Below, piece after piece: positions 1 to 64,000 of a DNA stretch of 64,000 nucleotides (within the stretch, counting starts at the first letter, position 1; the number at the start of each line of letters is the position of its first letter). Both the position numbers and the translations under genes were made by a program. Location: positions 24,535,092 to 24,599,091 of the forward strand of contig CP141143.1 in the NCBI GenBank assembly GCA_035235625.1. Reading direction: 5' to 3'. This stretch comes from Saururus chinensis. Lineage: Eukaryota > Streptophyta > Magnoliopsida > Piperales > Saururaceae. A model generated the notes under the pieces. The model saw only the letters and a program-made list of their open reading frames with translations, was not told where the DNA came from and did no database searches.

Positions 1-496
1 TGTTAAACTCACCCCTCTTTCTTGTGTTTTGTTTTTGGGGCTGCGTGGTGTGACACATAGACGGACAGGATCTCCTTTTTGAGAAAGGTCGGAGATGACT
101 TGGATGTAATCGTGGAGATCGTTGTATGACTTATTTTCCTTTAGTTTATGCTTTATGTTTAGAACCTTTGTGTAGGGTTCTTTGTTTTGGATTTATGTCA
201 CATTTTACAGTTATGTTTGCTTAAGACTTATTTTGAGCCAGTGTAGGCTATAGTTAACTAAGCATGTGGGTTTGATATTAGCTGTTTATTTTGTGATAAG
301 CAACTCTCTTTCTTTTCTTCTTATTTACTCTTGCTCAAAGGATTGTGTGTACTCCGTAATTTTGCTAAATCGCCTGTGGTTAGGGTTAAGTCTTCTGCTA
401 AATCGTTTCTTAATTTCCCTTCGTCGCCCCGCACGCTTGACCGGCCCTTGGACCGGGTTCGGGTCGGGTCGGGTCGGGCATCGCCGGGGCGTGACA
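1..496 (-). mobile_element. Long LTR (Ty3/gypsy-type), partial, cut by window edge
   Basis: The reverse complement begins TGTCACGCCCCGGCGATG at 496 and runs leftward off the window. It aligns closely with the first ~500 bases of the complete solo LTR at 56593-60088, sharing the GC-rich head, the run about 'gggcgacttaac' and the 'ctgcgtggtgtgac' block. It is therefore a third copy of that LTR family, in opposite orientation to the other two. The GC head carries a short run of GACCC repeats. Whether it is a solo LTR or belongs to a larger element cannot be seen. It sits at the C-terminal end of the MULE transposase coding sequence, directly after the codons for a ...LCPVM-like end. Confidence 0.85.
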
Positions 497-1878
497 CCAT
501 AACTGGGCAAAGAACACCACTCCAACTCCTTCCTTCATTCCTACGCTCATTCATCATCTCCATAATCTTAATCCGTATCCAATCAATCATCTTCATAATA
601 AGTAACTGTCTTTCATCACGTATTCATGAGTTAAAAGATTCTACAACATTAGAACACATATCACCATAACGCTTGCCTTTGAAATATACATTCGCCCAAT
701 TTTCATTTGAAAGATTTAAAAAAAAATGAACAACTTGTTGTCTGCCATCTTTTTTCAGTTCTTCAAACATCTTGTCAAATTTTGAAGGTCTTGCAACATA
801 ACCTATTGTATAAACTTGAAATCCATATTGTCAAGAAAGTCATTAGTTCTGCCTCTCAACTTATCTCTCAAATTCATTCTCAAATGGTGTAAACAATAAG
901 CATGTAGAAAAGATGGGAATATTTGTGATACAGCTTGAAGCAACCCCTTATTACAATATGAGATAATAGTCAACTCACATAAAGGATTAAGTATCACCTT
1001 CAATTGAATAAGAAACCATACCTAATTATCTTCATCCTCAGAATTGACAACAGCATATACAAGAGGGAAAATACCAAAAAAAAAATAAAGGAATCGACAT
1101 CAAAATAATTGACAAAATGAATACTTTTAATCAAAAGTAAAACATTACTATACACATCACATACTATAATTTTACTTTGTTATATAGTTTACCTTTAGAA
1201 ATTAAATAAAATGATAAATTACATCAAGAAATTAAAATAAAATAATTACCTTGGTTAACATGTTTTCCTGTGGCAGCCAACAAATGACCCTTATAATGCT
1301 CATGCAAATGGGTTCCATCCAAAAATAACACGGGACAACAAAAGATGAATCCATGGATGCATGCATAAAATGAAACAAACACTCTTAAATCGCCCAACTT
1401 CATCATCAATCTCCAAAGTCAAATGGCTACCAGGATTAGTACTTATAGCAATACTAATGAACAAACGCAAATCATCAAAAGACAATGAATGATCACCAAA
1501 AATATCCTTTTGAGTCTTTTGAACATTCTTACATGCAACTCGATAGAAAATATCAAAACCATAACTTGTATTAAATTGACAAACAACATCAACTCGACGA
1601 GTACGTGGATTGTTGCTAACTTGACTCAACAATTCCTTCGAAACAATGGTAGTTGTTGTCATTGGATTTTTCTTTCTTCGCACAATACATCCACATGTAT
1701 GCTGAGTATGAAGTCTATGAATATAAAAAATATTACTCCAACCATCCTTTCTTACATGAACACGCCATTGACATCCTCTTGATTCTTTGTGTTTGTATTC
1801 AACAATTACCCTTAAAAAATTATTCTTAATATACTTAAATTCAAAATCAATCTCAATCGCATAATGACAAAACTTTTG
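497..1878 (-). pseudogene. MULE (MuDR-type) transposase, C-terminal portion, broken
   Basis: The minus strand encodes recognisable MuDR-family transposase blocks. At 1640-1878 is the zinc-type DNA-binding region (GCQWRVHVRKDG, then HTCG). At about 1225-1330 is the catalytic block (VLFLDGTHLHEHYKGHLLAATG) with the first acidic residue. At 800-1000 is the 'kGLlqAv..iFP...CLHHLRMNLRDKLRG' block. At 500-700 is the C-terminal signature (NWANVYFKGKRYGDMCSNVVESFNS, then IRIKIMEMMNERR). Several frames are needed and the second catalytic Asp (normally SDR) reads SYC, so the copy is dead. It is split from its N-terminus (5343-5822) by a solo LTR inserted at 1878/5343 and capped by a second LTR at 496/497. 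The terminal inverted repeats were not located. Confidence 0.88.
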
Positions 1879-4800
1879 TGTCACGCCCCGGAACTACCCG
1901 ACCCAAGCCGAACCCGGTCCAGCGCACGGGGGCGACGGTTTAAAAATGGTTAAAGAAATAGCAGAAGACTTATGCCCTAACTATGGGCGATCTAATTTAC
2001 GGAGTTTACGCACTACTTTGAGCAAGAATAAATAGGTAGAACCAAAAGAGTTACTTAAACTCTAACCAAAACACAAATCTCAAACCCACATACTAACAAT
2101 CCATAGCCACACACTTGGCTTAACACAAGGTCTCAAATAAATTTAAAGATGTAATATATCACAAGTTTGAAAATAAGAACCACACCACAAGGTTCTAACA
2201 TTAAAACAAAATAAACAAGAGACATGCAAAAACTAGAAGCCTCCACGACTACTCCCAAGCTCTCTCCGATCTTTCCTCATACAGAGGATCCTGTCTATCT
2301 GCGTGTCACGCCACGTAGCCCCAAACAAAACAAAAAAGTGGGGTGAGTATAAAAACTCAATAATAGTTTTAATACAACGACAATAATCAGAAAACACAAT
2401 GGCATAACAGTCTATTAAATAAGATCCACATTTGACCAGATACACTATTTTCTGATCATGCATTCCCATCACATAAACCTGCATAATAGTATCTCATTCC
2501 CATATTTTCTGATCATGCATTCATAACTCAAAATCCTGCATAATAGTGTCTCATTCACACATCTTTATAATCATGCATTCATAACACTTAATCTTGCATA
2601 ATAGTGTCTCATTCACACATTTCTGATCAATGCATTCATAACACATAATCCTGCATAATAGTGTTTCATCCACACATCTTCTGATCATGCATTCATAACA
2701 CATAATCTTGCATAATAGTGTCTCATTCACACATTTTTTGATCATGCATTCATAACACAAAATCCTGCATAATAGTGTCTCATTCACACATTTTCTGATC
2801 ATACATTCATATCACATCAAACTCATTTACCCTGCATAACAAACGTGTCAATCACATGATACACAATCATGCATAGCATTCATAATAAACATGTATCAAT
2901 ACACATGGTGAATGCCTCCATCAAGGAGTAAACACAAATATTGCCACATAGACAGACACAGTCAAGGCCACGAAGGTGACACACAGTCAAATTTCCACAC
3001 AGGAAATGTAAGAGGGTCAGGGTTGTCAGCACATAAAGCTGCTCGCCCTGGATGATCCTGACCAAGGATGTCCCATTCTCACACAAAGAATCTAGAGCAG
3101 AGGTGTTCGCATAAGGACATCTCCTACGGAAGGGAGAGCCCGAATTCCCACATAGGGAACCCTAGAACACGTGGTAGTGGGTGCACATGACATACCACTC
3201 TGGATTCTCAGGGTCCAGATGACACCCATAATAATCTCAAATCCGCAAGACAAGTACATAACTCGTCCCCACATAATTTCATTTCACTAGACTCAACCCA
3301 GGGAGTACACTGTTCCGCACAAGAACTTAAATCGAAAACATGTCATTTCAGACCAGCCAAGTTCCGATTAATTCACCGAGCGATTAATCCGGCACGCAAT
3401 CTCAACCATTGCATACAATCGATTAATTCCAGTTAAACATCGATAAAACTTCGTGCATGAATATCAATTCATGATGCATGATAACATGATACATCCATGA
3501 GCAAGACCTACGTGGGTTCCAACACATGGAATGTGCTCCCAATCAGTCCCCTCATGCATCATAATCAAGGCATAATTACTACAATTTCATAGTAGATTCC
3601 CCATATGTGTGTATATTCATGCATATCTAAGCACATGTCCAATGCTTGACATAAACTCATAAGATAATTTACACATGCTTGAACATATTCAAAATAATGA
3701 TTCCTAATTAAAATCAAAACAAAATTCACTGTAAAGCTTAAATCCATCCATGTGAAATCGGACATTCCCTCTCACAAACATGATTATTTCATTCATTAAG
3801 CCACAATATGATCACATCTATTACCCATAAACTATCCTCATTATAAGAGAACAAATCTCACCATTTTCCACATAATATCCCAGCTGAAAACATATTTTAA
3901 TCATAAGAGTTCCAACATTCAAAAGTTCAAGGTATTTCAATATCAACATGCATAATTATCAACATAATATGATACAACATAACCACACTTAAACACATTC
4001 CATAAACTTTCATCATCAATTCTACACCTCCAGTAGCTTAATTTCATCATAATACGTCTCTCATAACCATTAGAATCATCAAATGGAGTAAAATATTGAA
4101 ATGAACATAAGTTTTAAAAATAGCAAAAACTGTCGTGTACCCTTCAATCGCCCTGCAAGGCCGTTCAATCGGCTAAACTGAAAATATGCCAAAAATGTGG
4201 TGTTGCCAATTGATCGCCCTAGTAGACCGTTTAATCGCCAACAAAGCAGTTTTGACCTTCTTCTTCATTTCGAAAATCAAAACCGAAACACTATGAAAAC
4301 ACTTTCAAATCTTCATTCATGGTACCAAACATTATAAAAATTCATCAAACCTTCCAGAACACTAATCTAAACCATTCTAAAATAAAGCCCTAAGAAATCA
4401 AAATGAAATATTATCATTTACTAAACCCACCATTAGAGCCCAAATCAAGAAAAACCCACTTCAAATAACAAAATAAAAACAGAGATTTTTGCTACCCAAA
4501 GTTGAGATTAAAAAAATCATTACCTTTCCTTGTTGATTTGCACTGGAATGAACCTTCAATCTCTTCCAACACCTTCCAAAAACACAATTTTAAGTTAACA
4601 TACTACTAATCTCGATTTAGCTTTGAAAAATTAAAAGTAAACATTAGATCTAGGGTTTTAGAAGCTTAAAAACGAGATTTTGAAGATTAAGGCTTAGAGA
4701 AGAGAGGTAAATCAATAGTTTTATGCTTTCAAAATGGATTAAAACCATGATTGAAGTCAAGATTAAGAATAGATTAAGAGAAAACCTAGGGTTTAGGCTT

Positions 4801-5342
4801 GATTAAAGAAGAACATACCTTAATCTCTTTCTAATTAGGGCTTAATTGGGGAATTAGGCCTTAATCGCCCTCTCCCAGCCTATTCGCAAATGGGAAATGG
4901 CTCAACCCTTTCTATTTATAGTAGGGATTGGGGTATACCTAATAAACTAATGGGGTGTAAATAGAATTTTTGGCTAAAAATGGGTATTTAATAATTTGAG
5001 CACTAATTAAATCTAAGAAAATTTTAAAAATTTTTGTATAAGCTTAAATTGATGTATGGGTCATTTTGGTCCAAAAATCTCACTTTTGTCGATAGGGCCC
5101 ATAGGCGGTCCCGCCAAACCCTAATTTTTTAAAAATTACTAAAAATTAAGAAAAATTCAAAAAATTTAAAATTAACTAAAAACTACTTAAAACTCATAAA
5201 TGTAGAGTTAGTTTTTCTTAAAACCTTTAGAAATCTTATTTATTTTTGAAAACCACATAATTTAAATCAAAAAATACTTAAACCACACGATAATCGATAA
5301 ATTATATTAAAATAAACCGGTTCAAAAATGAGAGTCCTTACA
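1879..5342 (+). mobile_element. Solo LTR, 3.46 kb, TGTCACGCCCCGG family
   Basis: It starts TGTCACGCCCCGG and ends GTCCTTACA, the TG...CA ends of a retrovirus-like LTR, and is flanked by a perfect 5-bp target duplication TTTTG (1874-1878 and 5343-5347). It aligns along its length with 56593-60088, including the 'gctcgccctgga' block, the central tandem repeats and the 'ccgttcaatcggctaaa' block. No primer-binding site, gag or pol adjoins it, so it is a solo LTR left by recombination between two LTRs. The LTR is unusually long; large LTRs like this are known in Tekay/Del-type chromoviruses, but the clade is inferred, not shown. It interrupts the MULE transposase. Confidence 0.93.
2460..2808 (+). 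repeat. Tandem repeat in LTR, ~57-bp unit, about 6 copies
   Basis: About six head-to-tail units of 57-58 bases share the core 'catgcattcataacac.taatc.tgcataatagtgtctcattcacaca', written here by consensus. Units differ at a few positions. The array lies about 580 bases inside the LTR, the same place as a differently worded array in the copy at 57244-57597. Confidence 0.9.
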
Positions 5343-5822
5343 TTTTGCCTAAAGTCTTTTACATCATCAAATTTTTGCCTAATAGAATCAATTGCAGTAG
5401 ACCAATTTTTTGTCAAAAGAATATTACTTTCATGCAAAGATGAATCAACTTCTTCATAAAAAATAATATCATTATTAACTTCAATGCTACTACTTATCAA
5501 TTGATTACTAGTACTACTACTAGTTCCTTGATCAACAAAAACATTATTGCCCCTTGATGAATTAATGACAAGAACATCAACAATCTTCACATGCGGCTCA
5601 TAAGCAAGAAAAAATAAATTTTGTAAGTCATAATTATGAAGAAGATTGCATTATGAATGACCAGCCAAAAAATATTTCAATATAATAGACTCATAATTTA
5701 AATCACTTCATGCTTGGCAAATCATAGAAATAAATGTATCATAAGAAATGCTTCTATTAACCTGAAAAGCATTAGTATTAACATCATGTTTGCACAGTAA
5801 CAATATAAAAGAGTCAATTCTC
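5343..5822 (-). pseudogene. MULE transposase, N-terminal exon
   Basis: This continues upstream the minus-strand transposase broken at 1878. The readable protein includes RIDSFILLLCKHDVNTNAFQ, then SISYDTFISMICQA, then LHNYDLQNLFFLAYEPHVKIVDVLVINSSRG, typical of the low-complexity N-terminal part of MuDR-like proteins. A polypyrimidine-AG acceptor (tttgtag) places the exon start at 5822. The last base before the LTR insertion is 5343. At least one in-frame stop is present. The first exon and 5' end of the element were not found in 5823-6900. Confidence 0.75.
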
Positions 5823-7157
5823 CTACAAACATAAAAAATAAAAAATAATTAATTATAAAAAGAAGAACATAATATATTTTACATATCCAATAAATAAAAA
5901 AAAATTAAAATTAAAATATACTTATTATAAAATGACTAACATGAAATAAATTAGAATATAGTAAAATATAATAATACTCATAAAAATATATATATAAAAA
6001 GAACGTTACAAAAATTAATATCCATTAAGAACAAAAACAATTAATGAGTACATACCTGCTCCTGCTAAACACAAACCACAATTTGTTGCTCCATAAAACT
6101 CAACAGCTCCTAAGTAAACAGAAAAGTTTCATAATCTAACACTCCTCTGTCAATAAAACAAAAAAAAATCTCAAATTTCCTTAAAATTAATAGCATTTAT
6201 ACTACATTAAAATAAAATTAAAAAAGAAAAATAATCATTTAACAAACAATCGTGAATCATCAATAATAGCTCATACTAAAATAATCAAGAAAATTGTTGA
6301 TGTAGAATATGAGAGACCTATGAGCATTGTCCAGGAAATTGACAGGACGCGGTATGAATGCTCTTCAAGAACGATGAATATATTTTGTGTTCCACATTCA
6401 ACAACTAATTGTCACCCACTAAAAACAAGATAAAAGAGTACTTACTTTTGCCGAAAGAGAAAATTCAACTCAACAAAATAAATCCCTAAAAAGCCGAAGG
6501 AGATAAGGATGATGGAGCAAATTATAATAAAATATCTAAAGCAAACCAGGTGGCAATAGAATCTGGTGGCAATAGACATGGTGAAACAAGTTATAGAAAA
6601 ATCTCTAGCAGGAAACAATAGAGAAAACCTATACTCCAAACCGAGATGGATATGGCGAAGGTGGAGAAGGGAAGACGTTACGAAGGGGGCATTTTTGGTT
6701 TTCTTCAAAATATAATGACATAGAAATAAAAAAAAAAAGGACTTATCACTAAACAAAAAGTAAAATATAGGATATGCAAGAGTAAAAAAAGTTGGTTGAG
6801 ACTAATTGGTTATTAGAAGCAGTAGTTAGGACCTGCGGCAAATTTTTCCTTTTAATTTCTGCTAAATAAATTTTATTTTAAAAATATTTAAAGGTAAAAT
6901 TATTTTTTATTCCAACATTCATCATTCCACCCTAAAATTTCTATAGGAAACACAAATAGGCGACTGCCGCTTAATTACCTTGAATGAACCCAAATTAATT
7001 AGTGTCAAATGTGTTAGAATGGCGGTGTTGGCAACGGCTCATTGCATATTGAAAATCGGTACACCCCGCTCTTTTGTTTTGCAGTCCTAATATGAGTCTT
7101 GTTGCTCTACCGCCAACGAGTTTCCTCGTTTTTGCCTTATTCCCCTCGCCCTTACAT
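5823..7157. other. AT-rich spacer, probably outer part of the MULE plus B3 upstream region
   Basis: No gene was recognised. The left half probably holds the intron and 5' end of the MULE transposase unit. The block 6300-6800 has moderate coding-like composition, but nothing in it matches a family I know. The last 150 bases are richer in GC and lead into the B3 gene. Confidence 0.5.
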
Positions 7158-7164
7158 TATAAAA
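7158..7164 (+). promoter_or_regulatory. Candidate TATA box for the B3 gene
   Basis: TATAAAA lies about 65 bases upstream of the ATG at 7230, a spacing that fits a plant core promoter with a short 5' leader. This supports 7230 as the ancestral start. Confidence 0.45.
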
Positions 7165-7229
7165 GTTCCATATCCCTTTCGCATTCTGGCGGAAAAGATC
7201 GAGGAACAGAGTGACAAGTGTCCTTGAAG

Positions 7230-7770
7230 ATGAGTTCCCTCAATTCGGACGGAGGAAGAGGGACGAAGAGGAGGAGAGAAGCAGCAACAGAGGACGACCT
7301 GTTCGGAGCACATGGAGCGCGTGGAGAGGAAGACGGCTCTCCTCTGGGCTAGGACCGCGGCTACGCCTCCTCCCTGCGCTGAGATCTTGGAGACCTTGGA
7401 AGAGTTGGAGGCGAGGGAGCTGGAGTACCTGGGGGAGAAGACGATGACAAGGAGCGACGTCAAAGGCCATCTGGGTCGGCTGTTCATTCCGCGAGACAGC
7501 TACTGCCTACTGAAGCCCCGACTGCGAGCGGCAGAGGGGATGGCCGTGGAGCCCAAGTACGGGGCCGGGATGGGGGTGAAGGTGGTGGACTGGAAGGGAG
7601 GGAAGTGGGACCTGAGGTTCCAGTACTGGTCCAGCGTCCGCATGTACATCATCAACAATGGCTGGAACGAATTCGAGAAAGACAGGGACCTGCAGGTGAA
7701 GATTGGGGATAAGCTCTAGTTCTGGGCATTCAGGGACGGATCTGGAAACCTAGGAATTCAGCGTTTATAG
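7230..7770 (+). pseudogene. B3 DNA-binding domain gene (DUF313-like), probable pseudogene
   Basis: The frame from 7312 to 7719 encodes a B3 fold: KTMTRSDVKGHLGRLFIPRD, then VKVVDWKGGKWDLRFQYWSS, then YIINNGWNEFEKDRDLQVKIGDKL. The order and spacing match plant B3 proteins, best the small DUF313-like group, which bind DNA in the nucleus. Two lesions are visible. The natural N-terminus (ATG at 7230, MSSLNSDGGRGTKRRREAATEDD, with a basic nuclear-signal-like KRRR) is in another frame and stops near 7347, before the B3 frame takes over. At 7717 a stop falls just before FWAFRDGSGNLGIQRL (end 7770), which reads like the missing last strands of the fold. There is no intron. The alternative is a shortened functional protein starting at 7312. 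GC content is much higher than in the surroundings, so it is a recent loss. Confidence 0.72.
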
Positions 7771-8023
7771 TTGCCTAGTTTGGTTTCTTATATTTGTTCA
7801 AACTGATGGTGTATAATGAATCTTTTGTACATTCTTAAGGAGAAAGAAACAATAGTCATCTGGTCTTTTGTTAATTGCTATCATCATCTATTCTTCATAT
7901 GTTTCTTGTCTTAATTCCTCTTATTGGTTATATTTTTCTATGTGATGGATGGTCTTTTAAGTTACTTACGTGAGTTAGAATAGTATTTAGAAGTTGCATA
8001 ATTACATTACAACCTCTTATAGT

Positions 8024-10421
8024 TAAGGCGGCTAACGAGCTCAACCAGCTCGTCGAGCTAAACTGGCTCAGCTCATTTCGGCTCAAATTTAGCTCGATTC
8101 GAAGTGACATCAACTCAAGCTCGGTTCAAACTTGAAATCAAACGAGTCGATCTCGAACATGGGCCAGCTCGAATCGAAACCTGATCGGTTCAACTCAAAA
8201 TCGACTCTAAGCTTGGCTCGAACTCGACTCGATTTGTATATATCACTTTTTAATTGCTATACCCATATTATATAAATTTTTTAACTTTTACCTTTCATGT
8301 ACCCATAATATTTTATATTAATTTATAAAATATATATCCTATATATACATTAATATATAGTATATGATATATTATATAATATGATATATAATACCTATAT
8401 TATACTATTACATTTTAAACAAAAATAAATCCTACTACTAATAAAATTAAGAATGTAGGTATGATAAATTATTTTATTTCTATTCTACCCCTATTCATCA
8501 ATATAATATTATTTAAATTTTAAATACTACCTTTTTTCATTCTAATCCTAACAAATATAAATATGTTATTCTACTTGCAAATAAACATTCTTAATTCAAC
8601 TAATTATATTAGTTTAGAATTAGAGATTTAGTGAACTATATCTAGATTTTTCCTATAAATATATCGAGTGAACCAAGTCTAGATTTTACTATTGAATTCC
8701 AATTATATTGATTTTTCTTTTTACAGGTATTCCACACACCATGAAATATGTTATTGCTGAAGTCCAAATAATTCTTTTATTAAGAATTTTTTTGTAGTCA
8801 CTAGAATAATTAGATATGAAATATGTGAATAAGAGTTGTTATAACTTTGGTTACTAGTTTAGTTTTTTGTAGCTTATTATATGAGAAATCTTATATAACT
8901 ATCAAAATAATGGAGACAAAAAAATATTTACTAATATAATGTTCCTTTTCACTGACAAGGAGTTGACACCTGCGTATTTTTTTATATTTGTTTATAATTT
9001 CATCCTTTAGAATGATGAAATGAGTACACTTAAATTAATACAATGTACTAACTTTGTCCTTCCAAATAATGAAATCAATAATGAATTGATTTTGCTCTCT
9101 TTTCTCTCTCCTCTCTCGCTCCACTCTCTATTCACTCTCTCTCTCCTCTCTCTATTCTCTCTCTCCTCTCTCTTTCGGTTATCTCTCTTCTCACTCTCAT
9201 CTTTCTCTTTTCTCTTTTCTCTCTCCTCTCTTCTAAAGGATAAAATCATGAAAAATTTAAAAAAATATTATTTTCGTCATTCACAAATACATCATATTTT
9301 ATTTTAAATTTAATATTTTAATATATAATATATAAATAAAAAAATTTAAATTAAAATTTTCTACTTTTTCCCCACTTCTAAGAGCTAGGGCTCACATCAC
9401 GCACATGAGAGAGAGATAGGGAGAGTGAAAGAGAAAGAAGAGAGGACATAGAAAAGAGAAAGTGTAGAGAGAGTGTGAAGAGAGAGAATAAGAGTGATAA
9501 CCAAAAGAGAGAGGAGAGAGATTGAATAGAAATATAGAGATGAGAGAGTGTGTGAAGAGAGAGAAAGAGAAGACAGAGATAGCCGAAAGAAAGAGAGAAT
9601 GAATAGAGAGAGAAGAGAGAGCGAACAGAGAGAGGAGAGAGAATGTGTGAATAGAGAGAGGAGAGAGTGAAGAGAAAGAAGAGAGAGAGAATGAAGAGAT
9701 AGTAGAGAGAAGAGGAGACAAAATTATTTCATTATTGATTTTATCCTTCTAAATGACAAAATCAATACATTGCATTGATTTCATCTGCATGAAATTATAT
9801 TGATTTCATCCTTTAAATTACAAATCAGTATATTATATTGAATTTTTCCTCTTTAACAATGAAATTAAAAAATAAATTTAAAAAAAGTCATAGAGGCGCT
9901 CGCGAAAAGAAACACCATATTAATAAATATTTTTTTCTTTATTTTATTTTGGTAATTATTATTTTTAATATTATTTATATAATTATATTTATTATATGGG
10001 ATATTTGAATAACATTAGTTAAATTTTTGGTGACAAATGAAAGTTTTTTGTTGGGTATTTATTGACTCTTATTTTAACCATGAATTTTGAAATAATATTT
10101 ACAACTTTAATAGAATAAAATTATGTTTATTATAATTTTTTTTATTTTTGTAATGTTGGTGTGATTCTCTAAATTAATATAGAGTTTTATAGAAAAAAAT
10201 AATTTTGGTTGTAAATGGGATTCGAGCTCAATTCGAACACAAGTTCGAGTTGCTATGATATGTTTTCGAGCTTGAGCTCGAGTTGAGTTTCGAGTTTTTA
10301 GCCGAACCAAGCTTGAGCCAAGCATCGAGCTGTTCGATCTAGCTCAAGCCAAGCTTTCAGAAATCGAGCTCGAGTCAAAAAACCTGAAAACTCGGTTCGA
10401 CTCGGCTTGTTAGCACCCTTA
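8024..10421. mobile_element. Non-autonomous hAT-type DNA transposon, ~2.4 kb
   Basis: The ends form an imperfect terminal inverted repeat: TAAGGCGGCTAACGAGCTC at the left and, on the other strand from the right end, TAAGGGTGCTAACAAGCC. Both subterminal regions (8024-8235 and 10200-10420) are packed with GAGCTCGA/TCGAACTCGA words, as is usual in plant hAT elements. The flanks CTTATAGT and CTATTGGT agree at 5 of 8 positions, fitting a decayed 8-bp target duplication. No transposase is seen. The interior is AT-rich and holds a CT/GA-rich inverted repeat (9004-9860). Confidence 0.68.
9004..9860. repeat. Large imperfect inverted repeat with CT-rich and GA-rich arms
   Basis: A CTCTCT-rich tract (about 9095-9235) is mirrored by a GAGAGA-rich tract (about 9403-9718). 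Homology continues outside the simple repeat: 'aatgaaatcaataatgaa' on the left matches the complement of 'ttcattattgatttta' on the right, and 'atacaatgta' matches 'tacattgtat'-like sequence farther out. The whole could fold as a long hairpin. Serine/leucine-rich or Arg/Glu-rich reading frames here are by-products of the repeat. Confidence 0.7.
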
Positions 10422-10914
10422 CTATTGGTATTGCCCAGTTCTTGCTTTGTGACTTTGCTCTTATCACAAATTCACAATCTATAAGTGAATTATTGTAATG
10501 ATAAGTAGTTTTGACCCAAATAACTTGTTTATCTAATCTCTTTCGCAAATTTGAGTGTGATATTCATCTAAATAGAAAGTAAACTTTAAGCCGGTTGTAA
10601 CATTACCAAGAACACAAAAAACAAAGGTCAAATGAAAAAAATAAAGCTTCAAATGAGGGAGATGTAATTTTTAAAATATTTATTATAATTTTATTCCAGA
10701 TTTTAATTTGTAGGCCTACATACATTATGTGGACCCACTAATAAGCATAGTTTAATTGTTAATTATAAAAAAGTATATTAACTTGGTTATTTAGCCTTAA
10801 CTTGAGACATTGAATTAAATTAAGAAGTAATCAAAAGTTTAAGTGGAAAAGGACTTTAAGGAGGCTAGAATTCCCTAAGTCCTAACTTAGGAGGGAATAA
10901 TCAATCCTTATAAA
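10422..10914. other. Spacer, nothing recognised
   Basis: AT-rich DNA between two hAT elements, with no reading frame, repeat or RNA signal that I can support. Confidence 0.6.
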
Positions 10915-11269
10915 TAGGGATGTCACTCGGGTCGGGTATATAGTAAAACCCAACCCAACCTTAATAACTCGGGTTTGGGTTTTCAAATTTAACCAAAATA
11001 GTTATTTGGGTTGGATTTGGGTTTACAATTTATTAATAGTATCAGGCTTAGGATTGGCAAAAACTAACCCGAGTAAGATTATAAAGATAAAAATTTTATA
11101 TTTTCTTTGTATTTTGATAAAATCCAACCCGGCCCTAATGGATCGGGTTTGAGTTTCCAAATTCAACCCGAATTGCTATTCGGGTCAAATTTGGGTTTAC
11201 CATTTTTAAAATGGTATCGGTTTTGGGTTTTGCAAAATCCAACCCGAACCTAACCCAGTGGCATCCCTA
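10915..11269. mobile_element. hAT-type MITE, 355 bp, perfect 8-bp target duplication
   Basis: The termini are TAGGGATGTCACTCGGGT and, reverse-complemented from the right, TAGGGATGCCACTGGGTTAGG. The flanks are an exact 8-bp duplication, CTTATAAA, at 10907-10914 and 11270-11277. The inside repeats 'gggtttgggttt' and 'aaacccaacccg' words in both orientations and has no coding potential. The intact duplication suggests a fairly young insertion. Confidence 0.9.
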
Positions 11270-14200
11270 CTTATAAAAGATATGAGACCCAGTTGAAACA
11301 TAGGAGGAGAGGAGAATGTAAAAAGACACATGGAGAATTTTATTTTATTTTTGTAAAAGAGACGAGACCTAAGTGAAACATAGGAGGAGAGGAGAACACA
11401 GAGAAATTACACAAGGAGAGACAGGAAGGAGAAGAGAGAAGGGATGTGAAATCTTTATTTTGTTTAATTGGTACGGAGTCTTAGACCAATTTTCAATTGT
11501 AACTATGCTTTACCCCATTAATCAATCTTTTATGCCATACTTTTCTCTTGGTACGTCTTTTGGTAACCTTCAATGCTTCTATCCTTGAATTGTTAGATTA
11601 CGTAAAGTGCTTGAGTATGTACACTATATAGTTCTGTCTAATTATAGTGGATTTCTTTATAGCGATATAACTTAATTGTATCTAATATCCATGCTTATAC
11701 GTGGTTATGCTTTGTTCTTCGTGAATCCTTGGTTTAGATTTCTTAGTCTTGAAATCATCACATAAGAGGGCTGATGGCTGATTGGTATAGCTGTTTGATT
11801 ATTTAGTTATAGTGCATGAAAAGTTAAATTGTATGTTGCTAATCATGGAAACAACAAGAAGTCTTTCTTCAAATTAAAAAGCTTGACCAGAGGAGAAGAA
11901 TTGCAAATCTGAGTTCCCTGGTTAAATTGTGGTGGACTTGGGTAGAGTTCCTTTTAAAAGGTAAGAACACCTAAGAGAAGAAGTGCCTTCTCCACTTGCC
12001 ATAGGAATATGGCCGATGTCCATTAATAACCCATGTTGGCATTTCTCCTTCTATGGTCTATAACAGAGTCCTAATTCTTTGAACTAAATGGAGGTTGAAG
12101 ACAATTAGTTCAAGATTTAATTCGTGAACCCAATCTAATTTTAAGAAAGTAAAACCAAAAGACAACATCTAGACCCTGTTCACCACCGTAAAAATGTTAG
12201 AAAATTCTATAAATTTATGGAATTTCCCTAGAGTCCTAATGAACGTCCCCACAAATATTAGAGCTAAATAAAATCCACAAAAAGGTGTATAATTATGGTT
12301 TTAGCCTTATGAGTTAATCATAACAAGCTTACTAAACAAGACATAGTTCAGTGAATAATATTAAAAATAAAAATTTATCAATTTTACTATAGTGTTATCA
12401 GTTATGACTATTTGAAGAATTTATATGTAAGACTTTAGGCCAAACAAAGTTTCCAATAAATTATAAAAATTATGAAGGTACCCTTAGGTTTGGACATATC
12501 TAATTGTATTTATGCTTAATGTTTAAAAGCTTAAATCAGTAACTAAGGCTATTGGCTACCTATGAACATACTTAGAAAACTTTGAATCCAATGGAAGAGC
12601 ACTAGAGGCTGTTTGAATATGAATTAACTAAAATACTCCTAATGAGACATTAAGGTTAAACCGTATTGAACTAAAGAGTAAACTTTCTAATGAGCATAGA
12701 AGAAAAAAGTAAGCAAATTAAGATGCTTATGAGAATTCATAAATGAGGCGTTAGGGCTCGAGGGCACTAGATCTTTGAGAACTAATGTTAGTCTTTGATA
12801 ATTGTTGTGATCAAGTTATGTATATGATTGGGCTATTATACACATGTTGAATGGAGATGTTTAGCATTAGAAATTCAATAATATAAGTTCATAGATCATG
12901 TTAAAAGTTATATAGTTGATAGTCATGTTATATGTTGTATGCATAGGAATATGCTTACATAGAGGATGTTTTATGTTATGTAGAGTCCCCAAGTTTAAGA
13001 TTTCATGATTCATGATAAACATGTCTGTTTTGGTGAATCCATGTATTTAATGATAAATTAGGTATATGTTACACTTGTACCATGGGTGGTTCAACATATT
13101 ATTTCTTTTTATCTCTTTTACGGGCATGTGAAAGGAGTGTCTTGCATAAAAGGTAGATCTAGGTATTAATAACCAACCTTGAGAGGTTGACAAGGGATAG
13201 TTAAAGCTTAGTATGAGTGTCTTTAACTTTAGGTTTAAGATAAAAGATTACCCAAGTGCCATGTTTGGGATGAAGGTGAACCCAGCCTTTGAAAATTCTC
13301 TTTAGGTTTTTACTGGTCATACCGAGTGCATGCTAATGAACAACCACAACTCTCTTGCATCAACACAAATCACATATCACACAGCTAATTCTTTGAGAGG
13401 TTAAGGGAAAATGAGCTATTTGTGAGTACTATGATTGAAACGTTATATTATGTTATGTTATTCATATGATGGTGATGTATCAATTTATCATACATTGGAT
13501 TAGAATGTGATCATATGATTTTGACTCTACATGTTCTATGTTTGTTTTAGTTTATATACATATTCTATTTGAGTTATTATTTTAGAAAGTTATTAAATGA
13601 TATAGAGCATATGTGATTGATAATTATCGTACTAAGCATAATTAGTCTTTTTCATAATGTATGCATGTTATGTAAATGAAAAGTTGTGAGATGCATTTCA
13701 CGTAATATCATGTTAGTGCACTTAAAACTACGTATGGATCCAGTCCTCTTCTACCTTTAAGTGGTACGTAGGCAGTTGATGTCAGACGATATTGATCTTA
13801 TCCAAATCTTAGGTTACTGATATTTTCTTGTAAGATGCAAGTATTTAGTCATCTTCATGATTTAATTCGTTGACATGATAATAAACCTAACCAAAGGTCA
13901 TGGCAAATGAACAACCAGGTTTTCTTGAGAAATTCTAGGCACTAAGAATATTTTAGTATAACCTGTATAATGGTTAGTCTGGTAAGATCATTTGATTATG
14001 TATAAAAAAATTCCTCTAAAAAATTGGATCGTTACAATTATTACCTTCGTTGCTACAATCTCATGAGGATCAAATGCACATTTTTGCTTTTATTTCTTTA
14101 TTTCTTAATTAGGAATGACAAAATAATGTTGAAATAGAACCCAATGCAGGGTTATGTACATCTCTAGATCCTATTGTTTTGGCGCTGATGGGAGTAAAAC

Positions 14201-14441
14201 CTGCAATTCATAATATTCTCAATTTTCCCGTGATCATTTGGGGCTGCATTCACTTATATGTACCATGTTGAAGGAAAATAATCTAACATGATATATAAAG
14301 GTTGTGATTGTCTCTATATACTATGTTAGGAGCTTCATGTAGCATCATGGTCCTAAGCACTAGTCGTGGAGCCTGATCAAACTAGACGTGTCTTTTACAT
14401 TATGCTTGCTTTCTTTTAGGTGAGTCCAAAAGTAAATGATA
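11270..14441. other. Long gene-free spacer
   Basis: No gene is supported over 3.2 kb. Near the left edge a ~33-base segment (gagacc..agtgaaacataggaggagaggagaa) occurs twice, about 80 bases apart, at 11284 and 11365. A TTACA-ending stretch near 14036 (ggatcgttaca) resembles an LTR 3' end, but no matching start was found. The composition (AT-rich, few long frames) is that of old transposon debris. Confidence 0.55.
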
Positions 14442-14541
14442 CCTCCCTCCATCCCACATTAATAGCTCTATTAATTTTAAAAAAAATAAAATAAATTTAT
14501 TTTGAAAAACCAATAGAGCTATTAATGTGGGAAAGAGGGAG
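14442..14541. mobile_element. Stowaway-type MITE (Tc1/mariner), ~100 bp
   Basis: A near-perfect hairpin begins CTCCCTCCATCCCACATTAA and ends TTAATGTGGGAAAGAGGGAG, with TA dinucleotides at both edges (14440-14441, 14542-14543). This is the standard plant Stowaway terminus. The arms are about 40 bases with a very short loop. Confidence 0.88.
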
Positions 14542-15815
14542 TATTTGGCAACGTTCAAATGGCAACTGATTTTAAGAAATGTTCAATGTGTCATAAAAGG
14601 GGGCACAAGGAGGGAGTTAACAACTTATGGTATTGTAAGGTTAATTATGCACAAGGAGGGAGTTAGGAAAATGGATATTAGAAGCCAATGTATTTGTAAG
14701 CCTTAGGGAGCCACTGTTGGGAATTGAGTCAAATCGGGTCAAATCAGGTCGGCTCGACTTTAACCCACACTTAAATTAGGCCAGGTTGTGACCCAACCCT
14801 ATTTATTTAACAGGTTGAAAATATAAACCCTAATTTTACTTAGGTCGGGTCAGTTCGGGTATGCGGATAACCCTACCTTTTTTTAATTATTTGAGAATTG
14901 AAGAGAGAGCATTGCAACATTATAAGATACACTACCAAAAGTATAAGAATTGCACGTTAGTTATTAATTGACTATCTAATAAAATAAAATTTTAAGATAA
15001 ACTAAAATTTAAAAAAAAATATTTTTAATCTCACTTAGGGTCAAAGTCGAGTTGTACGGGTTATGCAAGTAAATCACCACCCAACCATATTTTTAGAATA
15101 TGTAAAATTCTAAAACCCTAACCATGACTATATTCTTAATCCAGTGCAGGCTAATCGGGTCGAGGTATACAAGACAGGTTGAATTTCTTAGCTCTATAGG
15201 GAGACACTTGGTCCTATACGAAAGACTAGAAGTTCCATAGCAGATAATATTTTCTTTTTTAAAGAGGGGTGTCCCCATCCTTCCAAATTAAGATCTCTTT
15301 AGAAAAGACAGGGCAACCAGCCTCCTGAAGTGTATTGTATCTCGTTGTCAATGCAGTGGGGCTCATAATAAACTTACTCATCATATGTAATAGGTAAAAT
15401 GGTATAATTCTGGGTGGTGTCAAATGGAATGGGTTTTCTTGTCGTGACAGATATAAATATAAGATAATAAGAATTTCTAAATAGTCTAAAATGAATAAAA
15501 ATAAATTTTAAGCCTCGTAGAAGAGAATATGTTTGTACAAATGTACACATTTTTTTAAATTTTTTTTTAGAAGGCATTCTATCACAAGGAAAATATCCCA
15601 ACACCTCACGCAGAGGCATCAACCGAGGGCAACTCCAAAACAGGAGTCTCCCCAATCCACACATTTGGACTCTCTAAGAGCCTTGCCTTTTAGGCAAGAC
15701 AGTGTGCCACTCCATTTCTTTCCCCCGTGATGTGAGCAAAACTAATAGAATTTAAGGTCTTCCCCCATGTAAGAGTTTCTTGTAGGGAAAGGCATTGACA
15801 AGAAAATTTTCTAAT
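14542..15815. other. Spacer with remnants of GGGTC-rich repeat
   Basis: The stretch 14715-15180 has several 'tcgggtc', 'aggtcggctcgac' and 'cgggtcgag' words on both strands, like subterminal regions of hAT elements. No clean inverted termini or target duplication were found. Nothing else is recognised. Confidence 0.45.
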
Positions 15816-16524
15816 CTAGTTCTGAAATTTTTGAATGACTAGCAAATAATCGTCCTCTACAAATAAATCCCTCATGCCCAGCTCCACACCAAACCGAATG
15901 ACAAACATTAGTGCATATATCTCCACATCCTCAGCCTCCAGCACCTCCCTTTCCATTCTGCTTATGTAAGCTAGCACGTTACTATCCTCATTTCTTATGC
16001 AAATTCTAATGTCAGACCTTCCTAACTCTTTAAAAATCGGTCCATCATAATTCACCTTTACTTTTCTACAAAAAGCGGGACCAACACTCGCAATGACATT
16101 CTCCAACATGTATGTGCCCCCCTTACAATCCATGCTCGTGTATAAGTTGTCTCTATCTCCCCCGGCCTTGCAAGACAGATTAGAAAAAACCTCCAATGGC
16201 TCCCACCGCTGGTCCATTATTATTTAAGCTCCATAAATGTTTCATCTCATAGACCATTAACAACTTCACAGCCCCAAATAGCATGAGTTGCAAATTCTGA
16301 GTATTTCCCACATAACTCACACCATACACATAGTCTTCTCCGCAAATTTACCTTTGATGGAATGATATTTTTATATAATCTTCATGCAAACAATCTAATC
16401 TTTGGAAGGACATCAAGGTGACCATATCCCCCCCTAATATCCATCTTTGTACTGAGGAAGTAGGCAATCCTCATTGAAATTTTTAAAATGATATCCCTTT
16501 CATGAGGCAGAAACACATGATAGA
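15816..16524 (-). pseudogene. L1-type LINE ORF2, C-terminal fragment (zf-RVT and RNase H-like)
   Basis: On the minus strand, 16240-16440 reads as the zinc-binding tail of plant LINE reverse transcriptases (LPKIRLFAW-like, then RRRLCVWCELCGKYSEFATHAIWGCEVVNGL). The frame 15816-16217 is the plant RNase H-like domain usually fused to it: VKVNYDGPIFKE, then an acidic EAEDVEIYALMF, then LFVEDD. The blocks lie in different frames with stops between, so it is dead. The upstream part resumes at 18347, beyond an inserted hAT element. RT proper is not present in the window. Confidence 0.82.
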
Positions 16525-18346
16525 TAGGGTTAGTAATCAGGCCGGGCTCAGGCCCGCCTGATCCCATTTGTTTAGAGCCCAAGCCCGTTAAGCCTGATTA
16601 CTCATAGCCCATTTAAAGGCAAACAGTTATGAACTAGTCACGGGCTCTTAACGGGCTATAATTACATTCAACTTAAAAAGAGTTATTTTTAGCCTCATAA
16701 TAAGATGTAACTTAAATATACCGTAAATTTTGATTATTGGGGTCAAATATTTATTAAAAATTACTATTTTATTATTTTTTAAATAAAAGATAAATATAAA
16801 ATTTTAAATCCTATTTAGATATTAAACCATCTCAATGGATTAGGCCTACTTAATGCATTTTTTAAAGGGGTTTCAATTTCCCTTGCCTAATGCAGTTATT
16901 GTTTCGTATTTTTTTAATTGGCTCATATGCATCAAATTAGTACGAGTCAATCAATGGTGTAATTTTGATTGTTATGAGGTCAAATGTGATTTAGATGCTA
17001 TATAATACTTAAAAAGCACTTAAAAGACATGAAAGACTGTATTGACCGATACGTATTAATAATTTTTTGATTTTTTACCAAAAGTTTATATGTATCGGCC
17101 ATACTATATCGATATGACTGATGCGTATCGATATGGTATTAAAAATAATTTTTTTTAAAAAAAAACACAATTTAAACTCAGCTTTTTTGAAAGTTTAAGT
17201 CTTTGTTATATTAAAAATAATATTTTTAAAGTTATATGAAATCAATAGAGGTAGGTTCATATAATTTACATAATTATTATTTTTACATATGGTGCTCCAC
17301 AACTATGCATTTACTTCATATAATTATGACCCGTATCAATTGATACGGCATTCTACGGTTTTATTATACTTTAAAATAAGTACTATAATAATATATTATT
17401 AATTATAATACTTTTCATGTTTATAAAAGTGTTTATGTCCATTTCGATGCATACCAAGCATATCATCGACGCATACCCATATCTATAGTCATTGTCATTT
17501 ATATCGATATGGCATTTCATGCTTAAGAATGAAAAAAATAACTTTGAAAGCTAAATTCTAAATTAGAAGAGTGAATTTGAAAGCTAAGTTGGCATCCCAA
17601 AAAAGAGTTGCCTTTGATCTAGTTGACTGTTTATACCAAAACAGAGTTGACATAGATTGAAATAATTTACTTATTATCCTATTCGCCATTGCCATATGAG
17701 TGTGGATTCTTTTAAGCCATGTGATGGTAGTGGCTTGATAACAATGAAAATATTTTGTACATAATATAATTTATCTGCTTATGATTTATTATAGCTCATT
17801 CTTCCCTAGGCATAAGCATAATTTTGAAATAGCCTTATGATCAAATCTTATTTCAATGCTTTTATTCTTTTTATCTGGGCTAGTAGCTATTTAAAACTGA
17901 GAAATGTAGCTATTGCCTTCTTCAATACCAACAATCAATATGCCCAGCAACAAAAGCATTATCCATAATGCACAAGACAACCTGCTTCATATTAAGATCG
18001 AATCGCAACTTCCTCATATCATAATAAGAACTAAACTCCAGCAGCTAAATAAGAACTAATAAGAGCTAATAGTTTATGCTTAGAGAAGCTGTCCACTGGA
18101 GAGGAACGAAGGATTCGGGAGCGAAGCACCAAACAACGATGGTGAGGAACTCGAGCAGGCGAAGGAGGTGGATTCAGGTTTGGGAGGCGAGAAGGAAAAT
18201 CAAAAAGTAGGACTTATCGAGCCCCCACAGTCGAGCCTGAACCCAATTTATTTTATGAGAGCTTGATAACAACCCGTTTGTATCTGTTTATACGAGCTTG
18301 GGCCAGGCCAATCAAACAGGCTCAAGGCCCATTTGCCAGCCCTAAA
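16525..18346. mobile_element. hAT-type transposon inserted in the LINE, ~1.8 kb, no transposase
   Basis: The left end is TAGGGTTAGTAATCAGGCCG. The right end, reverse-complemented, is TAGGGCTGGCAAATGGGCC. Both ends continue into 'gggctcaggccc / aggctcaaggccc' words. Left flank ATGATAGA and right flank TTGATAGA agree at 7 of 8 bases if the right boundary is set at 18346. LINE coding sequence continues on each side, which confirms the insertion. There is no coding frame inside. Confidence 0.75.
17028..17521. mobile_element. Possible nested MITE with GTATCGATA words
   Basis: Edges CATGAAAGACTGTATTGACC and, from the right on the other strand, CATGAAATGCCATATCGA form a loose inverted repeat. The inside has many 'tatcgatatg', 'gatacgtat' and 'gatgcgtatcg' words. 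The flanks 'cttaaaag' and 'cttaagaa' look like a decayed 8-bp duplication. The call is weak. Confidence 0.4.
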
Positions 18347-18445
18347 TTGATAGATCGTAGGCATTTTTCACCCATACCCAACATCATCAATCAACTCCGA
18401 TACCGTGGCATCTGCCTTACTAGCGAGATCAAAGATGATACACTA
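18347..18445 (-). pseudogene. LINE ORF2 fragment, upstream of the hAT insertion
   Basis: The minus strand reads FDLASKADATVSELIDDVGYG, the conserved linker that precedes the zinc-binding tail in plant LINE ORF2 (normally ...VSELID..g.W). It joins across the hAT to YHVFLPHERDIILKISMRIA at 16440-16524. A stop replaces the usual Trp. Confidence 0.7.
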
Positions 18446-18699
18446 TAAATGGGCCAGGTAGACAATTTGATACACCAAATTTTATTGCCAATTAACAAAT
18501 AGGGTCAAGGCCAATCAGGCTCAAACATATTTGCTCTTTTTTTTTTTGCGTAGGTGTTCTATTACTTTTGGTTGATGTGGATTGTAACTTTTTTCCTAAG
18601 ATGAATCCTTTAGTGAAGGTTCATAAAACACAATCAACCTACTTTACCATCTAAATACTATTAATTAATAAGGCTCATTTTTTAAATTTGATTAGTCAA

Positions 18700-19191
18700 T
18701 AATATTTAAATGATGAAGTAAGTCATCGTGTATAAACCTTTACATCTTTACATCCTTATTACATTACTCTTTCTCTAAAAGCTTGAAATTGTGGGCTTAA
18801 AAAATAACATTATGAGATAAGCACTTAACCAACGGTCGAACATGGTATCAGAGGCATTATATATTTAAATGAGAAGCATTTTTAATTTTTTACTCTGACA
18901 ATAAGCTTAATTTAAGGAATACATGAGAGCCCTTCATCCATGAGACCTACGGTGTACATATTAGTACACATTGGAATTTAAATGATGAAGTAATCATGTA
19001 TGAACCTTTACATCCGTATTACATTACTCTTTCTCTAAAGGTTTGAACTTGTGGGCTAGAAAAAAACATTATGAGATAAGCACTTGACCAACATGGTATC
19101 CTGGGCTTTGCATGTTTAGATAGGATGCATTTTTAATTGGCTTTGACATTAAGCTCAATTTAAGGAATAAATAAGAGTTCTTCATCCATGG

Positions 19192-19195
<4 letters not shown>
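18700..19195. repeat. Two direct copies (~250 bp) of an LTR-edge-like sequence
   Basis: 18709-18950 and 18975-19195 are head-to-tail relatives. Each has 'gatgaagtaa.tcat.gtat.aacctttacatc', 'attacattactctttctctaaa', 'cattatgagataagcactt.accaac', a 'catggtatc' word and 'ttcatccatg'. The 'catggtatcagagg' in the first copy resembles an initiator-Met primer-binding site, so these may be LTR/PBS junction remnants. Confidence 0.55.

Positions 19196-19236
<41 letters not shown>
19194..19236. repeat. (TA)n microsatellite
   Basis: An uninterrupted TA run of about 40 bases lies some 165 bases downstream of the stop codon of the minus-strand multidomain gene. Confidence 0.98.
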
Positions 19237-19241
<5 letters not shown>

Positions 19242-19400
19242 TTTATGTTAGGCTCAAAAGGAGTATGAAAAACTCTTCCAACTAATGACTGACAGACCAT
19301 CTATACTAAGCTAAAAACTCTTATTTACTCCTTACACAAGGCAAAGACATTACTATCCAATTGGAATGGTAGCAAACTTGTATAGTGTCCCCATATCTAG

Positions 19401-21099
19401 TCACCTTGACCTAACAATCTCTTCCTTCATTGCAAGTGAGAGTGCACTCAAACTGCCCCCAGCCTCAACCCTCACCCCAGGCATACACACAGCCCTGCTC
19501 CCCACAAACCCTCCCTCCCCAACCCTGACCTTCCCAAACTTCACCTTCCCTCCCTCCCCCTCATATATGTGCCCAAACAGCACTGCCCCCCTCCCCACAC
19601 ACCCACCCCTTCCTACCTCCACCATCTCTGGGTTCAGTGTGGCCCCCATGCTGTCCACATACCCTCCCATCATCCCTGACCCCATCAGCCTCATCCACAC
19701 CCCAAACAGCTGGGACCCACATGTCATCTCCATGAAGTAGTCCCCCACCACTGTCCTCACTGCCTGCCATACAGTGTCCATGAACACCTCCCTGCTCCAT
19801 ATCAGCACAGTCTCTCCTTCCCCCTTCTTCCCCACCAAGACCCACTTCCCCGCTATGCAGACCAGTGTTGCCAAGAGCCCTGAAGAAACCCAGAAGCATG
19901 GCAGCATCCAGTGGAGTGGGAGCTGCTGCTTCTCTTTCATGGACAGCATCCAACTCAAGGGAGGATACACCGCCAGGCCCAAGAGGAAATATGGCACAAG
20001 TGTTTGTAGAAATGGCTGAAAGAGGGTAGCCCACACGGTCTGGTACCAACTCCTGGCCAGCGTGACATTGGGAGGGGAACGAGCATTGTCCCTGGTCATG
20101 GCAGCTGCCATTGGGCATCCGGAGAGGTCGATCCTGACGTCGGACTGGCCCAGGAAGGCGCGCCAGGACGGAGGCAGTGGGGCACCGTTGCGTAAGTGCT
20201 GGCAGATTTCGTACACCAGAGACCGGCCATGATCGATGGACGCGCTTTCGCTGCAGGAGGTTGCCTTGATTATGTCCAGCTCGTGAGTCCGGAGGTAGGG
20301 GTTAAATTCCAGCTGCTCTGACTCTTCAGTACTTAAATTCTGATCAATGGTGATCGTGCCCACATCAATGTAGGGGAATTGGGATTCATCCCATGGTCGG
20401 GTGCAATCCAGTGCCTCCTCCCGCTCGGCGTCATCTGTGGGCACAGGCCGGAGTTGCAATTGGAACACGTATTGGACGCCGCCGGGAGAACTCACCCTGC
20501 GCTGGAAGTCGTCAGCAAGGAAGAGCAACGGCCGGGTGTCTTTGTCGTTCCTGGGTATGGCACCGGTCTCGGGCGGGAGGATTCCGATGGGTTCCACCTT
20601 ACCAGAGTCTTCCTCGATGTGCTCATCTGCCGGGCGAAGCTTGAATTTGGCGTACATCTCCAGGCCGCCAGAGCATCGGAGGAGGCGGGTGATATTAGAA
20701 TAGTAATGCAGCTCGGCGTAGGAGTCAGCGTTCCGGAGGGATCCCCACACGGCGTCACGGATGTGCGGCGTCCGCGCCACCTGTGCCTCCCTCGCCGGCA
20801 ATCCGCAGGCCAGCCACGTCGCGAAATCACTAATCGTTTGAGCATAGAAGGCCTTGCCTGTCTTGAGAGTCAGGTCGAGGAGCGGCGGATGATCACCATT
20901 GCCGGCGTGGGATAGTATTCTGACAGCTGCGCCGCGCGCATCGATCCTCGCATCGTCGTCGGCGCTGAGGCTGTTGCTGTGCCGGATGACAACTGGGAAC
21001 GTTTTCCCGGCGCTGAAGATCTTGTGGTCAGGGAGCCCGGGCAGGTGGTCGAAGAGCTTGAGCTCGCCCTTGCCACTCACCCCAATCCGGTGGAAGTAC
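19401..21099 (-). other. Domain: catalase-like haem domain plus third membrane/beta-helix module (exon 8)
   Basis: Residues 1756-2320. YFHRIGVSGKGELKLFD matches the catalase 'R.vHa.G.gakG.f' segment, placing a distal His at 1758. FPVVIRHSNSLSADDDARIDARGAAVRIL matches the 'pv.vRfSn...D..rD.RGfA.K' block. DHGRSLVYEI carries the Arg-x3-Tyr proximal haem-ligand motif (Arg2047, Tyr2051). The His-to-Tyr spacing, 293 residues, is close to that of true catalases (about 283). Membrane segments (2111-2178) and hexapeptide repeats (LNPEMVEVGRGGCVGRGAVL, VRVGEGGFVGSRAVCMPG) end the protein. By family this is a haem peroxidase, peroxygenase or allene-oxide-synthase-like activity. The exon is distinctly GC-rich against the preceding exons. 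Confidence 0.85.
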
Positions 21100-24000
21100 C
21101 TGCAATACACCAAAAGCATATAAGCATTTCTCACTCAATTTTGAGCAGGAACATGTAATTATCATTGCATCAATTTCTTTTGCAGAAAGTAGTTCAATTG
21201 GCAAGCAGTGATTTGAACGTGGAAGTACCTGGATTTGACTTTCATGGTTGTGATGGCCAGGCTGGCGGCTAGGTTGCCGACGATCTTTTTGTATTTTGGG
21301 TCCATTTCTTCGATTCTTTCATCCACTGCATGGAGAGTGTTCTTCACCATGACTGGGGTCTGGGAACCGACGTAGACACCACCCATTTGCAGAATGGAAC
21401 CGGTAGGTGCGACTGACAAGGCCCCCAGGATCACATCTCGTTCTTGAACAGAGCCGGGGAGGATGAGGCTCTGGCTTCCGACCACAGAGTTGTCTTGGAT
21501 GTCAATTTTCTGGCGGGTGAAGCCGGTGGCTGAGTAGAACCCGGTGAGTATGCAGCTAAAGTCGCCGAGGTGGACTCCATTGCCGATGGAGATGAGTTGT
21601 GGGTCGGTCACTGGATTGATGGCCCTGATTGAACAGTGGCGGCCAATTTTGGCCCCCAGGAGGCGCAGGTACATGCAGAAGGCTTCCGTACCGGTGAGGA
21701 GATGGGCGAATCGGAGATGGCAGGCGGTGCTGATGCGGTGGCGGAGCCAGGCCTTGAAGTGGGTCTCTGTAGAATTTGGTGCTTTGGAGAGATATCGGGT
21801 AGAAATGGAGGTCAGGATGGCAAGAATTAGACCATGGGCAATGTAGGCGACTGCAAAGAAGACGGCGAAGGCTGCTGGATTGGAAGGGATGGTGGTGAAG
21901 ATGGTGGAGTAGGCGGCAAGAGCAGCAGGGGCCCAGTGAAATGATCCAGCAATGCAGAGGAAGGCCAGGACTTGAAGGGAAGGAGGAGCTTTAGAATAGT
22001 GTATGCACAGTAAGTAGAAGATAGAGGCAGAGAGAGAGCTGAGGAAGCCAACAGCATATATGCCCATGAATTGGTAGAAAGAATTTTCAATACGTTCAGC
22101 CTTTTCATCCTGCAAATAAAGACATTCACTGTAAGATTAGCAAGATAAATCCTGAAATACAAATCTCTAGGCTTCAGTGGCATAGGAAATGAAGATATGA
22201 ACGCCAAACAATTTTATAAGAGATGTTGGAGGGAAATACTTTTTGAGCTTTCCCAGCCTTGTGGGATTGGTAAATAGGCTTTCCTTTATCTGTCTTTTGC
22301 AATGGTGGCACATCTGCTGCTTCTCCCACAACACTTCCCTTCTGAACAACGGCATAAGGACCAATAAATGAATCCCGGCCAATTTTCACAGGGAAGAAGC
22401 TGAGTATGCCGTCCTTCACCTCATGACTTTGAATCAAAGCACCCTCTGCAATGACAGCTCCATCTCCTATCAAAACCAGAGATGGGTCTGTGATGTCAAT
22501 TGTGTCAAGAAGAACAGAGGAACCAATCCGGGCACCCAATATCCCAAACCAGTAGTTCAGGAATGCTGTTCCTCTTAAGTGAACGGCTAGTTCTTTTCCT
22601 GCAACCTCTTGGGCCTTGTAAAGCACCCACCACTTCACAAAATCCGTGGACCAGATGGAGATCTCAGGTGTCAATGTGTAGTTTGGTTGGAGAAAGGATT
22701 TCCCAAAAAGAGATATGCTTACGCAGGTGAGGAACATGTAGAGGATCCATGCAAGGGGAGCCAAAAGTGGGGGGATGCAGAAATTAAGGAATGAGAAGGT
22801 GCCCAACAGAGTGTTGGCAGTGGAAAGCAAACTCAAAAATGCAGAGGTCGAGAGATAGGCAGGAAGAATGAGCAATGCTGATATGTAAACAATACCTAAA
22901 AGTTGCAGGAATCCAATACCCAGTTTCCAGAAGGTTGAGATTTCCACCGGCTCAATGGGACTGGTCAAAGGTTCAGAATGATCAGTTGGATTAGTTGCAA
23001 GGAGAGGCTCAGATTTCATCAGAAGATTCGCCGAGAAACTGGCCAAGTCTTCAATACAGGTAGCTGTGAAAATGTCCACAGCCCCAACTGGAACCCCAAG
23101 GAAATCAGACAACTTTTGTGCTGCTCTAACTACCCCAATCGAATCAATCCCATATGCGACCAGACTCTCGGTAGCTGTAATCTTTGCAGCTGCAATACCT
23201 GTTTGCTCTGAGACCAGCTTCTTCAGGAAGTCTATGATCTCATCCTTAGTTTTCCTACCATTCTGAGGAAGAGGGAGTGGTCTGCTGAGGAGATTGCGAG
23301 GAGTTTTGCCCTCCTTACATGTACCTGTGCTAAAAGATCTAAGAAGAGACTTCTGCATGGAACCTGCATCTGTCACCAAATTGAGACTCCCATCAGTAAA
23401 TTGCTTCAGGCACTCAAACCGCCGTATTTTACCTGAAGTAGTTTTGCTGATAGTCCTAGGCTTAATTAACTTGACAGAAGCCACAGGAACGCCATGCTCT
23501 TCTGCCACTTTATTTTGAATTTGTTCAACAATTTCCTTGTCCACAGATTTACCTTCTCTAACCTCTGCAATCACAACCAGTCCGATCTGATCAGAGCTTT
23601 CTGGGACAACAATACCCTTTTCTGTTAGAACTTCTTCAGGAACACCAATCACAGCACAGCAACCAGGGCGCAGGACTTCAGACGAGTTTTCGACAGTCTT
23701 TTCTACATCAGCTGAGTATATATTTCTCCCTCCAACAATGATGAGGTCCTTGATTCTTCCGGTAATGAAAAGCTTCCCATCTATAACTCTTCCCAGATCT
23801 CCAGTTCTGGTAAATTTTTTGCAAGGGCGGTTGGGAAGAACGTTGCCAAATGTTTGCTGGCTCAGTTCTTGCTTACCCCAGTACCCAATTCCGGCACTGG
23901 GACTGCTGATCCATATTTCACCTTCTTTTCCATGCTCTTCTTGTTCTACACCTGTTTCTGGATCAACAATTTGAATCTCAACATCTGGATCATCTGAATG

Positions 24001-27000
24001 CACATATCCACAGCAAACTCGGCCTTGCCAATCAACAAAAATGGGGTTCCCCTCCCCAAATGCACAACTCACAAAGACACAGTTCTCAGCTAAGCCATAG
24101 CCTGGAGCCATGACCTCCTGCAATAGGCCAAATGGAAGAGTGAGCTCAACAAACCTTTTCAGTGTCTTCTGCCTCACAGGCTCAGCAGCAACCATCAGGA
24201 AGACCATGGAAGACAGGTCATAACTCCTGTTCTTATCCTTTTCATACTCCAGTCGTCTGACAACAAGCTCAAAGGCAAAATTGGGCCCTGCACTGTGTGT
24301 AGCTCGGTATTTGCTCATGGTCTGGAGCCACAGAAGTGGGTTTTTGATGAACGTCATGGGGGAGAAGAGAACAGCAGTTCCACCACTCACTAAAGCTGTG
24401 AAGAGGCCTCCAATCAGCCCCATATCATGGTACTGAGGAAGCCAACTAACTAGTACAGTTTTGGAGGTGCTCTTGTATCTCTTCTTCATCAACTTCACGT
24501 TATGAATGAGCCCACCATGAGTGATCATCACCCCCTTGGCATCCCCAGTTGATCCAGAAGTGAACTGCAGGAAGCATACATCGTTTGGACAGGGCTCAGA
24601 GTCAAGAATTTCCAGTATGTCCCCTATATTTGGCTCAAGATAACCACTTTTTGGGCACTTGATCCATGAGTCTGTATGCAGCCATGGAAGCTTGGGCCAG
24701 GAAGCTGAAGTCTTTCCATTGCTCTTCATCGGGAATATCAAGTTCTTCACTGACCCTGCTCGAACTGCTGCATGATATGACACACTGGAGAGAATTGCCA
24801 CCGCATTGCAGGATTTGCAGATGTTTTCAATCTTCAGAAGCGCCTGTCCACCTCTCTGTGATGGATCGGGTGGTAATACTGGTACTGGTAACACTTTGGC
24901 TCTTAGGCAACCAAAGAACGCATCTACAAAGTCCAGACCAGGAATGTGGACCAGAAGAACTCTATCTCCGGACTTGATGACTGGTTTCTGGCTTGTCAGA
25001 AGCTTATAGGCAATCTGTGATGCATTGGCATGAAGTTGCTTGTAGGTTCTCTGACTCACAACTTCCCCCCCTTCATTGAGCCATTTGTAGAGAATTTTGC
25101 TCTCTGTGATGGGTTGAGTTGCCCAGAACTTCAAATAGCCATCAAGAGTTGAAAGATCCGGAAATTGTGTACCTAGGAGATCATCTATTTGTTTGCAGCT
25201 TCGAGCCCCAGAAGAGGGAAGCATAGGTAATAATCTCTGCAAAAGGAAAACAAATTACAAATTAATTGACTTACTAGTGTAAGTTGAAGTCTCCTGTTAC
25301 TTGATCTTTGATTACCTTGACATATGGGAATATTGGCAATGGATTGTCGATGGCAAAGTGCTTACGTATCAGAGCCATGGCATAGGAGGAATTCCTCTCT
25401 GTAAGCTCAAATGCCATTAGCCCTCCCACGTAGAAAGTATTCTGCAAACCTTGAAGTTCTGACTCCAACTTTTCATAAAACCCAGATTTTATATCTGTTG
25501 CACATTGATAAATGGAGAGGTTACTTTCTAGTTTTCAGATTTCTCAACGAATGCGAACAAGTTTTTTTCTTTCTTTTCTTTTTGTTGGGGATAGGAATTA
25601 CTTTTGAGCATACCTTTACTGTCGACGTGAGGAAAATACTTAAATCTTCTTTGTAAGATGACGTCCTCAACTACTCCTCCCATGTTCTTCACCACATCGG
25701 TGGCAAATTTGGTGACTGAAGGACCCTTTATGTCTCCAGAATTTCCGTAGGACCAGAAGAGGAAAATATTTGTGTCCGCGTAAAACCTCTGCATAGCCAC
25801 CGGATGGCCAATAGTAGCAGGATCGTCCATGAACTCTCCGAAGTAGTAAAACCCCATTGGGATATGTTCAAGGTTACTGATCTTCATAACTGTGGTGTAG
25901 TAATCTATTGTCTTCACTTTGTTGAACAGCTCCTTCTCAAGTTCATTCATCTCCAAGACTTCATTTTCTTGAACTAACAAAAGGAGTAAAACTACTAATG
26001 AATTTGTTGCTGACATAGAAAGCCACACAGATCAAATTATTTATTATACTAATGTCACCTTCTGAAGCTGAAGAAGACCTATAAGTTCTTCCATGAATGA
26101 ATGGGAGAGAACCTGATACTATAAGCTTGTCAAACTGCAGAACGCTGTTTTCACCATTGGAGTCTTTGACAGTTATATTTATGCCAATTGAATTTCTCTG
26201 TATTTTCATTACTTCTGTGTTGCAGTTCACATCCACAGGTAAGGATTGGCTCAGCTTCTGCCAAACACTCATGTAACCTCCTTCGAAACGCCTTATTTTT
26301 CCAGCCATGGATGTTCTAGTAAATTCATGAATGTAAGCATATGGCATGTCTTGGACGAAGCCATAACCAGAAGCAGTGTACCCATATGCCACCGATTTTG
26401 GGACTGATTCAAATCCATGAAGCTGAAGAAAATCAGGTGTTGGGTCTGATCCAAATTCACTAACAGCATGGACCCCAATTCTACCAGACTCATTTGCCTT
26501 ATCCTGTAATAATATATTACAATTGAAGAAGTCAGTTAATAGTCAAGTACAAAATTCGAAGGTGGTAATTTGTACAGAAATTAACCTGAAGCTTTAAGGT
26601 TAGATTGATAACAGAGACATAATCATCTGCCACTTTCATGTCTTGATATTTTCCTGAACTCTCAATGAGTGCAAACTTATGAGAGTCCATTTCTTCAAGT
26701 TGAGACCCTGTTTCCTTTGCCAAGTGAAAGAGAACGGGAGCTGAGTTTGCTGCTAGAACTTGGCCACCAAGATCGTAAATATTTCCTGTAAATTATGCAC
26801 AATGTTGGACAAATCAGATATTTTCACAAATCCCAGTGGTTTAAACCAGAAATAAAACATAGGATGTCACTCCAAGCAATACCTTCAATTTCTACTGATT
26901 CACACATTCCTCCCACAGTATGGTACTTCTCCAGCACGGTCACATTGCTGTAGCCAAGCTTAGCAAGTGCGTAGGCAGAAGACAAGCCACTTGGGCCGGC

Positions 27001-27084
27001 ACCCACTATTCCTATTCTGGTGTTAATTGGAAAGCATGGATGTAATTTGGAGAATTGATCTTCCACTGACTTTCTTGTATCCAT
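19401..27084 (-). CDS. Predicted 2,320-aa multidomain protein: oxidoreductase / FAAL / carrier / beta-helix / catalase-like
   Basis: There are eight exons: 27084-26883, 26785-26586, 26503-26059, 25973-25614, 25494-25316, 25236-22240, 22109-21229 and 21099-19401. All introns are GT-AG, the phases agree throughout, and the sum is 6,963 nt with one terminal stop. Domains (residues): FAD/NAD(P) Rossmann oxidoreductase 20-455; fatty-acyl-AMP ligase about 490-1080; phosphopantetheine carrier about 1125-1200; membrane segments and left-handed beta-helix 1 (1232-1435); membrane and helix 2 (1474-1700); catalase-like haem domain 1756-2085; membrane and helix 3 (2111-2303). Catalytic motifs survive in each. 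The start is the first ATG before the Rossmann motif. From families known in bacteria, I infer fatty-acid activation, tethering and oxidation at a membrane; the product is unknown. It has introns and a plant neighbour, so it is not contamination. The exact domain order needs homologues to confirm. Confidence 0.93.
21229..22109 (-). other. Domain: second membrane plus left-handed beta-helix module (exon 7)
   Basis: Residues 1462-1755. Several hydrophobic helices (about 1474-1569: FMGIYAVGFLSSLSASIFYL, VLAFLCIAG, FAVFFAVAYIAHGLILAIL) are followed by hexapeptide repeats (LGAKIGRHCSI, LISIGNGVHLGDFSCIL, IDIQDNSVVGSQSLILPGSV, VILGALSVAPTG). The unit repeats the organisation of the end of exon 6, as the tandem modules of bacterial poly-lysine-synthetase tails do. 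It splices in phase 2 into the catalase-like exon. Confidence 0.88.
22240..25236 (-). other. Domain: fatty-acyl-AMP ligase plus acyl carrier and first beta-helix (exon 6)
   Basis: One 2,997-nt exon gives residues 463-1461. Adenylation motifs are LQFTSGSTGDAKGVMITHGG (685-704), SWLPQYHDMGLIGG, GYGLAE (841-846), FTRTGDLGR and GRIKDLIIVGGRNIYSADVE, and ISKTTSGKIRR with the C-terminal catalytic Lys near 1064. The 'WLPqyHDMGLIG' wording is that of fatty-acyl-AMP ligases rather than CoA ligases or 4CL. The carrier motif YGIDSIGVV places the phosphopantetheine Ser at 1161. Hydrophobic segments at about 1232-1310 precede hexapeptide-repeat sequence (LGARIGSSVLLDTIDI, LVLIGDGAVIAEGALI, VKIGRDSFIGPYAVVQKGSVV). 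The closest known arrangement is bacterial adenylation-carrier proteins with the membrane tail seen in epsilon-poly-lysine synthetase-like NRPSs. Confidence 0.93.
25316..27084 (-). other. Domain: FAD/NAD(P)-binding amine-oxidase-like oxidoreductase (exons 1-5)
   Basis: These exons give residues 1-462. IGIVGAGPSGLSSAYALAKL at 24-43 is the dinucleotide-binding GxGxxG, and the acidic residue ending strand 2 is Glu52, in a ...VTVLEK context. GGMCES follows, and after the first splice NIYDLGGQVL, the usual second FAD contact. FEGGYMSVWQKLSQSL then NTEVMKIQRN in exon 3 is the amine-oxidase/phytoene-desaturase-type 'gGm..l...L' and 'V..I.r' block. No signal peptide is evident. Family knowledge gives FAD-dependent oxidation or desaturation; the substrate is unknown. 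A position at the N-terminus of an acyl ligase suggests action on the tethered or incoming acyl chain. Confidence 0.85.
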
Positions 27085-28500
27085 TTTACCTTAAATCAAA
27101 CCTCAGCTGCAAAATCAATATCTATAAACAGAATTAGCGAGTATACCATCTTAATTGTCTTGAAACCCATGTCCAATGAATCCACCAACTTGACAAAAAT
27201 GAAGCTTGGAAATGCAGAACAAGTACAGATGTGCTAAAATAGTATCTTCCATTTCTAGCTTAACACTTATTATATTCTAATGCATAATTCCACTTGAAAA
27301 GAAAAAAGAGTCTCAAAGCTGGAAAACATGAAAAAACATATTCACTAATCCTTAAAAGGACTGGTGATAGGGAGATGGCTGTTCACCAGAAGAACAAGCA
27401 ATTATGTTTATAAACAGGGGAGTCAAGTTTTTTAACAGTGCCAAAAAAAAAGAAATTTATAAAAAAGCTGGAGAGGGAAGAAGCCAAGCTAACAGCCAGA
27501 AATAGAATCATCATTGTTTGGCTTAAGCCCAGACACCCGGTTGTCTTTTTCTCAAGTCGGATGTACAGAGGTTAAATGGTCTTTCCAAGTTGTTCTTGTT
27601 TGCTCATCAGGAGCCCAAAATCAGATTTCAGACAACAGAAACGCCACTGGAGGAAATCAGTGATAAACTGGTTTACGTTCAAACCAATGTTTCAAAAAAC
27701 CATGAAGACCCAGAAACAAAAATTCAATCCAATGATAAAAAAAACTTGCAGCAGAAGCTGACCTCAAGCTTAACAAATGCACCATGTATAATAATAAGTA
27801 AATACGGACCTGCAAAATATGCCTGTACCACTAAGAAGCAGAAGCTGAGCTTTTCCTTCTCTTCTAGTTTGGGTTCTGCAACTAGCAAGCTCGAGAGGCT
27901 CGTCTCCCATATTCAGCACTCCATTTCGATTCGTAGGTCGTTGCCAAATGGCACTGGAAAGCAATGCATGGAAATGTTCAAGAAGGACCCAGTTCACCAG
28001 TCTTGCCGTTTCTCCATGTTGTGATCTCATCTGAAGGTGGCATTTTAATTGAGGCAGATGCTGTCTCCCTCCAATGATAACCGGACAAAACTCCACTGTC
28101 TCCCCTGGGCTTAATAGTCCTTGGGAATGCCGAGCATTTTAGGAACTTGGTGTTACTGTATACGCCCCTTATTCTTTTATTCCCCCTCTCCTCCCCCAGC
28201 CAATCAGTTTGAAAAGTCCGTCTCTCGTCATTGTACTGGCAATGTTGCAAACAAAGCGAAGGCTTGTGGCCTGAATAGAATATGCATGGAAGAAGCCCAC
28301 GACCGGCCAAACCATACCTTTTATGTTATTCCGTGGGTGCGAGATGCTTTTCAACCTCTGGGAATCGGATCTTCCGATTCCGGTATTTCGTTGATATCCA
28401 AGAATGCTTGCTACATTCATTAAACAAATGTTTGCTGTAGTGTTGAAAATATGTTCCAATTGATATTTCTATTTCCACTTTTTGTCTTGCATGAATTTGG
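27085..28500. other. Upstream region of the multidomain gene
   Basis: No independent gene is supported. On the minus strand a pyrimidine-AG (attttgcag) about 25 bases before the ATG could end a 5'-UTR intron. GTTTATAAAC at 27406-27415 is a candidate TATA-like element 320-330 bases upstream of the ATG. The block 27590-28460 is less AT-rich than the spacer and has open frames of about 100-145 codons on both strands, none recognisable. It may contain a 5'-UTR exon. Confidence 0.4.
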
Positions 28501-32067
<3,567 letters not shown>

Positions 32068-32151
32068 AATACAAATTTATTATTTGGCTAGTAATAATTT
32101 ATTACTAGTGCTACTGAATACAGTTACAATAGTGCAGGCTATAATGGTTCC

Positions 32152-32700
32152 TGATGCGGCGCACAAATAGAAACAGGAAATCGAAACAAACTCTTTTGAA
32201 TTTCACTAATTTGAAAGGAAACAATTACAGTAAGGAATTCAACTGAAGTTCTCCTTCTCGAAGAACTGTCAGTTCAGCTCAGAAACAAGCCCAAGGAAAA
32301 TACCCTCAATTGGAAAACTCAATTACAGACAAAAACTTCAATCAACAACTACCACCGACTTCTATTATAGAAGGCTATTTATACTCAGTTAAACCTAACC
32401 GAAAGAAGATTTGAATGAAACGTTATCAGCTTCAATCAGGGCTTTGTTACTGAAGATATACCGGAGGTAGAAGACGGGTATCAAATTTAATGGCCGATTT
32501 ATTTAAATACAAAAGACCATTATACCCTTCACTAACTCAAGCTTATTACCCGTTTTACCAACAAATGTGCAACACACCAGTTAGTGAATACCAATCATAC
32601 CCCTTTCAATTAATTAATGGCTCTTCTGTTTGACAAAATGCCAAACTCAACTCTGTTCAATAATGGTTCTTCATGTCAGGTTCTTCATGCCACTGCATCA
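32152..32700 (-). repeat. 3' LTR of the TR-GAG-like element
   Basis: 549 bases, direct repeat of 36381-36916. It starts beside GTTCC (32147-32151). A purine-rich stretch (gagttggagggtc on the minus strand) abuts its inner edge and is the likely polypurine tract. Confidence 0.93.
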
Positions 32701-35700
32701 GACCCTCCAACTCAAATGAAGCTCGACCTCAAGCGAGGAATTAAGAATCAACAAAACACTGTACTGTCGAAACTATTCAGCTTCATGCAACAAATACTAT
32801 AGCCAACGTGTGAATTTAGAAATTCTAAAACTGTTATAAACTGATTGTTGCTGAAAAACTAAATCTGTATAGCTGCACTCAACTGAAGACAATCTTCCAA
32901 CCGTATATTAAGAACAGTTGGACAAAAGTATTTCAAATGTTCCTGTTACTGTAGAACAAATAAATCTCTCATTCAATATTACTTACAAAAATGCAACTGA
33001 CTATCTTTCTATGAATTGATCACCAAAAATCATGGATATAGAACATAATTTTCAAATGATCTTCTGTCTGCTGCTGACTGAAGTTTTAATTTCCAAACAT
33101 GCAGAACTAACCATTCCAAAGTAATTTGCTTCTTTAAAGAACAGAAACTGTTGTATCTTCATCAAAGGACAAAAACTACTGTATTTTTTTTTAACAGTTT
33201 ATTATCAAAACTGAATAACAACCAAAACTGAATAGCAACTACCAGCTCTTGCATAATATTCCCTTCCCAAATAAAACTCGACTACGAGCGATAATTCAAG
33301 GAAGCACAATAAGTCTAGGATTGGAAATAAATGGCTAAACTAATATGGTGGTAGTTCTTCAAACCACAGTACAATACTTAGATGAAATATCAAGTGTAAT
33401 TCTTTATAGAGCCAAGCAGGTGTTTCAACTGGAAATACTTCTGAGACAACAACCCAGAGAAAAAGTCTTATTTGCAAAGCATCAGTGGACTGGCTTTCTT
33501 TCTGGACTCTAATTGTAAAAATCATGAGAACAACTTTAATTAAATCCCAGTAAAGCATATGTGAGAACCAAATAATATCCAAGCTGAGAATGTTATTGTT
33601 CACTGCAATCAAAAAGAATTTTGCTCCAGTAACAAATAGTTCAGCAATCTCAAATTTCTTTCCCAACTTGTGCATGGTACTGTCATACTGAAATTCCAGC
33701 TCATCCTGCATAATGTTTGCAGATAGTTTCATATGAATTATAACATACTTGCTGATCCATGAATGCAGAGTTCTTTGTAATATTCTGAATTGCTTCCATC
33801 CACCAACTTGGACATAAACTAGTTTAAATTTCAAGCCTTGTCCAGTAGTTTTCAAAATGCCTTCCATATCTCTTTTGACTATTTTGGGATTGGTTAACAC
33901 AGTTTGCACTGGATAACTACTTGTGTGACCTTCAAGTTCAGAGAATATTGTTCCCAGATCAAGAATTTTGGTCTCTTGCATTCCCTTTAACTCACCTGAC
34001 TGAAATTTCCTCAATTCCACTGAATCTATTTTCCGTTCAGTCAACTCTTCTAACATATAAAGAACCAGGTATTTCTCCACTTATATTAGTCCAACTTGTT
34101 GATCAACATGCCTTAAGAGTTTATTGATTACAAACTCATTGTTCTGACTCAGGGAATATTTGTTTCCAGCAAGAAACATAATTTCACACTTAAAGCTGAT
34201 AGGTACTACACCAGATTTATCAAAGTTTAAAATGCTTGTAACAATCTCTGCTGCATGGATATGTTGCGCCATAGTTTTAACAAACTTGGACTCAAGAACC
34301 ACAAATAATAACCCCAATCCAGTGTCGTTCCAATCCAATGACCATGACTTCGAATAGAGCTCAACATAGGATCTGGAGCAGTAATGATATAAACCTGGAT
34401 GTAAACTTCCTTCTTTCTATTTCTGTACTGATTTATTTCCCTCACAGAATTGTAGCATATGGAACTGTTTTACCACATATTCTTCTAGAAACTTTGATGG
34501 TAAATTCTCAGTGACCATGGTTTCATCTTCGTACTCCACAGCTTTTGAAAAGAAGTTAACTATTCCATGTTTCTTTAACTTCCCACACTCAATGTCAACT
34601 CAGCTTGCACATTCAACTCAAGAAGTGAGTTATTACCATAAGCTTATTGATAAGCCATTAACTCTGAAAATTTAAAATAGAATCCATCAACACTTTGAGC
34701 TACCAAATATATTTCTATTTCCTCCATTCCCAGATGAGTTAATAAATTTTGGATCTCTTTGGCAAACTATCGAGCACCTTGAATGCATTGTCCAAAATTT
34801 AGAATTTGTTGAACCATATAATTTTTTGAGATATATTTTCTCTTCAAAAGAGTTTTCAGTTTGGACCAACTGAAACTAAACTGTGTGCCACTTTTCATTT
34901 GCATTACTTGTATAGACTTGTACCAGGCTGAAATCCTTTCTTTCCTCCAACAAACATCTAATTTTTTTTTGCTTATTTTCTTCAAACAAATGGTAGTTAT
35001 AATTCTTTCTGTGAACACTTCAATCCAGGGTGGTTTTGGTGATATGTATAACATAATTTTCCAAGGTATAATCCAAAATTCAGCAATTTGAAAGTTTAAG
35101 ACTGAGATAAAAATACCTTGATGAATCATAGACATATCATGATAACATTTTAATTGCCTAGCATCCTGTCCATGCTTATACAGCAAAAGTAAATCATCTC
35201 GATCACCCTTTATAGTTTTGCCACTGGCAACATTAACAAAATTGGTGAAATTTTCTTCCACTGATTTCTCTCTTTTGAATGGCTTTTCAGTTGAATTTTC
35301 ACTTCCCAATTTGTAATTATCAGCTGAATTATAGTCATTGACAATCTTCAAAATGCTAACTGTTAAGACATCTCCTACTGATTGACTTATCAACAGATCT
35401 GAGGCTGAAGACACTTCTTGGTCCATTCCATGTTCTTGAGTTTCATTTTTTTGCTATGCCATGTCCTCCTTGATTTCAATTTCTGAATTTGAATCCACAA
35501 GATGTAGAGAATTCTGTAAACCTTCTAATTCTAACATAGCTTCTGAGTTATTGAACTTTAATGAAGAATTCTTTATCTCAGCTTGAACATGTTTTTCTGT
35601 AACCATCTGTATTTTTGTAGCTTCAGTCTCTTGCAATACATCTTGAGTAGTTAATCCATGAAATCCTTCATCATACTCAGAAACAATATTAAAATTATGT

Positions 35701-35726
35701 TGATAACTTTGATAATGACTAGAATT

Positions 35727-36365
35727 TTACTGTTCATAGTCAACAGGCAGAAACTTAATTTTTAGTAATTTCTTCATACGTGGCCAATGTTGAATGAGAT
35801 GTTTACCATTGATCATTCTGGTTTGCTGAATTCGAAACCACCAACTAGATACCCTGCTTTTCAGTTTCCCAGCCACAATTTTACACTTTATATCATCATC
35901 CGAAACCCTCATATAGTAGAAAAAATATTCTACTTCATCCAACCAGTCTAAGAATTGTTCATCACACATTTGTCCATTAAACATTGTTATTTCGACCTTA
36001 AATTTGAATCGAGGTAGGAAAGTAGTCACACCTTGATTTGTAACTAAATTTGAGTTTCGAAATTCATTCTCACCACGGGAATATGCATCAAGTCCTTGCT
36101 GCAGTGTTGGAGCTCTCTGAAATCGAGATTGAGGACGTCCCGTTTTTCTTGGATCTGAAATCCCATTTCTCACAGTAAACTTATTTGAGTTCACAGAAGA
36201 ATTTAGAAACATATTTACGTTTCGATTTATCATTTCTAGCTGGTTCGTCATCTGTTGCATTGACTGCTGCATTTGTTGCTGGAGAATCACCAAATTCGCC
36301 TTTGATGACGAGCTGGAAGAAGACTCTCCACGATCGTTGGTCGCCATCACAAGCAACCGAACTGT
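35727..36365 (-). other. gag-like region of the TR-GAG-like element
   Basis: The minus-strand frame begins a few bases after the primer-binding site. It has a Ser-run, a Gln-rich helix (ILQQQMQQSMQQMTNQLEMI), then the plant gypsy gag core: FKVEITMFNGQMCDEQFLDW, EVEYFFYYMRVSDDDIKCKI, VAGKLKSRVSSWWFRIQQTR and HWPRMKKLLKIKFLPVDYEQ. This is the capsid-like region that in full elements is followed by pol. No pol homology follows here. Confidence 0.85.
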
Positions 36366-36380
36366 GCTTTGATACCAATT

Positions 36381-36916
36381 TGATGCAGCGCACAAATGGA
36401 AACAGGAAATCGAAACAAACTCTTTTGAATTTCACTAATTTGAAAGGAAACAATTACAGTAAGGAATTCAACTGAAGTTCTCCTTCTCGAAGAACTGTCA
36501 GTTCAGCTCAGAAACAGAGCCCAGGGAAAATACCCTCAATTGGAAAACCCAATTACAGACAGAAACTTCAATCAACAACTACCACTGACTTCTATTACAA
36601 AAGGCTATTCATACTCAGTTAAACCTAACAGAAAGAAGATTTGAATGAAACGCCGTCAGCTTCAATCAGGGCTCTGTTACTGAAGATATACCGGAGGTAG
36701 AAGACGAGTATCGAATTTAACGGCCGATTTATTTAAACACAAAAGACTATTATACCCTTCACTAACTCAAGCTTATTACCCGTTTTACCAACAAACGTCC
36801 AACACACCAGTTAGTGAATACCAATCATACCCCTTTCAATTAATTGATGGCTCTTCTGTTTGACGAAATGCCAAACTCAACTCTGTTCAATAATGGTTCT
36901 TCATGCCACTGAATCA
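36381..36916 (-). repeat. 5' LTR of the TR-GAG-like element
   Basis: 536 bases, direct repeat of 32152-32700. Its right edge is followed by GTTGC (36917-36921), matching the left flank GTTCC at 4 of 5. Confidence 0.93.
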
Positions 36917-36944
36917 GTTGCCCCTTTAATTTTTACATATTACC

Positions 36945-37017
36945 TCCATCCCCAATTAATGGCTTTATTTAGGTTATTTTAAAAAACCAAATAGAGCTAT
37001 AAATATGAACCCAATGA
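36945..37017. mobile_element. Degraded Stowaway MITE fragment
   Basis: 'acctccatccccaattaatggcttta' and 'aaatagagctataaatatgaa' correspond to the two arms of the Stowaway at 14442-14541, with outer bases lost. Confidence 0.5.
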
Positions 37018-39550
37018 ACCACAAAATTGAAAAAACAACTTGGACCAACCCCATTATAGATAACACATTATAATTTTTAGTTCGGGTTACTTAGGTTGGC
37101 TTTTGATTTTAGGTTTAGTCACTTTGGAAACTAAGTAACCCATCTCCATCTCCATTGGGAGTCTGGGACTGGCTTCTTTAGCAATTGTTTTGCTTCCTTT
37201 CTTACCAAAAATTCTAATTTAAACAGAATCCTAGTTCATTGCCTCCTCCCTCCCAAGTCCAATTGAGGTCGTCATGTGCATGCCTCCTCCCAGCCAAAGG
37301 CAAATGATCTTCGCTTCTCCTCTTGAGTCTTGAACGCTGACCGATTTCCTCTTCTGCTTCAAGCCTTTGTACTTTGGCCGTACCCTGCATCAATGCTCTA
37401 GCCTCCTCCCTCCCAAGTCTCAATTGGACCGTCTTTGCTCTTGCCTCCCAGCACCTAGCCTCTGCCTATGATTCCAGCCTCCTTCCTCCCCAGTCTCGAC
37501 TGGCTTCTTGTAGGCCGCATCTAGGGACAGAGCTAGGGGGGGACTTGAGGGGCCCATGGCCCCCCAACCACCTTTGAGAAATTTTACTTTTATGTCATGA
37601 AGTACTATTTTTTTTTCTTATTGGTGCAATAAGGTGGCCACCCGGTAGTCTTTCTCTATAATAGATCTGCTATAGAACGAATACGTTTATTTTTCAAGTG
37701 GTTCATATCATCTAAGTGTACCCGTTCCAAATTTAATGCCGGACTTGATTGGATTGAGCCTTGGTATGGAAACCTACTAAGTGGTAACTTTCAAATTAAG
37801 AATAAACCCTAGAATGAAAAATGGGCAATCCTAAGTCAAATTTTATTTTTATAAAACAAGAGTTTAGAAAGTAAGAATCAAATAAAAAAATAAATAGGTG
37901 CAGAGACTCAATGGACCGCATCCCAGCAATTTCTTCAAGTATTTGTTGCTTCACTAATTGCATGTATGGGCTTAATACTTCTATTTCTCTCGGGCATACT
38001 TTTTCTACCCAAATTTTATGATCCATGTCTCCACCCTGTAGAATACTAGAGGCTGCCATGCCCAGTTCAAGAGTGTGTGACTTTTAGTCTTCGTCCTTGG
38101 GTCGAATTGACACTCCAATATCCTCTGTCTTGAGTCCCGATCGAGTTCTGTCTGGTGTCCACCCTTGCTTGGCTGCTCCTGGCCTCCCTCCTCCAGCGAT
38201 GCACTTCCCTCCCAGGTCCTCCATCGGCATCTGCCACCACTCCTGGCCTCATTCCTTGTGCTGTGTGGCTTCATCCAAATTCCAAACATATGAAGCTAAC
38301 ATTTTCTCCAATGCTCCAAGTACGTAATAGCCGGTGCATTGAAGTTTTTATCAGCATAAACGTGATTTTGCACACTTGTCTCTTCCGCATATTGTGACCA
38401 GTCTCAAGATTTAAACTTCACTATGACTGGTGCCACATATGAGGAATGATGGTTGCCGCACGTGCACCACCATGCGCTCCCATGTGCAGGTCCATGCCTA
38501 CACGTGAGACACGTATGCATCATAGTGCGCACGCAAGAGCATCGCCACCTCGGCACAAGACAAATACTCCCACAATCTTATATAAATTATCTTATTTAGA
38601 AAAAATTTATCCTATTCTCTATTATCCTACTAATTATAAAGTTTATAACATTGTTCATATAATAAAAGCATGAAAATCTAAGCCAGAATTTTTTTAAAAA
38701 AAAGTTATCTTTTCTACTATAAAAAGGTGTTTCTTACCTTTTATAAAATTCATTAAGATTATTAAAATAAACTAAGGGGAATAACATTTTTACTAGTATC
38801 AACAAAATTGAAGTTTCATTTTATGCACATTCTATTTATTGTTCTACTCGACAATAAACCAGTGTAAAAAAATGCATAAGAACCTTTAATTTATAAGATC
38901 GACGGTACATACGTTAATATACATTAGCATTATTAGCAACGCTAACATACTCTAATATGTGCGCTGTAAATCTTAAATATCAAGGGTTCACTGCGCTCAT
39001 CGTTAGCGGAAACATGAAAAACTTTTCCTCCCTAACCACGTAGAAGACATTCTATTTATCACCAATTAAAGCTACTCGCTCATTCTTTCCTTTCCACTCA
39101 TCTCAATGTTCTTATTTTCTTTTCTGCACTCACATGGTCATTTGTTTACGTGGTTGACCCTTCATAGATGAGAAAGTTAGACTCATATCACACGTTCGGG
39201 CAAGTCTCAAATCATGCTAGACTCGGTCACTGACTTTTGTACCATGTCATTTGGTCCATAACTGTCACGCTTATTGAACATGTAATGGTATACTAGTATT
39301 CTGTGGAACATATGCAGCACATTTAATTCCTTGGGCAGATAGTTTGAAGTGTTTTTTATATTCTTCACTGATAATGAGTCTAGTATAAATTGTGGATAAA
39401 AGTCCTTCATTTATCAGATCAACGGTGCACACACTACCGCACGTTAATATCAATATAAAACATAAAAAATTCTTTCCAGCTAACTACACATTGGAGACTT
39501 CCAATAATGCAGCACCTAATCATAAACGTATCAATAATTCATAAACTACC
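37018..39550. other. Spacer upstream of TBCCD1
   Basis: No gene is supported. 37235-37500 has 'cctcctccctcccaagtc..aattg' twice and related words, so a local duplication is likely. 37520-37570 (gggggacttgaggggcccatggccccc) looks like a transposon edge. 38040-38290 is GC-richer, with overlapping frames on both strands. 38896-38990 contains a loose inverted repeat around 'acggtacatacgttaatatacatta / taatatgtgcgctgtaaatct', echoed at 39418-39460. Confidence 0.45.
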
Positions 39551-39557
39551 AAAATCA

Positions 39558-39772
39558 TGGGCCATACTGTCCAAAGGCCCATTCTTTGGGGCCCAAACAG
39601 AAAAACGTGGCCCGCATATACTGGCCACCCAAAAATCATGCGAATGTGTTAATAGAGGATGAGCTTGGATCCTGCAATGGGTTATGCTACACCAACTCTA
39701 TAAACCAGTGAAACCATGAGCTTCTGATTTCGGCCCAGTCATTTAGGGCCCAAATCAGAAGATGGGGGCCCA
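39558..39772 (+). promoter_or_regulatory. TBCCD1 promoter with clustered site II (GGCCCA) boxes
   Basis: Six GGCCCA/TGGGCC hexamers (39558, 39576, 39590, 39732, 39747, 39767) lie 100-315 bases before the ATG. TATAAA sits at 39699-39704 between the two groups. GGCCCA (site II) boxes are bound by TCP factors and mark promoters of broadly expressed, cell-cycle and ribosomal genes in plants. This fits a housekeeping gene. Confidence 0.6.
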
Positions 39773-39871
39773 ATACTCGGCGGCCAACAAACCACGTGAC
39801 AGTTTAAGACCCTCGTAAGTTGGGAACCTTTTTAGATCACTCCATCTTCTCCTCTCAACCTTCTTCCTCCG

Positions 39872-42800
39872 ATGGTCACGGACGCCGAGCCGTCGACGCC
39901 GCCGCCGGCGGCATCGCCGCCGCCCCCATCCCCCGTCCTCCTCCGCTCGAGGCGCGAGACCTTCGAGTACGGCCTCCTCCCGATCTCGAAACTCATCTTC
40001 TCTGACGGGGCCGCCACCCTCGGCCCACTCAAGGAGAGGCTCGTACGGGCCTCCCCGACGCCGCCCGTCGTTGGGGCCGAGCTGATTTCTGAGGCCCTCG
40101 GGATCCCCATTGAGCAGTCACGGCTCGTTCTAGACACCCTAGCCGCCGTCCTCCCCTCCGACTCCGCTGCTGGTGCCGGCGAGGAGGCTCACGTCGACGA
40201 TCTGATCCTCTTCCTCTACGTCCAGTCCTACAAGCGGCTGCTTCCGAAACCCCACAAGGACTCGGCCTCTGTGGCGGACGTATGGCCGACGACTTCGGCG
40301 TTTGATGGCTATCTCTCTGCTCTCTCCCCCTTGCAGGTAATTTGGGTCTTCCAATCTTTTGTGGCGTTCTTCAAATGTTCTTTCGATCAAAAAGCTGTGA
40401 GTTTTACGCGGGTTTGGTCTTTAGGTAATGGAACCGATGAATTGTCATTTGGAGTAGATTCATTGTTTCGAAAATGTGATACTTTTCCGTCAATAATCTG
40501 GTATCATTTCATGATTTTTCAGATCAAGACGCTATTTTGTTATTTTTTTATTATGTTGATCTTGTGACATCAGGTGAGACAGGAAAACTAAATTTGGAGT
40601 GTAATTTGAAGTCAGATTGGTAGTAGTGAAAATTATAAGGGGGATTTTTTTTTCTTTTTGTGATTTTTCAATGTTTGAAAGGGAACCGGAACTGGGTGTG
40701 GAGCACGAAGGCGGTTCTGCTATCTATGACAGATCATTTTTTTCTGCATGGAAGTTAGACATGAGTGATAACATGTGTTGAATTGAACTCATTACTCATA
40801 ATGCATGGTAGTTGTATATTATGATTTTTGTTTTCATTGGAAAATTTGGATGTTAATGTTCTCATCAATTTTGCATGCTTATAGCATTGGGTGAATCTGT
40901 GGAACTCATAAATGTCCGGTTCTATGGGGACAAATTACACTTTTTGCTTTAACTCGATAGAATTGCCAGGACCAAATAGGGCTCTGAAAACCCAATCTGG
41001 TGATGTGGTATTGGACCAAATGATATTACAGTGGAACTTACATTCGTTGTGGGTCTTTTCAGGATGAACTGAATTGCTGTTTTTTAATTATTTAATTGGT
41101 GTTTGCAGCTTGCCCGAAGCAATAGCCGCCGTTTTATGCCATCACAGGCTGATGAAGAGGCTCATCAGTTATCATATTTGCAAAAACATCTGGGCAACAT
41201 ACTTGCCCTCTTGGCTGAACCTACAGAAGGCGAGGGAGAAGAGTCTCTGGTTTGTAGTAGCTGTTAGTTTTATGTTCGCAACTTTTCTAACCATGAATGT
41301 CATGCGTGTCATAATTTTATTAGGTTCTTGTTTGGTATCATTTTTTTTGTTCGTCTAAGATGTATAAATAGCATCAGTTTTTTTTCCCTTATGTATAAAC
41401 AATATGGTTGTGCTTCAATGTCCAAATTCTATAACTAACATTGTTCCATAATACTCCCTCTATCCTATATAACAGCTGTATTTGAAAAAATAGTGGTTTT
41501 TATTTAATGGTGAAACCCACATCTATGAGGAGGGAAAACAAGCTTATAGTACTCTTTTTTAAGTACCCAGTCACTTACATTGTACTAAATGGAGTGATTA
41601 ATATGGAACAAATTTTTTTGCTAAATGGAGCTATTAATTTGGGACAAAAGGAGTATATGGTTAGAGGCCGCTACTGAAGGAAGGCAACTGCAGTTAGTGT
41701 CAATATTAAATTATAGAGGATGTATAGCCAGAGCTGCAGCTCCCTGACCATCAGATCATGGTTGCAGACCAGGGAGCCAGAACTGTTGTGAGCTGCAGCT
41801 CTGGCTAGTTTTTCCCTAAAGTATATCACTGAGAAGCAGCATATTTAATTTTCTTCGTTTTTTTTATATTCTTGGTCGTGGTTTCCACATATTAACTGCT
41901 GATTTTTTTCATTTTAATGTCTGTAATACATTAGAGGAAATATATTGGCTACTTGAAAGTGTTTGTCTGATGTTATGTGTAGGTTTTGACATTAGAAAGT
42001 TTTGAACACCTGGGGCTTCTTATTCAGTTTGGTGAAAAGGGTTCTGAAGGAGTTCCTTTGAGTCAAGCTGCACCCTTCTTTGCAAATTCTGATCCAGACA
42101 TGCCCGCTGTTCCTGTTCCTGCTGCACATGTACATGACTGGCTCCTACAGAATATTATTGCTTCCTTGGAGCATACGGCAGAGAAATTTTCAGCCAAAGA
42201 AAATGGTCCATCGGCTGCCTTTGATGCAGATGTTACCATGGCTGATGCATGCCTTGTCCTGTCAAAGAACCAAAATAAGAGTCAAGCCACATTTGTGGAG
42301 GGAATCTCCAAGTCCTCTGTGGTAAAGCATGCAAGTGACATAAATAGAAATTCTGTTAAGGTAATGACGTCAAACTCTCTCAACTTTTATAAAAGAATGG
42401 ACTGATTGAGGTTATAGTGTCAGGTTTGTGCATTGTTTAAAATTTCAATCTTAATGGCGTTATCTTTTAACAGAATCTACTTTAGCATTTATTTTGAGCA
42501 TATGTGTGCAGAAATGAGAAATGATATCGTTGTGTTGAGTCGATAGCCTATCTGATGATATTATTGTTGATTTCCAATTTCTATAATTAAAAGCCTAATC
42601 ACTAAGTTGCCAAATTTCAACTACTTTATACTTCTGTGTTCAAATAAATCTTATTAAGAAGGGAAAAAATTTTTTTTGCAGTGTGTGAAATTTGAGTCAG
42701 TTGTGTAGACTGGCCTGTTTTAAGGATGCTGTTGGCTGCTCAATGCATGAAACTTTGCATCTCATAAAGGCTAATAAGTCGAAAGATGAGATGCCAACCT

Positions 42801-45800
42801 ACTCATTATATCCTGCATAGCATATGCAACAAAATTGTCAAAAAACTTTTACATGCTAAGTATAGCACTAAGTGCAGTATTGGGAAGTCGAAATCGATGC
42901 TTAACATTATCCTTTCCATAGTTTTGATTGTATAACTTTCATCAGCTGGATCTATACTTGTTACTGAAATTTTTAACCTTATTTCAGGTTATAAACTGCC
43001 ATGATTCAGTCATTTATATTCTAGCACCTTTAAGATATGCTACTATTTATGGATGTTCTGATACAACTATTGTCCTTGGAGCTGTTGGAAAGGTATGTCA
43101 ACATTTTATACATTATCACATGAAATCTGGTGTTTTTTTCTCAAAAATTTGATACAAGTTATGTAGGCATTTTGTTTATATATTGTGGAATTTAAGCCAT
43201 TATTGAGTGGCTACCTATAGCCGATCCCGTTGTTCTTCATCTCAATTACTGGAACAAAAAAATGATATGTGATTGTACGTCATAGGTGCCAGGAAGATTT
43301 TCAGATTTTAGATAATATGATCTGAACACTGTGATACACTGAGCTACTCGACCTTTATATTTTGATTGAATTTTTCTTTCTTCCTGCATGAACATCTGTG
43401 TATATATTTGTTTTCGCAGTCGGCAAGAGTGGAGCACTGTGAAAGGGTACATGTAATTGCAGCTACAAAGCGAATCTGCATTGCCAATTGTCGTGAGTGT
43501 GTGTTCTATTTGGGGGTTAACCAGCAACCACTTATTCTTGGTGACAACCATAAACTGCAGGTTAGAAATTCTAGTATGTGATTTTTTATTTTGAGATTGT
43601 GACTGTCAGTTTTGTTGAGATATTTATATACGTCTTTTGTTTGTTATTTGAATTAGTTTTATGAGTTTATGGTTAAAAGTGGGACCTGATTATTTTATTA
43701 TTGTCATCAGGTGGCACCATACAATACGTTTTATTCTCAATTAGAGGAGCACATGGCTCAAGTTGGTGTAGATGCTGGTTCTAACAGATGGGATCAACCC
43801 ATAACACTGGGAATGGTTGACCCTCATGATTCATTATCCCATCCAGCTGGTGTTTCTGATGTACAAGCCGAGTCTGCTACATGTGTTGACCCTGACCAAT
43901 TCACAAATTTTCAGGTAAGTTCACATTTTATTTCTGTCCACCATAGGTTTATTTGTCCATTTTGCGCATATGCTTTCCTTTAATTTCTCTGAAAGTTTAC
44001 TGCTTAAATTTTTTCTGATGTACCAAACATGACCTCTTACTATTACTTTGCATGTATGTTTGCAGATTCCCAATTGGTTTGGAGTTGAATCACCTGGGCT
44101 GACGAAGGATAATCCTTTTATGCTGCCTGAGTCTTACATGACATCACAGAGGAAAAATGTATGTCCACCTTCCTGGAGACTGGTGATTCATAAAACTACT
44201 TATGTTAACTGTCTGTTCTAACCTCTTAGGATTACAAGGTAAAAAGAGTATAGAAAGTTGGATGAAAGAGGAGAATAATAGAGTGAAAGGGGAGAAGATT
44301 AGATGAAGAGGAGGAGAGATTAAGGAAAATATCCCAAGCTATGTTCCGAATGATATTACTGTTCACGGATTACTGTATCTATGGCAACAGTCCTATAGTT
44401 TTACGCTTACCCAATTACAATTCTTAAATGAACTAGGAAACTAACATGAAATAGTGCATAAATTAAAGTAGGAAAGGTAATTGAATTAGACTTCAGCTAA
44501 ACTAGGAATCTTAAAACTTCTTAAAATAGAATTATCATAAACTAGGAAAGTTGGAACCCATTAGGATTACAGGTATATAGAGTATAGAAAGTTGGATGAA
44601 AAGGAAGAATAATAGAGTGAAAGGGGAGAATAATCAGATGAAGAGGTGTAGGAGAAACCCAGCTCTGCTCTTGCAAAAGACTGTTCATATACTACTGTGG
44701 CAATGGGAGGCAGTAAGCCCTTTTATAGTTTTACACTTACCCAATTTCAACTCTTAATCAAGCCAGGAAACTAACATGAAATAGTGTATGAACTAAAGTA
44801 GGAAAGCTCAATGAATTAAGCTTCAACTAAATAAGGAAGCTTATAACTTAAAATAAAATTATCTTAAACCTGGAAAGTTCCAGTAGCTATAGAATATTTA
44901 TCCCAATCTTGCTGACAGAAAAGGATAAGGGCCATAACACCATCTCTCTACACATTGTTATATATCTGATCTGTCCCAACCTGGCCTTTGGCTGTTTGGT
45001 TGTTCAAAGTGTAGTTTAGCAAAATGAAGGTTTTAGATTATTGGTTCCATTTATATTTTGTATCTGTTTTAACCCAATAATGAATAAAAAAAGGAACACT
45101 GATCTGGTTCCGCATGTTTCTTAATGCAAGGGTTGCCCTTCAGGCTGCTTGGTTAACATTTTAACAACTAATTTTCTTTTGCCGCTTATCCTGAAAGTAA
45201 AATGGGTTTCCTTCATTATCAAAACAGTTGGCATCCGTGGGAATCAAAGGCAGTTGCTTGTGGCCTAGGCTAATTTTAAGTACCCAATTTCCTAGGCAGT
45301 TTTGCTCTCCTATTAGTAATTTGGATTTGATGATGTAGTTAAGTATGTATGAGGCAGTAAGCTTATATGCACTGCCTGGTGGGCTACGGTTATACTCAAG
45401 CACTGTAGTTTTAAATCTATACACTTGTATTGAGACTTTGAAAAACAATGATTTTGACTTGTCTCAAGAACTTTAAGGTTGGTATGAATTCCCTTCAGTG
45501 ACTAGGTTGTATTTCGCTTAATAAAAAGAAAAAAACAAAATAAGTAATATTAATTTTGCCTTCTAGGCAACTCATCTTGGCTATCTTGCTAAATTAAACA
45601 TGTTGTCTGGGCGATTTAAAAGCCACTGTAGTATCCAAATTAAAAAATTAAAGCGTATACATTTACATTTTATATTTATATGGAAAAACATTAGCCTGTT
45701 CAAGCCCCATACAATGGGGCAGGCCAGACTTTAAACTTCCTTTGAAAGGGGCCGGTTCACAGGTGGTGAGTGCTGGCAAATTAGCCCCTGCAGTTTATAT

Positions 45801-46482
45801 ATTCTGCATGTGTGTAGTTATGTATGAATACCTTAGACAAAAAGTTTAATTCTCTTTATGGCAGTTAATAGAATTGCTGGCGAGATTTGTATCCAGTTTA
45901 TCTGAAATAGTTAAGTGCCACCTAAAACAGGATCATGATTCTAGATTTGAATTTTTCCTCTTATGCCGTGTTTTTTTTAATTTTTATGTATGTATTGTTT
46001 TTAATGGAATGGATGAATTGTTTCCCTTTACAGCATCAGGTTTTAAATGATCTCAAACAAGACATGAGGGATGCACAACTTGAGGAGACCAGGAAAAGGG
46101 AGTTAGCAACTGCCCTTCATGTCTACTTCAAGGATTGGCTATACGGTAATATTTGTTTCAGTTTTATTCTCACAAAATTTTAAGTTGTATGTATAATACT
46201 TAGTTTTGTTCACAGGGTAGTTATACTGCGAGTTTTAATTACATTGTTTGAGGCGTGGGAATAAAAGAACCGAATTAGTATATTCATGATATAACTTGTT
46301 AAATTCTCTAACCCAAACTATTTTCATGTTGTCTTCATAAGGATTTAGTGGTGATTATTGGTCAATATTCGAAAGACAATATATCTGTTACTTTTCTGAT
46401 CCATCGTCATAATGTTAACTGAATTCATTGTCTGACAGCATCTGGAAATATCCGTCAGCTTTACTGTTTACAAGGTGATTAG
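39872..46482 (+). CDS. TBCCD1: TBCC domain-containing protein 1
   Basis: Nine exons: 39872-40336, 41109-41249, 41983-42360, 42988-43092, 43420-43560, 43711-43914, 44066-44158, 46034-46145 and 46439-46482. All are GT-AG and in phase, giving 560 residues, the usual length of plant TBCCD1. The N-terminus is Pro-rich (PPPAASPPPPSP), then RRETFEYGLLPISKLIF, a signature of the family. The tubulin-cofactor-C-like beta-helix domain spans about 329-450 (NCHDSVIYILAPLRYATIYG, then VHVIAATKRICIANCRECVFYLGVNQQPLILGDNHKLQVAPYNTFY). The C-terminus has a short charged helix (LNDLKQDMRDAQLEETRKRE) and ends RQLYCLQGD. Related proteins in animals, Chlamydomonas and trypanosomes place centrioles or the Golgi; plant function is poorly defined. 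It looks fully functional. The first exon is very GC-rich. Confidence 0.96.
41454..41653. mobile_element. Stowaway MITE in TBCCD1 intron 2, 200 bp
   Basis: It is bounded by TA (41452-41453, 41654-41655), with CTCCCTCTATCC at the left and GGGACAAAAGGAG at the right, the Stowaway terminal pair. The inner arms have diverged more than in the copy at 14442, so the insertion is older. Confidence 0.78.
41725..41807. repeat. Perfect 18-bp-arm hairpin in TBCCD1 intron 2
   Basis: TAGCCAGAGCTGCAGCTC (41725-41742) and its exact complement (41790-41807) enclose 47 bases. Inside, 'ctccctg' and 'cagggag' pair again and could extend the stem. The arms themselves contain the palindrome GAGCTGCAGCTC. Confidence 0.9.
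44228..44887. repeat. ~330-bp tandem duplication in TBCCD1 intron 7
   Basis: Copies 44228-44562 and 44563-44887 both begin 'aggattaca', have 'agagtatagaaagttggatgaaa', 'aataatagagtgaaaggggagaa' and 'ggaaactaacatgaaatagtg', and end 'taaac..ggaaagtt'. They differ at perhaps 15-20% of sites, so the duplication is old. The sequence is AT-rich and not coding. Confidence 0.85.
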
Positions 46483-46849
46483 AGCATATGAAGTGGCACA
46501 TAGTCCAGTCTTCTCCCCAGCTTATCCTTGCTAAGTTGTAAATTAAGCCCTTTATCAGTCTTCACAGCCTGTTTCACCCCTTTTTTCCTAGACTTTGGTG
46601 TGGAATGTCGTAGCTTGTGCGCTCAAAGTCTCTAGATTAACTTAGAGGGGATGTTGTACGTTACATTGGCAATTCAGTCATCAAATTTTTACTGTTTCTA
46701 GTTTATTTTCCTTGTATTATTATAACCGTTTGTTGTCAGCACTGCATTATGGCTGCGGGGGGTTCTTTTATGTACCGGGTTCATAAGAAAGAAGAGAACT
46801 TTCTGGGAGAGAGTTTGTAGCCCTATTGAGATTATTTTGTAGGGTGTGT
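46483..46849 (+). other. TBCCD1 3' untranslated region (inferred)
   Basis: Directly follows the stop. There is no other frame of note. The first strong AATAAA poly(A) signal comes at 46857, in the duplicated block that follows. Confidence 0.5.
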
Positions 46850-47077
46850 TTAAGCGAATAAATCTGCGTGGTTCACATTTACCTGTTTTGATCAAACTGT
46901 TGTAACAAGCAGATAGTTTGACATTAACGACCCCCCTTAATTATACTGCTTCCTTGGCCCGTGATTAAGCGAATAAATCTGCGTGGTTCACTTTGACCTG
47001 TCATAGAAATCTGTTGTAACAAGCAGACAGTTTGACATTAATGACCCGCAAATTGTACTACTTCCATGGCCCATGAT
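46850..47077. repeat. 115-bp tandem duplication carrying two AATAAA signals
   Basis: 46850-46964 and 46965-47077 both begin 'ttaagcgaataaatctgcgtggttcac', have 'ctgttgtaacaagcaga.agtttgacattaa.gaccc', and end 'tactgcttccttggcccgtgatt' or nearly so. Each copy has AATAAA about eight bases in, so TBCCD1 could end at either. Confidence 0.9.
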
Positions 47078-47848
47078 TGTGTTGGCGGTTCAAAGAAGCC
47101 ACTATGAGGAAAAGAGGTTACTTTTAAGATGACTTGGAAGGAAATAATGAGAATAGATTATGTGATGTATGATTTGGATGCGGAAACAGTCGATGATCAG
47201 GTCAAATGACGAAGCAGGATCTGTGTTGGCGAATCCATTTTAATGAGATAAAATGATGATGATGTTATAACCCACCTTTTGTAAATATAAAAGCCAGTTA
47301 GCAAGTCAGGTGAACTTATAGATGAAACAAAGGAAACGACGACTGGAGTAAAAGATGTTACTAGAATCTAGAAGTTATCCTGGACATGCAAAAGCTCGGA
47401 AGCTAATAGGCAGTAGAACTACGGTTATAGAATTTAAGCATAGCAACTCGTTTTTGACAGAGTTTTTACTTGGTCTATTTTCAATTTGGAAATTCACAAC
47501 GCCTCTGTACCAATCCGACATTTTATCGAGGTAATTTTGAAATGCATAAAAAGTTACTACTGGCCAATCCAGCATGCATGAGAAGTTGTAGTGATAATTG
47601 TACTTACTGGGGTATGCTAGTTGGACCTCTTCATCTCGAGGGAGAAATCCCAGGGTCAAATCCCTGCCTTCTGACATCTAAGTTTGACTGTGTGGCATCT
47701 AGTGTGTGAGGAGGGATGCGTGAGTTGTAACTATAAAAACAAATGTTACATATTGCCTAAGGAAGAACCATTTCTTTCTGAGTGTCGTAAAATGTCAGTG
47801 TACGTCCAGTGATGTAATTTTAAAGGTGACGGGTTTGCCACTCTCACA
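47078..47848. other. Spacer with a possible tRNA-derived SINE
   Basis: At 47613-47664 a box A-like TATGCTAGTTGG and a box B-like GGGTCAAATCCC are about 40 bases apart, as in tRNA-derived promoters. No cloverleaf or clear target duplication was found, so a SINE head or chance match are both possible. The remainder holds no gene. Confidence 0.35.
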
Positions 47849-47853
47849 CTTTG

Positions 47854-49717
47854 TGTTACACCCCGACCCAACTAACTTTACTTATCAATTGGATGTTATT
47901 TTAGCCTTAATTTCTGTCAATCCTTTTAGATCAATCGTAGGGTTCTTAGAGTAGGTTGTAATGAGCCTAGGAACACAAATTTTGGATACCGAGATCGTAG
48001 ATTACAACCTCGTTGTGTGTGTCTTGGGCAATACCTATATTATTTTTGCAAGAAAATATATGCTTGTGTAGTCTTATTTTGAAGGGTTTGTCGATATGAG
48101 TCCAACGATACTAAAACCACGCAATTCTGAGCTTAGAGAAAAAAGTTATACTCAATAGAATTTTTTTTTTGTTTAAAATAAATGGCATCAGCCAACACTA
48201 GCACTAAAGCTAGTGCACTGGTGTATCTAGCTGACGCTTGCGTTAGCTCTAGATATGGCATGTTGTAGTAGGTTATGCCTACTGCAGTAGGTTATGCCTG
48301 TCGCATGCAGCATGTCATGGCCTATTGCAGTAGGCTATGCCTGCCGCAACCGGCCTCTTCTGTAGCTAGCCATGCGGGTTAGCCTGGCGGTTAGCTGTAG
48401 GCTAGCCTTGCGGCTAACCTGATCAACATAGGCTAGCCCTGTGGCTAGCCTATTTTATCAACTATTGGATGTGTGCCACAACGTTGGAGTTCTCCTATTT
48501 AAGGAGGGGAAGAGGGGGTGCTCAACTCGCCCCTACCTCATTTTCTTCCCATTTTCTTTGTGCTACACCGTTTATAAACTTTAAACACGTAGTTTTTCAT
48601 CATCCTTCGCCCATTTTTACCCTTTCAAAAACCGAACTTAATTTAAAGGTGTCTGACATCATGAGATGGTCCATTTTTTGAAATAACCCCTCTAAAAGGT
48701 AGAAACGACCCGAGGCAAGACAAGACCCTATCCGCCACCCTCGGGCTGGGAACAAAGACTATCCCAGCGCTAGGGGAGGTTCTACTCGCTTCACCCGAGC
48801 CAGACTAGGAGACTGTCCTGACGTTGGGGGAGGTTCTGCCTGCCTCACCCGAATCGGACGAAGAAACTATCTCAGCACAAGTGGAGGTGCCGCCCACCGC
48901 TTTTAAGCCGACCGTAAACATAGGCTTAACGAGGGTGGGTGGTTTTAAATATTATTTTTGTATTAAGGCTAAGCTCCAATTTTTTTTACTAAAAGCATAC
49001 TTATAAATGTTTTAGAATATCGTTAGGGTATGGACGAATGTCCGCCCTTACGAGATTATTTTAGTACCAATTATTTGATTATTCCATTTAATTTAAAAAT
49101 TCAGAATTTGAAGGGTAGTTCTTCGGCACACAACCCTAAGAATTATCGGAGTTTATTACTCCTAGATACTACCTAATGAGGCTTTTAGCGCACTGAGGAA
49201 TTGGGGTATCACGGAAAAACCCCTCTTTTTTTAATCTTGTTGCCCCATGAGTACGGGTATATGTCATTTTAGTATCGGCGACATTCTGTGAATAAAAAAA
49301 ATTTGTTTTAAGCTATGTAATTGTTTTGTTTTTAAATTCTAAGTTATGAATTTGTTGTACGATTTATCTTACCTCTGCATGTTAATAGAATTTAATGCTA
49401 CCTACTGGGTATAAAGTTTTATACTCACCTACCCCCAGATATTGCAAATGTAGATACTAGTATGGGGCTATAGCCGATTAGCCAATAGAAAAAGGGCTAA
49501 TACGCCAAATTTTGTTTAATTAGATTTTTGTATGTATTGTATATTTATGCTGACATAATTTTATGGCGTGTATAGCTCTAACTTTTGTTAGTTTGTACTT
49601 ATGCATTTTAATATTATTATGGGTTTCTTATTTATACACAGTCGATTCGGGCCCTCTTTGCTTACAAGTTTTACGAAACGCCAACTTTTAAGTTAATACA
49701 AAAGTCGGGGCGTAACA
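47854..49717 (+). mobile_element. Solo LTR, 1.86 kb, gypsy type
   Basis: It starts TGTTACACCCCGAC and ends GTCGGGGCGTAACA, nearly perfect inverted ends of 14 bases. It is flanked by an exact target duplication CTTTG (47849-47853 and 49718-49722). Sub-blocks ('gggtttgtcgatatgag.ccaacg', 'tatactcacctaccccc') recur in the LTRs at 51040 and 54685, so the three are distantly related. It carries internal repeats (48262-48453, 48742-48900). No coding region adjoins it. Confidence 0.93.
48262..48453 (+). repeat. Short-period repeats inside the solo LTR (GTAGGTTATGCC / GGCTAGCC units)
   Basis: First 'gcagtaggttatgcctgc'-like units of about 22-40 bases (three to four copies), then 'ggctagcc.tg.ggcta' units of about 22-30 bases (four copies). 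A separate array of about 63-base units (gactatcccagcgctaggggaggttct...) occurs three times at 48742-48900. Confidence 0.75.
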
Positions 49718-51039
49718 CTTTGGTAGTCCACCTCAATACGCATATTGTGGATATTTACTGTGGTCTTCCACCCTCATAATACAATCGGTAGTCATCCATC
49801 ATTTATGTATATTTTAATAATGTTATAAGCGGGGCGGGGTGGTTAAAATAGGAGGTGGCAGACTCCTCATTGAAGTTGAATAAGGTGGCTCAGTAGAAGG
49901 AATACTACTGCTTAGGCTGCTCTAATATATTTGAAGTGAGTCTCAAAGGCGCTTTTCTGTTTTATGCTATTTTTTAAATTTTAGAAATGCCCTTAGTTAC
50001 CTTTTTTCTAAAGATCTGTGTCCTTTCTTTCAAGGCACTCTGTCAAACCCACCTTTCTTCGTCTTCCCGACTCCTCTTCTTCTTCTTCCAACTATCAGAA
50101 GAGTTGGGCTCTAAAACCATTATTGTTAGCCAATCTCCTGAGTTTTATGAGAAGGTTCTTTCATTATTAGCCACACAAAGTACTTTTTGAAGCATATATA
50201 AATATGGTGGTATTAAAATGTGAAAAATAGAGAAGTGAGGAAGAGGCAGCAGCACAGAGGCGGGGAGAACACTCATATTCTTGTCACGGCCTAGTGTAGA
50301 ATGATTGGAAAAAAGGATGTGCAAAAGTGATTGGAAAAAAAGGAATGATGCATCTACCGACCGGGATGCTCTGACCAAAACTTGTGACCATGCCACATAG
50401 GATCCTTAGCACAGTATATACTATATAGAGGCTTGTTTGAAAAAAAAAGGAAGGATTTAGCCTGACCAGGATTCCTATGTCAAAAATAGTGACCATGCTA
50501 CATAATATCCCTAGAGTAGTACATAGAGGTAAATATGCCTCTATACATAACACTAGGGCTTCAATGCAGCATGATCATAGTTTTTTGTCATGAAATGTAG
50601 TTAGGAAAATATTTTCCAAAAAGGAACGATCTTGCTAGGCGAATCAGTGGATGAGCTGGAGGTCAAAGTCGAGCCAGGTTAGATCACAGGAACTTGTGAA
50701 AGTTCATGGTGGCATAATCAAGTTCATGTTAAAATATATGATAGGACACACTATTGTGTGATGGACTCCACTTTAAGAAACCCTATTGTGTGATCAACTT
50801 TGTGCTAAGATGCCTTAACGTATGGTTATTTACCAATGTTATTTCGTTAATATATACAATAGGATACATTATCCTCTAATCGGTTATGTGCCAAGAAGCC
50901 ATATCTATAATGATCATGATTTGGTATAATTTTATGTCTCTAATAAATCTAGTTTTTAAGTTTTTAATAATTTTAAATTATTTAAAGGTGCTTATACAGT
51001 GGGTTTTCTTAAGGACATGATAGAGCTTTGAAAAATGAA
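49718..51039. other. Spacer with a small imperfect duplication
   Basis: Two ~70-base relatives at 50357-50432 and 50463-50530 share 'tgaccatgc.acata', 'atccct.ag' and 'agag'. Poly-T/CTT-rich tract at 50055-50095. No gene recognised. Confidence 0.5.
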
Positions 51040-53110
51040 TGTAACAAGCCTTAAATCGCTCAAATCGGACATCAAGGTCAAAAGTTGCAGCCTCAAAAAG
51101 TGTATTATATGCTCAAGACCCACTTAAAAAATACAAGATAAGTTACTTTGGACAGTCTAGTTTGGTAGGGTTTGTCATTATAAGCTCAACGGTACCAATA
51201 ACGTGCTAATCCGAGTCCAAGGTAGATATATATGGACATTTGAATATTCAAATAAAATTAAAAAAAGAAGGGAAAAACACCACGCGCATGACGGGTGCAT
51301 GCACATCTCGGGGTGACCAGCATGCCACAGCACGCATGTTACGCATAGGCGTAAGGTACACGACGCTGCCCCGTGGCTTATATAAGGGGGAGGGGGTTAA
51401 AAATGAACCCCATAACCAGTTTCTTTGTTTTTGAGTCATTTTAAGTCCGTTCAAAATGCATTCTTAACTAAATTGATGATGTTTTACGCAATGGAGGGGT
51501 TATTTTTTGGATTTTATTACATTAAAGTAGAGAAACCTTGGGAGAGATCTCTTGTCCCCGTATTCAAACTTCTTTTACCAAATTCTGAGTTGTTTTATGT
51601 TTGAATTGAGTCATTTAAGAGGTATTTTTACCTATATCGAGCATGATGAACATCGTGGCTGGGTTATTTTCCTAGTTAGAGAGTTTTAAAGCTCAAAAAA
51701 TTGATGTCTAAGTATGGAGAGTTTGACTCATCGCCATCAAACTTTCGCGAAGAGTGAGGTAGGGGTTTTTATCTTATGGCATAAATGTTTGCATTGGTTG
51801 TCTTTTGAACTTAATATATGTATGACTCTAGTATGGTAAGTGTTAGAGTTAGTTTCAAACTATGTTTTAAGATTTTCACACATATGTGATTTATTGAATA
51901 ACTATCCTTTGAACTAAGATATTAAGTGTATACTATGATTTTTATGATTGCCTCATATATTGTTTTATCGAATGTTTATCCATAGATTTTGATTGTGAAT
52001 TATACACGTGGTAGCATGTGAGATAGAGAAAATATAGTTTTGTCACTATTTTAATTAGGAATTACTAAAGTAAGTTTAAAATAGTTTTATAGAATCATTC
52101 CTTGCAAAAGGATGACTTTCAAAATTATTTTCAAAAATATGTATAAGCATGGTGATCGAGTTACTAAAATGGGGTGAAGAAAGGGTAACCATCTCGTTAG
52201 AACAAGTGACCAACCCTATATTTGTAGTCATTATTAATGACGTTGTCATGGATTGTAAAGGTGAGGCTAGGGTTTTTGAAAGGATAAACATTAGAATGAG
52301 ATATTTTTAAAGAGAAAGTGTCCTTTATGAGTCTCGGAACTCAGGATTAATTTGTTTATCCAAAGCTGTTATTGGGTGCCCCGATAGAGCTCTGTGGATT
52401 AGATGAGGGCACAGTTATAATCTGAAGGGAAATTAGATGCACGGTACATACTTTAGTCTGGTTAGCCCCTAACAAAGGGCAAGAACTTTGGTTAGCCCCT
52501 AACGAAAGGATAGAACCATTAAGAAGGCTATGCGCGCTAAGGTAAACAGTATCATGGGAAGACCCTCTACTCTCTTGATCTCAAGGTCCCATGAGCACGT
52601 GCGGCTCTTCTCTCCACAAGCACGATGTTTTTTTCCAATGATCTATGGAGGAGTAAGAGGTTGCTACTTTATACCCACAATAAAGTCTATAGGATGGAAT
52701 AGGTGTCTAGGACACTCATAGCAAGCTATTAGAGCTTGCAAACCCTAAGAATATCTTCAATACCTAGGAAGAAGCTCTAGGGTTAATTTTGGGTGAGAAA
52801 CACACCCTATTTTTATGAAAAGTATTATTTATATTATGTATTTTAAAAATATCACATGTTACTTTATGTCTGATAGTATAAATTCCCCTACTAAGTATTT
52901 TAAAATACTCATTACCCCTAAACCTTGCAAGATCTAACAAAGCTTAGCACGAGGGTAGAAGTGACTACTTTCGAATTTTCGAGATGATTTCAAAGATTTC
53001 AGCACACCATAAATCTAAGTGAGAATTATTATTTTTCTCCTTGTGTGTTTATGCATGGACAGTATATTGTTGACAAATTAAATTTTTATACCATACTTAT
53101 GGTGAAGTGC
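51040..53110 (+). mobile_element. LTR-like relic related to the 47854 and 54685 LTRs
   Basis: It begins TGTAACAAGCCTTAAATCG and keeps the block order of the LTR at 54685: 'gggtttgtcattataagctcaacggtacc', a CACGCGCATG..GCATGCACA region, 'gagctattttaagtccg'-like, 'tcgagcatgatgaacat', and 'taaattcccctactaagtattttaaaatactcatta' near 52875. The 3' end (TTACA) and target duplication are not found, so the right border is approximate and the copy looks truncated. Confidence 0.6.
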
Positions 53111-54035
53111 TCTAGTTAAGGGCTTGGGCAATATATATATATATATATATATATATGATCACATTATTGTGTGATCGGATCTACGGTAAAATGTCTTATT
53201 ATAGGGTTGTTTACAAGGGTTAGGAGAAGGAGCAATGCATTCTTGGTGGTGAAAATTAGGGTTTTATGGGAAAGGGCGAGCAACACCTTCGTCTTCTTGT
53301 CGGTGGATGAAAAGGGTAAGGAGGTGCAGCAATCATCTTGGTAGAAGAAAAAAGGGGCAAGAAGGAGCATCGTCGGTCATCTTCGAGGTGAAAGATAAGA
53401 GTGTGATAAGGGAAGGAGGAGCCCGATAGAAATGGTCAACACTAAGGGCATATGAGTCAACAATAGTTTTCTCCTTTTGAAATGACAAGAAATGTCATTT
53501 CTACCTACTTTCCTTGGGTGGGTAAAGGAAAATCTTGTCTTTCCTAATTTTTTTTACTTGCAGAAATGGTGCATCAACCTTAAAAGCACCCTCTCTACCC
53601 AGGGAAAGGTGCATCCAAATGAACCCTTAAATTGGTTATACTACTGTTAATAGGGAATATTAGAGAGGCCAAAATTATAGAATCATTAAGGCTGATGATA
53701 AATTTTCATCTTTGACAAAAGTATATTTGACTCTATGATTTGTTAAAGCTGAATACCATGGTGGAGCTATGAATGTGGGATAGAGGGAGTACCATTTAAA
53801 GATTGTGGCATTTTGATTTTGAATGATATGGAGATAATATGCCAAAGCCTAAGCTTGCAAGCTTTGTAGGGTCTAACTCTAATTTAACTTTAAGTAAACT
53901 CAACCCCATAATATTAGGGATGGTAACAAAATTATTTACAATTTTTAGCATAAATTATCCTGAATATATTACATATGTTTCACTTTTTTCATTTATTTTG
54001 AAACCCAAATTATATAGGTAAAAAATTTTAAGAGA
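53111..54035. other. Spacer; (TA)n and a Stowaway end
   Basis: (TA)n of about 24 bases at 53133-53156. 'gtggagctatgaatgtgggatagagggagta' at 53760-53791 is a Stowaway right arm; its left partner is not seen. No gene. Confidence 0.5.
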
Positions 54036-54037
54036 CC

Positions 54038-54440
54038 AGGCTCACGAGCAACGACGTGAGCCTAGCCTTTCAGGGAAGTCAATCTAAATTAGACAGCCCA
54101 TGTTACAGCATAAGCCTAGGCCCTTAGGGCCGTTAGATCTAAATCAGACGGCCTACATTACTATAGAATTAAATGCCCCCTAAGTAACATGGGCCGTCAG
54201 ATATAAATCCGATGGCCCTAAGAGCATGGGCTCACACCGTCACGCGTGAGCCCATGATCTTAAAATGGGCCTTATATATAATATGAGTCTCATTTATATG
54301 AGCCCGGGCTCACGTGCGCCCGGGCTCATTTGGCCGTCGGATTTACATCCGACGGCCCATCAAACTCACGGGGCATTTAAACCCGTGAGTTTGATGGGCT
54401 GTCGGATATAAATCCGACGACTCAATGAGCCCGGGCGCAC
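54038..54440. repeat. Dense array of palindromes (GGCCGTCGGATTTA..TCCGACGGCC family)
   Basis: At least seven hairpin-forming palindromes fill about 400 bases: 54038-54063 (aggctcac arms), 54128-54153 and 54191-54218 (ggccgt..gat), 54225-54256 (CATGGGCTCAC arms), 54299-54328 (TGAGCCCGGG perfect arms), 54332-54357 (GGCCGTCGG perfect arms), 54355-54399 (GCCCATCAAACTCACGGG, 18-base perfect arms, 9-base loop) and 54401-54418 (GTCGGATATAAATCCGAC). The palindromes share two words, GGCCGTCGGAT and GAGCCCGGGC, in both orientations. It is non-coding and does not belong to either neighbouring LTR. Confidence 0.92.
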
Positions 54441-54684
54441 GTTAACTTTTTCCATATAATATATATCCTTCCAATTGAAAATTTTTCATCATTAAATTTA
54501 CATCATTGTAGAGTAAACAAAACCATAGTAACTACTCCGATCTATTACTTTTACTTTTATTGAAGTAATAATAAATAAATAAATAAAGCCCTATTTTATA
54601 TTCTTTGAAACCATATCAAAGTGCATGTGTCAAGCACTTTGGGATAGTATAATTTTTGGGGGAAGCCAAACCCGCCTGCCCTTT

Positions 54685-56165
54685 TGTAACAACCTTAATT
54701 TTCTAGCACCATCTCAATAATAAATTTGAAATTTTGTACAATTTATTATTTAATAATTTCTTAAGTGTTGGTTAGAGCTCGCAGACACAAGCATAACAAG
54801 TTGAAGATCGTGTAAAACCGAGGTCGGGAGTGAAAGTTATAACCTCGGGAAATGTATTTTAAAGGCGGGATCCACTTGTAAAGTGTGATCAAAACTGCTC
54901 ATAAGTAATCTAGTTTCATAGGGCTTATTAATACGAGCTCAACGGTATCAGGAATGCGCAAATCTGAGTCTGAGATAGAAAGATACGATCGTTTGAAGTT
55001 GAAAGTTAAAAAAAAATGGCGCATGCTGAATGCGCACCAAATACGCATTCATCACACACGCCGCCAAAATCAGCGGCGTGGCACTGACTTTGGTGAGTGT
55101 AAATAGTCATACGCGGTGATTTTTTTCACCATAGCCATTTCTTCATCCTCTTCTTGTTTTCACTGCTTTTGAGCTATTTTAAGTCCGTTTTAACCCGTTC
55201 AAAAACTGTTTCCTACTAAATCGAGCGTGTTCTACACGCTTGAAGGGTCATTTTCTTAAATTGACCTCTCTAAGGCCAATAAAACCTCCTCTCTCTCCTC
55301 ATCCTCTCTTTATCTTATTTTTACTGTTTCTAAACTATTTTAAACCTGTTTGCGTCCATTCAAAAGCCACTTCCTACTAAATTGAGGGCATTCTACGCGT
55401 TGGAAGGGCTATTTCCTTAAGTTGACTACTCAAAAGCTAAGAACTTGAGAAGGGACTCTCTTTACTATAATCTATGCATGCTAGAGGTAGATGGTTTTAA
55501 TTTCTAGATGTATGCTATGATTTTGACTTATAAAGGCTTTGTTAAAGGCTTTTTTTCAATATTTTCAAAAGAAACTATGCCTTTAAAGACTTATTTTCTT
55601 TTGAAAAGATTTTTCGTGTTTTGGGTAATTGTACCCTCTAGATAGTTCCTTGTTCTTCGAAACTAGGAATTATCATGATGATGATTATGGATACCGCCTC
55701 TTTGATTCTCGCACACACAAGAACTGGGATATCATGGAAAAATCTATTTCCTCTTGTCTCATGTTGCCCTGTTAGTGCATGTGTAAGTCGTCTGGTATCG
55801 CGACATTCTGTGATTATATTTTTAAAATTTATTATTTTATAAATTATTTTCAAAAGTATGATACGATTAATGTGTTCATGAAGCATATTTTTAGAACTTA
55901 ATGCAGCCCACTGACTATTAAACTCCTACAAGTCGATGAAGAGCTTTCATATTTTATAGTATTAGTTTACTTTTTTTAATCGGTGTAATATTTGTAATGA
56001 CTAATGTATAAATGCATGTTATGCCAAATTCTGGAATTTTTGAATAATACAAAGTATGTTAGAATTACTCTTTTAGTACTTGGTGATCCTTAGCACTTAG
56101 AAATACATTTCGATATGTTTTCAAAAAAATTATTTTTTTATTTCAAAATTTGATGGGGTGTTACA
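54685..56165 (+). repeat. 5' LTR of the Tekay/Del-type element
   Basis: 1,481 bases with TG...CA ends. It shares 'agggcttattaatacgagctcaacggtatc' and later blocks with the LTRs at 47854 and 51040. Related tandem words 'gctattttaa..c.gtt..' followed by 'ctactaaattgag.g..ttctac' occur twice (55171-55270 and 55336-55440). Confidence 0.88.
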
Positions 56166-56592
56166 ATTGGTATTGGAGCCAAGGTTCTATTGTCTGCCAA
56201 AAAGTAATTAAATCAGTCAATACAAATATCAATATTTTCCATATATTATCTTTTACAAAATTACTTAAATTTATTTTTTATGTGAAATCAAAGTAGATGT
56301 TGCTGCTCAAGCATAAGATGTTCATATCGGTCCAAAGAAAGGAAGTTGTAGCAAAAATGAGGAATATGAGGGTAAAATACCAATTGAAATTTTGGACTTA
56401 GAGGATTCTGAAGTCTTATACGTCCCTAGTTCACCTTTAAATAATGACGTTGAAGAGATAATAGTTATTTTGGACTCACCTGCTCAAGAGGAAGAGTCTC
56501 AGGAAGACCCTTCCATGGAAGAAGAGGAAGAGTCTCAGGAAGACCCCTCCTTGGAAGAAGAGGAAGAGAATTCTGAAGAGGATGGTATAGAG

Positions 56593-59500
56593 TGTCACGC
56601 CCCGGCGATGCCCGACCCGAGCCGAACCTGGTCCAGGGGCCGGTCAAACGCGCGGGGGTGACGAGGGGAAAATTGAGAAACGGTTTAGCGGAAGACTTAA
56701 CCCTAACCATGGGCGACTTAACAGAATTACGAAGTACGCACATTCCTTTGAGCAAGAGTAAATAAGTAGAAGAGAAAGAGAGTTGCTTAACACAAAGTAA
56801 ACAACTAGTCTCAAACCCACATGCTTAGTTAACCATAGCCCACACCGGCTCAAAATAAGTCTTAAGCAACACAACTATATAAAGTAGCATAAAAATCTAA
56901 CAGAGAACCCTACACAAAGGTTCTAAACATAAAGTATAAACCAAGGAAAATAAGTCACACAAGAGTCTCCACGATCACATCTAAGTCATCTTTGATCTTT
57001 CCTCAGAGAGGAGATCCTGTCCGTCTACGTGTCACACCACGCAGCCCCAAAGCAAAAACACAAGAAAGAGGGGTGAGTTTAACAAACTCAGCAATGGTTT
57101 TTAATATAATTATCATCATCGGAAATACGATAGCATAGCAATATAATCATTCAGATCAAAGATTGACAAGATGTATCATTTTCTGATCACACATGCACAT
57201 CACCTAAACCTGCATCATAGTGTATGATCCACATAGTGTCATTCACATCATATCAACCTGCATAAAATGTATCTCTAACATACATATCCAATCATGCCTC
57301 AACATCATATCAACCTGCATGAAATGTATCCCTCACATACATATCAAATCATGCCTCAACATCATATCAACCTGCATGAAATGTATCTATAACATACATA
57401 TCAAATCATGCCTCAACATCAAATCCACCTGCATGAAATGTATCTCTAACATACATATCCAATCATGCATCACATCATATCAACTTGCATGAAATGTATC
57501 TCTAACATACATATCCAATTATGCATCACATCATATCAACCTGCATGAAATGTATCTCTAACATACATATCCAATCATGCATCACATCATATCAACCTCC
57601 ATCAAGGAGTAATCACAATTTAGTGTCACACAGACAGGAACACAGACAAGGCCACGAAGGCGTGTCACGATCCAAAATTCTACACAAGAATTAAAGAAAG
57701 TTTGGGGTTATCAATCCCTAAAACTGCTCGCCCTGGACGATCCTGGCCAAGGATGTCCCATGCTCACACAGAAAATCTAAAGCAGGGGTGTTCACCCAGG
57801 GACATCTCCTGAGGAGGGGAGAGCCCGAGTTCCTACACAGGGAACCCTGGAACACGTGGTAGCAGGTGCACAGACATACCACACTGGATTCTCAGGGTCT
57901 AGATGACACTCATAATAACAATCTCACATCTACAAGACAAGTACGCAACTCGTCCCCACATAATTCCATTTCTCTAGACTCAACCTGGGGAGTGCACTCG
58001 TTCCACACAGGAACTCAAATCAAAATATGTCCTTTCAGACCCATCAAGTTTCGATCAAGCCATGACCGATCAATCCGGCACACAATTTCACCACATTGCA
58101 TCTAATCGGTCAAATTCGATTAACCTCGATAAAGCCTCAATTGGAAATCTATTTTTATGATGCATGCAGCATGGTACATACGTGGGCAAGGCATACATGA
58201 ATCCTAATTCATGATAAGTGCTCTCATCAGCCCCTAATGCATCATTCATAATCATAATATCAAGCTTCAACATCATCATTAAACCCCACATGTGTGTGTG
58301 TACCTAGTGGAAGTACTTCACTCAATGCATATCAACATGCTTGAAATTAACTCACTACCACACTACACATGTGAATTTACATCTAAACATGAATTCCAGC
58401 GAAAATCATAGGAGAAGAATCATTAAAATCATAACTCAAATCAAAGCTCAACCACAATGGCTAAACACATATAAGATCATTCACTTCATCCTCAAGTCAT
58501 GACATTCACTAACATCCACACATCAATTAACCACATCCTATCATGACAAATCAGTCCATTAGTAGGCTATAGTTCTACTGAAAATATACTTAACCATAGA
58601 GGAAGCAATCATTCATAACTTCAAGATGACAATTCCAACATCATACCACAAACCATAAGTCATTCCACAAATCTCTAAATATATATCTCAACTTCATAAC
58701 CTCAATGGTATTCCTTTCCAGTAGTATATTATAGCTCAAAATACTCCACATTCATATGAAATTGGCAAGTTAAAGTGGAATTACCGAAATAAACATCATG
58801 CAAATAGAACAAAAATCTGTTGTGTAGCCGTTCGAATGCCCAGAAGGCTATTCGATCGGCTAAACAGGAAAATTTTGAATTTACAGTATTGCCGTTCGAA
58901 CGCCCAGGAGGGCCGTTCGATCGGCTAAATTGGAAATCTGTCGATCCGACAGTGTTGCCGTTCAAACGCCCAGAAGGGTCATTCGAACACCAACAAGGCA
59001 GAAACGACCTTCTTCCTTTCGAATTTTCAAACCGAAACTCCATTGATAAAACTCAAAATCACCATCTAACAACCTAAATGCCATTAAAAGTCCACCATGA
59101 CTTCCAGAATGCTAAACCCCATCATAACAAGATAAAACCCTATAAAATCGGGATTAAAGATTACCATTTCCTAATCATGTCATTAGAATACTAAATCAAG
59201 TAACTTCATTCAAAATAAACCACAAAATCAAGAGTTTTACCATAGAAAGACTGAAATTTCGAAAGTTCATTACCTTATCCCTTGATTAGGCTTGGATTTG
59301 ATGGTCACCCTTCTTGAAAACCTTACAAAGACATAGAGTTTGAATTAAACTCTATTAAAACCGATTTAACAAAGAAAACCCTAATTAAAAACTTAGATCT
59401 AGGGCTTGTTGAACATAAAAATCTAATTTTGAGAGCTAGGGTTTGTAGTAAAAATGCAAATCTGTAGTTTTGATGTTTAAAAATGAATTAAAACAAAGGG

Positions 59501-60088
59501 GAAATGGTAGATTTAGAAGGGATTAAGAGGAAAGCTAGGGTTTAGTGCTTAATTAGAATAGACTTACCTTAAACACCTTCTAATCTAGGCCTAATTAGGG
59601 ATTAGGCCTGACCTCTCCTCCTCAGCCTATTCCCAAAATGGGAATGGCTTAGGTTTGGCCTTTTATAGTAAGCTTTGGGGTGTGTATGGGTAAGTTGTGG
59701 GGTATAAATAGAGAAATAGGCTAAAAATGGGGATTTTATAAATTTGAGCACTAATTAAATCTGAGAAAATTCTAAATTTTTTTATATAAGCTTAAGTTGA
59801 TGTCTAAGTTCATTTGACACAAAAACTAAAATTTTGACAGTGGGGCCCACAGGGTTCCCGCCAAAACCCTAATTTTCAGAAAAATAGTAAAAATTCTAAA
59901 AAATCCCAAAAATTCACATTTGATTCAAAATCACTTAAAACCACAAATCTTAAAGTTGATTTTAATTAAAATCATCATAAACACCATATATCTCTGAAAC
60001 CACGGAATAAATCAGAAAATGTGTTAACCTCACGAAAACTGATAATTAAAGTGAAACAAAAACCGGTTTAGAAAAGAAAGTCCTTACA
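56593..60088 (+). mobile_element. Solo LTR, 3.5 kb, nested in the gypsy element
   Basis: TGTCACGCCCCGG...GTCCTTACA with an exact target duplication TAGAG (56588-56592 and 60089-60093). It is the same family and orientation as 1879-5342 and is closest to the partial copy at 1-496 (both have CGGCGATGCCCGACC). No gag or pol adjoins it, so its own internal region was lost by LTR-LTR recombination after it had inserted in the older element. Confidence 0.95.
57244..57597 (+). repeat. Tandem repeat in nested LTR, ~58-bp unit, about 6 copies
   Basis: Units follow 'catcatatcaacctgcatgaaatgtatctctaacatacatatccaatcatgc..' by consensus. It occupies the place of the array at 2460-2808, but the unit sequence differs, sharing mainly 'cctgcat.a.a.tgt.tct' and 'atcatgc'. 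Confidence 0.92.
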
Positions 60089-63000
60089 TAGAGCCTAAGG
60101 GAAAAAGGGACTTCAACCTGAATAAGTTACTCTTGCATGAGATAGAGTGGGCAAAAGAAGAAGCTGAAGAGGGTCAACGTAGCCTCAAAGGGCAGGAACA
60201 TGTAAGGCATAGCAACAATATGCCTAAACGGTACATCTTTTGTGGGTTTGACTCACTTTTTCTTTGAATGTCCAAAAGCAAAGACTTTTCCTCTCTAAGA
60301 AAGCCCCAACTACTTGGAGAAGAAAGTTCTTAAATACCTCGGGTAAATAGTTTTGAACGTGTATAGTAGTTTTTAACTGTACTTTAAGTTGTTTTGTTAT
60401 GTAAATGGTTAACTTAGTTTCTGGTGATGTAAATAAGTTGCAAGGTTGTTTATGTATTAACCTTGTTTTTATAAAAAGATCTTAATATTATGAATCTATG
60501 TTTAGATGATGCCTACTAATGATAAAGATGCTCGACCAGCAAGTAGCTCAACTCCATCAGATATTGCTACATTGGTCACTTTGGCAACAGGGGACCCTAT
60601 GACATATTTTCTTGATTTATTGATGTAAAGAATGACTCGATATCTTCAAGCAGAAGGATTCCAATCGAATCATTCAAATCATACTACTAATTCAAGAGAA
60701 AGTGTTCACAGTGAGAAAGATAATATGTTGGAATGTTTTAAGAAACTTGCGTCAACATTTATAGGGGAAGATGACCCTAAAGCCGCTGAAAAATTGACTT
60801 TTGAGGTCGAAAGGATTTTTAAACCAATGAAAATTCCTGAGGATCAAAACGTGTCATTAGCCACTTTTTCAATGATGAGTGAAGCCACTTTTTCAATGAT
60901 AAGTGAAGCCCCTTTTTGGTGGCTTATAGCAAAAAGAAACTTCTTTTCATATGGTGATCATATTAAGTGGGAGGAGTTTAAAGAAGTGTTATACAATAAA
61001 TATTTTCCTCCTCACGTCCAAGAAAGAAAAGAAAATGAATTTTTAGACTTGCAGCAGGGAATCTTAACGATGGCACAGTACGAGAATAAGTTTGTACAAC
61101 TACAACGCTTCGCCCCAAATTTTTGCACAACTGAATTTAAGAAGGCGCAAAATTTTGTAAGGGGCTTAAATAATGGTTTGAGAAATAGGATTGTCGGCCA
61201 TCAACCCACCATCTTTGCCACAATCACAGTTGAAGGGAAAGAAAAAAATAGAAAAATGTCCCTAGTGTAATAGATTCCATCTATCTGGATCATGCTATTT
61301 CTGCGAGGGAAAATGTTTTTCTTATGGTGGACGTGGTCATCGGATTAAAGATTGTCCCAAGAAGAAAAATCAAGAAGAATTGAAACCATATCAGAAACCT
61401 AAAGCTCAAGGTCGAGTCTTTGCGACCACAGCTGAAGAGGCTCAAGCATCGATGACAATCATTCAAAGTACACTTCTAGTCTTCGATAAAATAGTAAAAA
61501 ATTGGATAGATATAGGGTCAACACATTCTTTCATATTGTCTAATTTTGCTTGAGTATTGGCCATTCTATTTTAAATTAGGATATGTTTTAGAAGTGTCCA
61601 CCCCAATTGGAAAAACATTTATAGCTTGTGAATTTCTTCAAGGGGTACCTATCTCCTTAGAGAAACAACAGTGGAAGGCCGACCTTATTCTCCCAAATAT
61701 GACATACTTTGATGTCATATAAGGTATGAATTGGTTAGCTGATAATGGGGCATTAGTGGATTGTAAACAGAAGAAGGTTATCTTTAAGCAAGGAGAAAAG
61801 AGTTTCACATTTCATGGATTAAATGATCATTCCAAATCATGTATTATTTTGACAATTAAGGTTCATCGGCTTTTAACTAAAGGATGTCAAGCATATTTTG
61901 CGAGCGTAGAAATTAAAGAGATGTTAACGAATAAGTTGGAAAATATAGTAGTACAAGACTTCTTTGATGTTTTTCTTGATGATCTATCTGGACTACCACC
62001 AAAAAGAGAGATAGATTTTTCTATTGACTTGATGCCGGGAACAAACCCTATTTCAAAGGCACCCTACCACATGGCTCTGGCAGAGTTAAAAAGTCAATTA
62101 CAGGACTTGCTAGATAAAGGATTTATCCGACTCAATGTCTCTCCTTGGGGAGCACCGGTCATGTTTGTGAGAAAGAATGATGGATCGTTGAGATTATGTA
62201 TTGACTATAGATTGCTCAATACCATCACTATAAAAAATAAGGATCATTTACCTTGTATAGATGACTTGTTTGATCAATTACAGATGGCCAAAATTTTCTC
62301 TAAAATAGATATGCGGTTGGGATACCATCAATTAAGAATACGAGATGGGGATATTTCTAAAACAGCTTTTCGCACCCAGTATGGCCACTATTAGTTTTTA
62401 GTGATGTCATTTGAATTAACAAATGCCCCAGCAGCTTTCATGGATCTTATAAATAGAGTTTTTCGGCCTTATTTGGATAAATTTGTGATCGTGTTTCTTG
62501 ACGACATCCTAATCTAGTCTAGCAGTTTAGATGAACACTATGAACATTTGTAAATAGTTTTGCAAACTCTAAGGGCTCATAGGCTATACGCCAAATTTAG
62601 TAAGTGTGAATTTTGGATGGAACAAGTGCTTTTCTTAGGACATGTCATTTCAAAGGATGGAGTATCTATGGATCTAACCAAGATAGAAGCGGTAATAAAA
62701 TGGGAAAGGCCGAAGAGAGTAACAGAAATCCGAAGCTTTTTAGGCCTTGCTGGTTATTACCGAAGATTCATCTATGGATTTTCAAGTATTGTCTTACCTT
62801 TGACAAAATTGATAAGGAAAGGAGTAAAATTTATTTGGGATGAGACATGTGAAAAGACTTTTCTAGAATTAAAGAGAAAACTAACAACTGCTTTAGTTTT
62901 GGCATTACCAACTGGCAATGGAGGATTTGTCGTGTATAGTGATGCATCGAAAAGAGGCCTATGATGTATGTCTATGCAAAACGGAAAAGTGATTGCATAC

Positions 63001-64000
63001 ACTTCATGGCAATTAAAGAAACATGAAGGCAACTACCCTACTCATGATTTAGAATCAGCAGCGGTGTTTTTGCACTGAAAATATGGAGACACTATCTATA
63101 TGGGAAAAAGTTTAAAGTTTTTACTGATCATCAAAATTTAAAGTATATAATTTCCTAAAGCGATCATAATATGAGGCAAAGACGGTGGATTGAGTATATT
63201 AAGGATTACGACTTTTCTATTAAGTATCACTCTGGAAAAGCCAATGTAGTAGTTGATGCCTTGAGATGTAAATTAGGAGGAATAGCCTTCATGCTTGTCA
63301 AGGAATGAAAACTGCTGGAGGAAACAATAAGTTTCCAACCTAAATTACAATCTGGAAATAGAAAATCTTTCATTGCCAACCTAGAGGTGAAATAGGTGCT
63401 AGTTGAACGTATTCTTGAGGGCCAGAAAGATAATGAAGAGGTACAAACCTTACTCGAAAGACCTGACTTTATCAAAGGCTCAAATGGAAGTATTCAATTA
63501 CGAGGATGATTGGTAATACCAGAAATACCTGAGCTAAAAGAAGACGTATTACATGAAGCAAATCGGTCTTAATATACCATCCACCCAAGAGGAACAAAAA
63601 TATATCAAGATTTAAAGAGGAGTTTTAGGGGGAATGAGATGAAGAAAGATACAAGGGAATATATTTCGAAATGTTTAACTTGTCAATAGGTTAAAGTCAA
63701 ACACCAAAAACCTTCAGGATATCTTCAAACAAAAGAAATTCCTGAGTGGAAATGGGAGCATATTACTATGGATTTTATTTCAGCACTACCTAGGACTACA
63801 CAAGACCATGAATCCATTTGGGTAATCATATATCAACTCACAAAGAATGCGTATTTTCTTCCATTAAGAAAGAAACAATCCCTAAGTTCTTTGGCAAAAT
63901 AATACGTATGGAATACCATTATTGATCATTTCAAATCGAGCTAGCCGATTTACTTCCAAATTCTAGCAAGGACTTCAAGAAGAATTAGTCATCAATCTTA

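Follow-up and report, generated by a model that had tools for sequence, protein, structure and literature searches.

The window, a 64,000-nucleotide stretch of Saururus chinensis DNA (positions 24,535,092-24,599,091 of contig 4, in a genome of 516 Mb in 11 contigs), contains a gene whose predicted product joins a flavin domain, a fatty-acid–AMP ligase (FAAL), a carrier and a membrane tail of the bacterial Pls type, into which a catalase-fold heme domain is inserted. Our best explanation, also the most economical one, in which we place slightly less than even confidence, is that this protein would be a membrane-bound machine, built as one polypeptide, that handles unsaturated fatty acids tethered to a carrier. 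The original prediction had proposed a lipid or oxylipin assembly line, a theme that is strengthened by our analysis, since among solved structures both extra domains, flavin and heme, best match enzymes of unsaturated fatty acids, namely the isomerase PAI and coral allene oxide synthase (AOS), which supports an assembly line acting on a carrier-tethered chain.

The whole coding region occupies 19401..27084 on the minus strand, from a start ATG at 27084 to a stop TGA at 19401-19403, and comprises eight exons with a total of 6,963 nt, encoding 2,320 residues with no internal stops and with GT-AG borders at all seven introns. An in-phase model of eight exons and 2,320 codons had been predicted, and it agrees exactly with the sequence in coordinates, number of exons, splice sites and length. 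Exons 1-5 (26883-27084, 26586-26785, 26059-26503, 25614-25973 and 25316-25494, minus strand) encode the flavin domain, exon 6 the FAAL, the carrier and the first membrane/beta-helix module, exon 7 the second module, and exon 8 the heme domain together with the third; domain borders coincide with exon borders at residues 462, 1461 and 1755. The parts of the predicted domain order therefore stand, except that the catalase-like domain, which had been placed as a terminal add-on, sits between modules 2 and 3. For the domain assignments that follow, which are read from sequence, a chance origin is excluded by the Pfam, NCBIfam and Pls-profile scores.

The N-terminal FAD domain (residues 1-462, exons 1-5; 25316..27084, minus strand), delimited by the gene model and by its match to PDB entry 2b9w, contains the Pfam families NAD_binding_8 at residues 26-92 (1.9e-13) and Amino_oxidase at residues 32-268. 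Its best PDB match is 2b9w, with an E-value of 3.7e-29 over residues 21-449, near full length, against 1.3e-7 over 81 residues for the runner-up. This entry is described in the PDB as a putative aminooxidase, and we take it to be the Propionibacterium acnes (P. acnes) polyunsaturated fatty acid isomerase PAI, with which the plant domain shares 113 of 405 aligned residues. Judged by this match, the flavin domain is a relative of the bacterial isomerase, which bears out the predicted FAD oxidoreductase and narrows it. The plant domain differs from PAI in its fusion to a FAAL-carrier protein and at two positions that presumably belong to the PAI substrate site, Arg88 and Phe168, which in a pairwise alignment correspond to Lys104 and Ser179 (R88->K, F168->S).

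The FAAL domain (residues 486-1081, exon 6; 23380..25167, minus strand) is assigned from NCBIfam and PDB matches, a tree and its motifs. Pfam AMP-binding covers residues 524-915, the NCBIfam fatty-acid–AMP ligase model matches at 2.6e-91 (PRK05850, 306.7 bits), and the FadD32 model spans residues 486-1081. The top PDB match (9.2e-82) is 7r7e, which is listed there as a polyketide synthase and which we take to be a FAAL; chains named FadD23, FadD28, FadD32 or fatty acyl-adenylate ligase follow at 2.4e-63 to 3.2e-47 (8hcz at 5e-48), and the first feruloyl-CoA synthetase in the match list is found at 7.6e-24. A 20-row tree puts the fused FAAL inside a 14-row clade with 7r7e (support 100/100), where its sister is a stand-alone FAAL encoded elsewhere in this genome (100/99), with the warnings that the stand-alone row has a long branch and the fused row a deviant letter make-up. 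By tree placement and match ranking, the exon 6 domain groups with FAALs and not with acyl-CoA ligases. The stand-alone FAAL frame (L010/L037; G000:C10, about 3214443-3216230) is open for 676 codons and is 35% identical to the fused domain.

The FAAL retains TSGSTGDAKG at residue 688, YGLAE, RTGDL and SGKIRR at residue 1063, which presumably represent the adenylation motifs and the catalytic lysine, the A10-type Lys1065 being retained. The stretch from YGxAE to IVDP, where we assume the FAAL-specific insertion to sit, measures 38 residues, compared with 55 in 7r7e and 56 in the stand-alone FAAL, that is 17-18 fewer, a warning that the activity may differ from that of the named relatives. Behind the FAAL lies the carrier (phosphopantetheine) domain (residues 1132-1195; 23038..23229, minus strand; PF00550, PP-binding, E 5.2e-11), with a predicted attachment site at Ser1161 within a GIDS motif, and the genome contains two above-cut-off matches to the phosphopantetheinyl-transferase family ACPS. 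The pairing of FAAL and carrier, as predicted, is thus borne out by tree placement, PDB ranking and the key residues kept.

The tail was compared with a Pls profile built from five bacterial Pls/PosA tails, its E-values referring to a one-sequence search. Module 1 (residues 1230-1450; 22273..22935, minus strand) scores 76.7 bits and is also found by the NCBIfam Pls/PosA terminal-domain model TIGR02353; module 2 (exon 7, residues 1476-1712; 21357..22067, minus strand) scores 53.1 bits at residues 1570-1712; and module 3 (exon 8, residues 2114-2317; 19413..20024, minus strand) scores 52.4 bits at residues 2136-2317, a match to positions 587-766 of the 783 in the profile, its last part. TIGR02353 matches in three stretches with 182.7 bits, short of the 423 bits set as its cut-off for a whole protein, and Pfam Hexapep matches residues 1412-1434 with 20.5 bits, under its cut-off of 27. 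The three profile matches and three TIGR02353 stretches confirm the predicted Pls-like tail with three membrane/beta-helix modules. Hydrophobic stretches lie at residues 1231-1311, 1476-1565 and 2114-2178 by hydropathy, a crude measure whose cut-off flags two stretches within the FAAL as well and which therefore does not prove membrane helices. A one-to-one mapping of the modules on Pls C1-C3 is clear for module 1 only (84 bits to C1 versus 75); it fails for module 2, which is closer to Pls module 1 than to Pls module 2 (61 versus 48 bits), and is weak for module 3 on C3 (61.3 versus 57.6).

Structural modelling by domain, as had been suggested, was useful in part: the exon 8 model (mean pLDDT 56.2) served for the heme domain only, the exon 7 model (40.8) was unusable and too poor for a structure search, and modules 1 and 3 gave no reliable model. 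For PosA, a published model of the tail shows the three beta-helices gathered into a single three-fold unit that sits on six membrane helices, with the packing known from sugar-nucleotide acyltransferases (PMC10522769). Pls/PosA proteins (TIGR02353) likewise consist of adenylation and carrier domains followed by three membrane/beta-helix modules, but they have an amino-acid adenylation domain and an uninterrupted tail, whereas the plant protein has a FAAL, an additional N-terminal flavin domain and a heme domain between modules 2 and 3, and scores under the curated cut-off. The adenylation domains of the seven bacterial Pls proteins examined resemble one another far more than they resemble the plant FAAL: with the domain of one of them (L004) as query, the remaining six give 242-405 bits, whereas with the plant FAAL as query all seven score 17-43.

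The catalase-fold, AOS-like heme domain (residues 1755-2059, exon 8; 20187..21099, minus strand) is placed between modules 2 and 3 by the positions of the Pls-profile matches, so that exon 8 encodes both it and module 3. Pfam Catalase matches in two stretches (E 2.1e-8, best at residues 1961-2023). In the PDB search, coral allene oxide synthase (cAOS) was matched at 5.7e-30 and the best true catalase at 0.0055, with 91 of 292 residues identical to cAOS, meaning that the catalase-like fold originally predicted holds and that its identity is corrected to a relative of the coral enzyme. Six of the eight heme-pocket positions compared with cAOS are kept (R64, H67, R102, R349, Y353 and R360), R349 being a pocket position by our own assumption. 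R64, R102, R360, Y353 and H67 of cAOS correspond to R1755, R1794, R2058, Y2051 and H1758 in the plant protein, in which Arg2047 is also kept at the heme site; roles for the cAOS residues, R349 excepted, have been described (PMC5617202). The distal pocket is changed at the remaining two positions, T66->F (F1757) and N137->K (K1834), where the five relatives compared (coral, Sinorhizobium NGR234, L017, L018 and L019) have T or S at position 66 and N at position 137. These two changes make ordinary AOS or catalase chemistry doubtful and warn that the activity may differ from that of the named relatives, and because T66 and N137 are lacking we call the domain AOS-like and not an AOS. Also, cAOS K107, which may hold the free carboxyl group (PMC5617202), aligns with plant Ser1800; a carrier-tethered chain would have no need of this lysine, which is not proof of tethering.

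The coral catalase-related AOS (PDB 1u5u/3dy5) differs from the plant domain in these two residues and in its context, as it is fused to a lipoxygenase while the plant domain is lodged inside a Pls tail. When genome contigs were scanned with the heme domain, five related loci turned up, two of them partial. One is a 907-codon ORF of Thiohalocapsa halophila (L017:5467-8187), which combines, as in corals, an AOS-like domain with a lipoxygenase domain recognised by Pfam (E 2e-67); in its AOS-like domain, Ile replaces the proximal heme Tyr. In Sinorhizobium NGR234, the mini-catalase region (L001:6886-12939, pNGR234a) is annotated as two CDS, with a frame open across both, and adjoins a di-heme cytochrome c peroxidase and a patatin-like phospholipase, a neighbourhood that is possibly a bacterial lipid-peroxide gene set. 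A six-row tree of heme domains was set aside, having no starred branch and no ordinary catalase and missing the second plant catalase exon.

In outline, this architecture has been described before. The relevant passages of an eLife 2021 paper (e70067, PMC8460268) report plant proteins of unknown function in which a FAAL-like domain is flanked by HemY on one side and catalase (or amino acid oxidase) on the other, and the combination of FAD oxidoreductase, FAAL and catalase-type domain in one protein fits that description, including the overall order, in a comparison by text and not by sequence. The same passages make no mention of PAI, allene oxide synthase or a Pls-type tail, and the portion of the open-licence PMC literature covered here, a collection outside which most subscription journals and preprints fall, gave no account of these identities for the plant fusion. 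A 2022 study states, in the section concerned, that FAALs were recruited early in plants and algae (PMC9342972). The closer naming of the domains turns 'HemY and catalase, function unknown' into assays of acyl loading, isomerisation, hydroperoxide turnover and acyl transfer.

From the relationships of the domains we infer the chemistry as well as the order of steps, the acceptor and the membrane topology of the proposed machine. The FAAL would convert a free polyunsaturated fatty acid, or alternatively a fatty-acid hydroperoxide supplied by a separate lipoxygenase, into acyl-AMP and load it onto the built-in carrier arm, CoA being unused. The flavin domain would then shift or rearrange double bonds in the manner of PAI, and the heme domain, like catalase-related oxylipin enzymes, would rearrange a hydroperoxide, or an oxidised acyl group akin to one, these two steps occurring in either order. 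Lastly, the three beta-helices would hand the acyl chain, once modified, to an acceptor at the membrane that offers an amine or a hydroxyl group. Most of what is known of plant oxylipins, jasmonates among them, concerns free fatty acids acted on by lipoxygenases and CYP74 enzymes. Beside this free-acid lipoxygenase/CYP74 pathway, the protein might constitute a second, CoA-independent oxylipin route, with PAI-like and AOS-like steps on a polyunsaturated or peroxidised chain held by a carrier and a Pls-type beta-helix acyltransferase delivering directly to a membrane acceptor, an idea that we regard as possible and somewhat unlikely. A FAAL, a carrier, PAI-like and catalase-related domains and a Pls-type tail in one plant protein would point to an unexplored class of plant lipids.

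A simpler machine, in which the FAAL, the carrier and the Pls-type tail work alone to make an N-acyl or O-acyl membrane lipid, and the flavin and heme domains serve a structural purpose or are no longer catalytic, is unlikely in our estimation. It agrees with the intact motifs of FAAL and carrier and with the changes seen at two positions of the distal heme pocket and at two of PAI, but it is at odds with the retention of the distal His and the five further heme-contact or proximal residues checked, and with a flavin-domain start that still matches NAD_binding_8 at 1.9e-13. We consider it quite improbable that the protein detoxifies or repairs membrane lipid peroxides, with the heme domain removing acyl hydroperoxides, the FAAL and carrier capturing the acid and the tail re-esterifying it. 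The catalase fold with its proximal Arg and Tyr and distal His, together with the peroxidase and phospholipase annotated next to the Sinorhizobium relative, would suit such a role; however, the distal Asn -> Lys and Thr -> Phe changes, unlike the AOS relatives compared, do not, and a PAI-like isomerase has no clear role in repair. That the frame combines at least two distinct genes, broken for instance before exon 6 or exon 8, would be in line with introns 5, 6 and 7 coinciding with domain borders and with a third-position GC content (GC3) that is 0.33 in exons 2-3 and has climbed to 0.71 by exon 8, but is highly implausible given a copy on C11 that joins exons 3-4-5-6, while silent on exons 7 and 8, and given the fused order with FAAL between HemY and catalase domains described in plants in those eLife 2021 passages (PMC8460268), which speaks against split genes.

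The C11 copy that bears on the preferred reading of one gene is broken, intron-less and partial (L036, G000:C11:26547000-26556000, locus 3212-4706), covering coding positions of about 820-2918 in pieces with several stops. Over coding positions 820-1466 it forms a single alignment with small gaps and 76% identity, which crosses the joins 3/4 (847), 4/5 (1207) and 5/6 (1386) with introns 3, 4 and 5 missing, supporting three of the seven splice junctions; junctions 1/2, 2/3, 6/7 and 7/8 have the gene sequence itself as their basis. Most likely this locus is a retrocopy of a spliced mRNA, which we judge likelier than an old duplication followed by intron gain in the main gene because three introns are absent at once. 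A spliced mRNA that joined the end of the flavin domain to the start of the FAAL would then have existed, and the two domains probably shared one transcript. The open frame through eight exons, together with this copy spanning exons 3-6, bears out the original reading of a single gene. A fragment on contig 6, in which the beginning of intron 7 is preserved, is a copy made from DNA, and at G000:C2:40080074-40080193 the first 39-40 codons of the gene are copied with about 88-90% identity, the remainder being absent. Searches of the genome with heme domain plus module 3, with the flavin domain and with modules 1-2, scored for the best candidates only, found just this gene and short or broken pieces; strong catalase-family matches elsewhere in the genome lie on C2.

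A bacterial origin of the whole protein was considered and rejected, no bacterial equivalent having been found in a shallow search. Among 299 genomes of the phylum of Thiohalocapsa, with two candidates scored per genome, exon 6 had a match in 104 at E <= 1e-20, none of those listed extending past residue 733 of 999. In the phylum of Gemmata, a two-module query matched in 4 of 149 genomes at E <= 1e-10, a cut-off that is strict because the Gemmata genome itself (module match 1.6e-8) counted as a miss. In two of these four regions (L058 and L060) the Pls frame proved to be the longest ORF; L057 and L059, in which the chosen ORF was not the Pls frame, were left out. A scan of viral contigs with exon 6 gave no match, and tRNA and promoter scans were irrelevant to the reading of the gene.

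GC3 in exon 7 is 0.62. Exon 8 opens with the same ten bases as intron 7 (window 21099-21228), GTACTTCCAC, where module 2 gives way to the heme domain, and this repeat may be a trace of intron gain by tandem duplication. Elsewhere in the window, two ORFs at 60629-62394 on the plus strand resemble, by eye, pieces of retrotransposon gag and reverse transcriptase.
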